From the NCBI GenBank assembly GCA_902812415.1, contig CADDZJ010000001.1, positions 62,001 to 126,000 on the forward strand: a DNA stretch of 64,000 bases. The letters are read 5' to 3'. Below, piece by piece: positions 1 to 64,000 of the stretch (within the stretch, counting starts at the first letter, position 1; every line of letters begins with the position of its first letter). The notes below the pieces were generated by a model that saw nothing but the letters and a program-made list of their open reading frames with translations, ran no database searches and was not told the DNA's origin. Origin of the DNA: Acidobacteriota bacterium (GTDB lineage: Bacteria; Acidobacteriota; Terriglobia; UBA7540). A program made the position numbers and the translations under genes.

Positions 1-1114
1 CGCGCGGCCCACGAACGCGCAGCCTGGCCCAGCCGCTCATGTTCTGGCCCATGTCAAAGACATAGACGCCCGGTTCGGGGTTGGTAATGGAGCGCGGCGC
101 AACCTCACCCACTCGGCGAATGGGAGGCATCATCTGCGCGGAGATCGCCCCGTCCGTTCCCGGCACAACCTGCGCGTTCGACCACGAGGAATCGTCATAG
201 CCGGGCCGGTCCCAGCCCGGAGTTTCGCGACGCGCGTCATAAATTTCGCCGTCGTAGACGCTGTCGCTCACAACAGGCCCCTGCGTGGCCTTCCAGGAGC
301 CGTCAGAGGCCAGGCTGAAGCGCTGGCCGTTGGCGAGCTGCACATTCATCTGCAACAGCAAGGCTGGCTCAGAGTAGTAGCCGTGGAACGAGCGGCCGCG
401 CGAAAGCGTCGCCCATCCGCCGCCCAGCATCACGCCAATCGAGTTCGCGCCCTGCCGCAAAAACGGGGTGACGTCGTAAGTCGAGTAGAGCACACGCTTG
501 GGATACGTGGTGAACGCCGGATCGAGCACGCGATCACCCACGCGCTGCCCGTTAAGATATAGCTCGTCGTAGCCCAGCGCCGTGACGTAAACCCAGGCGC
601 GCGTCGCCTGCGACGGCAGCCGGAATTCCTTGCGTAGCTCATTGCCGCCGCTGATCCATTTCCCCTTCCAGTCATCGCGGGAAAGCAGGCCCACCTCGAA
701 GCTTGCCGGTTCGCTATAGGCGCTGGCGCGGCCTTCCCGATCCCAGAAGCGCACAGCCCAATAGTAGGTTTGTCCGCTGGCGAGCGGCTTGCCCGCATAG
801 ACCACCTGAATGGAATTATCGGATGCCGTCTTGCCGCTATCCCACTGGTCGCCCTCGTCGTGCGCCAGCCGCTGCGGGCTTGTCGCCACCAGAATCTGGT
901 AAGCCGATTGAAGCTCGCCACGGTCGGAATCTGCAAGCGCCCATGAAAATCGCGGCTGACGCACGTCAATTCCGACGGGGTTCGTGAGGTACTCGCAGCG
1001 CAGATCAAACGGCGCGGAAGGGCCGGCCTGGCTATAACTCAGGCGAAGCGAACACGCGAGGCCGGCAATCAGGATGAGCAACAATGGCAAACGAAGCCGC
1101 TTTGGGGGCTGCAT
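1..1114 (-). CDS. alpha-L-rhamnosidase (GH78), N-terminal part, cut by window edge
   Basis: Secreted glycosidase expected to release terminal alpha-L-rhamnose from plant or microbial polysaccharides. I translated the open frame from an ATG at 1114; it runs 371 codons to the window edge without a stop. Residues 1-30 form a signal peptide (basic start, Leu/Ile-rich core, ending SYSQA). Residues about 35-140 resemble the fibronectin-like N-terminal domain (YQILVATSP, TYYWAVRFWD). Residues 170-200 carry the typical GH78 beta-sandwich motif (YDELYLNGQRVGD), and the last visible residues (YVFDMGQNMSGW) precede the catalytic barrel. The catalytic acid residues lie outside the window, so activity cannot be judged. 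It is on the same strand as lutB but 30 bp beyond its stop, with no visible functional link. Confidence 0.88.
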   Translation of the reverse strand, partial: MQPPKRLRLPLLLILIAGLACSLRLSYSQAGPSAPFDLRCEYLTNPVGIDVRQPRFSWALADSDRGELQSAYQILVATSPQRLAHDEGDQWDSGKTASDNSIQVVYAGKPLASGQTYYWAVRFWDREGRASAYSEPASFEVGLLSRDDWKGKWISGGNELRKEFRLPSQATRAWVYVTALGYDELYLNGQRVGDRVLDPAFTTYPKRVLYSTYDVTPFLRQGANSIGVMLGGGWATLSRGRSFHGYYSEPALLLQMNVQLANGQRFSLASDGSWKATQGPVVSDSVYDGEIYDARRETPGWDRPGYDDSSWSNAQVVPGTDGAISAQMMPPIRRVGEVAPRSITNPEPGVYVFDMGQNMSGWARLRVRGPR

Positions 1115-1144
1115 GGTTTCCCTCTCAGAAATTTGGGTTTTAGA

Positions 1145-2575
1145 TTACCTCAATTTTTTCCAGCGCTCCCGGAACGTCTGGGAGGCGAGGGCGGGGAAGT
1201 CTCGCCCTTCTGTCCAGCGCGACATGGGGAAGAGCGGAAGTTTCCGAATCCATCCCTGGCGGGCATAAAGCTTCTGTCCCCATCGCGCCATCCTGCCGCC
1301 CAGAGAATAGATTCGGGGGCGTTTCATCGCCCAGGCCCATAGCCGCATGGAAACGCGCTCGCCCCGGGGCGGTCCGCCTGACGGAGCCGACGATGTTTGC
1401 TTCTGCGCTTCGCTGCGCAGATGAAGCAGCAGGTCCGGGATATTGATTCTGACCGGGCAGACTTCGCGGCACGCGCCGCACAGCGACGAAGCAAAAGGCA
1501 ACTCGCGCGCCACGCCGATGCCGTTGAACTGGGGCGTAATGAGCGCGCCGATCGGACCGCTATAGACCCAGCCGTAGGCATGGCCTCCAATTTTCCGATA
1601 GACCGGGCAGGCATTCAAGCACGCGCCGCAGCGAATGCAGTAGAGAGCTTCGCGCATCTTTTCATCCGCCAGCGCCGCCGTGCGACCGTTATCCACCAGA
1701 ACCACGTGCATTTCATCCGGACCGTCCTCGCCTGCGCGTCGCGGCCCGGTGAGCAGGGAAGTGTAAACGGTCAGCTTTTGGCCGGTTCCCGAGCGCCCCA
1801 GAAGCCTGAGAAAAACGGCTAAATCTTCAAATCGAGGGATAATCTTCTCGATGCCAACCAGCGCCACGTGAACGCGCGGAGAAGTGGTGCACAACCGGAT
1901 GTTGCCTTCATTTTCAGCCAGCACCACCGTGCCGGTCTCCGCCACAGCAAAGTTTGCGCCGCTTACGCCCATCTCCGCGCGCGCAAAGGATTCCCGCAAG
2001 GCGTGACGGGCAATGGCCGTAAGACGCTCCGGTTCTGTGGTGCGTTCCGAGTGCAGGTGCTCGACAAACAGGTCAGACACATCCTGCCGGGTTTTGTGAA
2101 TGGCGGGCGCCACGATGTGCGCCGGACGATCCCCGGCAAGCTGAATGATCAGCTCTCCAAGATCGGTCTCAATGCCCCGGATGCCGGCCGCTTCGAGGGC
2201 ATGATTCAATTCCACCTCTTCGCCCACCATCGTCTTGGACTTGACGAATTCCTTCACGCCCGCCTGCTGCGCGATCTCGCGCACGATCCTGCAAACTTCA
2301 TCGCCGGTTGCCGCCCAATGAACTTTGCCGCCCAGGCGCTCGACGTTGTCCGCAAACTCCGCCAGATATTCATCCAGGCGCTCAATCACTTCCCGCTTCA
2401 AAGCGCGCGCCCGGTCGCGCAACGCTTCAAACCCCGGCACTTCGGCGATCGCCTGCAGGCGATGTGTGTAGAGCCGCAGGGTTGAGGAGCGATAAGCCTC
2501 CTGCAAGCTCGGCTTTTGAAATATTGCTTCAGCCCGCTCGTGGATGTGCGCGCTTTGAATGCCAGTTTCAGACAT
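1145..2575 (-). CDS. lutB: LutB-type lactate-utilization iron-sulfur protein
   Basis: A 476-residue LUD-domain plus ferredoxin protein, the LutB/YkgF component of the L-lactate oxidation complex that feeds electrons into the respiratory chain. Residues about 70-300 form the LUD domain (EVELNHALEAAGI, ETGTVVLAENEGN). Two 4Fe-4S motifs follow: CIRCGACLNACPVYRK near residue 311 and CGACREVCPVRINIPD near 367. The C-terminal tail (WxRKLPLFP, FRERWKK) is typical of the family. The partner lutA lies upstream on the same strand, separated by 275 bp that hold a palindromic repeat. No lutC-like gene adjoins. Cytoplasmic, probably membrane-associated. Function is inferred from the family; substrate could be another 2-hydroxy acid. 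Confidence 0.88.
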   Translation of the reverse strand: MSETGIQSAHIHERAEAIFQKPSLQEAYRSSTLRLYTHRLQAIAEVPGFEALRDRARALKREVIERLDEYLAEFADNVERLGGKVHWAATGDEVCRIVREIAQQAGVKEFVKSKTMVGEEVELNHALEAAGIRGIETDLGELIIQLAGDRPAHIVAPAIHKTRQDVSDLFVEHLHSERTTEPERLTAIARHALRESFARAEMGVSGANFAVAETGTVVLAENEGNIRLCTTSPRVHVALVGIEKIIPRFEDLAVFLRLLGRSGTGQKLTVYTSLLTGPRRAGEDGPDEMHVVLVDNGRTAALADEKMREALYCIRCGACLNACPVYRKIGGHAYGWVYSGPIGALITPQFNGIGVARELPFASSLCGACREVCPVRINIPDLLLHLRSEAQKQTSSAPSGGPPRGERVSMRLWAWAMKRPRIYSLGGRMARWGQKLYARQGWIRKLPLFPMSRWTEGRDFPALASQTFRERWKKLR

Positions 2576-2850
2576 AGAAAATCAATCTTAACGGCAGTGA
2601 CGAATGGAGAGTGATGAGTGACAGGCAAAATCAACCAAAACTTCGGATTGGCTTTTCGCTCGCCACGGATCAGAAGTTGTAAAAAAATCTCGCTGTAGCG
2701 GCGATCTGTGATCGCCGGGTTTTTGTTTTCCAAAACTTCGGCGAACACAGTTCGCCGCTACAACGCCGCGGATTCATTGATTCATACCCTCTCACTCGTT
2801 ACTCATACTGGTTTTTTGCGGCTCCTCGGAGTAACGATGCCCGGAGTCTG
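2576..2850. other. lutA-lutB spacer with palindromic repeat
   Basis: This spacer separates two genes expected to be co-transcribed. It contains a family A palindrome (2694-2762) and simple GAGTGATGAGTGACAG-like text. I see no open frame with a ribosome site. The palindrome would form a strong hairpin in a lutAB transcript and could affect relative expression of the two genes. Confidence 0.5.
2694..2762. repeat. family A palindromic repeat, copy 1
   Basis: The core begins TGTAGCGGCGATCTGTGATC and ends TTCGCCGCTACA, so its ends are inverted copies of each other. It comprises two smaller hairpins (GGCGATctgtgATCGCC and CGGCGAAcacagTTCGCCG) joined by a T-rich spacer and CAAAACTT. Flanks (AGAAGTTGTaaaaaaATCTCGC before, CGCGGATT after) are also shared with other copies, making a unit of roughly 115-120 bp. 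Confidence 0.85.
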
Positions 2851-3612
2851 TCAGCAATCCATTTGACCTGCCGCTTCTTCGCTCTGCGCCAGCAATTGCG
2901 CCAGATGCAGAGTCTTAATGGGCAGCCCCCGGCGATGAATGACACCCGCCAGGTGCATCAGGCATCCGGAATCGTTCGCCACCAGATATTCGGCTCCGGC
3001 TTCGATAGCGGCCCGCACTTTGTCTTCTCCCATGGCCACCGATACTTCAGGGAATTTTACGCTGAAGGTGCCGCCAAACCCGCAGCACAGCCTGAAATCC
3101 TGCATTTCCACCAGCTCGATGCCCCTCACAGCGCGAATCAATCTGCGCGGCTCTTCGGAAATGCCCAGTTCACGCAGCAAGTGACAGGAGTCGTGATACG
3201 TCACGCGATGCGGAAAGCTTGCGCCGACATCTTCAACCTTCAGAACCTTGACCAGGAATTCCGAAAATTCATAAAAGCGGTTGCGGAGCTGCTGCGCCTT
3301 TTGAAGGCGCACCGGGTCCTTAACGAACAATTCGGAATAGAAAACCCGAACCATCGTCGAGCAGGAACCGGAGGGGGCCACGACATAATCCACATCGTCA
3401 AAAAGATCGAGCACCCGCGCAGCCACTTCTCTGGCTTCATCGCGATAGCCAGTGTTGAAGGCGGGCTGGCCGCAACAGGTCTGAGCCGGATTGAAGAGAA
3501 CTTCGGCTCCCATGCGGCGCAGGACCTTGACGGCGCATTCGCCCACTTCAGGGAAAAACTGATCGCCCAGACAGGTGACGAAAAACGCGACACGCGGTTT
3601 GGAAGTGGTCAT
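2851..3612 (-). CDS. lutA: LutA-type lactate-utilization Fe-S subunit
   Basis: A 253-residue protein with two cysteine-rich CCG domains, as in LutA/YkgE and the heterodisulfide-reductase/glycolate-oxidase subunits. Motifs: TCCGQPAFNTGY near residues 45-56, YHDSCHLLRELG near 140-155, and LCCGFGGTFSVKFPEVS further on. These ligate a Fe-S cluster that relays electrons. I start at the ATG at 3612 (MTTSKPRVAFFVTCLGDQF), because LutA proteins begin directly with this beta strand; an in-frame ATG at 3681 would add 23 untypical residues. Neither start has a clear ribosome site. Likely the first gene of a lutA-lutB unit. Confidence 0.87.
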   Translation of the reverse strand: MTTSKPRVAFFVTCLGDQFFPEVGECAVKVLRRMGAEVLFNPAQTCCGQPAFNTGYRDEAREVAARVLDLFDDVDYVVAPSGSCSTMVRVFYSELFVKDPVRLQKAQQLRNRFYEFSEFLVKVLKVEDVGASFPHRVTYHDSCHLLRELGISEEPRRLIRAVRGIELVEMQDFRLCCGFGGTFSVKFPEVSVAMGEDKVRAAIEAGAEYLVANDSGCLMHLAGVIHRRGLPIKTLHLAQLLAQSEEAAGQMDC

Positions 3613-3866
3613 CGAGATGCGAAAGGTTTTGAGATGGCCTGGCTTTAGCGGTTTTACGACTCGAAACAGCGCTCCATCCAAAAACTTTAATACGGTAATT
3701 TAGGCTGCCCGGCTTGCGAAGTCAAGAAAATGCGCTACCCCGCGCGGCACCGAAGCCCTGACGCGCACGCGACGTGTCCGTGTAAGAGAAAGGAAATGGC
3801 TGTTGAACCGACGCGGCAAGAGTTGGGGGAAGGAAGTCAATCGATAGAAGTTGGGAAAAATCTTGC

Positions 3867-3957
3867 TGTAGCGGCGATCTGTGATCGCCGGCACCCGCGA
3901 TCCGCGATCGCCAGATTTTTCTTTTCAAAAACTTCGGCGAACACGTTCGCCGCTACA
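3867..3957. repeat. family A palindromic repeat, copy 2 (longer variant)
   Basis: It begins TGTAGCGGCGATCTGTGATC and ends GTTCGCCGCTACA like copy 1, but the first hairpin is followed by a degenerate second copy (CCGCGATCGCCAG), making the core 91 bp instead of 69. The shared flanks (AGAAGTTG upstream, GGCGCGGATgaATTAAT downstream) are present. Confidence 0.82.
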
Positions 3958-4103
3958 ACGGCGCGGATGAATTAATTTACACCCTCATAGCCGTCGCCTG
4001 CAACGAGCAAGCAGCGCAGATGGCCACGTGCGCTCTGCGGGCTTTTGGTTGTGACCACGAACCGCGAACCTCAAAGCCGGAGGTTCGCGCTACCCGCTCA
4101 TGT

Positions 4104-4197
4104 TGAGTCGCGGCGGGTTTATCCCGCCACCCCCAATGGCGGCGTCAAGCCGCCTCTACCGCGTGCCCCGATGGCGTGAAATCGGTTTTGAAACAGC
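4104..4197. repeat. family D repeat, copy 1
   Basis: It contains CGGCGGGTTTATCCCGCCACC followed by ATGGCGGCGTcAAgCCGCC, and ends GGTTTTGAAACAGC, identical to the end of the copy at 42399-42522. The GGCGGGTTTAtCCCGCC part is a short hairpin. The left terminal repeat seen in the other copy is not recognisable here. Confidence 0.65.
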
Positions 4198-4298
4198 TTC
4201 CAAAAAACCGTCTCATTCGTCTCATCCGTCTCCCTCGTCTCATCCCAATCTGTTACGCTGCATCCGGGGGGTTCCGCCCTGGCTGAGGTCCTTCGCCG

Positions 4299-4397
4299 GT
4301 CATTCTGAGCAAGCGCAGCGAAGCGAAGAATCCCCGTATTTTATGGAACAAGCCAATACAGGGATTCTTCGTCGCCTCCGGCTCCTCAGAATGACAG
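4299..4397. repeat. family B palindromic repeat, full copy
   Basis: It starts GTCATTCTGAGC and ends CTCAGAATGACAG, a near-perfect inverted pair. Inside, GAAGAATCCCCGTATT pairs with AATACAGGGATTCTTC. A transcript would fold into one long hairpin of about 100 nt. Whole or half copies recur near 30.6, 33.2, 34.7, 36.8, 43.5, 43.75, 45.3, 53.2, 60.7-60.9 and 63.2 kb. Confidence 0.85.
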
Positions 4398-4896
4398 AGT
4401 TGATAAGTTTTCGAGCAGCTACGCTTCAAAACCCCAAGGAACGTTTCAATGACATTTGCTGAAAAACACCGAGCGAGCGCCAGGCGGCTGGACACCCATC
4501 GCGGCGGCCAAAATCCACCGATTGCTCCGAAAAAAAAGAATGTTTAGGGTTGATGAGCGCAAAAAAAATCTATCGCGTTGAGGGCAGGGATGTTATTGGC
4601 TTCTTGTTCGATCAGCCTTTACGAACAATTTCCAAAATTCCTTGTATCTAAAAGAAACCAAATGACTTATTAATTTAATTTGTCTGTTGCTGGCAATCAT
4701 ATAGAAAAGAATGGACTTAACTGAAAAATGGGGAAATTGTTCGTCATTTTATGACCGAAATCGAGGGCTGGTTGATGGGCGGCGCATTTGAAATTTGGGG
4801 GGAGATCGCGTCTTTTTCCTGCTTGAAGGCAATATTCCACTGTGCTAGGCTTGCGGCAGGAAAAGATTTCGAATTCGGCGAGGAGGTGACTCTCCC

Positions 4897-5121
4897 ATGG
4901 GCAATTCAACCGCGGCCATCCGGGAGCAATTGATGGTCAACAATCAGGAATATCAACGGCTTTATGAAGAGCACGAACGCTACGACGCCCAATTAATGCA
5001 ACTGGAAAATAAAAAGTTCCTCACCGAGCAGGAACAGGTGGAGGAAGTCCGCCTCAAGAAATTAAAGCTGCGCGCCAAGGACCAGATGGAGCGACTGGTT
5101 CATCGCGCGATGGGCGCTTAA
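4897..5121 (+). CDS. small DUF465/YdcH-like coiled-coil protein
   Basis: A 74-residue, highly charged protein that should form an antiparallel helical hairpin. The pattern YQRLYEEHERYDAQLMQLE followed by a short turn and EEVRLKKLKLRAKDQME is typical of DUF465 (YdcH family), small cytoplasmic proteins of unknown role. A strong ribosome site (AGGAGG at 4881-4886) sits 10 nt before the ATG. It stands alone between the gene-free region and the psd operon. Family membership comes from length and pattern only. Confidence 0.78.
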   Translation: MGNSTAAIREQLMVNNQEYQRLYEEHERYDAQLMQLENKKFLTEQEQVEEVRLKKLKLRAKDQMERLVHRAMGA

Positions 5122-5143
5122 TCGCCCCAAATGATTGAACGCG

Positions 5144-5252
5144 AGGATTTCCCAAGGGCCTCACGTCACGCCGGCGCTCTGTGAGGAAAGCTCTTATGGG
5201 AAGGTGGCGACGCCCGGATCGACCGGGATGGCAGAGGCGAAAGGGAAATCCT
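5144..5252 (+). promoter_or_regulatory. candidate structured leader RNA upstream of psd
   Basis: AGGATTTCCC (5144-5153) is exactly complementary to GGGAAATCCT (5243-5252), enclosing about 90 nt. Inside, CCTCAC (5159-5164) pairs with GTGAGG (5181-5186) and CCCGG (5213-5217) with CCGGG (5223-5227). This gives a closing stem with two internal arms, ending 70 nt before the psd start. I do not recognise it as TPP, FMN, cobalamin, SAM, glycine or c-di-GMP class. It could be a novel cis-regulatory RNA, an sRNA or chance pairing. Confidence 0.3.
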
Positions 5253-5322
5253 AACCTTTTATGGCCCCTCCGAAAACCTTGAAAACCCCTCAGAAAACGA
5301 TTTGGGCTTTACCCGCGCATTT

Positions 5323-5943
5323 ATGGTAAAGGAAGGATACGCATACGGGCTTCCCCTTTTGCTCATCAGCGGCGCGCTTTTTGGTCTGCATATTTTCATC
5401 CCTGCCGTCATCTTCCTGATTGCGGCGCTGTTTGTCTTAAACTTCTTTCGCAATCCGGAGCGAAACATTCCTGCCGAACCGGGCGCTCTTGTGTCGCCCG
5501 CCGACGGTCGCGTGGTGCAGATTACTGAAGAGGAGTTTGAAGGGCAGAGGATGCAAAGGCTGAGCATCTTCATGTCGCCTCTCGATGTCCACGTCAATCG
5601 CTCGCCCATTGCCGGGACGGTGCGGAAAGTGCGCTACACGCCTGGCGCCTTCCGCGTGGCTTCGCGGGCGGAAGCGTCCGTTGAAAACGAGCAGAACACC
5701 TTCACGATTGAAGGCGAACAGGGAACTGTCCATGTGAAGCAAATTGCTGGCGCTTTGGCGCGTCGCATCGTATTCTGGAAGCGTCCGGGCGATCAACTGG
5801 CCAGGGGCGAACGCGTGGGACTCATCAAGTTCGGTTCGCGGGTTGACGTGCTGGCTGAGGCCGGAACCGAATGGCGGGTTCGGGTGGGAGACTCTGTTAA
5901 GGCCGGGAGCACCATTCTTGGATTCACAAAACGAGGGGCGTGA
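5323..5943 (+). CDS. psd: phosphatidylserine decarboxylase, short (archaeal-type) form
   Basis: Pyruvoyl enzyme that decarboxylates phosphatidylserine to phosphatidylethanolamine at the inner membrane. The 206-residue length, the single hydrophobic hairpin near the N-terminus (GLPLLLISGALFGLHIF, VIFLIAALFVLNFF), FFRNPER and SPADGRVV match the short PSD class. The motif KFGSRVD near the C-terminus is the self-cleavage site: the Gly-Ser bond is cut and Ser becomes the pyruvoyl group. I chose ATG 5323 (MVKEGYAYG) because family members start this way; an upstream TTG at 5302 is possible. pssA overlaps its 3' end and supplies its substrate. Confidence 0.93.
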   Translation: MVKEGYAYGLPLLLISGALFGLHIFIPAVIFLIAALFVLNFFRNPERNIPAEPGALVSPADGRVVQITEEEFEGQRMQRLSIFMSPLDVHVNRSPIAGTVRKVRYTPGAFRVASRAEASVENEQNTFTIEGEQGTVHVKQIAGALARRIVFWKRPGDQLARGERVGLIKFGSRVDVLAEAGTEWRVRVGDSVKAGSTILGFTKRGA

Positions 5944-6796
5944 GCTTCGCGCCAACAAAACGCAGCGACGCGGCATCTATATTCTGCCCAGCTTATTCAC
6001 CGTCGGCACGCTGATTTGTGGGTATATCGCCATCATCTCCACGCTCCGCGGCGCTCAGCTTCTGGCCGCCGGCGCCGGCTCCAGCATCGCTCTGGCGGCG
6101 TTCGATGATGCGGCCAAGAAGATCGGATGGGCCATCGTCTTTGACGGTCTCGATGGCCGCATTGCGCGGCTCACGAACTCCGCTTCCAATTTCGGCAAGG
6201 AGTTTGATTCGCTGGCGGATGTCATCACTTTCGGCATCGCCCCCGCCTTCCTGGCTTACGCCTGGGGCATTCAAGCCATCCATTCACAATATGACCATCG
6301 TCTCGTTTTTTATATCGAAAAGGCGGGCTGGCTGGTGGGATTCGCTTTTGTGATTTGCGGGGCGGCCCGGCTGGCGCGCTTCAACATTGATCGCGGCTCC
6401 ACCAGCGACCGCCGCTTCTTCGTGGGCTTGCCGATCCCGGCTGCCGCCGGGGTAGTAGCGGCCATCGTCCATTGGGCGAAATTTCCCGTTCAGGATTGGA
6501 TGATCGGCGTCATCTGGCTGGTGATTGTTGCGTGCGCAGCGTTCCTGATGGTCAGCCGCGTGCGTTATTACAGCTTCAAAGCGATGGATTTGCGGAAGCG
6601 ATACTCCTACCTTTTCATCATTCTCCTGGGCCTCATTGTCTGGGCCATCTGGTCTTATTCCGAGCCAGTGCTGCTGGCGCTGGCGATGGTTTATTTCCTC
6701 CACGGCCCGGTGATGCGGTTGGTCTCAAAGTCGCGCGTTCATCCGCCTGCACAGAAAGCCGAGAGCGCGTCGAAGCAGGAGGTTCAGGCCACATGA
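5918..6796 (+). CDS. pssA: CDP-diacylglycerol--serine O-phosphatidyltransferase
   Basis: Integral membrane enzyme that makes phosphatidylserine from CDP-diacylglycerol and serine, the step before Psd. It carries the CDP-alcohol phosphotransferase signature as FDGLDGRIARLTNSASNFG followed by KEFDSLADV, i.e. DGx2ARx8Gx3Dx3D complete. About six to eight hydrophobic helices follow. No ATG lies near the N-terminus; I chose the TTG at 5918, preceded by GGGAG with 8-nt spacing, giving 292 residues and a 26-nt overlap with psd (translational coupling). The C-terminal 25 residues are hydrophilic. The next gene starts inside its stop codon (ATGA). Confidence 0.9.
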   Translation: MDSQNEGRELRANKTQRRGIYILPSLFTVGTLICGYIAIISTLRGAQLLAAGAGSSIALAAFDDAAKKIGWAIVFDGLDGRIARLTNSASNFGKEFDSLADVITFGIAPAFLAYAWGIQAIHSQYDHRLVFYIEKAGWLVGFAFVICGAARLARFNIDRGSTSDRRFFVGLPIPAAAGVVAAIVHWAKFPVQDWMIGVIWLVIVACAAFLMVSRVRYYSFKAMDLRKRYSYLFIILLGLIVWAIWSYSEPVLLALAMVYFLHGPVMRLVSKSRVHPPAQKAESASKQEVQAT

Positions 6797-7872
6797 AATC
6801 CGCGTCTCGGGATTATCGCGTAGCCATGTTTGGCGCTGAATCGCTGCTGGGCCGCGAAATCCTGACCGTCCTCAAGGAAAAAAACTTCCCGGTTTCTCAG
6901 GTCATCAGGCTCAACGCGGAAGGCAGCCAGCCGGAAATCCCTATCGTGGATTTTGAGGAGGAACCGCTGCCTCTGGTAGAGAGTGAGAACCTTGTTGAGG
7001 CCGAATGCGATTTCATATTTCTTGCCGCATGTTCGGAATCAGCCGATGGAAGTCATACGCACTCGGAAACTTCGGGCGCCGGTGCGGAGTTCCTGGCCGT
7101 CGCTTCGGGCGCTAGAGGCTGGGTGATTGACGCCAGCCATACGAGCCATGCTGCGAAGAATCCTCTCCTGAGCGTTCCCTATCTCGATCCGGGGCAGGAC
7201 GTCCTGGCCAAGGCAGCCGCCGGTGGCGAGCGATTTTTCATCGCGCCGCATGCTGCGGTGATTGCCATCAGCCATCTTCTGTTGCGCCTTTCGAGCAGCT
7301 TTGAAATTGAACGCGCGACAGCTCAGATTTTTAGCTCCGTCTCAGAGCTTGGGCCGGAAGCCATTGAGGAGCTTCAGAAGCAAACCACCTGCCTGCTGAG
7401 CTTTCAGCCCACGCCGCAGAACTTTTTTGGCGCTCCCATCGCGTTCAACATCCTGCCCCGTGTGAGCGGCAAGGGTCGCGCGAGCTTTTCAAGGCTTGAA
7501 GAACGTATTCGCGCCGAAACGCGCCAGTTTTTAGCTGGCCGGACTCCGATTCCGGCCCTGCGCCTGATTCAGGCGCCGATTTTTTATTCCCTGGCTTTCT
7601 CGCTCTATATCGAGATGCGTGCGCAGACCTCGGTAGCGAAGATTGAGCAGGCGCTTGTCGATGAGCGCATCCGCATGCTCGGAAAAGCACAAAGCGCTCC
7701 GTCTCCCGTCGAAGCGCAAGGCTCTCCGGTGGTGCTGGTGGACCCAATCACAATGGATGATGAGCGCCCGGGCGGTTTCTGGCTATGGGGGATGGTCGAT
7801 AATCTACGCCTAGCCGCGGAAAATGCGGTTGAAATTGCCGAGACTTTGCGCCAGTTGAGCTTCAAACAATGA
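6793..7872 (+). CDS. aspartate-semialdehyde dehydrogenase-like protein lacking the catalytic Cys
   Basis: A 359-residue relative of Asd and of the E. coli USG-1 protein. An NAD(P)-binding start (YRVAMFGAESLLGREILTVL) and a dimerisation-type second half (FNILPRVSGKGRASFSRLEER) are recognisable. Where Asd has the catalytic segment ANPNCST, this protein has APHAAVI (residues 151-157), so the nucleophilic Cys is absent and classic activity is unlikely. The ATG overlaps the pssA stop, and lptE starts inside its own stop, placing it in a phospholipid/LPS-transport operon. Function unknown; a structural or regulatory role is possible. Confidence 0.8.
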   Translation: MKSASRDYRVAMFGAESLLGREILTVLKEKNFPVSQVIRLNAEGSQPEIPIVDFEEEPLPLVESENLVEAECDFIFLAACSESADGSHTHSETSGAGAEFLAVASGARGWVIDASHTSHAAKNPLLSVPYLDPGQDVLAKAAAGGERFFIAPHAAVIAISHLLLRLSSSFEIERATAQIFSSVSELGPEAIEELQKQTTCLLSFQPTPQNFFGAPIAFNILPRVSGKGRASFSRLEERIRAETRQFLAGRTPIPALRLIQAPIFYSLAFSLYIEMRAQTSVAKIEQALVDERIRMLGKAQSAPSPVEAQGSPVVLVDPITMDDERPGGFWLWGMVDNLRLAAENAVEIAETLRQLSFKQ

Positions 7873-8453
7873 AGATTTTGAGGTGCATTCGCGGCGCGAT
7901 TCCGGCGCGCGCTCGTCGCGGGCAAAAAGGCGTTTGCCCTCTCCTAATCCTGCTGGTGATGGGGTTTACCTTGCTTGCCGCTTCGTGCGGCTATCATGAA
8001 GGCGGGCGCGGGGCGCTATTGCCTCCAGACGTCAAGACCATTGCCGTTCCAATTTTTACCAATCAAACGCCACAGTTTCGCATCGAACAGCAACTCACGG
8101 CGGCGGTCACTCAGGAATTCATCGAGCGCACATCCTATCGCATCACCCAGAATCCGGCAGAAGCGGACGCCGTGCTGCGCGGCACGGTGAAGCAAATCCG
8201 CCAGGGAGTAGTCACGTTCAATCCACAGACCGGCAGCGCCACCACGCTCCAAATCGAAGTGGTCGCCGGAGTTGAACTGACCGATCTTCACAGCAAGAAG
8301 GTGATTTTCTCAAATCCCGACTACATCTTCCGCGAGCAGTATCAGGTGAGCCCCACCGCCTCGACGCTGATTGAAGAAGATCGTCCTGCGTTGGACCGAC
8401 TTTCCCAGGAATTCGCCCGTACGCTCGTCACGGATATTCTGGAAAATTTCTGA
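7869..8453 (+). CDS. lptE: LptE-like LPS-assembly lipoprotein
   Basis: A 194-residue lipoprotein. The signal peptide ends in the lipobox LAAS-C with Cys40 as the lipid-modified residue, followed by GYHEGG as in LptE proteins. The body (IAVPIFTNQTPQFRIEQQLTAAVTQEFI, then ADAVLRGTV) has the alternating strands of the LptE fold. LptE plugs the LptD barrel in the outer membrane; the probable lptD of this organism is at 56162-58537. It is translationally coupled to the asd-like gene (ATGA) and ends 50 bp from the convergent anmK. Confidence 0.85.
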   Translation: MKILRCIRGAIPARARRGQKGVCPLLILLVMGFTLLAASCGYHEGGRGALLPPDVKTIAVPIFTNQTPQFRIEQQLTAAVTQEFIERTSYRITQNPAEADAVLRGTVKQIRQGVVTFNPQTGSATTLQIEVVAGVELTDLHSKKVIFSNPDYIFREQYQVSPTASTLIEEDRPALDRLSQEFARTLVTDILENF

Positions 8454-8503
8454 GGACGCCTGTTGGGAGCGGCGCGGGCAGAGGCATTTTCGAAGCGTAT
8501 TTT

Positions 8504-9688
8504 TCACGGGCGTGATATTTTGCCTAAAATCACGGCGCGACGCGCTCCGGTAACAGCAGGCAGGTTTCCCGGCAGGCCCTGTAGAGTTCGATCAGCCAGG
8601 AGAGCGAAAGCGATGGCCTCCTTGGCGTCTGCGGGGAAACCATAATTGTCGGACAGATGAAGATCAAGCTCCGGCAATAAGTCTCTGATTCGGCCCATCA
8701 GAAATCCGTTACGCGCTCCGCCGCCCGAGACGATCAATCGATGGATTTTGGCTTGGGGAAAGACAAAACGGCGCAAGGCGTCAGCAATCGAGCGGGCCGA
8801 AAGTTCCGCTGCCGTGCGAATCAAATCCGCAGGCTCCGCCTTTCGTTGCGAAAGAAAATAGCGCGCAAGGAATTCGCTGCCAAATTGTTCCCGCCCTGCG
8901 CTCTTGGGCGGAGGACGGCGAAAGAATGGCAGCCGCAAAATTCTATCGAGCACAGGCTTCAGAGGCTTGCCTTGGGCGGCCCATTTTCCGCCTTCGTCAT
9001 AGGTTTTACGCGCGTGTGTGAAGTGGCGCACCAGGCCGTCCATCAGCATGTTTCCGGGGCCGGTATCAAATCCGAAAACCGACTGAGACCCCGCTCCGGC
9101 AGGAATTACGGTGACGTTGGCGATGCCGCCGATATTCAGCGCTACGGAGCCTAATTCCTCGTGGCGAAGCAGCAAATAATCCACCAACGGGACCAGCGGC
9201 GCGCCTTGCCCGCCGGCAGCCATATCCGCCGCGCGAAAGTCAGCCACCACCGGAACGCCGGCTCTTTCTGCAATCACCGCGGCCTCGCCAAGTTGGAGCG
9301 TGCTCGCCTGGGAAAGATGGCTTCGACGTTTGCTCACTGACCCGGTTGATGGGCCTTGATGGAACACAGTTTGCCCGTGCGAGCCAATCACATCAAGTTT
9401 TCCGGGCGACACGCGGCCTTGACGGCACACGGCGAGCATGGCATCGGCGAATAATTGGCCCAGCGCAAAATTCAGCATACTGATTTCCTGTGTGGATGTT
9501 GCGGAGCCGCTCGCCACGCCTAAAAGTCGATTGCGAATTGCAGGAGGGTAGGGGAGAGTCCGGAAGGCGTGAAGCCAAACTTTTGGGCAATCCCCCAGAC
9601 CTTCGATCCGCACCAGCGCGGCGTCGATGCCATCCATCGAAGTGCCTGAGATCAACCCCACAGCCCAGCGCGCCCTGTGGATCGTCAT
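8504..9688 (-). CDS. anmK: anhydro-N-acetylmuramic acid kinase
   Basis: Cytosolic enzyme that opens and phosphorylates 1,6-anhydro-MurNAc to MurNAc-6-phosphate during peptidoglycan recycling. The 394-residue length is normal for the family. The N-terminus VGLISGTSMDGIDAALVRI is the AnmK signature phosphate/anhydro-sugar loop. GSHGQTVFHQGP, LNIGGIANVTVIP and FDTGPGNMLMDG are further hallmark motifs, and SGGGARNGFLMGRI closes the ATP site. Its ATG overlaps the mutS stop (ATGA), so both are read from one mRNA although functionally unrelated. Confidence 0.95.
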   Translation of the reverse strand: MTIHRARWAVGLISGTSMDGIDAALVRIEGLGDCPKVWLHAFRTLPYPPAIRNRLLGVASGSATSTQEISMLNFALGQLFADAMLAVCRQGRVSPGKLDVIGSHGQTVFHQGPSTGSVSKRRSHLSQASTLQLGEAAVIAERAGVPVVADFRAADMAAGGQGAPLVPLVDYLLLRHEELGSVALNIGGIANVTVIPAGAGSQSVFGFDTGPGNMLMDGLVRHFTHARKTYDEGGKWAAQGKPLKPVLDRILRLPFFRRPPPKSAGREQFGSEFLARYFLSQRKAEPADLIRTAAELSARSIADALRRFVFPQAKIHRLIVSGGGARNGFLMGRIRDLLPELDLHLSDNYGFPADAKEAIAFALLADRTLQGLPGNLPAVTGARRAVILGKISRP

Positions 9689-12363
9689 GATTGGAGTTGC
9701 CTTTTGAGTTCCGCCAGAAGATTCAGCGCCTCAATCGGCTTCATGTTATTCAAATCGGCCTCTTCGATGGCGCGAACCACTTCTGAGTTAAGCGGCGTAA
9801 AGATCGTGAGCTGTACAGGTCCGGGGTGAGATTCGCTCGGACGGGCAGCAAGACGTTCGCTCAGGCTATGCTCGCTCTGCTCGTGGCGCGCGAGAATTTC
9901 ACGCGCTCTCTCGATGACGGAAGGCGGCAGCCCAGCCAGCCGTGCCACTTCAACTCCATAGCTTTTATCCGCGCTGCCCGCTTCAACTTTGCGCAGGAAG
10001 ATGATGTTCGAGCCGGATTCTTTCACCGCCACATGATAATTCCGAACACCCGGCAGAAGGTCCGCCAGTTCCGTCAGTTCGTGATAATGGGTGGCAAAGA
10101 GCGTCTTGGCGCCGGTGCGGGATTGCAGATATTCGACCACCGCCCAGGCGATGGCCAGGCCGTCAAAAGTCGCCGTGCCGCGCCCTATCTCGTCGAGCAA
10201 AACCAGGCTTTTTGGAGTGGCGGTATTCAAGATGCCGGCCGCTTCGGTCATCTCCACCATAAAAGTTGAGCGACCCTGGGTAAGATTATCGGAGGCGCCG
10301 ATGCGCGTAAAGATGCGGTCAAGAATCGGCAGCTTGGCGCGTTCGGCGGGGACAAAGCATCCCGCTTGCGCCATCAGACAAATAAGAGCCGTCTGGCGCA
10401 AGTAGGTGGATTTGCCGCCCATATTGGGGCCGGTAATGATCAGGATGCGATCGGTGGTGGAGTTCTGATAGAGATCGTTGGGAATAAAAGGTCCGGCCTG
10501 ATTTTGGGAGCTGATGCACTCGATGACCGGATGCCGCCCTTGTACGATCAGCAGCTCCTGGTCGTCTGAAATTTCCGGCGCGTGATAATTGCGCTCCGCC
10601 GCAAGCCAGGCGAAACAGGCGAGCACATCCAGCTCGGCAAGCACAGCGGCCGCCGCGCGGATGCGACGCGCCTCCGCGGCTACGCGGCGGCGAATCTCGA
10701 TAAAGAGGTCGCGCTCAAGCTCCTGACGCTTTTCTTCAGCTTCAAGAATTCTGACTTCGATTTCTTTTAATTCGGGTGTCGTGAAACGCTCGGCATTCAC
10801 CAGCGTCTGCTTGCGTTCGTAGTCGGCGGGCGCAAGATGCAGATTGGCTTTCGAGATCTCGATATAGTAGCCGAAGATGTTGTTAAATCGCACTTTCAGG
10901 CTCGCGATGCCGGTCCGCTCGCGCTCGCGGGCCTCAATTTGGGCGATCAGTTGTTTGCTGTTACGGCTGAGCTCGCGGAGCGCATCGAGTTCGGCATGGT
11001 ATCCGGGACGGATCAGATCGCCTTCTGTCAGCGTGACCGGCGGCTCAGGATGAATGGATTTTTCAAGGAGTTCTCGCACGTCGCCGAGTTCGTCGAGCGT
11101 CTCGCGCAATTCAACCAGCTTCGGCGACTGAAAGGGATGAAGCCCTGTTTTAATGGAAGGCAACTGCGCGAGCGAAAGTTTCAGCGCGATCAGATCGCGG
11201 GCGTTGGCGGTCTCCAATGTGATCTTGCTCAACAACCGTTCGAGGTCTTGGATTTTTCCGAGCGTTCGCCTCAGCTCTTCGCGCGCGATGGTGTTAGCGA
11301 GCAGATCGCCCACCGCTCCCCAGCGGCTCTCGATCTCCTTGCGGTCAACGAATGGCCGGAGGAGACGCTGTTTCAGAAGGCGCGCGCCAAAGGTGGTCAT
11401 ACAATGGTCAAGCGCGGCAAGCAGGGTGGAATCCTGACTGCCGCTGAAGAGCGGCTCGACGATTTCCAGATTGCGAAGCGTCGTAGAATCCAGGACGAGA
11501 AATTCCTGCTGCTGATAGTAACGGATTCGGTCGAGATGCAGAAGCGAGCCGCGCTGCGTCTCGCGGACGTAATGCAGAATGGCCCCTGCGGCGGCGATAG
11601 CCCGCGGATGATCCTCCAGCCCGTAGCCCGCCAGCGTGGCGACTCGAAAGTGCTCTCGCAGCAGTCGGTTCCCATAATCTTCGCTGAAAATCCATTCTTC
11701 AAGGGGAGTCGCGGTTGCGAGCGGCGCAGAAAGGCCATGCATGATTTGAACCGCGGGCTGCGAGCCATTGGGTGCAGAGGCCGCGCGAGATGCATGGCGG
11801 ATCGTTTTGATCGAATCACCTTCAGCAGGCAGCAGGATTTCGCTGGGCTGCATCCGGTCAAATTCCTCGCGCAGGCGCGTCCCGGCCTCCTCGCCGCAAA
11901 ACTCTGTGGCGCAGAAGTCGCCGGTGGAAAGGTCGGCAAAGGCCAGGCCAATGCCGCCGTCTTTCTCAACGGCGGAAGCCAAGTAATTGTTGGCGCGCGG
12001 TTCGAGAGCTTCGGTGTGAATCGAGGTGCCGGGACTCACGATGCGCGTCACCTCGCGTTTCACCAGCTTTTTGGCGTAGCGCGGGTCTTCCATCTGGTCG
12101 CAGATGGCCACGCGGAAACCCTTACGCACCAGGCGCGCAATATAGCCCTCGGCGGCGTGGTAGGGAACGCCACACATCGGAATAGCCTGGCCCTTCTCTT
12201 TGTTCCGTGAGGTGAGTGTAATCTGGAGTTCTTTTGCGGCAACGACCGCATCTTCAAAGAAGAGCTCGTAGAAATCACCCAGACGAAAGAAGAGCAGCGC
12301 TTGCGGGTGTCGCTCCTTGATCGAATTGTATTGACGCATCAGAGGCGTCGAAAACTCTGTCAT
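9685..12363 (-). CDS. mutS: DNA mismatch repair protein MutS
   Basis: Mismatch-recognition ATPase that starts methyl-independent or MutL-dependent repair. The 892-residue length fits MutS1. Domain I begins TPLMRQYNSIKERHPQALL and contains FRLGDFYELFFEDA, with the mismatch-stacking Phe-x-Glu. The ATPase domain has Walker A GPNMGGKSTYLRQ near residue 645, Walker B-like VLLDEIGRGTATFDGLAIAW, and FATHYHELTEL. The C-terminus retains the helix-turn-helix used for dimerisation (PIEALNLLAELKRQLQS). First gene of the mutS-anmK pair. Confidence 0.97.
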   Translation of the reverse strand: MTEFSTPLMRQYNSIKERHPQALLFFRLGDFYELFFEDAVVAAKELQITLTSRNKEKGQAIPMCGVPYHAAEGYIARLVRKGFRVAICDQMEDPRYAKKLVKREVTRIVSPGTSIHTEALEPRANNYLASAVEKDGGIGLAFADLSTGDFCATEFCGEEAGTRLREEFDRMQPSEILLPAEGDSIKTIRHASRAASAPNGSQPAVQIMHGLSAPLATATPLEEWIFSEDYGNRLLREHFRVATLAGYGLEDHPRAIAAAGAILHYVRETQRGSLLHLDRIRYYQQQEFLVLDSTTLRNLEIVEPLFSGSQDSTLLAALDHCMTTFGARLLKQRLLRPFVDRKEIESRWGAVGDLLANTIAREELRRTLGKIQDLERLLSKITLETANARDLIALKLSLAQLPSIKTGLHPFQSPKLVELRETLDELGDVRELLEKSIHPEPPVTLTEGDLIRPGYHAELDALRELSRNSKQLIAQIEARERERTGIASLKVRFNNIFGYYIEISKANLHLAPADYERKQTLVNAERFTTPELKEIEVRILEAEEKRQELERDLFIEIRRRVAAEARRIRAAAAVLAELDVLACFAWLAAERNYHAPEISDDQELLIVQGRHPVIECISSQNQAGPFIPNDLYQNSTTDRILIITGPNMGGKSTYLRQTALICLMAQAGCFVPAERAKLPILDRIFTRIGASDNLTQGRSTFMVEMTEAAGILNTATPKSLVLLDEIGRGTATFDGLAIAWAVVEYLQSRTGAKTLFATHYHELTELADLLPGVRNYHVAVKESGSNIIFLRKVEAGSADKSYGVEVARLAGLPPSVIERAREILARHEQSEHSLSERLAARPSESHPGPVQLTIFTPLNSEVVRAIEEADLNNMKPIEALNLLAELKRQLQS

Positions 12364-12421
12364 GACTTGAATTGATGCGAAATTGATTATGAGGTTCAGC
12401 GTCGCGTTTTGTAAACCGGAG

Positions 12422-12479
12422 CAGCGTAGCGGCAGGTTTTACCCGCCAACTGTGGCGGTATAAAGCCGCCTCGACGCCC
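12422..12479. repeat. family D repeat, short copy 3
   Basis: The segment CAGCGTAGCGGCAGGTTTTA, followed by CCCGCCAACTGTGGCGGTAT and AAAGCCGCC, resembles the copies at 4104 and 42399 (CGGCGGGTTTAgCCCGCCACC, then ATGGCGGCGTaAA). It lies directly upstream of mutS, between divergent genes. Terminal inverted repeats are not visible. Confidence 0.5.
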
Positions 12480-12550
12480 AAAATGATCCCATTTCATTGA
12501 GCGCTTGTTCTGTGCTAGGATAGCGAATAAAAAGCGAATTGACAGCGCCC

Positions 12551-13915
12551 ATGAACCTCGAAGAGAAACTTCGCCAGCTTAGGAAGGCCGCTCATAAAAG
12601 CAGCTGTGACTCGGCGTTGGAACAGCAACTTGAAAGTTTGCATGGGCGGGAGCGGAGAAGAGGCGCTGCCTCGCCCTCAGCGGTCAACATCACATTGGGT
12701 GTGAATCTGAACGGCGTTGCACGCTCTTCCTATCGCGTGGAGGAATGTATTGAAGGCCGGATCGAGCAACACGAACTCGGTCAATTTTTCCTCGCCAGCC
12801 AGTCGCTGCCGTTCGGTCGGCCTTATGGGAAGATCCGCGTTGGAGATATTTCTTTAGCCGATTTCACTCCTCTGAATCTTTTCCTGGGCGGGGCGACCCT
12901 GCCCCATCCATCGCGCCTGATTTTTTTGGATACTGAGACGACAGGCCTCAACGTGGATGGCAGCGCCTACGCATTTCTGATTGGCATCGGCTCTATCGAG
13001 GGCGCGCAGTTTGTGGTTCGTCAGTATTTTTTGCGCGACGAGACTGATGAGAAGGCAGCGCTTTCTGCCCTCTCAAAAGCGCTCGAAGGCTATGAGGGAT
13101 TGATCACTTTTAACGGCAGGATATTCGATGTGCCACTTCTTGAGGCCCGCTATGCCGCTTGCTGTCTCCCGCCACCCTTCAGCCGTTTTGTCCATTTGGA
13201 CCTTCTGCATCCGGCGCGGCAACTGTGGAAACTGCGCCTGGAAAAGTGCCATCTTACAAACCTGGAGAGACATGTGCTTGGCATCGCGCGAGACGGCGAC
13301 ATTCCCGGCTCAGAAATTCCCGGGATCTATTTCGATTATCTTCGCACGGGCGACGCGCGCGGACTTCAGGCGGTTTTCTTCCACAATGCGCTTGACATTA
13401 TCTCCCTCGCGGCGCTCACCGTTGAGGTTGCTGTGATATTGCAATCCGCGCGGGAAGGAAAGCGCTCCCTGCAAAGTGCGGATCTTTTCAGCTTAAGCCG
13501 CATCTTTGAGCGCGTGGGCGCGTTTGAGCTTTCATCATCAATCTGCGATCAGGCGCTGGACGCCGGACTGCCGCAAGCCCTGGAGCTTCGCGCGTTGTGG
13601 CATCTGGCCCGGCAGCACAAGCGGCTGCGCCGATTCGATGCTGCCGTGGAGATTTGGCTGAACCTTGCTCGCCGCAAGACCGCCTACGCCATCGATGCGT
13701 ATCGTGAGCTGATAATCCACTATGAGCGCCGCCAGCGCGATGCGCAAACGGCCCTTCAATTTACCGAAGCGGCGCTCGCCCTCCTGCATTCAAGACCGGT
13801 TCTTTCAGCCAACGATGAGGCTTCTGCCCGGCGCTTGGAGCGGTTGATGCGTCGTCGACAACGATTGGAAAAACAGCTCAATGGGTCAGGACTGGATGAT
13901 CGCGGAATCCCCTGA
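12551..13915 (+). CDS. YprB-like RNase H-fold (DEDD) exonuclease with TPR-like tail
   Basis: A 454-residue predicted 3'-5' exonuclease. The RNase_H_2 fold is shown by IFLDTETTGLNVDGSAYAFL (DxE acidic pair), LITFNGRIFDVPLLEARYA (Asp) and FHNALDIISLAAL (final Asp), together a complete DEDD-type site between residues about 125 and 300. The remaining 150 residues are helical with repeat-like Ala/Leu pairs (ALELRALWHLARQHKRLRRF), resembling TPR units, as in B. subtilis YprB. Start chosen at ATG 12551; a TTG at 12539 is possible. Substrate unknown. Confidence 0.8.
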   Translation: MNLEEKLRQLRKAAHKSSCDSALEQQLESLHGRERRRGAASPSAVNITLGVNLNGVARSSYRVEECIEGRIEQHELGQFFLASQSLPFGRPYGKIRVGDISLADFTPLNLFLGGATLPHPSRLIFLDTETTGLNVDGSAYAFLIGIGSIEGAQFVVRQYFLRDETDEKAALSALSKALEGYEGLITFNGRIFDVPLLEARYAACCLPPPFSRFVHLDLLHPARQLWKLRLEKCHLTNLERHVLGIARDGDIPGSEIPGIYFDYLRTGDARGLQAVFFHNALDIISLAALTVEVAVILQSAREGKRSLQSADLFSLSRIFERVGAFELSSSICDQALDAGLPQALELRALWHLARQHKRLRRFDAAVEIWLNLARRKTAYAIDAYRELIIHYERRQRDAQTALQFTEAALALLHSRPVLSANDEASARRLERLMRRRQRLEKQLNGSGLDDRGIP

Positions 13916-13934
13916 CTCATAACTTCTGATCAAA

Positions 13935-14312
13935 TTATGATCCCTTTTGTGGCTGCCGCTGCTTAAAGACTTCGTTCGCAATCAACAAGCCTTCCCAGCA
14001 GGCAGGAAAGCCCGCATAAGGCGCCATGTGCAGGAGAGCTTCCAGGATTTCCTGTTCTGTGACGCCGTTATTCAGCGCCATCTCGATGTTCAGACGCAAG
14101 CCGTTGGGTCGGCCCAAGGCGGTCATAGCCGCAACTGTAATCAGGCTTCGAGTTTTCAGGTCGAGACCTGGCCGCGCCCAGATGTCGCCCGCCAGGAAGT
14201 CGGTCACGTAGCGCGCAAAATCCGGCGAGAGTTTTTCCCACGCCCCGCGCACCTCTTGAGCTCGCGACTCGCCCAGCATTCGTTGCAGCATTTCAAGCCC
14301 TTTTTCGCTCAT
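13935..14312 (-). CDS. carboxymuconolactone decarboxylase family protein
   Basis: A 125-residue all-helical protein of the CMD/AhpD family. The stretch VTDFLAGDIWARPGLDLKTR followed by SLITVAAMTALGRP is the classic CMD core, and VTEQEILEALLHMAPYAGFP matches PcaC-type members. It lacks the CxxC of AhpD, so a peroxidase role is unlikely and a lactone decarboxylase-like role fits better. It begins 15 bp after the upstream SDR gene on the same strand, suggesting a two-gene catabolic operon. Confidence 0.85.
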   Translation of the reverse strand: MSEKGLEMLQRMLGESRAQEVRGAWEKLSPDFARYVTDFLAGDIWARPGLDLKTRSLITVAAMTALGRPNGLRLNIEMALNNGVTEQEILEALLHMAPYAGFPACWEGLLIANEVFKQRQPQKGS

Positions 14313-14327
14313 GGAAAACCTGCCTCG

Positions 14328-15137
14328 CTACATTCCCGGATAAAGCCCGTATCCTGCGCTCACGTCAATCGCCTGGCCGGTAATGTTCTGTGCGGCGTCT
14401 GAGCAGAGAAACAGAACCATACGGCTGATATCCCGTGGCGTAACCATGCGACGAAGCGCTGCAGGCCGCAAGAATTGTTCGCGCATCTTTTCAACCGAAA
14501 TTCCAAGGGCTCGCGCGCGAGCCGCTAGCACGCTTTCAATGGCATCCCCCGCGACAGGGCCTGGACAGACAGCGTTCACCTGAACGTTGATTTCGCCGGC
14601 TTCCTGCGCCAATGTCAGCGTGAGGCTCAAAAGCCCGGCCTTCGAGGCGGCGTAAGAGGCGCGCAACGGATAAGCCCAATGCCCCACCACCGAGGAAATA
14701 TTCACGATGCGGCCTGCGCGGCGCAGCGCCATATGCTTCAGGCACTCGCGCGAGAGAAGAAAAGGGCCGGTAAGATTTGTGTCAATCACTTCCTGCCAGT
14801 CGCGCAGGCGCAACCGAGTGACCGGAGTTGTGGGGCCGCGGGCGCCGGCATTGTTCACCAGAATATCGATGCGTTTGAAGCGGCGAAGCGTAGCGCGAAC
14901 CACGCTGCGAATCTCACTTTCCTTGCGAATGTCGGCGCGCACGGCAAGAGAGCGGTTTCGATCTGCCACGGTTTTGGGAAGGCGATCATCGAGCGAGCGC
15001 TTTTGCCGCCCAACCCAGACCACGCAGGCGCCCGCGGCCAGCAGATCCGTAGCAATAACAGAGCCAAGATCTCCAGTCGCGCCCGTCACAATGGCGACCT
15101 TGCCAGAAATGCCGTCCAGATTCAGAGGCTTGTTCAT
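14328..15137 (-). CDS. SDR-family oxidoreductase
   Basis: A 269-residue classical short-chain dehydrogenase/reductase, using NAD(P)H on an unknown hydroxy or keto substrate. VAIVTGATGDLGSVIATDL is the Rossmann TGxxxGxG loop, LVNNAGARGP the NNAG motif, and NISSVVGHWAYPLRASYAAS then K gives catalytic Ser and YxxxK. PGPVAGDAIES and the C-terminus ITGQAIDVSAGYGLYPGM are usual. It is first in a likely operon with the CMD-family gene 15 bp downstream. Confidence 0.9.
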   Translation of the reverse strand: MNKPLNLDGISGKVAIVTGATGDLGSVIATDLLAAGACVVWVGRQKRSLDDRLPKTVADRNRSLAVRADIRKESEIRSVVRATLRRFKRIDILVNNAGARGPTTPVTRLRLRDWQEVIDTNLTGPFLLSRECLKHMALRRAGRIVNISSVVGHWAYPLRASYAASKAGLLSLTLTLAQEAGEINVQVNAVCPGPVAGDAIESVLAARARALGISVEKMREQFLRPAALRRMVTPRDISRMVLFLCSDAAQNITGQAIDVSAGYGLYPGM

Positions 15138-15154
15138 AGACAGATGTAGCTACG

Positions 15155-15274
15155 GAGGTTTACAAATTATAGTGACATCGTTTTCTGTAGCGCCGGTGTC
15201 CTCACCGGCGTTTTCGGCGCTGGGGACATCGTCGCTACGGTCTGCGTTGTCACTATAATTTGTAATTCTCAATA
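15155..15274. mobile_element. MITE-like element C, copy 1
   Basis: Perfect 18-bp terminal inverted repeats TTACAAATTATAGTGACA (15160-15177) and TGTCACTATAATTTGTAA (15248-15265) bound a 106-bp element. Homology with the second copy (49420-49535, opposite orientation) continues outward to GGAGGT on one side and TTCTCAATAA on the other. Interior sequence (CATCGTTTTCTGTAGCGCC, GGTGTCCTCACCGGCG) is also shared. There is no coding capacity. It lies just upstream of the SDR gene and may carry or disrupt its promoter. Confidence 0.82.
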
Positions 15275-15309
15275 AAACCAGGAAGGTAAAAGGCGGCTAC
15301 CGACGCCGG

Positions 15310-15786
15310 TTATTGCGGCGGCCCCTCGTTCTTTCCGAGGGACTTCAAGATGACCTGCTGTTTTTGCACCTTCCGCTCGCCGGTCACCGAATTTTCCGTA
15401 ATAATCTGAAGTTCACCGATCAGTTGCAGGTAATCAGGATCACCGGGTTTACTGCCCGTACCGCGCTCGACTTTGCCCTGAAAGCGATAATATTTTTCAT
15501 GGATTTTGCGAGTCCTGAATTCCACCTGATTTCCGTGACGCGAACCAATGGTGATGGGATAGCTCAGAATAACATCCGACTCGTTCTCACCCGGATAGAC
15601 ATCGATGTAACCTTTCAGAAGATCTTCCTCCTGCAGGATGGCCAGCGTATCCTGCGGTCCCAGAAAATGATAGCGACCCGTCATTTTGGGAATACTCTGC
15701 GAGGCTTCCTGCGGGTACACTAAGGCTCCAGAAAGCAACAGGAGGGGAATGCATAGAACAAATGTGCTTCTTCTTTTAAACATCAT
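15310..15786 (-). CDS. exported protein of unknown function
   Basis: A 158-residue protein with an N-terminal signal peptide (FKRRSTFVLCIPLLLLSGAL, cleavage expected after about VYPQEA). The mature part is mostly beta-strand-like and polar (GRYHFLGPQDTLAILQEEDL, EVKYYRF-like strands) with no cysteines and no family I recognise. Two adjacent ATGs (15786 and 15783) could be the start. It is isolated, with the SDR operon on one side and a 317-bp gap on the other. It may be a small periplasmic or outer-membrane-associated protein. Confidence 0.7.
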   Translation of the reverse strand: MMFKRRSTFVLCIPLLLLSGALVYPQEASQSIPKMTGRYHFLGPQDTLAILQEEDLLKGYIDVYPGENESDVILSYPITIGSRHGNQVEFRTRKIHEKYYRFQGKVERGTGSKPGDPDYLQLIGELQIITENSVTGERKVQKQQVILKSLGKNEGPPQ

Positions 15787-16103
15787 TGTTCTTTCCCAGT
15801 TTATTCTTTACCGCCAGCCACGACAAGAAATCTTGCGGCCTCCTGTCATAATATTTGAGTTGTTTCCGATGGATGCCCGCCTCCTGGGATTCGCAGATCA
15901 TTGCGCTATGATGTCACGTTAAGGCACGGAATACCTCAGGATGCGCCTCAATTCCTGCTGATACGATCAGGTTTTCCTTGCACAGCGCCCATCGACAGAA
16001 TTACCTGGAGCCGCCGCGAGCGCACCGGGCATTCCCGTTGGCTGAACTGGTCTAAAAGCAGGTGACAGGTCTCAGGCACTCGCAGGGGTTTGAAGCCTGT
16101 CAC
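15787..16103. other. intergenic region downstream of the ROK kinase
   Basis: No gene is visible in these 317 bp. At the kinase end, AGGTGACAGG (16060-16069) and CCTGTCACCT (16096-16105) are exact inverted copies around a 26-nt loop, overlapping the kinase stop codon. This could terminate or stabilise the kinase mRNA, though no T-run follows. Confidence 0.5.
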
Positions 16104-17090
16104 CTAGAGATCAAGCCGCTTTCGCGCCAGCACGACGGCCCCCAGCGCTCCGGCGTTGTCGCCGAGGGCGCCCGGAACAATCTTGATCTTTTTGGCAGCG
16201 GGCGGATGCAGAAAATATTCATAAGCCGTGCTGCGAATTGGCGCCACGAAATCATCTCCCAGCCGTTCGGCAATGCCGCCGCCGATCACCACCCGCGCCG
16301 GGTCAAGCACATTGACGGCATTAGCCACCAGAATGCCCAGGTAATACTCCGCCCGCTTCATGACTTCCTGCACCACACGATCTTTTCTCGCCAAGGCTTC
16401 CTGAATCACGCTGCTGGTGATTCGATCCTTATTTTTTTCCTTCATGATCTGGAGTACCAGACTTTTCTGCCCCGCCTTGATGGCGTCGCGCACATCCCGC
16501 TCGATGGCCGTGCGGCTGGCCAGCGCCTCGGCGCAGCCGCGATGGCCGCAACTGCATACGGGGCCGTCCACCAGCAGAACCGTATGGCCGATCTCCCCCG
16601 CCCAGCCGTTGCTTCCTTGATAGAGTTTCCCGCCGGAAATAATGCCGCCGCCGATTCCGGTGCCTACGAAGATGCCCACCAGATTTTTTATCTGCTCGCC
16701 CGCGCCCAGGGCATGCTCTCCGATCACCCCGACATTCACGTCATTGTCAACCACCACCGGCACGCCGCCCAGCAGGGACTCCAATGCATCTGAGAGCGGA
16801 ACATTTTTCCAGCCAAGGTTTGGCGCTTCATTCACGATGCCGCGTCGGATGTCGATCGCTCCGGGAGCGCCGATGCTGACAGCGGCGAGCGCCTTCATCT
16901 TACAGCCTGCATTTTTAGCCACGCTTTCGACGACTCCGGCAATCTCCTTGATCAAAGCTTCGGGCTTTACACCCGCTTCCGTTCTTTTCTTTTCCGTCGC
17001 CAGAATCTTGTTTTTCCCATTGACCGCGATAGCCTTGATACTGGTGCCCCCCAGGTCAACCCCCACCATAACTTCTTTTTTATGCGGCAT
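16104..17090 (-). CDS. ROK-family sugar kinase (glucokinase-like)
   Basis: A 328-residue ASKHA kinase that phosphorylates glucose or a related sugar with ATP. GVDLGGTSIKAIAVN is the phosphate-1 motif. VGIFVGTGIGGGIISGGKLY is the ROK signature, and GHTVLLVDGPVCSCGHRGC then AE is the zinc-binding CxCGxxGCxE region, intact here in contrast to the ROK repressor at 37755. DNDVNVGVIGEHALG holds the catalytic Asp. It lacks an N-terminal HTH, so it is an enzyme rather than a regulator. Specificity cannot be told from sequence; glucose is most likely. Confidence 0.9.
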   Translation of the reverse strand: MPHKKEVMVGVDLGGTSIKAIAVNGKNKILATEKKRTEAGVKPEALIKEIAGVVESVAKNAGCKMKALAAVSIGAPGAIDIRRGIVNEAPNLGWKNVPLSDALESLLGGVPVVVDNDVNVGVIGEHALGAGEQIKNLVGIFVGTGIGGGIISGGKLYQGSNGWAGEIGHTVLLVDGPVCSCGHRGCAEALASRTAIERDVRDAIKAGQKSLVLQIMKEKNKDRITSSVIQEALARKDRVVQEVMKRAEYYLGILVANAVNVLDPARVVIGGGIAERLGDDFVAPIRSTAYEYFLHPPAAKKIKIVPGALGDNAGALGAVVLARKRLDL

Positions 17091-17214
17091 GTCTCTCCTC
17101 GTTGGGCGGCTGCTCGAAACACGCGGTGGATTTGCGCCGCCAGAGATTATGAAGAACTCCCCATTCTGGTGATCCCCCAGGCCATCGCGGCGGCCAGCGC
17201 CTGCTAAAGACCCC

Positions 17215-18909
17215 TTATTCCTCCACCATCAAAAGCGAGTGCGCGGGGAGGCGCAACGTTGAGCCGTCCGAAACAAGCGAGGCTCCGGGACTCGCGAAGA
17301 GCAGCCTCAGCCTGCCAACTATGCCGCCTTGTTTTGCCAAATGGCACGCCACCGGAAGCTCGGTAAAATTCATGATGGCTACACGTCCGCCGCCCATTGG
17401 AAATACGGCGACGCGCGGCGGCGCATCCAACGAGGTTGGAACCTGCGTCGCCACCTTTTCACGCCACTCGCGAAGAGCGAGTCGCAGAGCGGGTGTAAGC
17501 TGCTCAATGCGATCCCCGGAATCCACAAAGGCAAGCCGCGGCAAGGCGTCTGAGAATACCACCATTTCGCCCCGGTTCTCCTTGACGGTCTTCAAATATT
17601 CCCCTTCATTCAAGCCGATTCCATCGGCCGCCGGCAGACGCGGGTCGCCGCTCAGCCGGTGGGCAAGGTCTTCGCTGACAAACGCCGCGCCGCCCTGATC
17701 AAAGAATTGCGCGAGTTTCGGCACGAATTGAGCGTCCGTCAACGCATGATCGGTGAAAAGAGCCATCTTTGCTCCCTTCGGAAACTCAGCCACCGGCAGC
17801 AAAGGAATTCCCAGCATGCCAATTTCATCAAAGATGTACGGTTCTGATCCCGGGTCGCTGGAAGGGGGCTTGTAGGCTGGAATGCCGCGCCAGCCACCCA
17901 CAAGCTTTGCAAGCGCGGCGAGGTTTTCCTGCCGGGGCATGAGCGCTTCCGCTTGAGCCTGATAACGTGCGGAATCCAGATCGCCGAGATTAAAGAGCAA
18001 AATCTCCGGCGCCCCAGCCAGTACGGAAACATAAGCCTGATCGAGATAGAAAGTGGGGTCGGTGCCGTAGGGGTCAAACCAGGCGCCGCCAGTCTTCGCG
18101 CCGCCGATGTCCGTGAGCCATCGGTAGAGGAAAAAGCCCTCATATTGCTGTTTATGGCCCCAGCGGCTGGAACTGGGATCGCGCAATTCGGTGCCCACCC
18201 AGATGCGGTCGTAAAGCGCGGTTTCGGCAGACACGCTGTAACCTCGCGCCTGATACTGATCGTACCACTGTGGATATTTCAGAATGATTTTTACGCGCGG
18301 ATTCACCTGCCGCGCCGGGCCAAGCACATCATTGCGACTGACTTCGAGCATCAGCTTCTTTCGATATTGCGGCCAGCTCAAGCTGCCTTTCGCGGCTGCG
18401 CACTCCGAGCATTGACAATCGGTGAAGAAGAAATCGTCAATGATGATTTCATTGAAAAGGCTGGCGGCGTCGTGGAAGATGCGGGCCAGATGCTCGCGAT
18501 TAGCTCGGTTGGTGTAACACGCCACAATCTTCCATCCTGTCGAGGGCTTGCCAAGTTGAGTGGTTGCGACTGCACCGGAAACCTGGAAACCCGCGCGCTG
18601 GAAAAAATCCCGCGCCGCCCTTAGTGTTGCGGGGTCGGCCTCATAGCCGTCGCGGAAGACTTCGATGTAGACTTTGCTCAAATGTAAACGCCGGCAAAAG
18701 GCCAAGGCTTCCTCGCGGCCTTGTGGCGTCGAAAGCCGGTCGCGCACCGTCTGAGCGGTGAAGATAGTAGACCATCGCGTTGAACGCGCCGTCTGAGGGA
18801 AAACCAGGGTGGATGTGATTCCCAATATCGTCACAGCCAGCGCAAGCCTGAGCTTTTCTTCCCCAATGGCTTTGTAAAGCTTCCTCACTTCTACGCTCTC
18901 CTTAATCAA
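17215..18909 (-). CDS. secreted glycosidase-like protein of unknown function
   Basis: A 564-residue protein with a hydrophobic segment near residues 20-40 (LRLALAVTILGITSTLVFPQ) acting as signal peptide or anchor. The mature part looks like a TIM-barrel glycoside-hydrolase-like fold: VYIEVFRDGYEADPATLRAA early, IIIDDFFFTDCQCSECAAAK near 150-170 with paired Asp residues and three Cys, and WFDPYGTDPTFYLDQAYVSV later. The C-terminal 200 residues resemble the Rossmann-like and small beta domains seen in trimeric beta-galactosidase-type proteins (FFDQGGAAFVSEDLAHRL; LRLPAHSLLMVEE). Catalytic residues are not assigned. No operon partner. Confidence 0.65.
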   Translation of the reverse strand: MIKESVEVRKLYKAIGEEKLRLALAVTILGITSTLVFPQTARSTRWSTIFTAQTVRDRLSTPQGREEALAFCRRLHLSKVYIEVFRDGYEADPATLRAARDFFQRAGFQVSGAVATTQLGKPSTGWKIVACYTNRANREHLARIFHDAASLFNEIIIDDFFFTDCQCSECAAAKGSLSWPQYRKKLMLEVSRNDVLGPARQVNPRVKIILKYPQWYDQYQARGYSVSAETALYDRIWVGTELRDPSSSRWGHKQQYEGFFLYRWLTDIGGAKTGGAWFDPYGTDPTFYLDQAYVSVLAGAPEILLFNLGDLDSARYQAQAEALMPRQENLAALAKLVGGWRGIPAYKPPSSDPGSEPYIFDEIGMLGIPLLPVAEFPKGAKMALFTDHALTDAQFVPKLAQFFDQGGAAFVSEDLAHRLSGDPRLPAADGIGLNEGEYLKTVKENRGEMVVFSDALPRLAFVDSGDRIEQLTPALRLALREWREKVATQVPTSLDAPPRVAVFPMGGGRVAIMNFTELPVACHLAKQGGIVGRLRLLFASPGASLVSDGSTLRLPAHSLLMVEE

Positions 18910-19134
18910 ACTTCAGCGGGTTACACCCAAAGCAGAAGCACACCGCCGTCAATATATCGCAATGTAATCGCTTTGCGCCTTAAATTTCTTCGGTTTCCTG
19001 AAGGCGTGCCTCATGTGGGCCAGGGATTATGAAACAGAGCGCAAGATAGGGTGGGATTTCGTTTGCTGAATTCCCCAGGGTACACTTTGCGGGGACCGAT
19101 TGCATCTTGCTCGTCACTCGCATACATAGTCCTT

Positions 19135-19770
19135 TTACAGGCCCTGCAGAAAAGGATTCGATTCGCGCTCTTCGCCAAGCGTGGTCGAAGGTCCATGGCC
19201 GGGGAAGACCGGCGTTTCATCCATAAGAGGCAGCAGTTTATTCCGTATGGAGGTAAGAATCTGATGATAGTCTCCGCCCCAAAGATCGGTCCGCCCAATG
19301 CTGCCTTTAAAGAGCGTATCCCCGCTGAAGAGTTTCTGTCCTTCTCCAGATAAAAGCAATGAGATGCTGCCGGGCGAATGGCCGGGCGTTGAGAGCACTA
19401 TCAGCGAAAGCGACCCTGCCTGAAGCATGTCTCCTTCTTTGAGAAAGTCTTTCACTTGCGCGGCGCCAGGCGGCTCAACGCCTAACCATGCTGCCTGAAC
19501 CGCAAGATTCTGATAAAGAGGAAGGTCTGCCGCGTGCATCAGGACTGGGGCGCCTGTCGCCTGCTGAAGCTTCTGAATGCCGCCCACGTGATCGATGTGG
19601 GCATGAGTCGCTACAATATATTTCACTTGAAGCCGATGCTGCTCGAGGATTGCGCGGACACGATCAATTTCATCGCCTGGATCGATGACGATAGCCTCGC
19701 GCGTTGCCTCGTCACCCAGAATCGAGCAATTACAAGCCAGCATGCCAACGGGGAGAATGTGGTGAATCAT
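19135..19770 (-). CDS. MBL-fold metallo-hydrolase, glyoxalase II-like
   Basis: A 211-residue zinc hydrolase. IVATHAHIDHVGG is the HxHxDH metal motif; STPGHSPGSISLLL, FSGDTLFKGSIGRTDLWGGD and VFPGHGPSTTLGEER give the remaining His/Asp ligands. The fold and order match YcbL-type hydroxyacylglutathione hydrolase relatives. I start at ATG 19770 (MIHHILPVGMLACNC), preceded by AGGTAA; an upstream in-frame ATG at 19830 would add 20 untypical residues. It is downstream of rsmB on the same strand with a 109-bp gap, so possibly co-transcribed. The thioester substrate is unknown. Confidence 0.88.
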   Translation of the reverse strand: MIHHILPVGMLACNCSILGDEATREAIVIDPGDEIDRVRAILEQHRLQVKYIVATHAHIDHVGGIQKLQQATGAPVLMHAADLPLYQNLAVQAAWLGVEPPGAAQVKDFLKEGDMLQAGSLSLIVLSTPGHSPGSISLLLSGEGQKLFSGDTLFKGSIGRTDLWGGDYHQILTSIRNKLLPLMDETPVFPGHGPSTTLGEERESNPFLQGL

Positions 19771-19879
19771 TAAAATTACCTGTATTTGCGAACAGACGTC
19801 TTTCGCCTGAACTGAAACAGAGTCAGGCATCCCCAGGGATGCTATTGTCCACTGCCCGGGCGGAAACGCCCCAACTATT

Positions 19880-21232
19880 TTATTTCCAACGAACGATCAC
19901 TGCGGCAAAGAATCCGTCCATCCGATATTTGTTTGGCCAGGTGCGAAAATAACCCGGCTCCTTGAAGAACGGGGCCAGATTCGGGAACTCCTGCCGTAAC
20001 TCCACTGCACCGAGCACACGGAAGCCCTGAAGTTCTGCCAGCACATCGGAAACTACCTCTTCGTTCTCTTCTGGTTCAAGCGAACAAGTCGAATATACCA
20101 GCCTTCCGCCCGGGGCTAGAACCCCAAGCCCCTGCCGCAAAATCGCGCGCTGCGTTGCGGCAATACGGGGAACATCCTCTGGCTGGAGCCGCCACTTGAT
20201 TTCAGGGTTGCGAGCCAGCGTGCCCGTGCCTGAGCAAGGAACATCGACAAGAATCCGGTCAAAGGTTGTGGTGAGAGGAAGAGGCTGGGTAGCGTCGAGC
20301 AGTGCCTGGTGTAATTGAACGCCTTCCGGCCAGCGGCATAAAAGAGTTTTCCGAAGCGCGCGCATTCGCCGCAGGCTGCGGTCGCAGGCCACAATAGAAC
20401 CCTGACCCATCTCGTCTGCTATTTGCCAGGTTTTGATTCCGGGAGCGGCGCAGAGGTCCAAGACCTGGCCTCCCTTTCGCGGAACTAAAAGTTCAACCGC
20501 CAGTTGCGATGCTTCGTCCTGAATCACCACCCGCCCCTCGCGCCATGCGAAGGCATTCGTGATACTTCCCGATTTCACCCATAACGCTCGCTTTCCAAAG
20601 TTTCCAGGTTGCGTTTGAACGTGGTCAGCCAGGAGCTCACCCTGCATCTGTTGCCGATCAAAGCAGGGACCAGTAACGCGAAGGTGGGTGGGAGGAATCG
20701 CCTGGCTAGCCGCAATCAGGGAGCGCGCGGCCTCGCCGCCGAATTCCGTCTCCCAGCGCTCGCAAAGCCACGCAGGAATGGAGCGGCGCGCGCTTTCGAG
20801 ATATTCTTCGTTCGCAGCGTCCGGCGGGTCGCTTGCGCTGAAAGATGCTCTCTGACATCGCCGTAATACCGCATTCACCAGCCCGGCAGCGGACTTCTTG
20901 CGGGCGGCTTTGACCAATTCTACGGATTCATTCACCGCGGCGGAGCAGGGAATGGAACTCAGATATCGAATCTGATAAGCCCCCAGGCGCAGCGCTTCAA
21001 GGACTTCGCGGTCAAAGTATCGGAGCGGCCTTCCGGAAAGCTTTTCAATGATGAAATCCAGGTCGCCGCGCCAGCGGAGGATGCCCATAACCAGCTCAGT
21101 CGCGAGCCTCCGGTCCACTTCTTTCAGCCGCGAAATCTCCGGTCGATGCAACAGGTCCACCGCGTAATTTCGCTTCTCATCCAAGCGGCAGAGAACATGA
21201 AAGGCGGCCAGGCGGGCGGGTGAGACGGACAT
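19880..21232 (-). CDS. rsmB: 16S rRNA (cytosine-967-C5)-methyltransferase RsmB
   Basis: A 450-residue protein with the NusB-like RNA-binding domain first (RLAAFHVLCRLDEKRNYAVD; LRLGAYQIRYL) and the SAM-dependent m5C methyltransferase domain second. VLDLCAAPGIKTWQIADEMG binds SAM. DVPCSGTGTLARNPEIKW carries the PC catalytic motif and YSTCSLEPEENEEVV the second catalytic Cys. It methylates C967 of 16S rRNA. The short C-terminus (DGFFAAVIVRWK) is canonical. Confidence 0.93.
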   Translation of the reverse strand: MSVSPARLAAFHVLCRLDEKRNYAVDLLHRPEISRLKEVDRRLATELVMGILRWRGDLDFIIEKLSGRPLRYFDREVLEALRLGAYQIRYLSSIPCSAAVNESVELVKAARKKSAAGLVNAVLRRCQRASFSASDPPDAANEEYLESARRSIPAWLCERWETEFGGEAARSLIAASQAIPPTHLRVTGPCFDRQQMQGELLADHVQTQPGNFGKRALWVKSGSITNAFAWREGRVVIQDEASQLAVELLVPRKGGQVLDLCAAPGIKTWQIADEMGQGSIVACDRSLRRMRALRKTLLCRWPEGVQLHQALLDATQPLPLTTTFDRILVDVPCSGTGTLARNPEIKWRLQPEDVPRIAATQRAILRQGLGVLAPGGRLVYSTCSLEPEENEEVVSDVLAELQGFRVLGAVELRQEFPNLAPFFKEPGYFRTWPNKYRMDGFFAAVIVRWK

Positions 21233-21481
21233 GGGTTACGGCGCTCTATCGTGAGGATAACGGAAAATCCTTGCGGCTCATAAAGGGCTCGAGCCAGCAA
21301 CCTGCAAGGGCCGAGCCGAAGGGCTTAAAGTATTTACTTCTAAATAACTAATGAGATGTGATATGAGTAAAGAGCCGAATTGCAGAAAAGCTGATTCGGA
21401 TCGGAAAAGACTGGAAGCGCTTTTTGCAACGGCTTCGCGCTTGAAGCGAATTTGACCCCCTTCAGGGAAAGGAGAAGTTAC

Positions 21482-21676
21482 ATGAATCAGACTCACAATT
21501 CCGCAGAAGCTTCCATTCGCAAGGCTTTCGAGCTTCTCATTCAAATTCGAGGGCATCGGCAAGCAGACCGCCTGCTGGCTCTTGCCAATGGTTACCTGCG
21601 CATGCTGTTGCATTCCACGCCCGAAAGCACACCCATCATGGTCTCCATTCGCGCGATCCGAATCCGCGAGCCTTAG
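21482..21676 (+). CDS. small protein of unknown function
   Basis: A 64-residue ORF with a strong ribosome site (GGAAAGGAGAAG just before ATG 21482) and a helical, Ala/Leu/Arg-rich middle (IRKAFELLIQIRGHRQADRL). No transmembrane segment and no family I recognise. It lies tail-to-tail with the coiled-coil HTH regulator. The clear ribosome site and balanced composition support a real gene; function unknown. Confidence 0.55.
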   Translation: MNQTHNSAEASIRKAFELLIQIRGHRQADRLLALANGYLRMLLHSTPESTPIMVSIRAIRIREP

Positions 21677-21699
21677 GCTAGCGGTTGCGGATTACAAAC

Positions 21700-22197
21700 T
21701 CATTCAGCCTGAATTGAGGGGGCACCGCTCACAGCTTCCGCCGGCTGAGCCTTTTCAGCCTTCAATTGGGCGACCTGGCGCTGAAGCTCAGACGCCAGAT
21801 CTTCCAAAATGCGCAGTTGTTCCGAGCGACGCTCAATCGCGCCCTCCAGCCGCGCAATCTGCTGGCGAAGCCGCGCATTTTCCCGTTGCAGCATCTGGGA
21901 GCCGGTGTCGGGAATGGCTCGCTTCACGCCAGCGCCTCGGACGCGCGCCTCCGGCGCTCCCGCAACCCGTTCCTGAATCTGTCGGATTACGGCATCCACC
22001 TCTTTGCGCTCCGCCCCCGGAGGGCAGATGCTGCGCAGGAGCAGGAGACGCGCCAAATCGGGTTGGTTGCGCCCGCGCTCCCAGTGCTGGATAGCCCCCT
22101 TGGTGGCGTTTAATCGTCGCGATAAACCTTCCTGGCTGAGGCCCAGGCGTTGTCGGACCCGGCGGATCACTTTCGGAATGTCGAGCGTTGCAGCCAT
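21700..22197 (-). CDS. HTH (XRE-like) regulator with C-terminal coiled coil
   Basis: A 165-residue DNA-binding protein. Residues 8-60 form a lambda-repressor-type helix-turn-helix (VRQRLGLSQEGLSRRLNATK followed by AIQHWERGRNQP). Residues about 100-150 are a long heptad-patterned coiled coil (LQRENARLRQQIARLEGAI; LEDLASELQRQVAQLKAEK) that probably dimerises it. A strong ribosome site GGAGGAA precedes the ATG. The upstream 50 bp hold two AGTACT boxes 19 bp apart (22221 and 22240), which could be its own operator. Target genes unknown. Confidence 0.82.
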   Translation of the reverse strand: MAATLDIPKVIRRVRQRLGLSQEGLSRRLNATKGAIQHWERGRNQPDLARLLLLRSICPPGAERKEVDAVIRQIQERVAGAPEARVRGAGVKRAIPDTGSQMLQRENARLRQQIARLEGAIERRSEQLRILEDLASELQRQVAQLKAEKAQPAEAVSGAPSIQAE

Positions 22198-22219
22198 AAA
22201 AAATTCCTCCCATGCGAAA

Positions 22220-22255
22220 TAGTACTTGACAAGAACTATAGTACTAGGCTAGACT
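22220..22255 (+). promoter_or_regulatory. AGTACT-box pair and overlapping plus-strand promoter-like sequence
   Basis: TAGTACT (22220-22226) and AGTACTA (22240-22246) are paired boxes spaced 19 bp centre to centre. On the plus strand TTGACA (22226-22231), an 18-bp spacer and TAGACT (22250-22255) make a moderate sigma-70-like promoter reading away from the regulator. The arrangement would let the HTH protein repress both itself and a divergent transcript. Confidence 0.4.
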
Positions 22256-22260
22256 TTAGA

Positions 22261-23054
22261 GTGTTACCGCTTCCGCAGCCATCGTCCGAGCCTCAGAAGC
22301 CGGCTGCAAGGCGGGAAATGCGCGGTCTTTATCCGTAGCTTTGACCGTTTCACGAGGCAAACTTGCGGGCGAGCTATCCGCGCTCTGTTTTCGGAGTTGC
22401 CATGCCCTGCGCATGGCTTTTCTTGGCGATCATTAGTTACTAAATAGCTAATAGTTTCAATGTTAAGAAAGCCGAAAAACGTCGATCCCACGCCACGATG
22501 CCCTGCTGGAAGCAGGAATAGCGTGCCTTTAAATACCTTGCACAATATCTTATTCATGATTTTCTTGATCCTGATAAGAAATATCTTTGCGCAAACTCTT
22601 CGGCGGCTACACCTACCCCCTTGCATACATCTCAGATTCCCGCTCAATCGCTGGATGACGCCTGGAGGTTTATTTCATGTTCTAGGTTGCCAATCTTTCG
22701 AATTATTTTTCAGCACCCCGCTCCAGACGGCCAAAGCCTCCATCCTGGAATCTTGCTTTCGATCAAAGCTAGCCTACATTACAAAACCTGTCTCGTCAAG
22801 AGAAGATTTATTTCTAGCCTACACTCGGGCGTGCGCCCTCCGGCGGCTATGGCCGCGCAATAACTCGGTTTCATGGCAAGGTGCACGCCGCTCGCAAAGC
22901 TCGATTTCTATCTCCTATCCCTCTGATGCTCGGATCACGGGAAATCGGGAATGGCATCTTCAATCTTTGAATCATACCCCCTCGCGCATTTTTAGTTTCA
23001 GATCCCCTCGCAAATGTAAAACACGGATCAACCGCTGTGCGGAGAGGAGATTAG
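22261..23054. other. 790-bp region without recognisable gene
   Basis: No open frame here has a convincing ribosome site or protein-like composition. It separates the HTH regulator from the two small genes at 23055 and 23494. If the promoter-like sequence at 22226 drives those genes, this would be an unusually long leader or hold an untranslated RNA. An AT-rich motif TTAGTTACTAAATAGCTAAT occurs at about 22432, and a similar ACTTCTAAATAACTAATGAG near 21335. Confidence 0.4.
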
Positions 23055-23468
23055 ATGATGCAATCCATATCTCATCATGCTTCGGATATATCGAATCAAT
23101 CCGGAACGTTGAAATCAACCATCAACCCGATTCCCGCGTCACTCGTGCTGGCATCGCCGGGAGAACCCGGGTGGAAGCCCACCAGACTCGGCAGGGCAGA
23201 AATAGCCTTCAGACTCCCCTCGAATCTGCGATGTTCAGAAAAAGGCTGTGTCTTTCCTGCCGCTCCTGATTTGGCCGGGATGTGCCTCCACCATTATCGG
23301 CAATCCCAGGAACCGATCCTGTTTGCTTCTCACCAACCCACGCGGGCGGTTGTCGAACGCGGGAGGTTTGGCATTCCGGAACACGAAGTGGACACATCCC
23401 GGCTTAAGGACCGCCGTCGGCTGGCGGCCTTGCGGGAAGCGTTTTTGGAAGACGAATCTACTCGTTAA
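23055..23468 (+). CDS. small protein with putative zinc-finger (C-x4-C ... C-x2-H)
   Basis: A 137-residue protein not resembling any family I can name. Its core CSEKGCVFPAAPDLAGMCLH then HYRQ (residues 60-85) places Cys-Cys and Cys-His-His as in small zinc-ribbon-like modules. The C-terminus is charged and helical (SRLKDRRRLAALREAFLEDE). A good ribosome site (GGAGAGGAGAT) precedes the ATG; a second ATG follows immediately. The HTH protein at 23494 begins 25 bp downstream, so the two are probably an operon. A DNA- or RNA-binding role is inference. Confidence 0.65.
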   Translation: MMQSISHHASDISNQSGTLKSTINPIPASLVLASPGEPGWKPTRLGRAEIAFRLPSNLRCSEKGCVFPAAPDLAGMCLHHYRQSQEPILFASHQPTRAVVERGRFGIPEHEVDTSRLKDRRRLAALREAFLEDESTR

Positions 23469-23493
23469 GCGAGCCTGTGAAGTGAGGTGAGAG

Positions 23494-23766
23494 ATGGCAG
23501 CGCCTTTACAATCCTGGACACAAAATGTCACTCGCCGCTTGGCTGGAAGGACGACGGGCGGGAGCGGCCACGCTCCCTTGCTCACGGCTTCCAGCGCCTG
23601 GCTCGCCCTTCAGGGCCGCACGGGAATCCCGATTGGCCGCGCCACATTCTATCGATGGCTGAGCAACGGAAAGATCTTCTCCGTCCGTATTGGCACAAAG
23701 ATGTATATTCCGCTTTCCGTAATCGAAGAGATTGTCCGCCGATGCCAATCCGGCGAGGGGTTATAG
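23494..23766 (+). CDS. small excisionase/MerR-like DNA-binding protein
   Basis: A 90-residue protein whose second half (GIPIGRATFYRWLSNGKIFS, then VRIGTKMYIPLSVIEEIVRR) is a winged-helix/excisionase-type DNA-binding domain, similar in layout to the protein at 30279. A ribosome site (GTGAGGTGAGAG) precedes the ATG. It follows the putative zinc-finger gene by 25 bp. It may be a phage- or element-derived regulator; no integrase lies nearby. Target unknown. Confidence 0.7.
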   Translation: MAAPLQSWTQNVTRRLAGRTTGGSGHAPLLTASSAWLALQGRTGIPIGRATFYRWLSNGKIFSVRIGTKMYIPLSVIEEIVRRCQSGEGL

Positions 23767-23796
23767 CGCCTTTTGCGTGATCATCTGAAGCAGGGT

Positions 23797-24696
23797 TCAG
23801 TGCGTGAGCAGATGCTCAAGGGCCGATCGCAGCTCTGGAAACCGGAACGGATAACCGGAGGTCCTGAGGCGGGCAGGGTCAGCGCGCTGGCTGGCAAGGA
23901 GCAGTTCATCCGCCATTTCGCCAAAGGCCAGCCGCGCCGCAAAACCTGGCATTCTCAGCAAGGTAGGACGCTTCAGCACCTTGCCCAGCGTCTCAACGAA
24001 CTCGCTGTTTCTTACCGGATTAGGGGAGGCCATAAGGACCGGGCCGCTCAACTCGGCGTGGGCAAGGCAATGTTGAATGGCTCCCATCACGTCATCCAGA
24101 GCAATCCAGCTCATATATTGCCTTCCGGTTCCAATCGGCCCCCCCAGTCCCTTGCGAAAGACCGGAAGCATTCGGGCGAGCGCGCCGCCTTCCGCGCTTA
24201 ACACCATGCTATTTCGCAGAATGACGGTACGAATGCCTCTCTCGGCGGCTAGCCCGGCGGCCTCTTCCCATTCGCGGCAAACTTGCGCTAAAAAACCCGA
24301 GCCGGCCGGCGTGTCTTCTCGCAGAATCTCATCGCCACGGTCTCCGTAGTATCCAATTGCCGACGCGCTTACCAGGGTCTTTGGGGGATGCGCAAGCTTG
24401 ATAAGGGCCTCGCAGAGCAATCGCGTCCCTGCCACACGACTTTCCCGGATTCTGGCTTTGTGTTCAGGGGTCCAACGATGCGCGGCGATGTTCTCACCAG
24501 CAAGATGAATTACCGCGTCGATTTCCTGGTTTGAAAACGCAGGGGGCAGATTGGCTTTAGGATTCCAGAGGATCGCGTCGTCGGCCGCCTGGGTTCCCGG
24601 GCGCACCAAGCGAATCGTCTGATGTCCGGAGGCTGTAAGCTCCCTGATCAGCGCTGAGCCAATCAGCCCGCTTGATCCGGTGATGAGGACTCGCAT
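23797..24696 (-). CDS. TIGR01777-family NAD(P)-dependent epimerase
   Basis: A 299-residue extended-SDR protein (YfcH/SulA-like). MRVLITGSSGLIGSALIREL is the Rossmann start, AVIHLAGENIAAHRWTPEHK the family hallmark, and SASAIGYYGDRGDE provides the YxxxD variant of the catalytic Tyr region. The C-terminal part (RMPGFAARLAFGEMADELLL, FRFPELRSALEHLL) is the DUF1731 tail. Reaction unknown in the whole family. Convergent with the small HTH gene at 23494. Confidence 0.92.
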   Translation of the reverse strand: MRVLITGSSGLIGSALIRELTASGHQTIRLVRPGTQAADDAILWNPKANLPPAFSNQEIDAVIHLAGENIAAHRWTPEHKARIRESRVAGTRLLCEALIKLAHPPKTLVSASAIGYYGDRGDEILREDTPAGSGFLAQVCREWEEAAGLAAERGIRTVILRNSMVLSAEGGALARMLPVFRKGLGGPIGTGRQYMSWIALDDVMGAIQHCLAHAELSGPVLMASPNPVRNSEFVETLGKVLKRPTLLRMPGFAARLAFGEMADELLLASQRADPARLRTSGYPFRFPELRSALEHLLTH

Positions 24697-24772
24697 GGAT
24701 TCCCCCGAAATGAGGCCGCTACGGCGTCATCATAGCACAGGCCGAGCAACGGGATTTTCCCAAGTGCAGCCG

Positions 24773-26353
24773 TCAGAACAAATGGACGCGGTTGGCGAGT
24801 AAAACGTAGGAATTGGGCGGTATTTGGATGCCATTAATGGGACCGCCGCTTTGATCGAAGAACAGCAGGCCCCGGACTTGCAACTGCGGAGAGGGACTGA
24901 GGCCGGCAAGGCCATTTACGTTAATAAATTGGGTTTGCGCATTCGTGATGACATAAATATTCTGTCCCTGAAAAAGGGTGAAGCACGGGACAAAGCGGAA
25001 GGCTCCGCTTAAGTTATCGGCTCCTGCTGTGAGCAGGGCAGAGAAGTTGCCCGAAACGGTTTGAAGTGGAATGTAAACATTACTGGCGTCAACAGTGGAA
25101 GGCGGCGTTGTTGCAGGCGGGGTCGCTCGCGCCGGAGCCGTATAAGTCCCATGGACTACAAGCTGCTGGCCGACATTCAGGAATGTTGAATCCGGGGTAA
25201 GATTTGGAAAATTGGCGGCAGGAGCAGAAAAATGGAACCCGGTCGAAGTGGATACGTTGACGATGACCGGTGGAGTATCCAGGGGCACGGAATTTCCGGT
25301 TCCGGCGGAAGTGTTTGGCTCCTGATCGTGAACATAGAGCTGAAATTGGGTGAGATTCCCCGAAGAATCTTTAGTCACGGAGATGACGTAGCCCAGGAAA
25401 GCCGACTTATCATTCGCCAGATCCGTTTGGTCCTCAATCACAATCGTATTGGCAATAAAGTTCCCCTGCGAATCCACGTAACCATTGATTTCCACAAAAT
25501 TTCCGGTCGTAATCTGATTGAGCGCTGCAGCGCCAATCAGTTGAGTGTTTTTAGTCAGGTTGACGGTAATGGCGGGGCCAGCGCCCTCGAGCGACGAAGT
25601 GACGTTAAATCCCGGCAAAGTTTGGACCACGAAGCTGCCAATGAAGTTTGAGTTTGTGCTTGTGTTGTTGACGCTAAGAATGTAGCCATGGAAATCGTCC
25701 AGCGCGCCAAATCCCTGGCTACCCGAAGCGGCCAGCGTTGTGGCATTCACCACCGGGGTTACCTTGACGGTGAGAGACCCCGGCGAGCCCGAGACGTTGA
25801 CTTGGCCTTGGGCGGTCAACTCAATCGATTGGGCCAGGTTGAAATCGATGTTCATCGCGGCGGCCTGGCACGGCGTGCTGGAGGTAGACGAGCAGGCCTG
25901 AACCACCAACGGCGGATTAATCGTGAAATTAACGGTTTCCGAGCTGAGGGTGGGGGTAATTACGTCAATCGGAGGGCTCACCGCAGAGTCGAAAAGCGCC
26001 ATGCTGGAAGCGCTGAACTGAACCTGCCCTCCGGTATAAGTTCCCGGAGAAACGGAAACAACGTCTGCCACAGCAGTCGTGTCCCTCAAAGCGGCAAAGT
26101 CCAGGGGGATGAAAGTGTTCGAAGCCAGAACGGAAACCGACCCGCTGCCTCCCTGGGGAGTAAGCGTTAGCGAAGCGATATTCGTCCGAAAAGAGAGGAG
26201 GTTACATAATGGAACGTCGCCGGCAAAAATGATCAGAGTGCCTTTCTCATTGCTTGTGGATGTAGGGTTTGAGCTACACCCTGCCATTCCCAAGGCGACC
26301 GCTGACAATAACAAGCTCCAAAGTAGTGAGCGCTTAAACATTCGCCTCCTCAT
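24773..26353 (-). CDS. DUF4382/DUF5666-type lipoprotein
   Basis: A 526-residue surface or periplasmic lipoprotein. The signal peptide ends AGC with lipidated Cys26 (LGMAGCSSNPTSTS). The first domain (GTLIIFAGDVPLCNLLSFRT, VSPGTYTGGQVQFSAS) resembles DUF4382. Later blocks such as GNFVEINGYVDSQGNFIANT and IVIEDQTDLANDKSAFLGYV look like DUF5666 OB-like repeats. Rich in Thr/Ser/Val, no catalytic motif visible. ATG 26353 overlaps a GAGGAGG that serves as ribosome site for the alternative ATG at 26341. Isolated transcription unit; function unknown. Confidence 0.78.
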   Translation of the reverse strand: MRRRMFKRSLLWSLLLSAVALGMAGCSSNPTSTSNEKGTLIIFAGDVPLCNLLSFRTNIASLTLTPQGGSGSVSVLASNTFIPLDFAALRDTTAVADVVSVSPGTYTGGQVQFSASSMALFDSAVSPPIDVITPTLSSETVNFTINPPLVVQACSSTSSTPCQAAAMNIDFNLAQSIELTAQGQVNVSGSPGSLTVKVTPVVNATTLAASGSQGFGALDDFHGYILSVNNTSTNSNFIGSFVVQTLPGFNVTSSLEGAGPAITVNLTKNTQLIGAAALNQITTGNFVEINGYVDSQGNFIANTIVIEDQTDLANDKSAFLGYVISVTKDSSGNLTQFQLYVHDQEPNTSAGTGNSVPLDTPPVIVNVSTSTGFHFSAPAANFPNLTPDSTFLNVGQQLVVHGTYTAPARATPPATTPPSTVDASNVYIPLQTVSGNFSALLTAGADNLSGAFRFVPCFTLFQGQNIYVITNAQTQFINVNGLAGLSPSPQLQVRGLLFFDQSGGPINGIQIPPNSYVLLANRVHLF

Positions 26354-26957
26354 GAAGTCATTCCATCAACGCTTCTCTGTGGCCAGCCGCCGTTCATTTC
26401 TGACGCGGCCTACTCCCCAGCGTGAATGGGTTGGCGCCGCTATTGCAAAATGGATTCAGGGATTGCGCAAACTCGATGTGATAACCTTACTTCTGCTTCT
26501 AGCGATCGACGGCCCCTCGTTTACCAGTGAGATTCGATAAAACGCCCAAAAAATTCAGAATATCACACGTTTTTTAAGCGATGCCAGCTTTTCGATCACC
26601 CTGGGTCAGTCATGCACCACTCGCGTTGTTGGGACAATATCTGGGTATGGCCAAGATGGCCATGCCACAACCGTGGCATGGGCGTCCCGCCCCTGGGTTC
26701 GGTACAGGTATTTATGTGAGATACAACCAGGTACGACCGTTTGAGGCAGAGGCGCTTCTACGCCGTCACGGAGGTAGGCGGTTTATTCTCCCCTTTTTCC
26801 ATCATGCCCTCAAATGGCGGCGCCATTCACCATCTTGTTAATTACGCTTGAAATTGCCATTCCGCTCCTGTACACTCACAGCATCAGTCATTTCAAAAAT
26901 CATCAACTTTGACAGATTCAGACTGCCTTGGGACCTGGAGGAAAGGGTGGGGTCGCT
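26354..26957. other. 600-bp intergenic region ahead of the TIR gene
   Basis: This region separates the divergent lipoprotein and TIR genes and must contain both promoters, but no strong -35/-10 pair is obvious. Near 26650-26695 it holds a degraded copy of the family F palindrome (GCCATGCCACaaccGTGGCA, GGGCGTCCCGCCC). I see no gene. Confidence 0.45.
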
Positions 26958-28304
26958 ATGGCCAGTGGAAAGATTTTTATTAATTATCGCCGGGATGACA
27001 GCCGGGCAGATTCCGGTCGATTGTACGATCGCCTCAACGCTCGCTATCCGAATCGGGTCTTTCGAGATGTAGGATCCCTTGAACCGGGCATCGAGTGGCA
27101 CGAAGCTATCGAGAAGGTGTTGGGTTCTAGCGATGCTGTCGTGGTGGTAATCGGCCAGAACTGGCTGACAGTCACGAACTCGGCTGGAGCCCGGCGGCTT
27201 GACGATCCGAAGGATACGGTTCGTCAGGAAATCCTGACGGCTCTCCGTCGAGGCGTGCGGGTGTTTCCCGTGCTGGTGGGCGGAGCCCACATGCCGTCTG
27301 AAGAAGAGCTTCCGGCGGACCTTCAATCGCTTGCGCGGCGCAACGCGCTCGAAATCACGGAGCAAGATTGGGATGAAGGCTTCGAGAAGCTCGCGGAGGC
27401 CCTCGACCGCGCCTTGGGCGTGAAAGGAAAGACGCCGAAGCAGCCGCGTCGCTTCAGGCCAGGTGTGGCTGCCGGTGCGCTTCTTGGCGTCGCGATTATT
27501 GCAGCCGTTGTGGTCATGATTTACCACTCGACGCAGAATTCGCCCGCGCCCGTAGTACGCGAAGACGCCGGCCCTCAGAAAGGCGCCGTACCTAATGCTG
27601 CTGACAGGGCCCGGAAAACCGGAGCGGAAGCGGAGTCGAATGCTGGCATACGCTCATTCAAAACATCTTCCGCTCAGCCGCGAGAGCAGCCTGACCGCGC
27701 ACCGCCAGCGCCATCCAAAGCTTTCGGGCCAGCGCCAATAACCCCTGCTCCTGTGTCTCCCCCGGCGGAAATCAGCCCGTCTCATTTTGTTGGCAACTGG
27801 CGGGCCATCGTGACAGGTTCCGGTCAGCAACTCATCGAGAGCGTTGATCTCTATCCGGATTTCAGCTTTGGCGTCACGCTGAACAGCGCCTCTGCCGCCG
27901 TCGGAGGATGGCAATACAACGCCGCGGATGACGTTCTGAATTTTTCAAACGGCACAAATTTTCTGAATAACGGAGTCAAATTTGCCTGCAAATTGAAAGG
28001 CAGTGACGGAACGCACGCCAACTTTGGCGGGCCTTGCCTTGACCTGATGCAGATGAGTTGGAATGTGTCTCTGACTCGTGAGGGAAATCTTTCCGAGGCC
28101 GTTTACAACGTGCCGAAGGTGGACCTTTCAGCCCTGACGATGGCGGAAAAAGCCGCCTTGACCGAAGCGTTAGGCCACGGCTTCTGCACTTGCGGCTGCG
28201 GGATGACGATCCTTAATTGTCTGCGCAATGACCGCGCCTGCCTGGTAAGCCCCAACCTGGCGCGCGCTGAACTGGTGCTGTTGATGCAATACACGCGCCG
28301 GTGA
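26958..28304 (+). CDS. TIR-domain transmembrane protein with periplasmic domain and Cys-rich tail
   Basis: A 448-residue protein in four parts. Residues 1-150 are a TIR domain (GKIFINYRRDDSRADSGRLY, VFRDVGSLEPGIEWHEAIEK, SSDAVVVVIGQNWL); TIR domains sense or hydrolyse NAD in immunity. Residues about 165-190 are one transmembrane helix. A 90-residue Pro/Ala-rich linker follows. Residues 275-390 form a beta-rich domain (SHFVGNWRAIVTGSGQQLIE), then a short tail CTCGCGMTILNCLRNDRAC with five Cys. ATG 26958 follows GGAAAGGGTGGGG. The topology suggests a membrane sensor with a cytosolic TIR output. Role (defence, signalling) is inference. It faces a DUF4231 gene. Confidence 0.82.
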   Translation: MASGKIFINYRRDDSRADSGRLYDRLNARYPNRVFRDVGSLEPGIEWHEAIEKVLGSSDAVVVVIGQNWLTVTNSAGARRLDDPKDTVRQEILTALRRGVRVFPVLVGGAHMPSEEELPADLQSLARRNALEITEQDWDEGFEKLAEALDRALGVKGKTPKQPRRFRPGVAAGALLGVAIIAAVVVMIYHSTQNSPAPVVREDAGPQKGAVPNAADRARKTGAEAESNAGIRSFKTSSAQPREQPDRAPPAPSKAFGPAPITPAPVSPPAEISPSHFVGNWRAIVTGSGQQLIESVDLYPDFSFGVTLNSASAAVGGWQYNAADDVLNFSNGTNFLNNGVKFACKLKGSDGTHANFGGPCLDLMQMSWNVSLTREGNLSEAVYNVPKVDLSALTMAEKAALTEALGHGFCTCGCGMTILNCLRNDRACLVSPNLARAELVLLMQYTRR

Positions 28305-28314
28305 TGGACAATCT

Positions 28315-28400
28315 GGGTGGCGCATACATCCCGTCGGTTGGGATGTGTGCGGCCATCGAAACTCGCACACAGGGCACAAGCTGCCATAGATGCGCCACCC
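28315..28400. repeat. family E palindromic repeat, copy 1
   Basis: It is bounded by GGGTGGCGCAT (28315-28325) and ATGCGCCACCC (28390-28400), an exact 11-bp inverted pair. Inside, GATGTGTGCGgcc and tCGCACACA pair as a second hairpin. A related element lies at 39130-39214. It occupies the space between the convergent TIR and DUF4231 genes and could act as a bidirectional terminator. Confidence 0.8.
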
Positions 28401-28443
28401 CAGAGCAGAAGTCATCAAGGTACGCCGCGCCGCGCGCGACGGC

Positions 28444-28866
28444 TTAGGCATCCTTTGTTTTCGCAGCCTGTTCCTGCCCAGCCGCCCACTTGGCGTGCTC
28501 CTGCGAGACCAGTGACTCGATTCTTTCCGCCAGAAGCGTATGGGGGTTTGTGGCCGCCGCATAAGGGCCCGCCCCGGCCAGGTAAAGATACTTTTCATGT
28601 TTCAGGGATTCACACGTCGAACGGTAAGTAATCCAGTTGTGATGATATTGGTTGAGTTGGAGCACACCTTCCAGAATGGCGATCAGCGCCCCCAGGCTTC
28701 CCGCCACCCACGGCAATTTAAAGCCGGAAAATAAGGGCACCAGGCCTGCCGCCCCAATTTCAACCACCTTCAGCCACTTGAAGGTATGCTGATTGAAGTT
28801 GCTTTTGCGATCGTACCAACTGATTTGATCTTCGAGGCGTTCAAGGGTCGGGTCGGCGTCAGGCAT
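28444..28866 (-). CDS. DUF4231 (SLATT-like) two-transmembrane protein
   Basis: A 140-residue protein with an N-terminal helix (LERLEDQISWYDRKSNFNQH), two adjacent hydrophobic helices (VVEIGAAGLVPLFSGFK and WVAGSLGALIAILEGVLQL), and a C-terminal helix holding NQYHHNWITYRSTCESLKHE then KYLYLAG. This is the DUF4231 layout, a family grouped with SLATT effector membrane proteins proposed to form pores in nucleotide-second-messenger defence systems. It is convergent with the TIR gene, with 139 bp between. It may be a housekeeping membrane protein; linkage to defence is inference. Confidence 0.78.
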   Translation of the reverse strand: MPDADPTLERLEDQISWYDRKSNFNQHTFKWLKVVEIGAAGLVPLFSGFKLPWVAGSLGALIAILEGVLQLNQYHHNWITYRSTCESLKHEKYLYLAGAGPYAAATNPHTLLAERIESLVSQEHAKWAAGQEQAAKTKDA

Positions 28867-28991
28867 GTCTCACCTCGTGTTTCGGAGTGCCTAAGATTCT
28901 AGCCTAATCTGCTCCAAGGTTCACCTGGAGACTATTCCGGCTAGCCTCATAGGGCATCGGAACGAGGCGTGATTGGAACCAGTAAATAGGA

Positions 28992-29081
28992 TGGCGGAGG
29001 GAGAGGGATTCGAACCCCCGAGCCCCTTTCGGGGCTAACGGTTTTCAAGACCGCCGGTTTCAACCACTCACCCATCCCTCC
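28992..29081 (-). tRNA. tRNA-Ser (anticodon UGA)
   Basis: Read on the minus strand, the 7-bp acceptor stem GGAGGGA pairs with TCCCTCC. The anticodon stem CGGTC..AACCG encloses TGA, with A37-A38 following. A long variable arm (GCCCCgaaaGGGGC) and the T arm GGGGGTTCGAATCCC are present, all diagnostic of a class II tRNA-Ser. The discriminator is G and CCA is encoded in the DNA. No integrase or attachment-site duplication is visible next to it. Confidence 0.96.
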
Positions 29082-29388
29082 AGGAAGCAAACTTTTGCAA
29101 GGATACTGCGATCGGCTTTATTTTAGCAGAAGAACCACGGCTTATGGGTTTCAACTTCTGTGGCGCTGCTGTTCTCACCTGCGATACAGGCTTTATCGGC
29201 CCCTCCATGCACCGGGGTGAACCGCTAAGGACAAATCATAGATTCAAAATTGAAAGTTGCCCCCCTATGCGGGGGGTGAACCAGTTCGTAATTTGAGATT
29301 TGAGATTTCAGATTCAAGATCGCCGTCCCTGCACGGCCCGTGCATAATTCATAATTCAAAATTCTGAGCCACCGACCTGAACCCATCT
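29082..29388. other. intergenic region between tRNA-Ser and YkgJ gene
   Basis: No gene is apparent. The sequence contains stretches of related text (AATTGAAAGTTG, AATTTGAGATTTGAGATTTC, ATTCATAATTCAAAATTC) that look like decayed AT-rich repeats, and C/G blocks such as CCCCCTATGCGGGGGG. The promoter for the tRNA must lie here but is not distinct. Confidence 0.4.
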
Positions 29389-30084
29389 TCATTGTGCATC
29401 TTTATCATCCGGCAGATAAGTTTCAAAATCCTCCAGAATTGCTCGCGCCACGGTCAGAGGCTTGGGGTCGCGGATGCCCCCGCGCGTATTATAGTCGCCC
29501 TGAACTTCGGCCCAGTGATTAAAGAGTTCGGTTTGAATCTGGACTAATTGCTCATCCTGAATCTCTTCTCCAGGCTGGAAGTTAAGCTCGCAGGCAAAGA
29601 TTCGGTCAGGCTTGTGCGGATTGTAAAGCGGGATGCCGTATTTTCGGCAGATCAGAGGCCGGTGCTCATAGATGGAGCAGGCGCCGTCCTGAAGGGCAGG
29701 GCAGGGAAGACGCAATCCAGGCGGGGGCAACGTCCCCCAAGTGTCCGGGATGCTCTGACTTTCAAGGAGTTTTTCACGCTGCCTTTGATATTCCTGCGCT
29801 CGCTTCTTTAACTCCATCTGGCGACTTTCCGGCAGTTGCTTTATCCCGCGAGAGATGTAAGCGGCTTCAATTTCAGTGACTTGGAATAATTGGCTACAGC
29901 AATCGCAGCAGCCTTTCCGGCAGTGAATTCTCTCTCCATGCCGCGTTCGATTACGGGCAAATTCAGCCTCCCATTCCGCCACAACCTTTAAATAGCTATC
30001 ATATTCGCTCATCTCAAAACTAAGTCTGTCAGAAACCGCCCGCCCATACCTCCATAACGTATCCAATTTCCACGTCGAAGTCAT
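29389..30084 (-). CDS. YkgJ-family cysteine-cluster protein
   Basis: A 231-residue cytoplasmic protein. The two Cys blocks, CRKGCCDCCSQLFQV near residues 55-70 and CPALQDGACSIYEHRPLICR then KYG near 130-155, with a final CELNF, are the pattern of the YkgJ/UPF0153 family, thought to bind zinc or an iron-sulfur centre. The start is uncertain: ATG 30084 or ATG 30012 (MSEYDSYLKVVAEWE); neither has a strong ribosome site. Divergent from the HTH gene at 30279. Function unknown for the family. Confidence 0.85.
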   Translation of the reverse strand: MTSTWKLDTLWRYGRAVSDRLSFEMSEYDSYLKVVAEWEAEFARNRTRHGERIHCRKGCCDCCSQLFQVTEIEAAYISRGIKQLPESRQMELKKRAQEYQRQREKLLESQSIPDTWGTLPPPGLRLPCPALQDGACSIYEHRPLICRKYGIPLYNPHKPDRIFACELNFQPGEEIQDEQLVQIQTELFNHWAEVQGDYNTRGGIRDPKPLTVARAILEDFETYLPDDKDAQ

Positions 30085-30278
30085 GGGCTTTTTCTGCGAT
30101 TTACCATTTTCAGGGCATATAAATGGCCTTAACGATTATTTCTTAATAATATACTTGACATAATAGTAATTAACGGGTAGAAACTATACTCATCAATACG
30201 AATGGTACGCTTTCCTCGAACGTCAGAAGTAAAGAAAGGACATTATTCCGTCGATATTCCGATTATAAGGTTTAGCGC

Positions 30279-30494
30279 ATGGCTCAATTCCGGGAGGTTA
30301 TGAACGTCCGCGAGGCATCGCGGTATCTGGGCGTTTCGCGGGAGACGCTTTACAAGTACCTGGTTCAGGATCGGGTTCCCGCTTTCAAGCTGGGCAATCG
30401 CTGGCGATTCAAGAAAGCGGTATTAGATCGCTGGATGGAAAAACAAAGTCAGAACCGGCAGTCGCAAACCATCCGGCGCCAGCGAAAAGCATGA
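30279..30494 (+). CDS. excisionase-type HTH DNA-binding protein
   Basis: A 71-residue protein that is almost entirely one DNA-binding domain: MNVREASRYLGVSRETLYKY, then LVQDRVPAFKLGNRWRFKKA and a basic tail (RRQRKA). This is the HTH_17/excisionase family. A TTGACA lies 120 bp upstream (30155-30160) but its -10 partner is unclear. Such genes often stand alone in Acidobacteriota-like genomes; it could regulate the pil operon downstream (213 bp away), but that is speculation. Confidence 0.85.
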   Translation: MAQFREVMNVREASRYLGVSRETLYKYLVQDRVPAFKLGNRWRFKKAVLDRWMEKQSQNRQSQTIRRQRKA

Positions 30495-30638
30495 AGGTCT
30501 GTTTTGCAGCCTGTCATTCCAAGGAGACGAAAACAGTGATTAGTGACGAGTGATGAGCACAAATCAATCCGAGGTTCTGGTTGCTCTTGCTCGTCACGGC
30601 CGTTGAGATTTCCTGAGGAGTCTATCCTGAACCGAAAT

Positions 30639-30670
30639 GCAGAGATTCTTCGCTGCCGCTCAGAATGACA
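30639..30670. repeat. family B half-palindrome upstream of pilM
   Basis: CAGAGATTCTTCGCTGCCGC followed by TCAGAATGACA matches the right half of the full family B repeat at 4299-4397. The left half is degenerate. It ends 38 bp before the pilM start, so it lies in the probable 5' leader of the pil operon. Confidence 0.6.
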
Positions 30671-30710
30671 AGTTGAAAGAGGCTTTTTCCACAACCGGCA
30701 AAGGCTGATG

Positions 30711-31775
30711 ATGTTCTCACGAAAAAAGAAATCTTCGGGTCTGGTCGGGCTGGATATCGGTTCGAGTTCCATCAAGGCTGTAGAACTGAAACAGAAGAAC
30801 GACCGGTATGAACTGGTCAATCTGGCGATCGACAATCTCAGCCAGGATACGATCGTCGATGGCGCCATCATGGATGCGTTCTCGGTTTCCGCCTCGATCG
30901 AAAAAATCTTTAACGAAAACAAGATTCAAACCTCCAAGGTGGCCACTTCCGTTTCGGGGCATTCCGTGATTGTCAAGCGCATCGCAGTCAGCGCCGCGAA
31001 CGAGCAGGAGCTGGAACTCGCCGTTCATCAGGAAGCTTTGCAGAATATTCGTTTCGACTTGGCGGATGTGAATTTGAGCTACTACGTCCTGGGTCCTGCG
31101 CCCGGAACGGGCAATGCGCTGGACGTGCTGCTTCTTGCGGTCAAGCGCGAAAAGATTCAGGGCCACACCAGCGTTCTGGAACAGGCCAATAAAACGCCGG
31201 CCGTTATGGATATTGACGCCTTTGCGTTGCAGAACGCTTTCGAGTTCAGTTATGAGCCCCCTCCCGATCAGACCGTCGCGCTGCTCAATATCGGCGCCAG
31301 CCTGATGAACATCAATATCACCCGCGGCGGCATGCCGCTCTTCACGCGCGACGTTTCGGTGGGCGGAAATCAATACACCGACATCCTGCAGAAAGAGCTG
31401 GACATCAGCTTCGAGGACGCCGAGAAGCTCAAAATGGGCCAGGAGCTTCCTGACGTCCCTCCGGATGCCAAAGCGCCCCACTTGCACTTTGTTTCGGAGC
31501 TTCTTCTGCTGGAAATCCAGAAGACCTTTGATTTCTTCCGGCAGACCACGTCCACCGACACGATTCACGCCATCTATCTGGCGGGAGGAACCGCGCGAAT
31601 TCAGGGGCTGGTGGACCTGCTGAAGGCGGAACTCCGCATTCCGGTGGAAATTCTTGATCCATTCCGCAAAGTTCACGTCAATCCTGCAAAGTTTGATTCT
31701 GGTTTTATTGCCGAAATCGCGCCCCGCATGACCGTTGCGATGGGGCTGGCGCTGAGGAGCTTTGACGCCGCATGA
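30711..31775 (+). CDS. pilM: type IV pilus assembly protein PilM
   Basis: Actin-like cytoplasmic protein that binds PilN and links the pilus alignment complex to the motor. About 354 residues. GLVGLDIGSSSIKAVELKQK is the phosphate-1 motif, VALLNIGASLMNINITRGGM the second nucleotide motif and IYLAGGTARIQGLVDLLKAE the adenosine motif; the SHS2 domain lies between about 100 and 160. Two consecutive ATGs (30708 and 30711) are possible. It overlaps pilN by ATGA, so translation is coupled. First gene of pilMNOPQ. Confidence 0.93.
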   Translation: MFSRKKKSSGLVGLDIGSSSIKAVELKQKNDRYELVNLAIDNLSQDTIVDGAIMDAFSVSASIEKIFNENKIQTSKVATSVSGHSVIVKRIAVSAANEQELELAVHQEALQNIRFDLADVNLSYYVLGPAPGTGNALDVLLLAVKREKIQGHTSVLEQANKTPAVMDIDAFALQNAFEFSYEPPPDQTVALLNIGASLMNINITRGGMPLFTRDVSVGGNQYTDILQKELDISFEDAEKLKMGQELPDVPPDAKAPHLHFVSELLLLEIQKTFDFFRQTTSTDTIHAIYLAGGTARIQGLVDLLKAELRIPVEILDPFRKVHVNPAKFDSGFIAEIAPRMTVAMGLALRSFDAA

Positions 31776-32416
31776 TTCGAATCAACTTAATTCAACCGCC
31801 GCCCAGCGAAGTTGAAGCGAAGGCTAAGCTTCAGGAACCGTCGGCCCTGCTCCAAAGGAAAGAGTTCATGCCGATTGTCAGCCTGGTGGTTTGCTTCGGC
31901 ATTGTGGGCCTGCTTTATTGGAGCGCAAATCGCCACATCGATCAACTCAACCAGCAACTGGTCATCGAACAGCAGGAAGCCGCGCGGCTGGCAGGCGTTC
32001 AGGCGCAGAACCGCAAGCTCGAGGTTCAACTGAACGAAATCAAGCAACATCTGGCGGTGATTGAGACCTTGCAGGCGAATCGCACCGGTCCACAGCGGCT
32101 TATGACGCTCCTGGGCGACGCCGTCAATCGCGTCAACGGCCTTTACCTTCTCTCGGTAAGCACCGAGAAAGGACGGCTGACCATCCACGGGCAGTCGGAC
32201 CACATGAATGGGGTTGCGGATTTCATCACCGCCTTGCAGTCGATCCCGGCCTTTGCGGACGTTCAGTTGCGGCAGATTTTTGAGGACGATCAGAAGAACG
32301 GAGCCGTCAGTTTCAAATTCGACTTGGACTGTGAGTATCAGCCTGTTCCCGAGGCTCCCAGGGCGTCAGCAGTTGTGATTCCCGCAAGCGCTCCGGCGCG
32401 CTTGCCCGGACGATGA
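31772..32416 (+). CDS. pilN: type IV pilus assembly protein PilN
   Basis: Bitopic inner-membrane protein of 214 residues. MIRINLIQPPPSE is the conserved N-terminal PilM-binding motif (INLL-type). One transmembrane helix follows (EFMPIVSLVVCFGIVGLLYW), then a coiled coil (LNQQLVIEQQEAARLAGVQ) and a ferredoxin-like periplasmic domain (NRVNGLYLLSVSTEKGRLTI). It pairs with PilO in the periplasm. The Pro-rich tail (VVIPASAPARLPG) is a small local extension. Confidence 0.92.
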   Translation: MIRINLIQPPPSEVEAKAKLQEPSALLQRKEFMPIVSLVVCFGIVGLLYWSANRHIDQLNQQLVIEQQEAARLAGVQAQNRKLEVQLNEIKQHLAVIETLQANRTGPQRLMTLLGDAVNRVNGLYLLSVSTEKGRLTIHGQSDHMNGVADFITALQSIPAFADVQLRQIFEDDQKNGAVSFKFDLDCEYQPVPEAPRASAVVIPASAPARLPGR

Positions 32417-32493
32417 ACAGGAAGGCCGCCGACCGAAGCGCGACGCTCGTAAGGGCGCGAGGCGGCAACTTTCAATAAGCCGAGAGAACCCAG

Positions 32494-33117
32494 ATGGCTT
32501 CCAGGAAATTCAGCGAGCTTCCCCCTCTGCAGCAGGGAATCATCCTGGCCTGCATTCCGCTTCTGCTGGCAGCGGTGATCTTCTACAATTTTGTCTCCCC
32601 TCTCCGCGGGAAAGCCGCAAGCCTTCAGGAACAAGTCACAACCCTGCACACGCAGAATCTGCGTGGGCGGGCCTTGATGGCTCAACGCGCCGATCTTGAA
32701 AAGCGCATTGCCGAAGCGCAGAAGCAACTGGATGATCTTCGCCAGATTGTTCCGGATCAGCCTGCGGACGACCAGTTCATCAAGACGGTTTACGGGGTTG
32801 CCGCCGACTCAGGCGCGCACATCCGCTCCATGGAAGCCGAACCGCCTGTGCGGCAGACGTACTACACGGAAATGCCTTTTCGCATGCATCTCGATGGCAC
32901 GTATTACAGCCTGCTCACTTTCTTCACCCGCCTGGCGAGCAGTTCTCGAATCGTTAACGTCCGAGATCTGGCCCTGGGGGCGGCGAATGGACCGCGAGGG
33001 AAAGGGACGTATCAAGTTGGAGCGTTGGAGACGGTGGCCGCCGATTGCGTCCTGACAACGTTTTATAACAGCCCGCCGCCCCCTGCGGCCACCAAAGGCC
33101 AGGCGGGGCCGAAATGA
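32494..33117 (+). CDS. pilO: type IV pilus assembly protein PilO
   Basis: Partner of PilN, 207 residues. A short cytoplasmic part precedes one transmembrane helix (GIILACIPLLLAAVIFYNFV), then a coiled coil (LQEQVTTLHTQNLRG, DLEKRIAEAQKQLDDL) and a ferredoxin-like fold with the family stretch MPFRMHLDGTYYSLLTFFTR. It lies 77 bp after pilN, a larger gap than the tight pilMN and pilPQ junctions. The next gene, pilP, is separated by 241 bp containing a family B repeat. Confidence 0.9.
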   Translation: MASRKFSELPPLQQGIILACIPLLLAAVIFYNFVSPLRGKAASLQEQVTTLHTQNLRGRALMAQRADLEKRIAEAQKQLDDLRQIVPDQPADDQFIKTVYGVAADSGAHIRSMEAEPPVRQTYYTEMPFRMHLDGTYYSLLTFFTRLASSSRIVNVRDLALGAANGPRGKGTYQVGALETVAADCVLTTFYNSPPPPAATKGQAGPK

Positions 33118-33186
33118 TTTGGAAGCGATGAGGTTTCAAGGGGTGGTTGAAAAGAGCTTGCAGCCCGTCAGGCTGAGACCTCTGCC

Positions 33187-33288
33187 TGTCATTCTGACGC
33201 CGAGTGCAGCGAGGCGGAAGAATCCCTGTATTTACAAAATCAAGCAAATACGGGGATCCTTCGTCGCCTTCGGCTCCTCAGGATGACA
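33187..33288. repeat. family B palindromic repeat inside the pil operon
   Basis: Full-length copy: it starts TGTCATTCTGACGC, contains GAAGAATCCCTGTATT and AATACGGGGATCCTTCG, and ends CTCAGGATGACAA. It lies between pilO and pilP, where the operon should be continuously transcribed, so the mRNA would carry a hairpin of about 100 nt. Confidence 0.85.
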
Positions 33289-33358
33289 ACTTGGGGTTTT
33301 TCAGCCGCGTGCTGAACAATTGCAAGCTTCATTGAGAGCGCTTTTCGATGGAATTCAG

Positions 33359-33940
33359 ATGAGTAAGAACTCTAATTTTCGGCGAGCATTCATCACCCGC
33401 ACCATGAGCTCAGCGCTGGTGGCATGTCTGTCGGCGCTTGGCGCCGCGCTTTGGACGGGAACAAGCTTTGCGGCGTCGTCAGGGCCTCGCGCCGTCGTAA
33501 GCCCGGCGGGGCAGGCGGAAGTCGTTCGAATCAATCCGCTGAAAAAAAGCGACCCATCCTCATCCAGCACCCCCAATTTTTCGGGGAAGCGCGACCCCTT
33601 CAAGCTGCCCGTCGTGTTGCCCTCCAAGCCAGGCTCCGCCGGCAACGGCGAGAGTCAGTGGCCCGCCAACCGGCCGCCTGGCGTCCGGGGCCTGATCATC
33701 AGCCAATTAAAGCTGGAGGGCATTGTCTCGGAAAAGACCAATCACGTGATGATTGCGGTTGTCTCCGACAATACGCATCGCGCCTATTTCCTTCGCGAGC
33801 ACGAAGAGCTTTACAACGGCATCGTCACCCGGATTACGCCGCAGGCTGTCTATTTCATTGAGCGATCCAAGGACTCGCGCGGAAGGGAAAATTTCCGCAC
33901 GGTGGTCAAAGCACTGAGTTCGAGAGGGGAAGGACTATGA
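33359..33940 (+). CDS. pilP: type IV pilus lipoprotein-like protein PilP
   Basis: PilP connects the PilN/PilO complex to the secretin. 193 residues from ATG 33359; an upstream TTG is less likely. The N-terminus is a signal peptide (FITRTMSSALVACLSALGAA), but no lipobox Cys follows, so it appears to be a soluble or signal-anchored form rather than a lipoprotein. The HR domain is shown by RDPFKLPVVLPS and LSQLKLEGIVSEKTNHVMIA-type strands (in the sequence LIISQLKLEGIVSEKTNHVM). Its stop overlaps the pilQ start (ATGA). Confidence 0.85.
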   Translation: MSKNSNFRRAFITRTMSSALVACLSALGAALWTGTSFAASSGPRAVVSPAGQAEVVRINPLKKSDPSSSSTPNFSGKRDPFKLPVVLPSKPGSAGNGESQWPANRPPGVRGLIISQLKLEGIVSEKTNHVMIAVVSDNTHRAYFLREHEELYNGIVTRITPQAVYFIERSKDSRGRENFRTVVKALSSRGEGL

Positions 33941-36408
33941 AAATGAAACCGGTAATCCGATGGCTTGGAGTCTGTCTTTTACTGGCGGTCATTTGCGCTT
34001 TAACGGGCGAGCGCCCGGCTTCCCGGCGTCTTACAGCGCGGAGCCCCAGCGCGCGAACGCTTCCCGCCCTCCTGGCTATTCTGCCTCTAAACCCCGTGAA
34101 TGCTGATTTGTTTGAGCCCGCAGCCGGACTTCCGGCTACCGCGCAGGCGGCCGCAAGAATCACTCAGATATCGATTCAGTCCAATCAACTGGGCGCGGCG
34201 TTCGTAAAGATTGGCACGACCGGCCCGGTTCAAATCAGACCTTTGCGCTTAAGCCATCCTGCGCGGCTGGTTGTGGATTTGCAACCCGTTGAGGTGCGCC
34301 ATTTTCAGCGCATTCCCGCGAATCATGCAGGAGTTTTAGAGGACGTTCGGCTGGCGCAGTTTCAGAATACTCCCACCGATGTCGCGCGGGTCGTGGCGGA
34401 TCTTTCCCAGAACGCGCCTTTCCGCATCGAGTCCGAGCCGGATGGAATCCGCATTCAGTTTCGTGAACCCAGGAAATCCGTGCAAAGCTCCGTGCAGCCG
34501 TTGAAGGCTCCCCCAAAAGTTCCGACTGCGCAGCAGGAAGACCCGATTGTTCAGGCGTTGGAAAGGCCGGTAAAGTTAGACCTCACGAGTTTCCGCCCTG
34601 GGCAATTGGAAACAGCGACTCGGAATACCCCGGCGAAACTCAGAAAGACGTTCTCGAAACTCTCAGGGCCAAATCAGCTTGATTCTGCAAATGCAAAGCG
34701 GCTTGGCGGAGTTTATCCCGAGCCGAAATACAGGGATTCTTCGCTTCGCTTCGCTCCACTCAGAATGATATCGTCTCGAGACGTTTTTCAGCAACCTGCG
34801 GGAGACGCTCATCTGGCGACACCAGAGCCGCAAGAGCAGCAGGCTGTCGCCGACCCGGCAGCGGCTGCAACGCCGGCGCCTGCGTGGACATCTGCTCGTT
34901 CGCCGGATGCGGTCCCATTTTCGCTGACCGAGCTTCAGCAGGCTCTCCAGTCGGTGCAAATCGCCGCGGATTCATCTCCCAATCTTGGAGTTCTCCAGAA
35001 TCAGGGCATCCTAAGCACTCCCTTTTCCCAGCAACAGCATCACTTCACCGGCAAGCTCATTTCTCTGGACCTGAGAGACGTGGATATCCGCGATTTCTTC
35101 CGCCTCATTCATCAGATCAGCGGACTGAATATTGTGGTGGATTCCAACGTCACCGGAAGAATCACCATGGTGATGGATGACGTGCCGTGGGATCAGGCGC
35201 TGAGCATTGCTCTGAAGGATAACGGACTCGCTACCGAACTTGATGGAAACGTGCTTCGCATCGCTAAAGTGAGCACGCTGGTTGACGAAGCCAAGGCGCA
35301 AACTGACGAACGGATGGCAAAACTGGAAGCTGAGCCGCTGGTCACGGTGGTCCGGCAATTAAAGTATGCGCACGCGGCTGATCAGCAGCCCATGCAAACG
35401 ACGAGCATCGGCGGCGCAGGAGGCGGCATGGGCGGGAGCGCCAACCAGTTGCCGATTCCGGGCGTGGTCTCGATGCTGAACAGCATGAAAGGCGTTCTCA
35501 GCCCGGACGGCAAAGTGGTCGCCGATCCACGCGACAACGCCGTGATCATTACCGATCATCGCTCGCAGATTCCGGTCATTGAGGCGGTGATCGACAAACT
35601 CGACGCGAAAGCCCAGCAAGTCTCCATTCAGGTTCGCGTGATTCTGGCCAATGCGGATTTCACCCGGACGCTTTCGGCCGCATTGAGCGGCGCAGCGCGC
35701 AACCGCTCCGGAAGCACTCTCGGCGGAATCGGCACCGGCAATGGCTCGATGGGAACCTTTACGAACAATCCGTCGTCGCCCATCGTCGGGAGCAATGCGA
35801 CCAGTACGACAACCATCACCAACGGCGTCATTCAGGGGACGACGAACTACGCGATTCCCTCAACCGCCGCGGGGTTTGGCGCGTTTGCCATCACCAACGC
35901 CGGTGCGCGATACCTGATCAACGCCGCCATCAGCGCGGCGGAAACCCGGGACCAGGCCCGGACCATCTCGCGGCCCACCATCGTGACGCAAAACAACGTG
36001 CAGGGCGAAGTGCAACAGGGCGTCCAGATTCCCATTCAGACCAACATCAACAACACCATTGCCGTGCAATACGTCAACGCCACGCTTCAACTTTCGGTGA
36101 CGCCGCAAGTCACGGTGGATAACAAAGTCTTCCTGAATATCTACGTCAACAACGCTTCGGTGGGCAGCTTCAGCACTTTGGTGGGACCGTCCATCAACAC
36201 TCAGCAGGCGACTACGCAGGTGCTCGTGCCCGATGGCGGAACGGTGGTGTTTGGAGGCATTACGGTGACGACGCGAGCGCATTCGGCCACTTACGTCCCC
36301 TTGCTGGGCAGCATTCCCATCATTGGCAATCTTTTTAAATCAAGCTCGGTGAACGACCAGAATCAGGAGTTGCTCTTCTTCGTTTCTCCCACGATTCTGC
36401 CGGGATAA
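33937..36408 (+). CDS. pilQ: type IV pilus secretin PilQ
   Basis: Outer-membrane secretin that forms the pilus exit pore. 823 residues. Signal peptide 1-25. An AMIN domain follows (SIQSNQLGAAFVKIGTTGPV, LVVDLQPVEVRHF, residues about 65-170) that can bind peptidoglycan. Residues 190-360 are a long Pro/Ala-rich linker, within which residues about 264-278 (KYRDSSLRFAPLRMI) are encoded by a family B repeat in frame. The secretin N0/STN domain starts near 370 (LISLDLRDVDIRDFFRLIHQ). The C-terminal secretin core ends YVPLLGSIPIIGNLFKSSSV, then NQELLFFVSPTILPG. It overlaps the convergent mobA by 46 bp. Confidence 0.95.
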   Translation: MKMKPVIRWLGVCLLLAVICALTGERPASRRLTARSPSARTLPALLAILPLNPVNADLFEPAAGLPATAQAAARITQISIQSNQLGAAFVKIGTTGPVQIRPLRLSHPARLVVDLQPVEVRHFQRIPANHAGVLEDVRLAQFQNTPTDVARVVADLSQNAPFRIESEPDGIRIQFREPRKSVQSSVQPLKAPPKVPTAQQEDPIVQALERPVKLDLTSFRPGQLETATRNTPAKLRKTFSKLSGPNQLDSANAKRLGGVYPEPKYRDSSLRFAPLRMISSRDVFQQPAGDAHLATPEPQEQQAVADPAAAATPAPAWTSARSPDAVPFSLTELQQALQSVQIAADSSPNLGVLQNQGILSTPFSQQQHHFTGKLISLDLRDVDIRDFFRLIHQISGLNIVVDSNVTGRITMVMDDVPWDQALSIALKDNGLATELDGNVLRIAKVSTLVDEAKAQTDERMAKLEAEPLVTVVRQLKYAHAADQQPMQTTSIGGAGGGMGGSANQLPIPGVVSMLNSMKGVLSPDGKVVADPRDNAVIITDHRSQIPVIEAVIDKLDAKAQQVSIQVRVILANADFTRTLSAALSGAARNRSGSTLGGIGTGNGSMGTFTNNPSSPIVGSNATSTTTITNGVIQGTTNYAIPSTAAGFGAFAITNAGARYLINAAISAAETRDQARTISRPTIVTQNNVQGEVQQGVQIPIQTNINNTIAVQYVNATLQLSVTPQVTVDNKVFLNIYVNNASVGSFSTLVGPSINTQQATTQVLVPDGGTVVFGGITVTTRAHSATYVPLLGSIPIIGNLFKSSSVNDQNQELLFFVSPTILPG
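34727..34769. repeat. family B repeat fragment inside pilQ coding sequence
   Basis: AAATACAGGGATTCTTCGCT, then TCGCTTCGCTCCACTCAGAATGA, matches the right arm of the family B palindromes (for example 45360-45396). It is read in frame as KYRDSSLRFAPLRMI in the disordered linker of PilQ, where extra residues are tolerated. Confidence 0.8.
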
Positions 36409-37064
36409 TTGCGTCGGAGCGCTTCAAAGTCTGACGGAGTGTTCATGTTGGAGAAAAGATAGTCCTGGAAGCCTGCCTGCGCCATTTCCTGGAAGCCAAC
36501 GATCTCGCAACGAACGCGGGGATAAAATCGGCTGACCTTGTTTTGTCCCTGTGCAAGGCTTGAACGGACGGCGCTTCGGGCGCGTCGGCGATAAACCGCG
36601 CAAAGGGGTTGAAGCCGTCGGTCGCGGGATTGAGGGACGGTAACATCAGCCTGGCTCGCCTCAGCCCGCAAGCAAAGATAACGAAGAAAGGACGCGCTCA
36701 GGTAAGGCATATCGCAACCGATGATGAGGTTATATTCGGTGCGGGTGTGCAAGAGGGCCGTATAGATGCCCGCCAGGGGCCCGCGTCCCAGCCATTCGTC
36801 CGGGTAAACCGGAACGCCAAACACCATTTCGAATTCTTCCCCCGTCATTCTGAGCGGAGCTTCAGGAGTCAAGGCCTGGGCGTATGTCGGCGCATCGGAC
36901 GCACCCAGCACGGCTACAGCGCGGCATACCGAACGTAGCAGCCGCAATTGCCGTAAAAGCAGCGTTTCACCGTTAAGAATCAGCGTGTGCTTGGGCTGGC
37001 CCATGCGCCGGCCCCTTCCGCCTGCAAGCACAAACCCGGTAACATCAAAAAAGCGATGCCGCAT
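36363..37064 (-). CDS. mobA: molybdenum cofactor guanylyltransferase-like protein MobA
   Basis: A 233-residue nucleotidyltransferase that adds GMP to molybdopterin. FVLAGGRGRRMGQPKHTLIL is the GTP-binding loop (LAGGxxRRMGxxK), and NLIIGCDMPYLSASFLRYLC contains the CDMP metal site. The C-terminal 20 residues overlap the end of pilQ on the other strand. Residues around TPEAPLRMTGEEFEM (36843-36866) coincide with a family B-like segment. Other NTP-transferase specificities cannot be excluded since no moa/moe genes are nearby. Confidence 0.85.
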   Translation of the reverse strand: MRHRFFDVTGFVLAGGRGRRMGQPKHTLILNGETLLLRQLRLLRSVCRAVAVLGASDAPTYAQALTPEAPLRMTGEEFEMVFGVPVYPDEWLGRGPLAGIYTALLHTRTEYNLIIGCDMPYLSASFLRYLCLRAEASQADVTVPQSRDRRLQPLCAVYRRRARSAVRSSLAQGQNKVSRFYPRVRCEIVGFQEMAQAGFQDYLFSNMNTPSDFEALRRNYPGRIVGETKKSNS

Positions 37065-37165
37065 CCTGACGCCATTATTGAAGGATCAGAAGGCAGAGTA
37101 AAGAGTTGTTGTTTCCGCCATAGGTGAAGCAACGCAATGCGTTAGAATGACTGATGAGGATTAAT

Positions 37166-37342
37166 ATGTATGACGCTCTGGCGGAAATTTTCGTTTACGG
37201 TTTGGCGCTGATCTATCTAATATTGTTTATTGTCCTGGCCCAGTATTGGGTTCGGACGATGGTGCGCGCCAACCGGAAGAGACCTCATTATCCACCTGCC
37301 TCAAAACCTCAAGAGCAGTTCAAAGCGGTAAGCGATAAGTGA
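37166..37342 (+). CDS. small single-span membrane protein (CcmD-like size)
   Basis: A 58-residue protein: one transmembrane helix (AEIFVYGLALIYLILFIVLA) followed by a basic cytoplasmic-type tail (VRANRKRPHYPPASKPQE). ATG 37166 has a GAGGA ribosome site 5 nt upstream; an in-frame ATG at 37154 lacks one. The shape resembles CcmD heme-exporter subunits, but no ccm genes are nearby, so this is only a resemblance. Divergent from mobA; function unknown. Confidence 0.6.
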   Translation: MYDALAEIFVYGLALIYLILFIVLAQYWVRTMVRANRKRPHYPPASKPQEQFKAVSDK

Positions 37343-37371
37343 GAAAGTGTGAAAAAATTAAACCGCGCACT

Positions 37372-37440
37372 TGTAGCGGCAAACGATGTTCGCTGAAGTT
37401 TTGGCAAGCGAAAACCCGGCGATCACAGATCGCCGCTACA
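37372..37440. repeat. family A palindromic repeat, copy 3 (reverse orientation)
   Basis: It begins TGTAGCGGCAAACGATGTTC and ends GCGATCACAGATCGCCGCTA then CA; this is the reverse complement of the copies at 2694 and 3867. Downstream GCGAGATTTTTTcACAACTT matches their upstream flank. It lies between the small membrane protein and the ROK repressor. Confidence 0.83.
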
Positions 37441-37754
37441 GCGAGATTTTTTCACAACTTCTGACGAGTGACGAGCAAAGAACGCTTCCGGCGCTTCGGA
37501 GTTTTTTACCACTCCCCACCTTTCACTCATTGCGCTTATTCTCGCTGCCTTTGGCTCCGCCGGATGACCGCTTGCTGGTCTTTGGCAACCGCCAAGAAAA
37601 TACGCAGAGTAACCCCGAACGTGATATGATTCAACACGATTAGCGGTTTTCGACTTCCGAACGCAAAATCCAAACTCTGAAAATGAACCGGTTTCGAGGG
37701 GGAGAAGCCAGCCCGGATTAGGTTAAGCTGGCGACTTCTCATAAGATTAAACTA

Positions 37755-39053
37755 ATGAAGCATTCACTGATCGAGCCCGGCGTTGCTCCGGGAAGGCCGG
37801 AGTTATTGCGGGAGGTCAACGCCCGCCAGCTTCTGCGTCTGCTTCGCCTGCGTGGTCCGTGCTCGCGCGCCGACCTGGTGCGGCATTCGGGACTGAGCGC
37901 GCCCACCGTCTCGAGCGCCATCTCCTATCTTCAGGAAAAGGGACTGGTTGAAGGATTGGGTCCCGGACGCTCGAACGGAGGCCGGCGTCCCAGCCTGCTC
38001 CGTTTCAATGCCGCTCGTGGGTATATCATGGGGGTAGACATTGGGCGGTCGGTGGTGCGGGTGGGGCTGGCCGATTTGAAGGGCGGCATCCTTGAGAAAT
38101 GGGTGGCCGATGTGCCTTCGCACAGCGCGCCTGAAAGCGTGGCCCACCAGATTCACGAAGGAATTCTGGAACTTCAGGGCCGCCACGGAATCGCGGGAAA
38201 TAAGATCCTGGCCCTTGCAGCCGGAGTTCCGGGAATCACAGATCCCATGGCAGGAGTTGTCCTTTCCGCTCCAAGTCTCTCCTCGAAATGGGAGGCTGCG
38301 CCGCTGCGCAACTTGCTCGAAGCAAAAACAGGAATCACCTGCGCCGTGGAAAACGACGTGAACCTTGCGGCGCTGGGAGAGAGTTGGTGCGGCACAGCCT
38401 GCGGAGTCCCCAACTTCGTCTTTCTGAGCATCGGAACCGGCGTGGGAGCGGGCATTTTCGTGAATGGGCATCTTTATCATGGCTCAGAATACACCGCCGG
38501 CGAAATTGGCTATCTCTACGTTCCGGGAACGGAGGAAGCCCCGCTCGCCCTCCGCCGGCAGGGGCCGCTTGAAAGCGTGATTGGGAGCAAAGGGATTGAG
38601 CAATTCTGGGCGAAGCTCAACCGCTCTGGACGAAATAAGAAGTCTTCGCAGAATCAGCGGCTCGAAGCGATTGAAATCTTCGACCTTGCGGAGCGTGGCG
38701 ACAAGCAAGCGCGGATTGTTTTGCAGCAGACAGCCCGCATCCTAGCGGACGCTATCACGAACGTATGCGTTATTTTGAATTCATCATTGGTGGTCCTCGG
38801 AGGGCGATTGGGCACGCATCCGGCGCTTTTTGAAGCCACTCGCCGGATTCTGGAGCGCAACGAATTTTCCCGCCCCCAACTAGCCGTGAGCAGCCTGGGA
38901 AGGGAAGCGCAGCTTTTTGGCGCCCTCTGGCTGGCGCTGAACGTTGCGGACGCCAGAATCCTGCCCGTGGCAAGCGATGCGCGCGCAACCCATGTGGCGC
39001 CCTATCATTCCAGCCTCGCCCTGCCGGTACTGGGCCTCCTCCCACCGGATTAA
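37755..39053 (+). CDS. ROK-family transcriptional repressor (NagC/XylR type)
   Basis: A 432-residue regulator. Residues about 15-75 are a winged HTH (LLRLLRLRGPCSRADLVRHS, GLSAPTVSSAISYLQEKGL). The ROK domain follows (YIMGVDIGRSVVRVGLADLK; FLSIGTGVGAGIFVNGHLYH). The CxCGxxGCxE zinc motif is missing: where it should be, the sequence reads YVPGTEEAPLALRRQGPLES. Kinase activity is therefore improbable, and sugar-responsive binding may use a different geometry. It probably controls a sugar-use operon outside the window. No nearby transporter shows its target. Confidence 0.9.
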   Translation: MKHSLIEPGVAPGRPELLREVNARQLLRLLRLRGPCSRADLVRHSGLSAPTVSSAISYLQEKGLVEGLGPGRSNGGRRPSLLRFNAARGYIMGVDIGRSVVRVGLADLKGGILEKWVADVPSHSAPESVAHQIHEGILELQGRHGIAGNKILALAAGVPGITDPMAGVVLSAPSLSSKWEAAPLRNLLEAKTGITCAVENDVNLAALGESWCGTACGVPNFVFLSIGTGVGAGIFVNGHLYHGSEYTAGEIGYLYVPGTEEAPLALRRQGPLESVIGSKGIEQFWAKLNRSGRNKKSSQNQRLEAIEIFDLAERGDKQARIVLQQTARILADAITNVCVILNSSLVVLGGRLGTHPALFEATRRILERNEFSRPQLAVSSLGREAQLFGALWLALNVADARILPVASDARATHVAPYHSSLALPVLGLLPPD

Positions 39054-39129
39054 TTTGAGTCGCTTCTGTGGCGGGCGGACGGCATCCGCCCGGGGAGCAC
39101 GGCGTGCGCTCCTCAATCGCTGCCTCCGT

Positions 39130-39214
39130 GGGTGGCGCATACCCCGCGCGTTTTGCGATGTGTGCGACGCTTGAAAATCGCACACATGCAAAAACGGTCA
39201 TGTGTGCGTTACCC
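39130..39214. repeat. family E palindromic repeat, copy 2
   Basis: GGGTGGCGCATACCCCGCGC at the left, and GTGTGCGTTACCC at the right as its degraded inverted partner, with internal GATGTGTGCGaC/GAAAaTCGCACACAT. Aligned with 28315-28400, the left half is about 80% the same by eye. It lies between the ROK repressor and the triplicated-domain protein. Confidence 0.72.
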
Positions 39215-39339
39215 AGATCATGGGTATGCCTCTGCCTTTCGTGGACCCCACACCGGAAGCGTAAAAATTTGCTCTGGACGAAGCCAGCCAAAGCCTGCCA
39301 TTCTTAAATTATCATTTGCATTGATCAGGAGTGTTTTCC

Positions 39340-41157
39340 ATGAAGTTTCTAGGCGCTACTCTTTGCATTCTTGTTCTCAGCTTCAGCGGATGGGGACAAC
39401 CATCGCAACCGTCCGCTTCGAGCCAGGATCCGGCTGCTTCGCCTGAAACCGCGCAGTTGAAAAACGATTTACAGAAGGTCTTTCTCGCCGATGCGCGAGT
39501 TCATGACCTGCTCGGCCTTTTGCAGCCCTCCCATTGGCAGATGACCGATGCGGAGCGGGCATCTTTCAATCAGAAAGTCGATGCCGTGCAACAAGAGCTT
39601 ACAACGCTGGAGAAATGGAGATACCAACTCTTCTATCATCCGGAGAGCCTGGAGGACGGCCAGGAGACGATGGAAGCATTGGGCGGACTGATTCCAGAGC
39701 TTTGGGAGGTGAGCTCAGCGGTGGAGCAATATGCAGGCCAGACCGCGGCAAGGCAACTGGAACAGTCGATTCATGACCTCAACGGCCTCAAGAACCAGTT
39801 GAATCAAGACCTTGCGCAGGTCTTCCCCGGCAAATTCGCTCCCCAGGCCGCTGCCGCGACTCCGGCGGCAAAGTCCTCTCAAGCGCCCCATGCGCAAGCG
39901 GCGGCCACGCCTTCCAAGCCGCAGCAGCCTTCGGCGCCCTCGGCAGCCAGCGCGACGCCAACTCCCAGTGTCTCAGCGCCAACAACCTCAGCGCCAGCTC
40001 CTGAGAAAGCCGTTCAGCCATCCGCGCCGCCAGCCCCGCCTTCTGCCCCTGCTGCCAGCGTAGGTACAAACCTTCCACCCGCAAAGGTCAAAGACCTTTT
40101 AAGTAAAGTCTATCTGGCCAGCGCGCGATTGAACGACTTATTGGGTTTAATCCAGCCCCAGAATTGGAAGATGGCGAACGCCGAGCGAGCCTTGCTGAAC
40201 GATCGCCTGCATGGAATTCAGGAGCAGATGAAGACGCTCGAAAAATGGCGTTACCAGTTTTTCTATCATCCGAACGATCTCAATTCGGGGCAGCAGACCG
40301 TCGCGGCACTAGACCACCTGATTCCTTCGATTCAGGGCGTCGCTTCCGCTGTGACTCAATATCAGGGGCCATCAGCCGGAGGGCAGCTTAACCAGCCCCT
40401 CCAGGAACTAACCGATGCTGAAAAGCCCCTTCTGGCTTACGTGACATATCTGAATGCCGAGATTCAAAAGCAACTGAACGCGCAGCCCGCCGGTTTGCCG
40501 GGAGGGAAAACTCTGGAAACCGAACGGATCATCGCGCCCCAGGCTCTTCCAGCCCCGCTCTCCTCCATGGCTGCGGTCACGCCGCCCTTGACCCACGCGC
40601 AGGTCAAAGCGATCCTCTATAAACTCTATATCTCCGAGTTTCGCATTCAGGACCTCTTAAATCAGGAGCGTCCGGCACAATGGAAAGCTCCCAAGTCAGA
40701 TCGCATCCTTCTCAGCCAGTCGCAAAAAACCATGCTCGCCGAGCTTCGCCAGATTGAAAAGTGGCGAGCGCTCTTCAGCGAATATCCTGATAATGTCTAC
40801 TATGCCTTCCAGACCTATCTCTCCGTGCTGAAGCTCTTCCACCCGCTTTGGCTCTTCAGCGGCCAAGTGAGCCAATATGAAAGCGCCAATCTTGGAAGCG
40901 ACTATCGCCGGCGGGCGAACGACCTTGAAGCCAATCTGAACGACCTGCTCCCTTACGTCAGCTTTATCCTCAAAAATGAGGCGGAAACCACGCAGATGTT
41001 CCAGGCAGACCTGGCTAGTTGTCAGAATCAGTTGGGTTACGCCATGCATGGAGCGATCCGCTCCGCCACCCCCATCCGGAACGTTGTCCCCGTCTTTCAG
41101 GGAAGACGTGTGCGCGAAAAGGCGCGGGACGCGCATGAAAAAGGCGATTATAAATAG
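39340..41157 (+). CDS. secreted protein with three copies of an undescribed helical domain
   Basis: A 605-residue exported protein. Signal peptide 1-20 (FLGATLCILVLSFSGWG). Three homologous blocks of about 120 residues start near 39, 249 and 422: each has a VF/VYLA.AR..DLLG..QP..W opening and a (T)LEKWRYQ-F-YHP motif (third copy IEKWRALFSEYP). Copies 1 and 2 are closest. A Pro/Ala/Ser-rich linker (residues 165-245) joins copies 1 and 2. ATG 39340 follows AGGAG. I recognise no known family; all-helical modules suggest a surface-binding or structural role. Confidence 0.82.
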   Translation: MKFLGATLCILVLSFSGWGQPSQPSASSQDPAASPETAQLKNDLQKVFLADARVHDLLGLLQPSHWQMTDAERASFNQKVDAVQQELTTLEKWRYQLFYHPESLEDGQETMEALGGLIPELWEVSSAVEQYAGQTAARQLEQSIHDLNGLKNQLNQDLAQVFPGKFAPQAAAATPAAKSSQAPHAQAAATPSKPQQPSAPSAASATPTPSVSAPTTSAPAPEKAVQPSAPPAPPSAPAASVGTNLPPAKVKDLLSKVYLASARLNDLLGLIQPQNWKMANAERALLNDRLHGIQEQMKTLEKWRYQFFYHPNDLNSGQQTVAALDHLIPSIQGVASAVTQYQGPSAGGQLNQPLQELTDAEKPLLAYVTYLNAEIQKQLNAQPAGLPGGKTLETERIIAPQALPAPLSSMAAVTPPLTHAQVKAILYKLYISEFRIQDLLNQERPAQWKAPKSDRILLSQSQKTMLAELRQIEKWRALFSEYPDNVYYAFQTYLSVLKLFHPLWLFSGQVSQYESANLGSDYRRRANDLEANLNDLLPYVSFILKNEAETTQMFQADLASCQNQLGYAMHGAIRSATPIRNVVPVFQGRRVREKARDAHEKGDYK

Positions 41158-41435
41158 GGAGAGGTCGGCCGCTTCAACTAACCAACTCTTTTAAAATTGT
41201 AACCATATCTAACTGATAACTGGCACTTTCGTGCCATTGCTTTTTCAGGAAGACCGCTTATTGTGGATAGAAGCGGGGCATAAATGTGGTCCTGCAAAGG
41301 GTGGCCGAAGGGGTGCAAAAGAGTCTGTGGTGGGAAGGGGTCAATGTTGTGTTCATCCAGGATCAGCTTGTAGCGACGGGCGTGTTCAGCGCTTGGACCC
41401 CATAAGTTGATCGACAAGGTAAAGGAGATTGATGT

Positions 41436-42107
41436 ATGGCAAAATGGTACAAGTTCATTTCCATGATGATCGCTGTGGCAGCGATTCTCTTCCTGTCAGT
41501 GCTTTCAGTACCCAACGCTGCGGCGGACTCGATTGGCCCAAATTGCGGAAGTTGCATGGGTGTGGTTTATACCTTGACTTACGGTGGAAGCCCCATCAGC
41601 AGCACGGCAACTACGCAAACTTTTCAAATCACGTTCACTCTGGATACATCAGGATTTAGTGGCGGCAGCGGGTTCCTGATGGCCGTAGCGCCCAAAGTGA
41701 GCTCGTCCATTGATAGCTTTTCATTGGTGAGCGCGCCGGGCGGAACCAGCGATTGGACAACCAAGAGCGGCGGCCTCAGCGCGAATGGTTGCAGCGGAGC
41801 AGGCAGCGGTTTCTTCTGCGCGGGCGCCAATTCCATGGGGAGTTTCAACAAAGTCCCAGATGGGACTTACAGCTTTGTATTTGATGTCACGATTCCAACA
41901 GGCGGTTTATTTACCAATCTCAACGAAGCCAGCATCAAGGCTTTGTATGAGAACAGCGATGGAAAAAACTTAGGCATTACGTCCGAAGATATCACTTTGC
42001 AGAAGACCACAAGCCCTGTTCCTGAGCCAGCCTCACTCGGCCTGGTCGGAATCGGGTTGTTTGCCCTTGCCTATGTCTATCGCCGTAAGGTTCGATTTAC
42101 GTCGTAA
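41436..42107 (+). CDS. PEP-CTERM sorting-domain protein 1
   Basis: A 223-residue secreted protein with a signal peptide (FISMMIAVAAILFLSVLSVP) and a C-terminal PEP-CTERM signal: VPEPASLGLVGIGLFALAYV then a YRRK cluster. That signal targets the protein to an exosortase for processing at the cell surface. The mature middle is Gly/Ser/Thr-rich with a beta-sandwich look (VVYTLTYGGSPIS, FVFDVTIPTGGLFTNL). A strong ribosome site (AAGGAGAT) precedes the ATG. The exosortase itself is not in the window. It is followed by a second PEP-CTERM gene. Confidence 0.9.
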   Translation: MAKWYKFISMMIAVAAILFLSVLSVPNAAADSIGPNCGSCMGVVYTLTYGGSPISSTATTQTFQITFTLDTSGFSGGSGFLMAVAPKVSSSIDSFSLVSAPGGTSDWTTKSGGLSANGCSGAGSGFFCAGANSMGSFNKVPDGTYSFVFDVTIPTGGLFTNLNEASIKALYENSDGKNLGITSEDITLQKTTSPVPEPASLGLVGIGLFALAYVYRRKVRFTS

Positions 42108-42588
42108 CAAACTGTGTTTTTAACGACGCCGCCGCATCGGAACCCAATGGCGGCGGTGATCATAAGAAGCCACGGCATAATCCATGCCCGGTTACAAAGC
42201 ATGGACCCTCCGCCGCTGGTGCTCTGCCAGGCATCAGCGGCGTTCGTTTTCATGGCTGTTTTGATCACAACTGGAAAATACCCGCTTGGTAAGTAGAGGG
42301 CGGTGGACAGGAACCTAAAGCTCCTTAAGTGGAGTAAAATTAGCGTGTTGACCGAGCGTGTAAGAGGCAACAGGATTTTTTCTATGAAGTCTTAAGAAGC
42401 TGTTTCAGAACCTCGGATCGCTCACGTTAAGTAGCGGCGGGTTTAGCCCGCCACCCAACATGGCGGCGTAAATCCACTGTTACAGTGGGCAACCCATGCC
42501 ACGAAATAGGTTTTGAAACAGCATCAAGTCATCATAAATCATACTTACTAAGGAGGAGCCAGCCCGCAAGGCTTGCAACATAGCAGAG
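42108..42588. other. 480-bp spacer between two PEP-CTERM genes
   Basis: It contains a GC-rich hairpin (CCGCCGCATcggaacccaATG then GCGGCGG, about 42126-42157) just after the first gene, and the family D element at 42399-42522. No protein-like frame is evident. An AAGGAGGAG near 42550 precedes the second gene but is about 30 nt too far from its ATG. Confidence 0.5.
42399..42522. repeat. family D element, best copy, with 14-bp terminal inverted repeats
   Basis: It starts GCTGTTTCAGAACC (42399-42412) and ends GGTTTTGAAACAGC (42509-42522), which match as inverted repeats at 13 of 14 positions. Inside, GTAGCGGCGGGTTTAGCCCG forms a hairpin with its own CCACC, followed by ATGGCGGCGTAAA. This 124-bp bounded structure suggests a small non-autonomous mobile element. 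Confidence 0.75.
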
Positions 42589-43440
42589 ATGAAGAAGATC
42601 ATTTACTCCGCCGCACTCATTCTAAGCATGATTCTTGCCGGTCTTAACGCCAAAGCTGACAGCGTGGCTGTCATCTACAGCAACTTCGGATCGAACATGA
42701 GCTTCGATACGAATACGTCGCATTCCTATTTCGTCACAGGTTCCTCATTCCCTTCAAAATGCCCTACGTCCGCGCCTTGCATCACAAGCGAGTCGCTGGC
42801 GGTGCAGTTTACGCCTTCAGCCAATTACACTTTCGATAAAGCTCAACTCGCAGTCTTTCTCGAGTCGGGGACCAACACGCTCGACGTCTATATCGAAAGC
42901 GATTCAAGCGGCTTTCCCAGCTCGATTATTAGCGCATTTCAGGTGAATGGCCAGATGACATCCTCTCCGGGAATCATCGGGGTGGGCGACTCACTTCCCG
43001 GAGTCAGCCTCCTTCAAGGCCCGGCTGATCCCACTCTGATGCAGGGGACGGCATATTGGCTTGTGGCCTATGCTCCAACTCCAGATACTCAGGCTGCATG
43101 GTCCTGGAATACGACCAAGGATTCCCCCAATGGAGTGGTGACGTGCCAGACCCTTACGCTGACCGGCTGCACGTTTTTCCCCAGCAATCTGGCAGTCAAC
43201 AGCAATCCGAACCCCACTGCGGTTATGGATTGGGCCTGGGTGCCAGGCACTCTCCAGATCCCTTCTGCCAATGTGAACACTTCCTTAAATATCTTCCGTC
43301 CCGCTTTCGAGATTGATGGGAGTCCGGTTTCGGTTCCGCCTATGCCCACCGTTCCTGAGCCCGGTTCTTTTCTCTTGCTGGGAACAGGATTCGTAGGTCT
43401 CTGGGTTCTCTTGCGGCGACGGCAGTTTTTTCTTAATTGA
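42589..43440 (+). CDS. PEP-CTERM sorting-domain protein 2
   Basis: A 283-residue secreted protein. Signal peptide (YSAALILSMILAGLNAKADS) and C-terminal exosortase signal (VPEPGSFLLLGTGFVGLWVL then RRRQF). The mature part is rich in Ser/Thr/Pro and Asn with an extracellular beta-sandwich feel (YTFDKAQLAVFLESGTNTLD; TAYWLVAYAPTPDTQAAWSW), similar in type to choice-of-anchor domains. It follows PEP-CTERM protein 1 in the same direction with a 481-bp gap, so they probably have separate promoters. The exported target surface is unknown. Confidence 0.88.
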   Translation: MKKIIYSAALILSMILAGLNAKADSVAVIYSNFGSNMSFDTNTSHSYFVTGSSFPSKCPTSAPCITSESLAVQFTPSANYTFDKAQLAVFLESGTNTLDVYIESDSSGFPSSIISAFQVNGQMTSSPGIIGVGDSLPGVSLLQGPADPTLMQGTAYWLVAYAPTPDTQAAWSWNTTKDSPNGVVTCQTLTLTGCTFFPSNLAVNSNPNPTAVMDWAWVPGTLQIPSANVNTSLNIFRPAFEIDGSPVSVPPMPTVPEPGSFLLLGTGFVGLWVLLRRRQFFLN

Positions 43441-43778
43441 AAGCTGCTCCTTCCGCCTGTCATTCTGACGCTGAGCCCTTCGGCTTCGCGCAGGGTAAAC
43501 TTCGCGAAGCGAAAGAATTCTAACAACGGCGACGAGCGATGAGTGACGAGTGACCAAGACAGCCAAAGCGTCAGAAGCGCTTCTTTGCTCGTCACCTGTC
43601 AGAAGTTGTGAAAAAATCTCGTTGTAGCGGCGATCTGTGATCGCCGGGTTTTTGTTTTCAAAAACTTCGGCGAACGTAGTTCGCAGCGGCGCGGATTAGT
43701 TGATTCACACCTTCTCGCTTACCACTTGTCACCGCTTTTCAGATCCCTCGCTATCGCTCAGAATGACAGGCAAATGGC
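43441..43778. other. repeat-dense spacer between PEP-CTERM 2 and the TIR-FGE gene
   Basis: It contains half copies of family B (about 43458-43521 and 43747-43769), short GATGAGTGACGAGTGAC text and family A copy 4. No gene is visible. The two flanking genes converge here, so the hairpins may serve as terminators. Confidence 0.55.
43623..43691. repeat. family A palindromic repeat, copy 4 (right end damaged)
   Basis: It begins TGTAGCGGCGATCTGTGATC and carries the CGGGTTTTTGTTTTCAAAAA spacer exactly as in copies 1 and 5. The right hairpin reads CGAACGTAGTTCG and the terminal GCCGCTACA is lost, running straight into AGCGGCGCGGATTAGTTGAT. Confidence 0.8.
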
Positions 43779-45047
43779 TCAAGGCCGGTCGATTGCGCAG
43801 CGAAATCCCACAGTGAGATCACTCATATCGTTCTCGCGGGCAAAACGGCGGGAGACGCGAAGGGATGCCGCCTCGCTTTCAAAAGATCCTCCGCGCGCCA
43901 CCGCCAGGTGATTTGAAGCAATGGGCAAAGGTTGCTCAACGCCAGCGCCTGTTGCTGGCGAATCCAGGTCATACTTGTTGTAGTAGCGGTCCAGAACCCA
44001 CTCAGCGACGTTTCCCAGCATGTCATAAAGACCAAAGGCGTTGGGCCGCTTCCTCCCCACGGCGTGCGGAGCGCCATTGCTATTGTCTGCGTACCAGGCG
44101 ATCTCAGGAACGACCCCGTAATACGGCTGAGGATTGCCGCCGCGCGCAGCGTACTCCCATTCCGCCTCGGTCGGCAACCGCCCTCCGACCGCAGCGCAAT
44201 ACTCTTTGGCCTGAGACCAGGTCACTCCGCTCGCCGGCAGATCACCATTACCCGCAGGCGATTCCAGACCATGCTTGGCCGCGTACTTTCGATAGGCGGC
44301 GATTGTCACCTCGGTTTGGCCAAGCCAGAATCCTCGGTCAATGACAACCGGATGTGCGGGTTTTTCGTCGTCTTTACATTCGTCATCCGCCGCCGAGCAG
44401 CCCATTGAGAACGTTCCGGGAGGTATCCAGACGTAATTCTTTTCATCGGCGGGATTCACCCACGTCTTCCAGCGTGGTGAGGTTACGGGATGGATGGACG
44501 ATGAGCCCGGGCCGCGAGTCTGTTCGGCCGATCTTCGCCACTTTCCATAAAAGATTATTCCGACAGCTAGTGCCAACCCGAGAATCGCCACAGCGAGCCA
44601 TCTTGGCCGTTGCTGGGATTGCGCCACGCGAAGTGGAACGCGCTCATCTCCAAGCGCATCCAGAACGGCCTGGGTCAGCCGCTTTAAGCTCTCGTCGGTG
44701 CAGCCCTCTGGGGCGTCAAGCCATTGAGTCATGGAGAGGAAATACTCCAGATCATCAGGCAAGGCCGCTGACGAAAGGCGAAACGGGATGATCCGCTTTT
44801 TGGCGTTGAATGCGTGGCCTACTTCGCTGAGGATATGGGGCGACGCCGCAGCGCGCTCGGTCAAAACCAGCGCCAGGACATGCGCGGAATGGATCGCTTC
44901 GACGATTGCTGCCGGAAAATCTGCGCCGGGTTCGATATCGCGAGGAGCGATCCAGCACAAAGCTCCGGCGCCTTCCACGGCGCTGCAAACGCGATCGGCG
45001 ATGGCCTTGTCGGCCGAGGCGTAGCTGATGAAAACCTGGTGGGCCAT
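43779..45047 (-). CDS. TIR-transmembrane-FGE (sulfatase-modifying-like) fusion protein
   Basis: A 422-residue, three-part protein. Residues 1-130 are a TIR_2 domain (VFISYASADKAIADRVCSAV, CWIAPRDIEPGADFPAAIVE). Residues about 146-168 are a transmembrane helix (WLAVAILGLALAVGIIFYG). Residues 200-420 are a formylglycine-generating-enzyme-like domain (WIPPGTFSMGCSAADDECKD; GGRLPTEAEWEYAARGG; LYDMLGNVAEWVLDRYYN). At the FGE active-site position RGGSFESEAASLRVSRR the two catalytic Cys are absent, so it is probably a binding rather than catalytic domain. TIR fused to FGE points to membrane signalling or defence; role unproven. Confidence 0.88.
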   Translation of the reverse strand: MAHQVFISYASADKAIADRVCSAVEGAGALCWIAPRDIEPGADFPAAIVEAIHSAHVLALVLTERAAASPHILSEVGHAFNAKKRIIPFRLSSAALPDDLEYFLSMTQWLDAPEGCTDESLKRLTQAVLDALGDERVPLRVAQSQQRPRWLAVAILGLALAVGIIFYGKWRRSAEQTRGPGSSSIHPVTSPRWKTWVNPADEKNYVWIPPGTFSMGCSAADDECKDDEKPAHPVVIDRGFWLGQTEVTIAAYRKYAAKHGLESPAGNGDLPASGVTWSQAKEYCAAVGGRLPTEAEWEYAARGGNPQPYYGVVPEIAWYADNSNGAPHAVGRKRPNAFGLYDMLGNVAEWVLDRYYNKYDLDSPATGAGVEQPLPIASNHLAVARGGSFESEAASLRVSRRFARENDMSDLTVGFRCAIDRP

Positions 45048-45458
45048 CTCCGCTCCGCTACGATTTTATCTTACGCTGACATGCTGTCGGTACGGAATGC
45101 GGTGGATTCACTGTCGAAGTTTTACGAAGTAAGCGCTGAACGGCATTGTCCCCCCTTTTGAGGCTGCCGCAACCGGGGAAACATCGCAAAAGATGCCAGA
45201 AAAGAACACAGCCCCGGCCTCTCGGCTGCAAAGCGTGGTGATCAGGATTGACGCAGGGCATAGCCTCTCATTCTGACGCTTGGCGGAGCGCGGCGGAAGA
45301 ATCCGTGTATGTTGGCCTTAGGTAAACTCTCAAAAGCATTGCGGCATTTGCCGAGAATAAAATACAGGGATTCTTCGCTATCGCTCGGAATGACAAGCGG
45401 CGAGGTCCATCATCGCATTAAGACTTCAAGGTAGGCCACACACCTCACTGAAGCTGTC
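45048..45458. other. intergenic region between TIR-FGE and GNAT genes
   Basis: No gene is visible. It contains the family B copy at 45268-45396 and presumably the promoter of the TIR-FGE gene. The region around 45058-45261 has no protein-like coding bias that I can identify. Confidence 0.45.
45268..45396. repeat. family B palindromic repeat, long-loop copy
   Basis: It starts TCATTCTGACGC, contains GAAGAATCCGTGTAT and its partner ATACAGGGATTCTTCGC, and ends CTCGGAATGACAAG. The loop is longer than in other copies and includes AAAGCATTGCGGCATTTGCC. Confidence 0.8.
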
Positions 45459-46424
45459 CTAGCGCCAATCGTCGATGACAAAAACATTGGGCCGGTTATA
45501 GGCAGGTAAATCGGGCCGGTGCATCGCAACGCCCTGGATGTCGGTTCGGAATCGGCGCCGAAGCAGTTGACGATAAGCCCGGCTCCGGTTGAGGTTCACG
45601 CCCGCCTCCATGCGCCGCAAACCGCGTTCCGCTGCGAGCGCTTCGCATCCGTCCAGAAGATAGTCAAATAACCTTTCCGCATCCGACGCTGGCCGGACCG
45701 CCGCAAACTTGATGTAGCAGGCGTCGCGCCCGGCTTCGCTTCCCTCGCCGCAATGGCAGACGGCAAACGCATCCAGCGAGTCGTTTCCCCACAGCAAGAC
45801 CGTCTCTCCCAAATCCTGATCCTTCACCGCCCGGATTTCAGAGGTCACATCGAGTCCCTCATGGATGGAATCGGTCAATTTGCGGCAGGCGCTCAGAGCC
45901 TGGTCCTGATCGGCCTCGTTGAGCGCGGAGTATTTATGAGCCTGCGCCTCGCGCCTGTCAACGCCCTTGGACATGATGGCGGTCAGAAATCTTGGCCAGA
46001 ATCCGAACTTCTGGTACAAGCCGATATGCTTGGGGCTGTGAGCAAACGTGAAAAGGCCGGCGTCCCGAACACCCCACTGCGCAAAGAGATCCATTGTGGG
46101 AGCCAGCAGCCGTTGCGCAATCCGCCGATTCCATAATTCCGGGCGGACGGTCAACGGACCGAAAAAGCCAAAGCTGCCCCACCGGGTTAAAAAATTCGAC
46201 CCTGCCAACCTGCCATCCGCTTCCGCAACCAGCGCCGCCTGCGGATTGGCTTTCCAGCGGGTAATAACGTACTCCCGGTCGCCGAAGAAAGATTCAGGAT
46301 CAGGCGCGCCCAAAAAAGTGCCAAACGCCACGCGGAAGATTCTGCGCGCTTCAACCAGATCGGCCTCCCGCATAGGGCGGACGGAGACATCCATTTCCTG
46401 CTTGCTCTCGAATGGCATTGCCAT
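45459..46424 (-). CDS. GNAT-family N-acetyltransferase
   Basis: A 321-residue protein with an N-terminal GNAT domain: VSVRPMREADLVEARRIFRV, ALVAEADGRLAGSNFLTRWG, and LTVRPELWNRRIAQRLLAPT, which is the acetyl-CoA binding loop RRxGIA-like. The second half contains a weaker GNAT-like part (DACYIKFAAVRPASDAERLF, RGLRRMEAGVNLNRSRAYRQ), so it may be a two-domain acetyltransferase. ATG 46424 is preceded by GAGAGGTGG. Substrate unknown. Transcribed away from the XRE regulator only 160 bp upstream on the same strand. Confidence 0.85.
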   Translation of the reverse strand: MAMPFESKQEMDVSVRPMREADLVEARRIFRVAFGTFLGAPDPESFFGDREYVITRWKANPQAALVAEADGRLAGSNFLTRWGSFGFFGPLTVRPELWNRRIAQRLLAPTMDLFAQWGVRDAGLFTFAHSPKHIGLYQKFGFWPRFLTAIMSKGVDRREAQAHKYSALNEADQDQALSACRKLTDSIHEGLDVTSEIRAVKDQDLGETVLLWGNDSLDAFAVCHCGEGSEAGRDACYIKFAAVRPASDAERLFDYLLDGCEALAAERGLRRMEAGVNLNRSRAYRQLLRRRFRTDIQGVAMHRPDLPAYNRPNVFVIDDWR

Positions 46425-46509
46425 ACGCTACCACCTCTCGCATGGAATCTACCCTAGCCCCGACATTCGAGTCAACAAAACTGGAGAGGTCGCCAAGCAC
46501 ACTTTGCTA

Positions 46510-46545
46510 AGGTTTACAAATTATGGTCCGGGCGTTTTCTGCGGC
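46510..46545. repeat. truncated left end of MITE-like element C
   Basis: AAGGTTTACAAATTATGGTC followed by CGGGCGTTTTCTGCGGC matches the left end of the elements at 15155 and 49420 (GAGGTTTACAAATTATAGTG, acatCGTTTTCTGTAGC) with some changes. The right end is missing. It lies between the XRE and GNAT genes. Confidence 0.6.
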
Positions 46546-46587
46546 ATGGGAACCATCCCCGAGTTCCTTGCTTACATCGAAGGGGAT

Positions 46588-46962
46588 TTACCGAGGCATC
46601 GATTTCTTCCCAACCCTCTCTTTCACCGGGGAATTATCGGCAGAAACGTCATTCCGCTTCGCATTAACTCGGTCGGTCACGCTCCCTACCGGGTTTGATT
46701 GCACGCTGCGGGACAACAGTTCGGTAAATGACGGCGGATTGAGCAAGAGGAATCCGCTGATCATCGCATCGAAAACTTGCCGGTTCATCCCACGAAGACG
46801 ACGTAGTTCGGAGACGGTAAAGCGCGGCTCGTTCACGCCAGACTCCCACTTTTGGAGGCGTGAAAGCTTGATGCCCAGCGCGAGAGCAAATTCCTCCTGG
46901 CTGAGGCCAAGTTTCTTCCGAGCCGCGCAAAGAAGTTGGCTGATATCGTTGAATTTAGGCAA
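46588..46962 (-). CDS. XRE-family transcriptional regulator
   Basis: A 124-residue DNA-binding protein. Residues 8-50 are an HTH (LLCAARKKLGLSQEEFALAL, GIKLSRLQKWESGVNEPRFT), and the rest is a short helical and polar tail. It starts with a TTG codon (TTGCCTAAATTC) preceded by GAGG at 7-nt spacing; no ATG is available. It resembles antitoxin-type or stand-alone repressors, but no toxin gene is adjacent. Function unknown. Confidence 0.75.
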   Translation of the reverse strand: MPKFNDISQLLCAARKKLGLSQEEFALALGIKLSRLQKWESGVNEPRFTVSELRRLRGMNRQVFDAMISGFLLLNPPSFTELLSRSVQSNPVGSVTDRVNAKRNDVSADNSPVKERVGKKSMPR

Positions 46963-47080
46963 CCGAAGGCCTCAATCTTGCGATCTTCACAAAGGGGTGA
47001 AAAGTTTTTGCAACCTGTCATTCTGAGGAACCCAAAAAAACGGTGAGCCGTGACGAGCGGGGAAGTTGTACTGCTATTAG

Positions 47081-47143
47081 CCAAAATGTTTGCGGCTTGC
47101 GCAAATTTCACTTGCGTGGCACGGGCGTCTCGCCCGTGCCACA
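47081..47143. repeat. family F repeat, copy 1
   Basis: CAAAATGTTTGCGGCTTGCG followed by CAAATTT and GTGGCACGGGCGTCTCGCCC then GTGCCAC. The GTGGCACGGGC...GCCCGTGCCAC part is a strong 11-bp hairpin. The same order occurs reversed at 49330-49411, which adjoins a MITE-like element. Confidence 0.75.
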
Positions 47144-47181
47144 TGGGGTTGCAGCCCTGCCGCGTTGTGAAAAAATCTCGC

Positions 47182-47250
47182 TGTAGCGGCGATCTGTAAT
47201 CGCCGGGTTTTTGTTTTCAAAAATTTCGGCGACCATCGTTTGCCGCTACG
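47182..47250. repeat. family A palindromic repeat, copy 5
   Basis: It begins TGTAGCGGCGATCTGTAATC (one change from the consensus) and ends TTTGCCGCTACG, with the usual GGGTTTTTGTTTTCAAAAA spacer. Upstream TTGTGAAAAAATCTCGC and downstream TGCGCGGATTAA show the extended unit. Confidence 0.82.
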
Positions 47251-47552
47251 ACTGCGCGGATTAATGTACGCACACCTCGTCACTTTTCACTCATCACGGC
47301 CAGGAAGATTCCTCGCGTCGCTCAGTTTACCATGTCGTTTTACGACACGCCGAAGAATGAAAAATACGCCGACGCTGGCGGGTGTCTGGGTTACCTGCCG
47401 AAGTATCTGCGTATTCTTCAGGGCAGAATGACAGCGTTTAAAATCATTTTAAAGCAACTGTTCATGCTAGCATTTAAATGCTATACGATAATTTTTTGTT
47501 TGACTAATGGTTAAGCAAATGCTAGTTATTAATTACCCGGGTGAGGAGTACA

Positions 47553-47608
47553 TTTCGTCTTTCGTCTTTCGTCTTTCGTCTTTCGTCTTTCGTCTTTCGT
47601 CTTTCGTC
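47553..47608. repeat. (TTTCGTC)8 heptamer tandem repeat
   Basis: Eight perfect head-to-tail copies of TTTCGTC. It sits about 20 bp upstream of a small frame with a good ribosome site (AAGGAG, ATG 47629). Because it is not in a coding frame, slippage here would alter spacing rather than reading frame. Confidence 0.95.
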
Positions 47609-47628
47609 CAGGCAGTCATAAGGAGAGC

Positions 47629-47794
47629 AATGCCCAACTCTAACCAGGCTCTACCTCCAGTAAAGTTGTTGGAAAGGGTGCTCGGCTCACTGCGGCGCAA
47701 AAGAGCAAAAGACAAGAAAGACATCTGTGTTCCTCGCCCGAGGTGGTGCAGTGGGGTTGTCGCGCGAACCTCACCAAGGCTCTACCTCCAGTAA
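47629..47794 (+). CDS. uncertain small ORF beginning at a good ribosome site
   Basis: A 54-residue frame from ATG 47629, preceded by AAGGAGAGCA. It begins MPNSNQALPPVKLLERVLGS and becomes basic. The segment ALPPVKLLER is repeated in the DNA 131 bp downstream in another frame (LPPVKLLERGLAPP), so the present stop may reflect a non-multiple-of-three duplication within an older, longer gene. I recognise no family. It may be a decayed gene. Confidence 0.25.
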
Positions 47795-47809
47795 AGTTGT
47801 TGGAAAGGG
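47646..47809. repeat. 33-bp exact direct repeat pair, spaced 131 bp
   Basis: AGGCTCTACCTCCAGTAAAG followed by TTGTTGGAAAGGG occurs at 47646-47678 and again at 47777-47809. The sequences beyond (GTGCTCGGCTCACTGC and GCTTGGCTCCCCCACTGC) are also related. It looks like a local tandem duplication that has partly diverged. Confidence 0.85.
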
Positions 47810-48157
47810 GCTTGGCTCCCCCACTGCATTGCCGTCGAACAGTAAGACTCCCTCTGAGCGCACGGAGAAAGGTCAGGCGTCACAAACCTTCCTTTGTGGC
47901 AGCAAACCATTCCTCAAGAGGCTTACGTCTCGGAGATGAAATTCCAAGGTCTGAACGTCAGTCCCTTGCAAGTCTTATCCCGATTTCTGATGAGTAATGC
48001 GTTTGGACCGGGCGCGACAAGGCGCCCTCGCACCGGCCTTCCAAGGGTTCGGGGTCCAAAAATACTGAAGCCCGGCGCACAGACTACCTTGCTCTAACGC
48101 TTCCATGTTGCCTAATCACGATGCCGGTGTCAACGTCAGCCTTTGCTCAACGCTTTC

Positions 48158-48187
48158 TTGACGCTGCCCTCGGGCGATTCCTATAAT
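48158..48187 (+). promoter_or_regulatory. sigma-70 type promoter of the first VWA gene
   Basis: TTGACG (48158-48163), an 18-bp spacer and a perfect TATAAT (48182-48187). Translation starts at ATG 48197, only 9 nt beyond the -10 box, so transcription should begin within about 3 nt of the start codon. There is no ribosome site, consistent with a leaderless mRNA. Confidence 0.75.
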
Positions 48188-48196
48188 CAATCCGTG

Positions 48197-49177
48197 ATGC
48201 ACACTCGACGCGAAGCCAGGGGAACGATCGTGGGCATCCTCGTGGCATCGCTTTTATTTTTCCTGCCTGCGGCAAGCAAGGCGCAAGCTCAACAACCCGC
48301 TCAATCTTCGGCTTCTTCCCAACAGAACCCGCCGGAAGCGAAGAGGCCGATCAGGGTAAACGTCAACCTGGTGAACGTGCTGTTTACGGTCACAAACAAA
48401 AAGAGACACCTGGTGCTTGGGCTGACCAAAAACGATTTTCAGGTGTTTGAGGATAACAAGCCGCAGACCGTCACTTTTTTCGGGCAGGAATCCAACCTGC
48501 CTCTACGCATCGGCGTGCTGATTGACACCAGCAACAGCATCCGCGAGCGTTTGCAGTTTGAAAAGCAGGCCGCGATTGATTTTCTGAATACCGCTGTGCG
48601 TCCGGGGGAAGACGAGGCTTTTGTCGTGGGCTTCGATGTGGAGCCGCAACTGCTCCAGGATTATACCGACGATGTCAATAAGCTGAGCGACGCCATTCGC
48701 GATCTGGCAGCCGGGGGCGGAACCGGTCTGTTCGACGCCATCTATTATGCCTGCAAGCAGAAGATGATCTATTCTCCTCCTCCGCAGCCTTACCTGCGTC
48801 GTGTCCTGATCGTCATCAGCGATGGCCGCGACAACGAAAGCCAGCACTCGCTCGATGAGGCTCTGGCCATGGCGCAGCGCGCCGAGGCGACCATTTTTGC
48901 CATCAGCACGAATCGCAGCGGCATCGAAGAGCGAGGCGACAAAGTGCTGAAGGAACTCGCTGATCAGACTGGAGGGCGCGCCTTCTTCCCGTTTGAAGCG
49001 AGCGATCTGGCAGCCAGCTTTCAGGAAATCGCCAAGGAACTGCGCAGCCAGTATAGCCTTGCCTATATTTCCACCAACACCGTCCACGATGGCAGCTTCA
49101 GGCGCATCCGCATCAAGCCGCTCGAAAAGGGGCTGGTCGTTCGGGCCCGCGCAGGCTACTTCGCTCCCTCGCAATAA
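48197..49177 (+). CDS. exported VWA-domain protein (acidobacterial VWFA-related), copy 1
   Basis: A 326-residue secreted or membrane-tethered protein. Signal peptide (IVGILVASLLFFLPAASKAQ). A beta-sandwich stretch (VNLVNVLFTVTNKKRHLVLG, LTKNDFQVFEDNKPQTVTFF) precedes the VWA domain, whose MIDAS motif is DTSNS (RIGVLIDTSNSIRERL) with VVGFDVEPQLLQDYTDDVNK and VLIVISDGRDNESQ. The ending (SLAYISTNTVHDGSFRRIRI) is typical of Acidobacteriota VWFA-related proteins. I start at ATG 48197 because the promoter occupies the upstream alternative. A paralog lies at 49675. Probably a metal-dependent protein-binding surface factor. Confidence 0.9.
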   Translation: MHTRREARGTIVGILVASLLFFLPAASKAQAQQPAQSSASSQQNPPEAKRPIRVNVNLVNVLFTVTNKKRHLVLGLTKNDFQVFEDNKPQTVTFFGQESNLPLRIGVLIDTSNSIRERLQFEKQAAIDFLNTAVRPGEDEAFVVGFDVEPQLLQDYTDDVNKLSDAIRDLAAGGGTGLFDAIYYACKQKMIYSPPPQPYLRRVLIVISDGRDNESQHSLDEALAMAQRAEATIFAISTNRSGIEERGDKVLKELADQTGGRAFFPFEASDLAASFQEIAKELRSQYSLAYISTNTVHDGSFRRIRIKPLEKGLVVRARAGYFAPSQ

Positions 49178-49329
49178 GACACCTGAGAGGACTTATACCC
49201 GGGACGCCGGGGGACAAGCTCTGTGATCTCTGTGCCTTCCGTGGTGAAAAGCGAGGTCCATGCTGTTTGCTCCATGCGCAAAGGGGGAGAGGATTCACCA
49301 CAGAGAGCGCGGCAGAGCCGCAACCAATG

Positions 49330-49411
49330 TGACACGGCCGTCTCGGCCGTGGGCACGGGCGGGATGCCCGTGCCACACAAGAAAAATTTGTGCAAGCCGC
49401 AAACATTTTGA
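49330..49411. repeat. family F repeat, copy 2 (reverse orientation)
   Basis: GACACGGCCGTCTCGGCCGT and GGGCACGGGCGGGATGCCCG then TGCCAC, followed by AAATTTGTGCAAGCCGCAAA then CATTTTG, the reverse complement of the order at 47081-47143. It has an extra hairpin compared with copy 1. Confidence 0.72.
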
Positions 49412-49419
49412 CCATTATT

Positions 49420-49535
49420 GAGAATTACAAATTATAGTGACAGCGCGGACAAGCGGCGCCGTCCCCAGCGCCGAAAAACGCCGGTGTCCTCACCGGCGCT
49501 ACAGAAAACGATGTCACTATAATTTGTAAACCTCA
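49420..49535. mobile_element. MITE-like element C, copy 2
   Basis: Perfect 18-bp terminal inverted repeats TTACAAATTATAGTGACA (49425-49442) and TGTCACTATAATTTGTAA (49512-49529) bound a 105-bp element. In reverse orientation it aligns along its whole length with the element at 15155-15274, including outer flanks TTATTGAGAA and ACCTC. Interior hairpin: CGCCGGTGtccTCACCGGCG. No coding capacity. Confidence 0.83.
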
Positions 49536-49674
49536 GTAGTAGTACAGAGAGCGCGGCATTTCACATCCGCGGCCCAAGTCAAATCTCAAATTCCAGATAG
49601 TTTAGAGTGGGCGCTTAAAGACCGGAATCCCCACATAGGCTTGTATTGTTTAATCTTCCGCCGGTCAGCGCCCA

Positions 49675-50694
49675 TCACTGAGCCGGTGTGTAATAACCGC
49701 GCCTGGCCTGCACCTTATATTGACCATCGCGGACCTGCACGCGAATGCGGCGGTAGGAACCGTCGTGCGCTCGGTTGGTTGGCGTGTATCCCAGCAGGTA
49801 TTGAGTGCGAAGCTGGTCTGCAATAGCCTGGAAGGCAGCCGAAGTGTCCTTCTTGCGTGTCACTCGAATGACTTCGCCGCCGGTCTCTTCGGAGAGTTTC
49901 TTCAGAACAGAATCTCCCTGAAAGGCAAGGTTCCCTATACCATAAAAGGCGCGATCCACGATATCGATGGAATAGATGATCACATCCGCTTTTTGCGCCG
50001 CCTCGAGCGCAGCTTTCAGCGTCTCCTTGCTTCCCTGGTCCTCGCCGTCAGTCAGAAGGATCAGCACTTTCCGGCCCACCTGATTCTTCATCAAATCATT
50101 GGAGGCAAGCCATACCGCATCGTAGAGGTGCGTGGCGCCAGTGTGGGCAGCGGGATATGTGGACGGCAAAGGACCTTGCCCGCCGCCGTTGATCACCGTC
50201 TCATCCACGGCCTGGGTCAGGCGCGCAAGGTCGGGGGTGAAGTCCTGAAGCAGCTCCACCTCAATATCGAAGTGCAACACAAAGGCAAGGTCCTTGGGGC
50301 GAATGACCTCCTGAAGAAATGCATTGGCCTCCCGCTGCTCAATCGGGAGTACGCGCTGCTGGCTGGGGCTGGTATCCACCAGCATGCCGAGGGTCAGAGG
50401 GGTGTCTGTGGCGCGCGAGAAATAGCGGATCTGCTGCGGAACGCCGTCTTCCGTAATCTCGAAATCATTCTGCGTCAGGTTCGGAACCAGGCGCCCTTTT
50501 TTATCCCGAACCACGGCATAGACGTTTACAACCTCGGTCCGAACTTTCAGAACATGGGGCGAGGGCGCCTGCGACTGTTGAGTTCCTCCGAGAGCGGGGA
50601 ATACCAGCAGAGCAATGAATGCGGCCACGAACCCGCCACGCATGGGTCCGAAACCAGCATGGAAGCATGAAAAAAATAAGTTCCAGCGACGCAT
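49675..50694 (-). CDS. exported VWA-domain protein (acidobacterial VWFA-related), copy 2
   Basis: A 339-residue paralog of the gene at 48197. Signal peptide with a basic/aromatic start (GGFVAAFIALLVFPALGG). VRTEVVNVYAVVRDKKGRLV and LTQNDFEITEDGVPQQIRYF form the leading beta-sandwich. The VWA MIDAS motif is DTSPS (LTLGMLVDTSPSQQRVLP), followed by VLILLTDGEDQGSKET. The C-terminus YLLGYTPTNRAHDGSYRRIR matches the paralog's. A TAGGAGAAT ribosome site precedes ATG 50694. The pair faces each other and could act together at the cell surface. Confidence 0.9.
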   Translation of the reverse strand: MRRWNLFFSCFHAGFGPMRGGFVAAFIALLVFPALGGTQQSQAPSPHVLKVRTEVVNVYAVVRDKKGRLVPNLTQNDFEITEDGVPQQIRYFSRATDTPLTLGMLVDTSPSQQRVLPIEQREANAFLQEVIRPKDLAFVLHFDIEVELLQDFTPDLARLTQAVDETVINGGGQGPLPSTYPAAHTGATHLYDAVWLASNDLMKNQVGRKVLILLTDGEDQGSKETLKAALEAAQKADVIIYSIDIVDRAFYGIGNLAFQGDSVLKKLSEETGGEVIRVTRKKDTSAAFQAIADQLRTQYLLGYTPTNRAHDGSYRRIRVQVRDGQYKVQARRGYYTPAQ

Positions 50695-51020
50695 TGATTC
50701 TCCTACGATCTACCCTGGGTGGATGCTTGAAGCAGGCGCGGTGTTGCTCCAGAAGATTCAGCGTTCATCAGCGAGCGCGAGGCGACAACACGCGATTCGG
50801 ACGGATCGCGAAATCATCCTGAGCAGGTTTCAACGTCTTGATCGAGCGCTCAATCATTCTTATCCGACCAATGCAGAAAGTGAATCTCAAAAATTTTTGA
50901 GTCGCAGCTTCACTTTTTTCTTGACAAGAACATGAGCAATCACTATACATGGTGAGTGAATACGCGCTCCGCCAGCGCTTCGCTGACGGAAGAATTAGAA
51001 ATACTTGAGAGGAGAATGAA
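50695..51020. other. spacer ahead of the lysine-rich micro-ORF
   Basis: No ordinary gene is evident. It contains the promoter of the small transcription unit at 50921-50949, on the plus strand, and the upstream region of the second VWA gene on the minus strand. The 5' leader of the small transcript (about 50957-51020) has CGCCAGCGcttCGCTGACGG as a possible hairpin. Confidence 0.5.
50921..50949 (+). promoter_or_regulatory. strong sigma-70 type promoter of the micro-ORF unit
   Basis: Perfect TTGACA (50921-50926), 17-bp spacer and TATACA (50944-50949). It lies about 70 bp upstream of the micro-ORF and 140 bp upstream of a rho-independent terminator, so a transcript of about 170 nt is predicted. 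Confidence 0.75.
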
Positions 51021-51062
51021 ATGCCAGCTAAGAAGAAGGCAAAGACAAAGAAGAAGAGGTAA
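51021..51062 (+). CDS. 13-residue lysine-rich micropeptide ORF
   Basis: ATG 51021 encodes MPAKKKAKTKKKR and a stop, with ribosome site GAGAGGAG at 6-nt spacing. It is flanked by a near-consensus promoter and a strong terminator, so it is the only evident ORF of a short dedicated transcript. An overlapping ATG at 51016 would give an Arg-rich 23-residue frame but sits too close to the ribosome site. It resembles very small basic nucleic-acid-binding peptides; the transcript could instead act as an sRNA. Confidence 0.55.
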   Translation: MPAKKKAKTKKKR

Positions 51063-51089
51063 AAAGGCTTCGGAAAAGCCGATGTAAAG

Positions 51090-51126
51090 AACTCGGGGAT
51101 GCAGCGATGCATCCCCGAAGTTTTTT
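51090..51126 (+). terminator. rho-independent terminator of the micro-ORF unit
   Basis: AACTCGGGGATGCA (51090-51103) pairs with TGCATCCCCGAAGTT (51108-51122) around a GCGA tetraloop, followed by a TTTTTT run to 51126. The GC-rich stem and T-run make a textbook terminator. Confidence 0.9.
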
Positions 51127-51436
51127 AAGGGGCTTGTGAGGCGCGCAACGTTCGATGAGCAAGGCAGGAGAAGATTTGCCACGGAGAGCCCAGAGGATAC
51201 GGAGATAAGAAACTCTCTTCCTTCCGTGGCGAAATAATCGCGACGCCTGGAACCGGAAGTTTTCACAAGGTCTTCCTCAGATCGCTTGCCCTCGGAGCTC
51301 CGGGCTATTTTCAGGAAAGGACACATTGACCTCATTTCGAGGCATTCTGAGGGCGCGGCTTGGATTCATGGCTCCGGTTGCGTGAATATTTATCTTCCGA
51401 CTACAATGAGCGATCTTGACATGCCGGAGCGGCAGA

Positions 51437-52045
51437 TTGTCTCACTTTAGAATCTTTATCACTGCCTTAAGTCATTTCTTCAGCCACTATGGAGGCTGGG
51501 GACTTTTCGCCATCTCCTTCCTGGATTCTTCCTTCCTCGCTTTCCCGGTCATCAACGATCTTTTGCTGATTAAACTGGCAAGCGCCCATCCTCACAAGGT
51601 CACTCTCTATATCTTGCAGTGCACATCAGGATCGGTGATGGGCGCTTACACGATCTATTTTATTACCCATAAAGGTAGAAACCTTTTTGCGCGGCGCGCT
51701 TCGCCCGGCGAGAAGACATTCATCCGGCATTGGATCGAGCGAAACGATTTCCTTTCGATCCTTGTGGCTTCGCTTCTTCCCCCTCCGACCCCATTTAAAG
51801 TCTTCGCAATCATGGCCGGCGCGCTGCAAATTGATGGGGGGCGCTTCGCTACAGCGCTGATTGTCGGCCGGGGATTGAGGTTCGCTTTTGAGGGATGGCT
51901 TGGGGTCTACTACGGCCTGGCAGCTCAGCGATATCTCAGAAGAAACATTGACTGGCTCTCCCTGGTCATTATTGCTGTCGTCGTCGGCTGTGGGTTAATT
52001 CATTGGTATCTTAAAAGGCGCTTCAGGCCGCCCTACGGAAATTGA
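51437..52045 (+). CDS. DedA/VTT-like membrane protein
   Basis: A 202-residue polytopic inner-membrane protein. FFSHYGGWGLFAISFLDSSF is the family's N-terminal half-helix, followed by a re-entrant stretch (LAFPVINDLLLIKLASAHPH), and FLSILVASLLPPPTPFKVFA with the conserved Pro-rich loop in the second half, then IIAVVVGCGLIHWYLKRRF. DedA/VTT proteins translocate phospholipids or undecaprenyl phosphate. No ATG start is available; I prefer TTG 51437 with GGAG upstream over TTG 51416. It stands alone. Confidence 0.83.
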   Translation: MSHFRIFITALSHFFSHYGGWGLFAISFLDSSFLAFPVINDLLLIKLASAHPHKVTLYILQCTSGSVMGAYTIYFITHKGRNLFARRASPGEKTFIRHWIERNDFLSILVASLLPPPTPFKVFAIMAGALQIDGGRFATALIVGRGLRFAFEGWLGVYYGLAAQRYLRRNIDWLSLVIIAVVVGCGLIHWYLKRRFRPPYGN

Positions 52046-52080
52046 TTTAAAAAACGGAGTCCTGTCCAGATTCAGCGACG

Positions 52081-53106
52081 CTACCGCACAGGCGACTCTC
52101 GCGCGAAGCTGAATGATTGCCCGCGCACTTGAAGACGGCTATTCAAATCAATTTCCATGACAAATCGCCAGATGTGCGAGCCTGGAGTGGCGAAACGTAA
52201 GTCGCGGAGATAGACTTCAAAGCCCTCATCATGAGACGTTCTGACTGCCGCCAGCGGAAATCGGGCAAAATTGAGAAAGATTCTTGCCGCCCGCGATTTT
52301 TTCGCAGCCGCGAGAGCCGGTGAAGAAGCGGGCTTATACCATCGAGTGGCGCTTGGAGCGCCGACGTTGCTCATGAGCGCATCGACATCGAGCAAGTAGT
52401 ATGAGGAGGCTGTTTCAACCACTCCGTTCCACTGAAAAGGATTCAAGGGATACGGAAAGGCCCCGGATCGTAATGGAATCTCCTCTCTAAAGAGGCGCGC
52501 ATTCAGCATGCTCAAGGCTCGCCGATGAGAGAGGTCACGAAACCCCCAAAGCGCCACCATAGCGCATAGCGAAAAAATGGCGCCTTTTCTTGCTGCTTTC
52601 GGTGTGGATTTGCCGGCTCCCACTTCTTCCGTCACCAGTTTCAGAATCGCTGGAAAACCTAGACCCACGATCAAAAAAAACAAAAGATAGGGTCCAATAA
52701 TGGGCATGATGTCCCACGCAACCCAGCGGCCGCTGAAAGGAAGGAAGGGGCGGATGCCGTATTGGTTTGTAAAATCCATCAGCACATGGCACGCCGTGGC
52801 GATCCAGCACATCAGGAAAAGCCACTTAAAGCTGACGGGCGGAACGTGCTTTTTCGGAGCGGCCTTGCGCCCTAGAAAAAAAATGATAGCCGCAAGAATG
52901 AAGGCCAGGCCGGTAAGCCCGAGCAACGAATGGGTGATTCCGCGATGATACGCAAGGTAATCGACGCTGCCCCTTGTGGCCGCTACGATATCGGCATCCG
53001 GCAGATTCGACGCGATGATGAGCGCGAGCATGGCGTAGCGCGTCTTGTGCTTCAGCCCGGCCTGGCCCAGAGCGATGCCCGTAAGCGTATGAGTGAGATT
53101 GTCCAT
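52081..53106 (-). CDS. YdjM/DUF457-like membrane metal-dependent hydrolase
   Basis: A 341-residue inner-membrane protein. The N-terminus MDNLTHTLTGIALGQAGLKH and YLAYHRGITHSLLGLTGLAF contain the His and Asp pattern (HT, NLPDAD, HRGITHS) of the YdjM family of predicted zinc-dependent hydrolases. Five or so transmembrane helices follow, and the C-terminal 120 residues look periplasmic and beta-rich (GSHIWRFVMEIDLNSRLQVR). Substrate unknown. Divergent from eno, with a family B repeat in the shared upstream region. Confidence 0.9.
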   Translation of the reverse strand: MDNLTHTLTGIALGQAGLKHKTRYAMLALIIASNLPDADIVAATRGSVDYLAYHRGITHSLLGLTGLAFILAAIIFFLGRKAAPKKHVPPVSFKWLFLMCWIATACHVLMDFTNQYGIRPFLPFSGRWVAWDIMPIIGPYLLFFLIVGLGFPAILKLVTEEVGAGKSTPKAARKGAIFSLCAMVALWGFRDLSHRRALSMLNARLFREEIPLRSGAFPYPLNPFQWNGVVETASSYYLLDVDALMSNVGAPSATRWYKPASSPALAAAKKSRAARIFLNFARFPLAAVRTSHDEGFEVYLRDLRFATPGSHIWRFVMEIDLNSRLQVRGQSFSFARESPVR

Positions 53107-53146
53107 TTTTGCGCTTAGATCAGGACACTGAAAAACCCTTACAGTC

Positions 53147-53232
53147 CGTCATTCCGGGGAGCTGAAGGCGACGAGGAATCTCGCAAATTTTTTATTTGCA
53201 GAGCGAAATTCCTCGCTTCGCGCGGAATAACA
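53147..53232. repeat. family B-like palindromic repeat upstream of eno
   Basis: CGTCATTCCGGGGAGCTGAA, GACGAGGAATCTCGCAAATT and its partner AATTCCTCGCTTCGCGCGGA then ATAAC. This is the GTCATTCCG variant of the family, with GAGGAATCtCG in place of GAAGAATCC. It lies in the shared upstream region of the divergent YdjM-like gene and eno. Confidence 0.72.
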
Positions 53233-54712
<1,480 letters not shown>

Positions 54713-54765
54713 CGCCCAGACTACAAAGTCTGAGTCAAACAAAATCTACGACTGCTGGATAGAAG

Positions 54766-54912
54766 TCAATCCGGCGGTCTGGACTGGGTGGAACGCGAAC
54801 GCGGCTTGGACTTCGGCTGGCGAGGCTGCGCAGGCAAAGTGGACTTCAACAGTTCAAGCTTGCGACTGGTGCGCTTGCCGAGCTTCTGATTTAAAAACCG
54901 TCCTTTACCCAT
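54766..54912 (-). CDS. possible 48-residue basic protein
   Basis: A short frame downstream of eno on the opposite strand: MGKGRFLNQKLGKRTSRKLE followed by LLKSTLPAQPRQPKSKPRSR and an STQSRPPD end. It is very rich in Lys/Arg/Pro/Ser. The upstream sequence (AAGG 13 nt before the ATG) is a weak ribosome site. It might be a basic nucleic-acid-binding peptide or a chance frame. Confidence 0.3.
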   Translation of the reverse strand: MGKGRFLNQKLGKRTSRKLELLKSTLPAQPRQPKSKPRSRSTQSRPPD

Positions 54913-54954
54913 AGGAAGTCAGTACCTTCTCACGCTGTTATTCTGAATGGGAGC

Positions 54955-56052
54955 TCAATCTTCAATAAGCAGCGTGCCCGAGATATGATCATGCCACGCC
55001 AACCCGTCGCTATCCATGACAGCCCACAGAAAGCCCAGCATCAGGGAACCCAGAGAAACGAGATATCCGAAGGCTCGAAGCAGCGATTCCTGAAACGTGG
55101 GAAGATTTCCTTCCAGAGTGCGAACGCTCAATCCCATAGCAGCCTGCCCGGGCGTACCGAAGCTCATGGCGCTGAAGAGCGCAAAATAGGCAAAAATCCA
55201 GAAGGCCGCCAGGAATGCAATCACGATTAAGCTCATGGGCGTCATCTGAATGCTGCCTCCCACCAAAGTAAACAACAGAGCAAAGAGGCATCCTGCGAGC
55301 GACAGCACGAGGGCGTCAACGACCCCTGCCGCAAATCGTTTGCTGATTGGAGCGCAGACCACTTCCCGATAGTTGGAATCCTGAAAGGGGCTATCCGCGG
55401 CCAGGTTCGTATCGATAAAGTCTATCGGAGTCGTTTCCGGGCGCCTCGCCCCGTCGGAACGGGTTGCGGGGACTCCGGAACGCCGGGAGCGGGAAGGGAA
55501 GCCTGTCCTGCGGGTTTCCACAGGGATCGATTCCAGATTGATCTGATTCAGGCGGGCCGCTTGCTCATCAAAAGCTTTATCCAAAGTTCCCGCGGCGCCA
55601 GAAACGGAACGGGAACGCCCCTGGAAGGTCGCCGGCATGGGTGTTTTTGTATCCGGCGCAGACCCAAAATCGAATTGCAGGCTTTCCTGTTCGGAGCGGC
55701 GACGACGATAACTGGCTACGCGCTCTGAGAGGTCTTGCCCCCCTCCGGTCTCAAAAGCATTCGCCTGATGAGATGAAGCCGGTTGAAGCGGGGAGGATTT
55801 TTCGTCCTTTTTTCCCCAAACTTCCCGGCCAGATTGCAGGGAAGCTTTAGAAGAAAGGTTTGGAGAAGTTTCCATGCCGGTCTCCAACGGGGAGGAAGGC
55901 GATGCCTGGCCAGCCCGAGCAGGGTCCCGAAGCAAGACAGAATCAAGGCTTCGTGGGTTTACCGCATCTTTGGGTGGGGCAAAACGGTAGCCGCAGTTCT
56001 TGCATTCGGGGAGATCTGGAAAACTGACGTATCCGCATTTAGGGCATCTCAC
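54955..56052 (-). CDS. RDD-family membrane protein with N-terminal zinc ribbon
   Basis: A 365-residue protein. MRCPKCGYVSFPDLPECKNC then GYRF is a double CxxC zinc ribbon at the N-terminus. A 200-residue low-complexity region follows. The C-terminal 150 residues form the RDD domain (ICAPISKRFAAGVVDALVLS with its RxxAxxxD, and later LSVRTLEGNLPTFQESLLRA) with three transmembrane helices. RDD proteins are proposed Na+/H+ or small-solute transporters. Neighbour lptD is divergent. Confidence 0.87.
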   Translation of the reverse strand: MRCPKCGYVSFPDLPECKNCGYRFAPPKDAVNPRSLDSVLLRDPARAGQASPSSPLETGMETSPNLSSKASLQSGREVWGKKDEKSSPLQPASSHQANAFETGGGQDLSERVASYRRRRSEQESLQFDFGSAPDTKTPMPATFQGRSRSVSGAAGTLDKAFDEQAARLNQINLESIPVETRRTGFPSRSRRSGVPATRSDGARRPETTPIDFIDTNLAADSPFQDSNYREVVCAPISKRFAAGVVDALVLSLAGCLFALLFTLVGGSIQMTPMSLIVIAFLAAFWIFAYFALFSAMSFGTPGQAAMGLSVRTLEGNLPTFQESLLRAFGYLVSLGSLMLGFLWAVMDSDGLAWHDHISGTLLIED

Positions 56053-56161
56053 GCCGCGTTCCCGCCTTCTGAAAACTCGATGGGGCTGTGGGCTCCAGAG
56101 GCATCATAGCAAATGGCTTGATCAAAACAAAGCTCGTTCGGGTAAAATGACGGCTTAAAGC

Positions 56162-58537
56162 ATGCTCATCGAAACCAGCGCCCTTGCTCATCGTTTCCGG
56201 ACCGGCAGGGGCCCGCGATTTCAGGCTCTGTGGCTGGCGTTCTTATTCGGCATTTCCTGGCAGGCGCAGGCGCAGCAAGGGTGCTTTATTCCTCCAGACT
56301 TCCGGAATCCCCAAACCACACTTACCATCCACGCCGATTCACAGGAAAAGGTGAAAGATATTTACACGCTGCGCGGACACGTGGTGATGACCTATCGCGA
56401 CATGCGAATTGCGGCAGACCTGGTTTCATATGACGATTCCACGGGAGAAGTGCGCGCGCGGGGGCATGTCGTCTTTGACGACTCCAAGGGCCATCTGGAG
56501 GCTGACCAGGCGCAATACAACGTCTACTCCGATCAGGGATGGTTCTCTCACGCGCACGGCTATGTGAAATATGCCGCGCGCAGCGAAACCGAAGAAACCT
56601 CCGCTGCCTCTCTCTTCATGCGCGCCGAAAAGCTTACGCGCCTGGATCAGAACACATTTACGGTTAAGGATGCGCGCCTAAGCTCCTGCCAGAAGGAAAG
56701 TCGCGGCCTCTCGTTTGGGATGGGCAGCGCCAAGCTTGAGGTCGGGCAAAGTCTGACGGGACACGAAGCGGTATTTCGCTTTCTGAATATTCCGGTTATG
56801 TATTTCCCCTTTGTCAAGGTCTCGGCCTCGCGCAAACCTCGGCAAAGCGGATTTCTTTTGCCGCGAATCGGCGAGAGCACGCAGAAAGGATTTGTGATTG
56901 GCGACGGCTTTTTCTGGGCCATCAATCCCAGCGCAGACCTCTTGCTGGGGTTGGAAAATTTCAGCCTGCGGGGTCTCGGCGTTTCAGGAAGATTTCGAGC
57001 GCAGCCCAGCGCATCGAGCAGGATCACCGCGGATTTTTTTGGCATCGACGACCGGGGCAGCGGGCAGCAGCGGTCGGCTCGCGCACCGGGAGAAAGTTTT
57101 GACGTGGAAGGCGAGTCGGACGATTTAGGCCACGGATTCCGCGGCGTGGTAAACGTGGGCTTTGTCAACTCGCTGGCGTTTCGGACAACCTGGGCCGAGA
57201 ACTTCAACACGGCGGTCTTCTCTGAAGCTCGGCAGACAGGCTTTGCTACCAAGAATTTTGACGCTTATAGCCTGAATTTCTATGCGTCACGCTATCAGAA
57301 TTTTCTCTCGGCGGCGCCGGTGAACGAGAAGTCCATCATCATCCGTCAGGTTCCGAGCGTTTCTTTCTCCGGAGTGGACAAGCAGATTCGTCACTCGCCC
57401 TTTTATTTTTCCTTCGACGCTTCGCTCGATGGCGTCGGGCGCGCAGAGCCGGATTTCGCAACGCCTACGCTCAGCGAGCGGATGGATCTTTTCCCTCGCA
57501 TCACGCTGCGATCCCGCCCCTTCTGGGGTTTCCATTTCACGCCCACGCTCGGATTGCGTGAGACGTTTTACGGCACAAGCCTCAGACCCGACCATAGCTC
57601 GGTGAATCGATTCCTGGGCGATTTTTCCGCCGACCTTCGGCCGCCTTCGTTTGAAAAAGTCTTCTCGCATCCTTTGTGGGGGCGCAGATTTAAGCACGTG
57701 ATCGAGCCGGATATTCAATACCATCTTGTCAAGACTAGCAGCCCGCAGAATATTTTTGATATTGTCAGGTTCGATGCCACGGATATTTTCACTGAGGACA
57801 ATGAGCTTCAATATTCTGTAACAAATTCTATTCTGGAACGGAAGGATACAGCCGGCGGTCGCAGAAAAAAAACGCAGGCGCGCGATTTAATTTCCTGGAC
57901 GCTGACACAAAAATATTTCTTCGACCCTGCTTTTGGCGGGGTCATCCGGCCCGGCAGCCAGGTGGCGATTGATCCCACTCTTTCCTTGACCGGGTTTTCC
58001 TTTCCGGAAGGGCGGCATCTTTCCCCCATCGATTCCATTCTGAAATTTTCCCCAAGCTCTCGCGTGGATGCCGAACTGCGAACGGATATTGACCCGCAGC
58101 ACGGCGGGGTGCTGGATGCCGGCATCACTTCTCGCATTCAGACGCATACGCTGGATCTGGCGCTAACGGATTTCTTTGTCGACCACACTGTATTCTTTCC
58201 TGCGCCTATTGCTCCGAACATTCCGGTAACCCTGCTTCCTACTTTTCATCTGCTGGATATGACCGCGAGCCACGGCGACGTGAGCCATAAAGGATTGACC
58301 GAGGCTTTTCGCATCGATTACAATCTGTCGCAAGGCATCGCAGAGGATTTCGTCGGTCAAGCCAGTTACAACTTTGGTTGTTTTACGCTCAACGCTCAGT
58401 TTGAACGCTTCAATCTTGGGTTTATCCGCAATGAAAATTTGTTCCGACTCTCGATCACGTTAGGCAATATTGCAACATTTGGCAGCCTCAGACCGGGCCA
58501 GCTTTTGCAGCGGCAGTTGCGGCAAATTCCGTATTAG
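56162..58537 (+). CDS. lptD: LPS-assembly outer-membrane protein LptD
   Basis: A 791-residue outer-membrane barrel protein that inserts lipopolysaccharide together with LptE (gene at 7869). Signal peptide (FQALWLAFLFGISWQAQAQQ). Residues about 50-140 are the OstA/LptA-like periplasmic domain (HADSQEKVKDIYTLRGHVVM; RGHVVFDDSKGHLEADQAQY). The remaining part is the C-terminal barrel (FLNIPVMYFPFVKVSASRKP; FKHVIEPDIQYHLV). The Cys-rich disulfide motifs of E. coli LptD are not obvious. LptD-type identity rests on domain order and length. Confidence 0.86.
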   Translation: MLIETSALAHRFRTGRGPRFQALWLAFLFGISWQAQAQQGCFIPPDFRNPQTTLTIHADSQEKVKDIYTLRGHVVMTYRDMRIAADLVSYDDSTGEVRARGHVVFDDSKGHLEADQAQYNVYSDQGWFSHAHGYVKYAARSETEETSAASLFMRAEKLTRLDQNTFTVKDARLSSCQKESRGLSFGMGSAKLEVGQSLTGHEAVFRFLNIPVMYFPFVKVSASRKPRQSGFLLPRIGESTQKGFVIGDGFFWAINPSADLLLGLENFSLRGLGVSGRFRAQPSASSRITADFFGIDDRGSGQQRSARAPGESFDVEGESDDLGHGFRGVVNVGFVNSLAFRTTWAENFNTAVFSEARQTGFATKNFDAYSLNFYASRYQNFLSAAPVNEKSIIIRQVPSVSFSGVDKQIRHSPFYFSFDASLDGVGRAEPDFATPTLSERMDLFPRITLRSRPFWGFHFTPTLGLRETFYGTSLRPDHSSVNRFLGDFSADLRPPSFEKVFSHPLWGRRFKHVIEPDIQYHLVKTSSPQNIFDIVRFDATDIFTEDNELQYSVTNSILERKDTAGGRRKKTQARDLISWTLTQKYFFDPAFGGVIRPGSQVAIDPTLSLTGFSFPEGRHLSPIDSILKFSPSSRVDAELRTDIDPQHGGVLDAGITSRIQTHTLDLALTDFFVDHTVFFPAPIAPNIPVTLLPTFHLLDMTASHGDVSHKGLTEAFRIDYNLSQGIAEDFVGQASYNFGCFTLNAQFERFNLGFIRNENLFRLSITLGNIATFGSLRPGQLLQRQLRQIPY

Positions 58538-58599
58538 ACTGCTGGATCCGGTGGACTCGCGACGCTTGAATCGAGTTCCTATGACCCCCTTACCCTTAA

Positions 58600-58623
58600 C
58601 CCTCTCCCCATCGAAGGAGAGGG
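58600..58623. repeat. CCCTCTCC/GGAGAGGG hairpin between lptD and hemB
   Basis: CCCTCTCC (58600-58607) and GGAGAGGG (58616-58623) form an 8-bp stem with the loop CCATCGAA. No T-run follows, so it is not a classical terminator, but it lies at the lptD 3' end. Confidence 0.5.
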
Positions 58624-58708
58624 TGGACCGAGTAGCGGGACGGGTGAGGGCTTAAGGTTCGCCAATCTGAGGTGAAATCTCGCGATAAACTCAAGGAAAG
58701 GGGCCATC

Positions 58709-59680
58709 ATGGCTTTTCCTACTCACCGACTTCGGCGACTCCGGCGCACGCCAGAACTACGCGCTCTGGTGCAGGAAACGACGCTCACCAAGCAATCCCT
58801 CATCTATCCGATGTTTGTTTGCCCAGGCGAACGCGTAAAGAAAGAAATTCGCTCGATGCCGGGCAATTTCCGCTGGTCCGTGGATTTCCTGGTCGAAGAG
58901 TGCAAGGCTGTTTCGGAATTGGGAATTCCGGGTGTCATTCTTTTTGGCATCCCGGAAAGTAAAGATGCCGTGGGCTCCGGGGCCTACGATCCCCAAGGCA
59001 TTGTGCAAAGAGCAGCGCGCGCGCTGAAAAAGGCCGTTCCAAACCTCCTTGTAATCTGTGATGTTTGCCTGGATGAATATACCGATCACGGCCACTGCGG
59101 GCTGATTAAAAACGGAGAGGTGGATAACGATTCCACGCTGGAGTTGCTTGCTCGGACAGCGTTGACTCAGGCGGAAGCAGGAGCGGACGTCGTAGCCCCT
59201 TCCGATATGATGGACGGCCGCGTGGCGCGAATCCGAGCCGCCCTCGATGACCGCGGGTTCCAGCATGTTCCGATTCTGGCTTATTCGGCCAAGTATGCCT
59301 CCGCGTTTTACGGCCCTTTCCGCGAAGCGGCAGATTCTGCGCCCAAATTTGGCGACCGCAAATCCTATCAGATGGACCCTGCCAACCAGCGCGAGGCGCT
59401 CAGGGAGATTGCTTCAGATATTGAAGAGGGCGCCGACATCATCATGATCAAGCCAGCGCTGCCCTATCTCGATATTATGGCGCTGGCGCGGCAGGAGTTT
59501 GATGCGCCGCTTGCCGCGTATCAGGTGAGCGGCGAATTTTCGCTCATCGCAGCCGCCTCTGAAAAAGGATGGATAGACCGCGAGCGCATCATGATGGAGA
59601 GTCTGACTTCAATTAAACGCGCGGGAGCGGATTTCATTCTTACCTATTTTGCCAAGGAAGCGGCCCGCTTGCTCCGGTGA
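58709..59680 (+). CDS. hemB: delta-aminolevulinic acid dehydratase (porphobilinogen synthase)
   Basis: Condenses two 5-aminolevulinates to porphobilinogen in heme synthesis. 323 residues. The catalytic lysines lie in [20 protein letters not shown] and [20 protein letters not shown]. The metal-binding loop reads [19 protein letters not shown]: the first and third positions are Cys but the middle ligand is Asp, so it is intermediate between zinc (CxC...C) and magnesium types. A ribosome site AAGGAAAGGGG precedes the ATG. Confidence 0.96.
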
Positions 59681-59740
59681 TCAATCCCCGCGATTGCGAG
59701 TCTTGTATAGCCCGTCATAGAATCAAGTTCGAGGGTCTCG

Positions 59741-60661
59741 GTGCACGAATCTGCGCATTCGCATGTCGCCAAGAATTGGCTGAAAGTGGCGCTGGTCATC
59801 ACGACGGCGCTTGTGGCCACGGAGTTCGTTGCGGGCTCTGTTGCGCATAGCCTCTCTCTCATCAGTGACGGGTGGCACAATCTTTCGGATATTCCCAGCT
59901 TGGTTTTTGCCTGGCTGGCTGTCTATTTTGAGGGCAGGCCGGCAGGCCCCGGAAAAACCTTCGGATACCAACGAGCGGGCGTGCTGGCAGCTTTTGTCAA
60001 CGCGCTGATTCTGATCGGAGTGGCCGTCTTCATTTGTTACGAAGGCTACGAGCGCATCCTTCATCCGAAGCCCATCGCCTCCAGCGTCATGCTGGCGGTG
60101 GGAATCATCGCGCTGATCATCAACGGCACGATCACGCGCGGGCTCTCACACGGTCGGGAAGACCTGAACGTCCGCGCTATTTTCCTGCACAATCTGGGCG
60201 ACGCCCTGTCCAACCTTGCAATTATTATCGGCGCGTGGATCATTCATGCAACCGGCGAGGGGCTCATTGATCCCTTGCTAGCTTTCCTGATTGCGGGAAT
60301 GATCGTGTGGAGCGCCTTCGGTATTATCGCGGAATCCATGAATATCTTGCTCGAAAGCTTCCCCAAGGGAATGACCATCGAACAGGTGGCCAATGCCATG
60401 CTGGAAGTTGAGGGAGTCCGTGACGTTCATGATGTCCACGTCTGGAGCCTCAATCCTCATTCTCATGCGCTGGCCTGCCACGTTCGCATTCTGGACATGC
60501 CGACCTCCGAAAGTGAACGAATCGGCGAGCGCATCCGCCAGGCGCTTTCGAGCCGATTTGGCATCGAACATTGCACAATTCAATTTGAGCATACGCACGC
60601 GCCCGGAGACTTCCATGCTTACATGCCGGAGCCTGCGCCTTCGAGAGGCCGCGAAAAATAA
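59741..60661 (+). CDS. cation diffusion facilitator metal exporter
   Basis: A 306-residue inner-membrane antiporter that exports Zn2+ or similar divalent cations. Starts at GTG. It has six transmembrane helices, with LISDGWHNLSDIPSLVFAWL carrying the conserved metal-site Asp/His pair and AIFLHNLGDALSNLAIIIGA the second pair. The cytoplasmic C-terminal domain (GVRDVHDVHVWSLNPHSHAL) is CzcD-like, ending HTHAPGDFHAYMPEP. It follows hemB by 60 bp and may be co-transcribed. Confidence 0.92.
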   Translation: MHESAHSHVAKNWLKVALVITTALVATEFVAGSVAHSLSLISDGWHNLSDIPSLVFAWLAVYFEGRPAGPGKTFGYQRAGVLAAFVNALILIGVAVFICYEGYERILHPKPIASSVMLAVGIIALIINGTITRGLSHGREDLNVRAIFLHNLGDALSNLAIIIGAWIIHATGEGLIDPLLAFLIAGMIVWSAFGIIAESMNILLESFPKGMTIEQVANAMLEVEGVRDVHDVHVWSLNPHSHALACHVRILDMPTSESERIGERIRQALSSRFGIEHCTIQFEHTHAPGDFHAYMPEPAPSRGREK

Positions 60662-61088
60662 GACGTCGCAACGCGGGACCCCGTTCTTGGTGTTAGCAGA
60701 ATGCTGGAAAACGACTCTGCGTGTTGTCATTCCGAGTCCTTACTTTGTCGTTCTGGCGCCGAGCCCTCCGGCTTCGCTCTCCAGAAGCTTCACACAAGTC
60801 GTTGTTTCTACATAGAGGCTAGCTGAAGTTTCTGGCGCTATGAACCCGCTGAACAGCGGGCGGGCACTCAGGATAAACTCCGTGAGGAATCTCGCTCTGA
60901 AGATATGGTATTTACGAGCTTCCTCATCGCCTGCGGTTCCTCATAATGGCAGGTGGTAAGGGTTTTTTCAGCAACCTGTTGGAATCAAAGCATGCGACCT
61001 GCATGGGGTGGGGGGTGAATGCTATTCTGTGGGTTGGATCAAATCTTCCTGGTTACTTCGACAGAAGGGTACTACTACGAAAATTGCG
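60662..61088. other. intergenic region between CDF gene and accessory cluster
   Basis: No gene is visible. Degenerate family B text appears at about 60726-60790 (GTTGTCATTCCGAGTCC) and 60885-60955 (GTGAGGAATCTCGCTC... then TTCCTCATCGCCTGCGGTTC). A short GAACCCGCTGAACAGCGGGC hairpin lies near 60842. Confidence 0.45.
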
Positions 61089-61484
61089 TCAGCGTCGGTA
61101 TTGCGCGTCGGTAACCTGCTCTATCCAGTCAACCACTTTGCCGCCCTTCTTCTCCTGAATAGCGATACGCGTCATGGCCGTGGTCGGCGTGGCCCCATGC
61201 CAATGCTTCTCGCCGGGTGGAAACCAGACCACATCGCCCGGACGGATATCCTCGGTCGGTCCGCCTTCGCGCTGGGCCTAGCCGCAACCTGCCGTAACGA
61301 TCAGAGTCTGACCGAGCGGATGCGTGTGCCACGCCGTTCGCGAGCCCGGCTCGAAGGTTACGCTCGCGCCTTGAACGAGCGCCGGATCGGAGGCCTGAAA
61401 TAGCGGATCGATCCGTACTGCACCAGCGAACCACTCTGACGGACCTTTCGCAGAGGGTTGCGAACCAATTCTTTTGATTTCCAT
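61089..61484 (-). pseudogene. cupin-domain protein gene with an in-frame amber stop
   Basis: An intact-looking cupin (131 codons) is interrupted at codon 69 by TAG (61278-61280). Before it: [46 protein letters not shown]. After it, in the same frame: [40 protein letters not shown], ending DAQYRR. Relatives usually read GCGWVQREGGP here, so a single G-to-A change turned Trp (TGG) into a stop. The His ligands HxH and EKHWHG are otherwise intact. It is either a recent pseudogene, a sequencing error, or a suppressed stop. Confidence 0.88.
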
Positions 61485-61620
61485 CTTTTGATCTCCTTGA
61501 ATCGAACGACCTCAACGACGTAGACGGGCGTACCACTTTGGTGGGGGTAGTTTCATTTGTTCGCATTTGCCCAGCCACAACTTCACGATCACATGAGGCA
61601 TTGCTCTCTCTTGATCTTCA

Positions 61621-62004
61621 TCATACATTGGTCTCGCGCGGCATGACCTTGACCGTCGCGGAGCGGGCGGCTGCGCCGATCATCGGCTTGAGATATGGAC
61701 TGCCCCGGTACTTTTCCCGGTATGCCTCGTCGATACGGTCATTGATCGGCCCGTCTACCGGCTCGAAGGTGACTCCCCTCGTGATGCCAGCAGCAGTGAT
61801 CCGCCCCGCTTTCTGTCGCATCGCGGCTTGGTACCAGCGAGATTTCTGCCCGTTGTACGCCCGCACGTAGAGTGCGTCCTCGACCGCGACCGACCAAATC
61901 CACGTAGGAGTGCCGTATGTCTTGCCGTCCTCACGGAACGGTGAAATGTGCAGGTCATCGGTCTCAGCAAACTTGCGCAGATCGTCTTTCGACCATGCGG
62001 TCAT
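61621..62004 (-). CDS. DUF2255-family protein
   Basis: A 127-residue cytoplasmic protein. WSKDDLRKFAETDDLHISPF, then WIWSVAVEDALYVRAYNGQK and SRWYQAAMRQKAGRITAAGI form the DUF2255 core, a flavin-reductase-like split-barrel-type fold often found beside oxidoreductases. It ends with a short helix and ATVKVMPRE. Function unknown. It lies within the cupin/ADH/SDR cluster on the same strand. Confidence 0.85.
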   Translation of the reverse strand: MTAWSKDDLRKFAETDDLHISPFREDGKTYGTPTWIWSVAVEDALYVRAYNGQKSRWYQAAMRQKAGRITAAGITRGVTFEPVDGPINDRIDEAYREKYRGSPYLKPMIGAAARSATVKVMPRETNV

Positions 62005-62060
62005 CGTGGGATCTCCTTGAAAGCTCGCTTCTCGTCATCCCACAAGAAGCGCAAAGCGAG

Positions 62061-63086
62061 TTATGGTCGCAGCAGCGTCTTGATGGCGCGGCGCTCGTCC
62101 ATTGCCCGATAGCCCTCTGCCACCTGATCCAGGGGTAAAGTCAAATCGAAAACTTTGCCGGGGTTGATTCTTCGGTTCCAGATGAGGTCGATCAGCTCCG
62201 GCAGGAAGCGGCGCACTGGGGCGGGGCCGCCGAGCAGGTGGATTTGGGCGAAGAATATCTCGAGGCCCGAAACATGGACCTCGTAGTTCACGCCGACGAA
62301 GCCCATATGGCCGCCAGGCCGGGTCGCGTGGACGGCCTGCATGAACGCCTCCTGCGTGCCGACCGCCTCGACGACCGAGTGCGCACCGAGGCCGTTAGTC
62401 ATGTCTTTGATCCTCGCCACGCCCTCCTCGCCGCGCTCGGTCACGATGTCGGTCGCGCCGAACTCCCGCGCAAGCTTCTGGCGGTCCGAATGGCGGCTCA
62501 TCGCAATGATACGTTCGGCGCCCATCTGCTTGGCCGCGAGCACCGCGCAGAGGCCTACCGCGCCATCCCCGACAACCGCGACCGTCTTGCCGGGGCCTGT
62601 TTTGGCAGCAGCGGCGCCGAACCAGCCGGTGCCCAGCACATCTGAAGCGGCCAGAAGCGACGGGATCAGGTCCTCGTCGGGCATGCCAGGCGTGGCGACC
62701 AGGGTGCCGTCGGCGAGTGGAATGCGGGCCAGCTCGGACTGAGTGCCGATGGTCTGCGCCACGAACTCGCCGTGCACGCAGCGGGACTGATAGCCAGCCC
62801 TGCAGATCTCGCAGGTGTTGTCGGAGATGACGAATGAGCCGACGACGAAGTCGCCAACGCCGACGTTTTTGACCTCGGAGCCGATGTCCTCGACGATGCC
62901 GACGTACTCGTGCCCCACGGGCTGAGGGCGGCTCAACTGTTCAATGCCGCGAAAGGGCCAAAGGTCGGACCCGCACACGCACGTCGCTGCGATCCGGATG
63001 ATGGCATCCGTCGGTTCGATGATCTTCGGGTCCTCGCGCTCCTCGAACCGCACATCGCGCGGGCCATACAGAACAGCTCCTCGCAT
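62061..63086 (-). CDS. zinc-dependent alcohol dehydrogenase (MDR family)
   Basis: A 341-residue medium-chain dehydrogenase. VCGSDLWPFRGIEQLSRPQP then VGHEYVGIVEDIG is the catalytic-zinc region (Cys, Gly-His-Glu). A three-Cys block (CEICRAGYQSRC) is a reduced structural zinc site. The Rossmann fold is VAVVGDGAVGLCAVLAAKQM, with EAVGTQEAFMQAVHATRPGG later. Likely NAD(P)-dependent oxidation of a small alcohol or related substrate. Same strand as DUF2255 and the cupin, suggesting one operon. Confidence 0.92.
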   Translation of the reverse strand: MRGAVLYGPRDVRFEEREDPKIIEPTDAIIRIAATCVCGSDLWPFRGIEQLSRPQPVGHEYVGIVEDIGSEVKNVGVGDFVVGSFVISDNTCEICRAGYQSRCVHGEFVAQTIGTQSELARIPLADGTLVATPGMPDEDLIPSLLAASDVLGTGWFGAAAAKTGPGKTVAVVGDGAVGLCAVLAAKQMGAERIIAMSRHSDRQKLAREFGATDIVTERGEEGVARIKDMTNGLGAHSVVEAVGTQEAFMQAVHATRPGGHMGFVGVNYEVHVSGLEIFFAQIHLLGGPAPVRRFLPELIDLIWNRRINPGKVFDLTLPLDQVAEGYRAMDERRAIKTLLRP

Positions 63087-63167
63087 GATCTTTCTCCTCC
63101 ATAATGTCTCAGTTTCAGTCGCCTAGCACCGGGCTTCAGAGTCTGTGTAAAAACCGTTGCGGAGTAG

Positions 63168-63261
63168 GTCATTCCGAGCGAAGCGAGGAATCTGCGTTTT
63201 GCATTTCAAAGACTTACGGGATTCCTCGTCGTCCCGCCAGGCGTGACTCCTCGGAATGACA
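63168..63261. repeat. family B-like palindromic repeat between ADH and SDR genes
   Basis: GTCATTCCGAGCGAAGCGAG, GAATCTGCGTTTTGCATTTC and GGGATTCCTCGTCGTCC, ending CTCGGAATGACAG. The ends are inverted copies. It is the GTCATTCCG variant, closest to the copy at 53147. Confidence 0.75.
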
Positions 63262-63358
63262 GATAGCGTGAGTTTTCACACAGATCTTCAGCCTGGCACT
63301 TCGACGTCTGCCGGCCTTAGGGCCGGCGCTAGGTCGGTCGCCATGAGCGATTTCGCCG

Positions 63359-64000
63359 TCAGTGTGCGGTGTACCCACCATCCACCGCGAGCGCGTGCCC
63401 GATCACGAAGCTTGCGCCAGGGCTACACAGCCATAGAACAGCAGAGGCAACCTCCTCGGGCCGGCCAAGCCGACCGATCGGTTGTTCCTTCGTAATGTCT
63501 TTCATGGTCTCGGGCTCTTTGGCGATCATCTCGGCGACCATGGGTGTTTCGATTGCTCCGGGGCACACGGCATTGATGCGAATGCCTCTGGAGGCATACT
63601 CCAGGGCGGCGCTCTTGGTAAGCCCGATCACGCCGTGTTTGCTGGCGTGATAGATGGCCCGGCCCGGGATGCCAATGAGACCGCCGATAGAAGAATTGTT
63701 CACAATGGCGCCGCTGCCTTGTTTGCGCATCTGAAGCAATTCGTACTTCATGCAGAGCCAGACGCTTCGGAGATTAATCGCATTCACGCGGTCGAACTCC
63801 TGGCTGGTGGCATCGGCCGTCTCAACGGCGAGGCTCTGCACGCCGGCGTTGTTGAAGGCCGCATCCAACCGCCCAAACTCCGAAACGACGCGCTCGACCA
63901 TCGCCTTCACTTGAGATTCGTCAGTAACATCGCAGCGGATAGCAATCGCCTTATAGCAGGCGGCGACCAGTCGCTCGGCGGCTGCCCGCACTGCCGATTC
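63359..64000 (-). CDS. SDR-family oxidoreductase, N-terminus beyond window
   Basis: The C-terminal two-thirds of a classical SDR; the open frame continues past the window edge, so the TGxxxGIG loop is missing here. Visible: AAFNNAGVQSLAVETADATS, then IVNNSSIGGLIGIPGRAIYH with ASKHG (catalytic Ser and YxxxK), and INAVCPGAIETPMVAEMIAK. The C-terminus (SFVIGHALAVDGGYTAH) is standard. It belongs to the same-strand accessory cluster with ADH, DUF2255 and cupin. Substrate unknown. Confidence 0.88.
   Translation of the reverse strand, partial: ESAVRAAAERLVAACYKAIAIRCDVTDESQVKAMVERVVSEFGRLDAAFNNAGVQSLAVETADATSQEFDRVNAINLRSVWLCMKYELLQMRKQGSGAIVNNSSIGGLIGIPGRAIYHASKHGVIGLTKSAALEYASRGIRINAVCPGAIETPMVAEMIAKEPETMKDITKEQPIGRLGRPEEVASAVLWLCSPGASFVIGHALAVDGGYTAH

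Follow-up and report, generated by a model that had tools for sequence, protein, structure and literature searches.

Predicted lysine-rich micropeptide genes with dedicated transcription units recur in Acidobacteriota

Lysine- and alanine-rich, low-complexity sequence that is disordered by composition is found in the chlamydial histone H1-like proteins Hc1 and Hc2 and in the C-terminal tails of AlgP and PhaF. Hc2 measures 165 to 237 amino acids, varying by Lys-rich pentamers (PMC2848022), and AlgP, an H1-like Pseudomonas protein with KPAA repeats, is located on polyphosphate granules; DNA binding in vitro has been reported for KPAA-repeat peptides of its H1-like tail (PMC9239181). Here, we analyze a locus in a 4.8-Mb acidobacterial draft genome (G000) whose predicted product shares this composition and, as in Hc2 and AlgP, changes its repeat number among relatives by whole codons. 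Unlike H1-like proteins, which exceed 150 residues, the peptides of this family comprise 9 to 25 residues without a folded domain, are specified by mini transcription units of their own with at least two paralogs per genome, and score far under the curated cutoffs of the HC2 model. The locus also resembles leader peptides of amino acid biosynthesis in its tiny ORF, the abundance of one residue, and the intrinsic terminator that follows, but differs from attenuator leaders in that most relatives have no codirectional gene to be regulated and in that the peptide itself is conserved and ends in KKKR. Acido-1 and Acido-Lenti-1 (RF01686 and RF01687; PMC2864571) are likewise small structured transcripts of Acidobacteria; the window, i.e., the whole 64,000-nt stretch analyzed here, differs from them in matching no Rfam family at gathering score, and the part of that publication cited here claims no coding function for these motifs. 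Among open-licence papers, we found no description of Lys-rich small proteins in Acidobacteria.

The complete unit, consisting of promoter, ribosome site, ORF, and terminator, occupies positions 50921 to 51126 of the plus strand (Table 1). A sequence-only reading of the window had proposed a ribosome site, the MPAKKKAKTKKKR ORF, and a strong rho-independent terminator within this interval, all of which are directly legible. It had also called the promoter near-consensus, a description that fits the -35 element (6/6) better than the -10 (4/6): TTGACA-17-TATACA matches 10/12 consensus positions, and a strict promoter scanner omitted it because the -10 lacks the final T. The RNA predicted to span 50957 to 51126 folds at -52.7 kcal/mol, well below shuffled sequences (z = -4.35). 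A second ATG at 51016 opens a frame that overlaps the micro-ORF out of phase in the window (MKCQLRRRQ...); relatives mostly carry AATAGAATG, which identifies the start at 51021 as the conserved one.

Table 1. Features of the micropeptide unit, numbered from the first letter of the window
Feature	Position	Strand	Remarks
Conserved block TCACTTTTTTC	50910..50920	+	Abuts the -35 upstream; alignment of 34 family members is lost beyond it
-35 hexamer TTGACA	50921..50926	+	Read from sequence; kept in the family alignment
-10 hexamer TATACA	50944..50949	+	17-nt spacer; family consensus TATACAT
Predicted transcript, ~170 nt	50957..51126	+	Putative start site about 7 nt past the -10
5' leader hairpin CTCCGCCAG-loop-CTGACGGAAG	50968..50990	+	Pairing held by compensatory changes in relatives
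Ribosome-binding site GAGAGGAGAAT	51007..51017	+	Near-invariant across the family; Shine-Dalgarno AGGAGA at 51010-51015
Micro-ORF MPAKKKAKTKKKR, 13 codons plus TAA stop	51021..51062	+	Start ATG 51021; stop 51060-51062
Intrinsic terminator TCGGGGATGCA-GCGA-TGCATCCCCGA plus AGTTTTTT	51093..51126	+	Stem 51093-51118 with 11 pairs (7 G-C), kept via compensatory changes; T-tail to 51126

Using the 261-bp unit as a query against the 36 other genomes of the same GTDB family (Acidobacteriota, Terriglobia), we obtained nearly full-length matches in most; some matches were partial because contigs break at the unit (e.g., in G014). The alignment of 34 members begins ~11 bases 5' of the -35 element and stops past the T-run, with unalignable flanks on both sides. 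A covariance model built on this alignment from the TATA through the terminator, with the -35 box excluded (R1), matched the unit or its paralog in 37/38 family genomes, the single miss being a 57% complete assembly (G033). The same promoter-ORF-terminator pattern is thus present in related genomes, promoter and terminator being kept across the family, and further families of the phylum show the design as well. Conservation of the whole unit on this scale argues against chance.

The pattern of change within the unit points to constraint on the encoded peptide. ORFs of the 34 aligned members comprise 9, 10, 11, 12, 13, 15, 19, 22, 24, or 25 codons, all length changes being in frame, and their peptides always follow the pattern MxxKK...KKR and mostly read M(A/P)AKK...KKR, whereas spacings in the leader and the 3' part vary by non-multiples of three. 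Members of the same length exhibited 73, 59, and 289 differences at codon positions 1, 2, and 3, respectively, and 254 synonymous versus 75 nonsynonymous codon differences, pairwise and phylogenetically non-independent counts that amount to a strong indication and not to a P-value test. The commonest peptide, MAAKKKAKKKR, occurs in ten genomes in five distinct DNA versions. Trinucleotide slippage alone fails to explain the mixed AAA/AAG and GCA/GCG/GCC/GCT codons. Frame conservation in relatives, with its in-frame length changes and third-position bias, therefore agrees with the coding assignment of the sequence-only reading. Its proposal of a dedicated unit for a translated Lys-rich micropeptide stands as regards frame, promoter, and terminator, translation itself being a prediction from these signals. 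That the unit is a real gene is well supported, and an entire family of tiny, probably nucleic acid-binding peptides seems to have escaped gene finders.

The transcript could instead be the main product, either as a small regulatory RNA, with the ORF playing a secondary part, or as a dual-function molecule. Its predicted fold is stable, and among family members both the 5' hairpin and the terminator stem show high sequence conservation and retain pairing through two-sided, compensatory changes. However, the ORF is under strong coding constraint, Lys-rich ORFs persist while the leader changes between families and paralogs, and Rfam offers no match at gathering level; we consider an RNA product unlikely to be the main one and retain the micropeptide as the preferred product. 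A candidate stop-codon hairpin that the last codons may form with a downstream CTCTTC in the window type beat shuffled sequences but was no better than swapped partners.

A second unit, encoding MPAKKKAAKKKR, was located in the same genome (G000 contig C35, 7390-7579, minus strand; L135) with the layout CTTGACAAG-17-TACATA, leader, GGAGG, MPAKKKAAKKKR, and terminator. Most relatives also carry this second paralog, equipped with a promoter, hairpin, ribosome site, and terminator of its own, and family-wide it displays the conserved 3' sequence TTTCCTCCTTTCCCC and a GGCCCGC..GCGGGCC terminator. Two genomes (G001 and G450) have the second paralog and no full-length copy of the first type. There are at least two paralogs per genome; scans for a GGAG-ATG-KKK pattern were insufficiently specific for copy counts. 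The TTTCCTCCTTTCCCC sequence resembles the anti-Shine-Dalgarno end of 16S rRNA. A pairing between a CCTCCTTT-like 3' element and the ribosome site of the second paralog was considered and discarded: own combinations did not surpass swapped ones and were barely above shuffles. A diverged sequence (MACKTKPKKKR) directly downstream of the second paralog in G006 (L171:1836-2100, minus strand) is a possible third micro-gene.

Pfam and NCBIfam searches yielded only composition-driven matches below the cutoffs, and no family was reached. The best HC2 score (PF07382/NF038052), 19.2 bits versus a cutoff of 40, came from a 32-aa relative and represents a weak match to this histone H1-like family, and a further HC2 comparison gave 12.2 bits versus a cutoff of 135. 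HC2 matches were absent from the 38 family genomes, so that no longer H1-like homolog backs the function by association. The peptide lists do reveal the Lys/Ala-rich tail with a variable repeat number that is typical of H1-like function, and by analogy we favor a polycation that would bind nucleic acid or polyphosphate. We thus think it fairly probable that these loci form a micropeptide gene family whose products, like a free histone H1-type tail, bind nucleic acid or another polyanion electrostatically. In such a scheme, a sigma-70-type promoter would drive an mRNA of ~170 nt, the hairpin probably stabilizing its 5' end and protecting it; the strong ribosome site would lead to translation of a disordered, almost all-lysine peptide (9 to 25 residues in the window's family), and the dedicated terminator would close the transcript. 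By charge alone, the peptide would most likely neutralize and help condense nucleic acid or another polyanion, with DNA, ribosomal or messenger RNA, and possibly polyphosphate as candidates; expression level, binding, and physiological target are parts of this scheme that we infer. The Lys-rich composition fits many polyanion targets without singling out DNA, and peptides of this kind are not expected to adopt a structure or contain a domain.

Ribosomes contain very short, basic micro-proteins such as bTHX and eL41, and ribosomal proteins typically bear basic tails. The micropeptides are likewise very short and very basic, and their dedicated expression signals are apparently strong; they might accordingly be ribosomal or ribosome-associated, placing their lysines on rRNA. 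Unlike bTHX and eL41, however, they have no defined motif and vary strongly in length, the shortest having 9 residues and the longest well over 40, with Lys/Ala as the only common motif, and they occur as two or more paralogs per genome, in tandem in some families. We consider a ribosomal role unlikely, and electrostatic binding of a polyanion by a free tail is the function that we continue to prefer.

The upstream neighbor of the unit is a divergent VWA-domain gene that is kept in most family genomes, and a related VWA-like gene pair adjoins the micro-gene in much of the family. VWA-domain genes lie at 48143-49177 and 49675-50694 of the window, convergent to each other. Downstream, most relatives have a convergent RmuC-like gene and then a UvrD/Rep-like helicase gene (names read off the protein sequences), whereas in the window's genus this place is taken by a VTT-domain membrane protein gene on the same strand, starting at 51416. 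Such a codirectional gene, together with a Lys-run ORF ahead of a terminator, a layout general for amino acid attenuators, would suit a Lys-codon leader peptide whose attenuator acts on the next gene. Synteny contradicts this explanation: with a convergent RmuC-like gene next to it in most family genomes, the unit has nothing downstream to control and serves as no attenuator. Moreover, the second paralog and the out-of-family relatives mostly lie ahead of convergent or unrelated genes, and predicted RNA folding revealed no competing antiterminator structure. We regard attenuation as very improbable.

Across the phylum, R1 matched 59/396 genomes at E <= 0.1, and a Lys-rich ORF was present in 47 of the 49 R1 loci inspected outside the first type. 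ORFs of an Acidobacteriaceae-like family (f10) read MATKKKAKKKKKH and similar and adjoin a helicase gene that clusters with the helicase gene of the window's family, which suggests orthology; other families (f33, f38, and relatives) carry tandem pairs such as MAKKAKKAAKKAKKR/MAKKAAKKKAAKKAKKR. A broader model for the phylum-wide search (R2) matched 342/396 genomes at E <= 0.1, a figure that must be read with the model's richness in Lys codons in mind, as weak matches could be Lys-rich tails of ordinary proteins. All strong R2 loci inspected (20/20), mostly from previously unsampled families, contain a standalone Lys/Ala-rich ORF starting with MAKK, MATK, or similar. Out-of-family ORFs (MAKK..KKR) are mostly 13 to 45 aa long, and a Lys/Ala-rich example has been verified in about 35 GTDB families. 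Among 78 out-of-family micro-ORFs, a promoter-like site matching at 10 or more of 12 positions was found in 41% (1.5% of shuffles), TTGAC in 77%, and a terminator at 91% (21% of shuffles); the -35 box lies outside R1 and hence provides independent evidence for the loci found with that model. An accidental ORF in A-rich intergenic DNA between fortuitous promoter and terminator matches, an idea favored by the weakness of consensus scans by themselves and the ease with which short Lys runs are found, is refuted by family-wide conservation, synonymous bias, and the independent promoter and terminator enrichment, and its probability is negligible.

Tandem micro-genes ~160 to 250 bp apart were observed at L129, L132, L139, L147, and L152 and in relatives (f33, f38, and f48), flanked on one side by a gene cluster read as TPR-like and on the other by the gene for a HEAT-repeat protein whose end resembles a peptidyl-prolyl isomerase; the first micro-gene has a clear promoter, and the second is mostly without its own. 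Lys/Ala-rich ORFs of ~70 residues or more occur in the same setting at L210, L218, L221, and L222; the family thereby extends gradually into the length range of histone H1-like proteins.

If translated as predicted, the unit represents a coding gene of 9 to 13 codons that is deeply conserved, falls under the size usually kept by routine annotation, and appears across a phylum that dominates many soils. Tentatively, the unannotated Lys-rich micropeptide genes throughout Acidobacteriota, usually at least two per genome, might specify genetically encoded polyamines: free H1-type tails, reduced to 9 to 13 residues in the window's family, whose role would be to condense nucleoid, RNA, or polyphosphate. 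On this same tentative reading, the genes of the window's family would be among the shortest conserved bacterial protein-coding genes known. Translation of these units would show that bacteria possess H1-like basic tails in the form of free micropeptides with dedicated transcription units, and the loci with conserved promoter, start, stop, and terminator form a testable set for nucleoid, RNA, or polyphosphate condensation. A global smORF catalogue admits ORFs from 30 nucleotides (PMC11364881), and entries for some of these micro-ORFs may exist there unnoticed.

Three other features of the window were recorded. The 7-bp unit TTTCGTC is present in eight perfect copies at 47553-47608. A 66-nt inverted repeat (47075-47140/49352-49417; 86% complementary) contains GGCACGGGCGTCTCGCCCGTGCC and looks like a dispersed intergenic repeat. 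Finally, the minus strand at 43779-45047 encodes a protein that combines a TIR domain at its N terminus with a C-terminal sulfatase-modifying-factor (FGE) domain.
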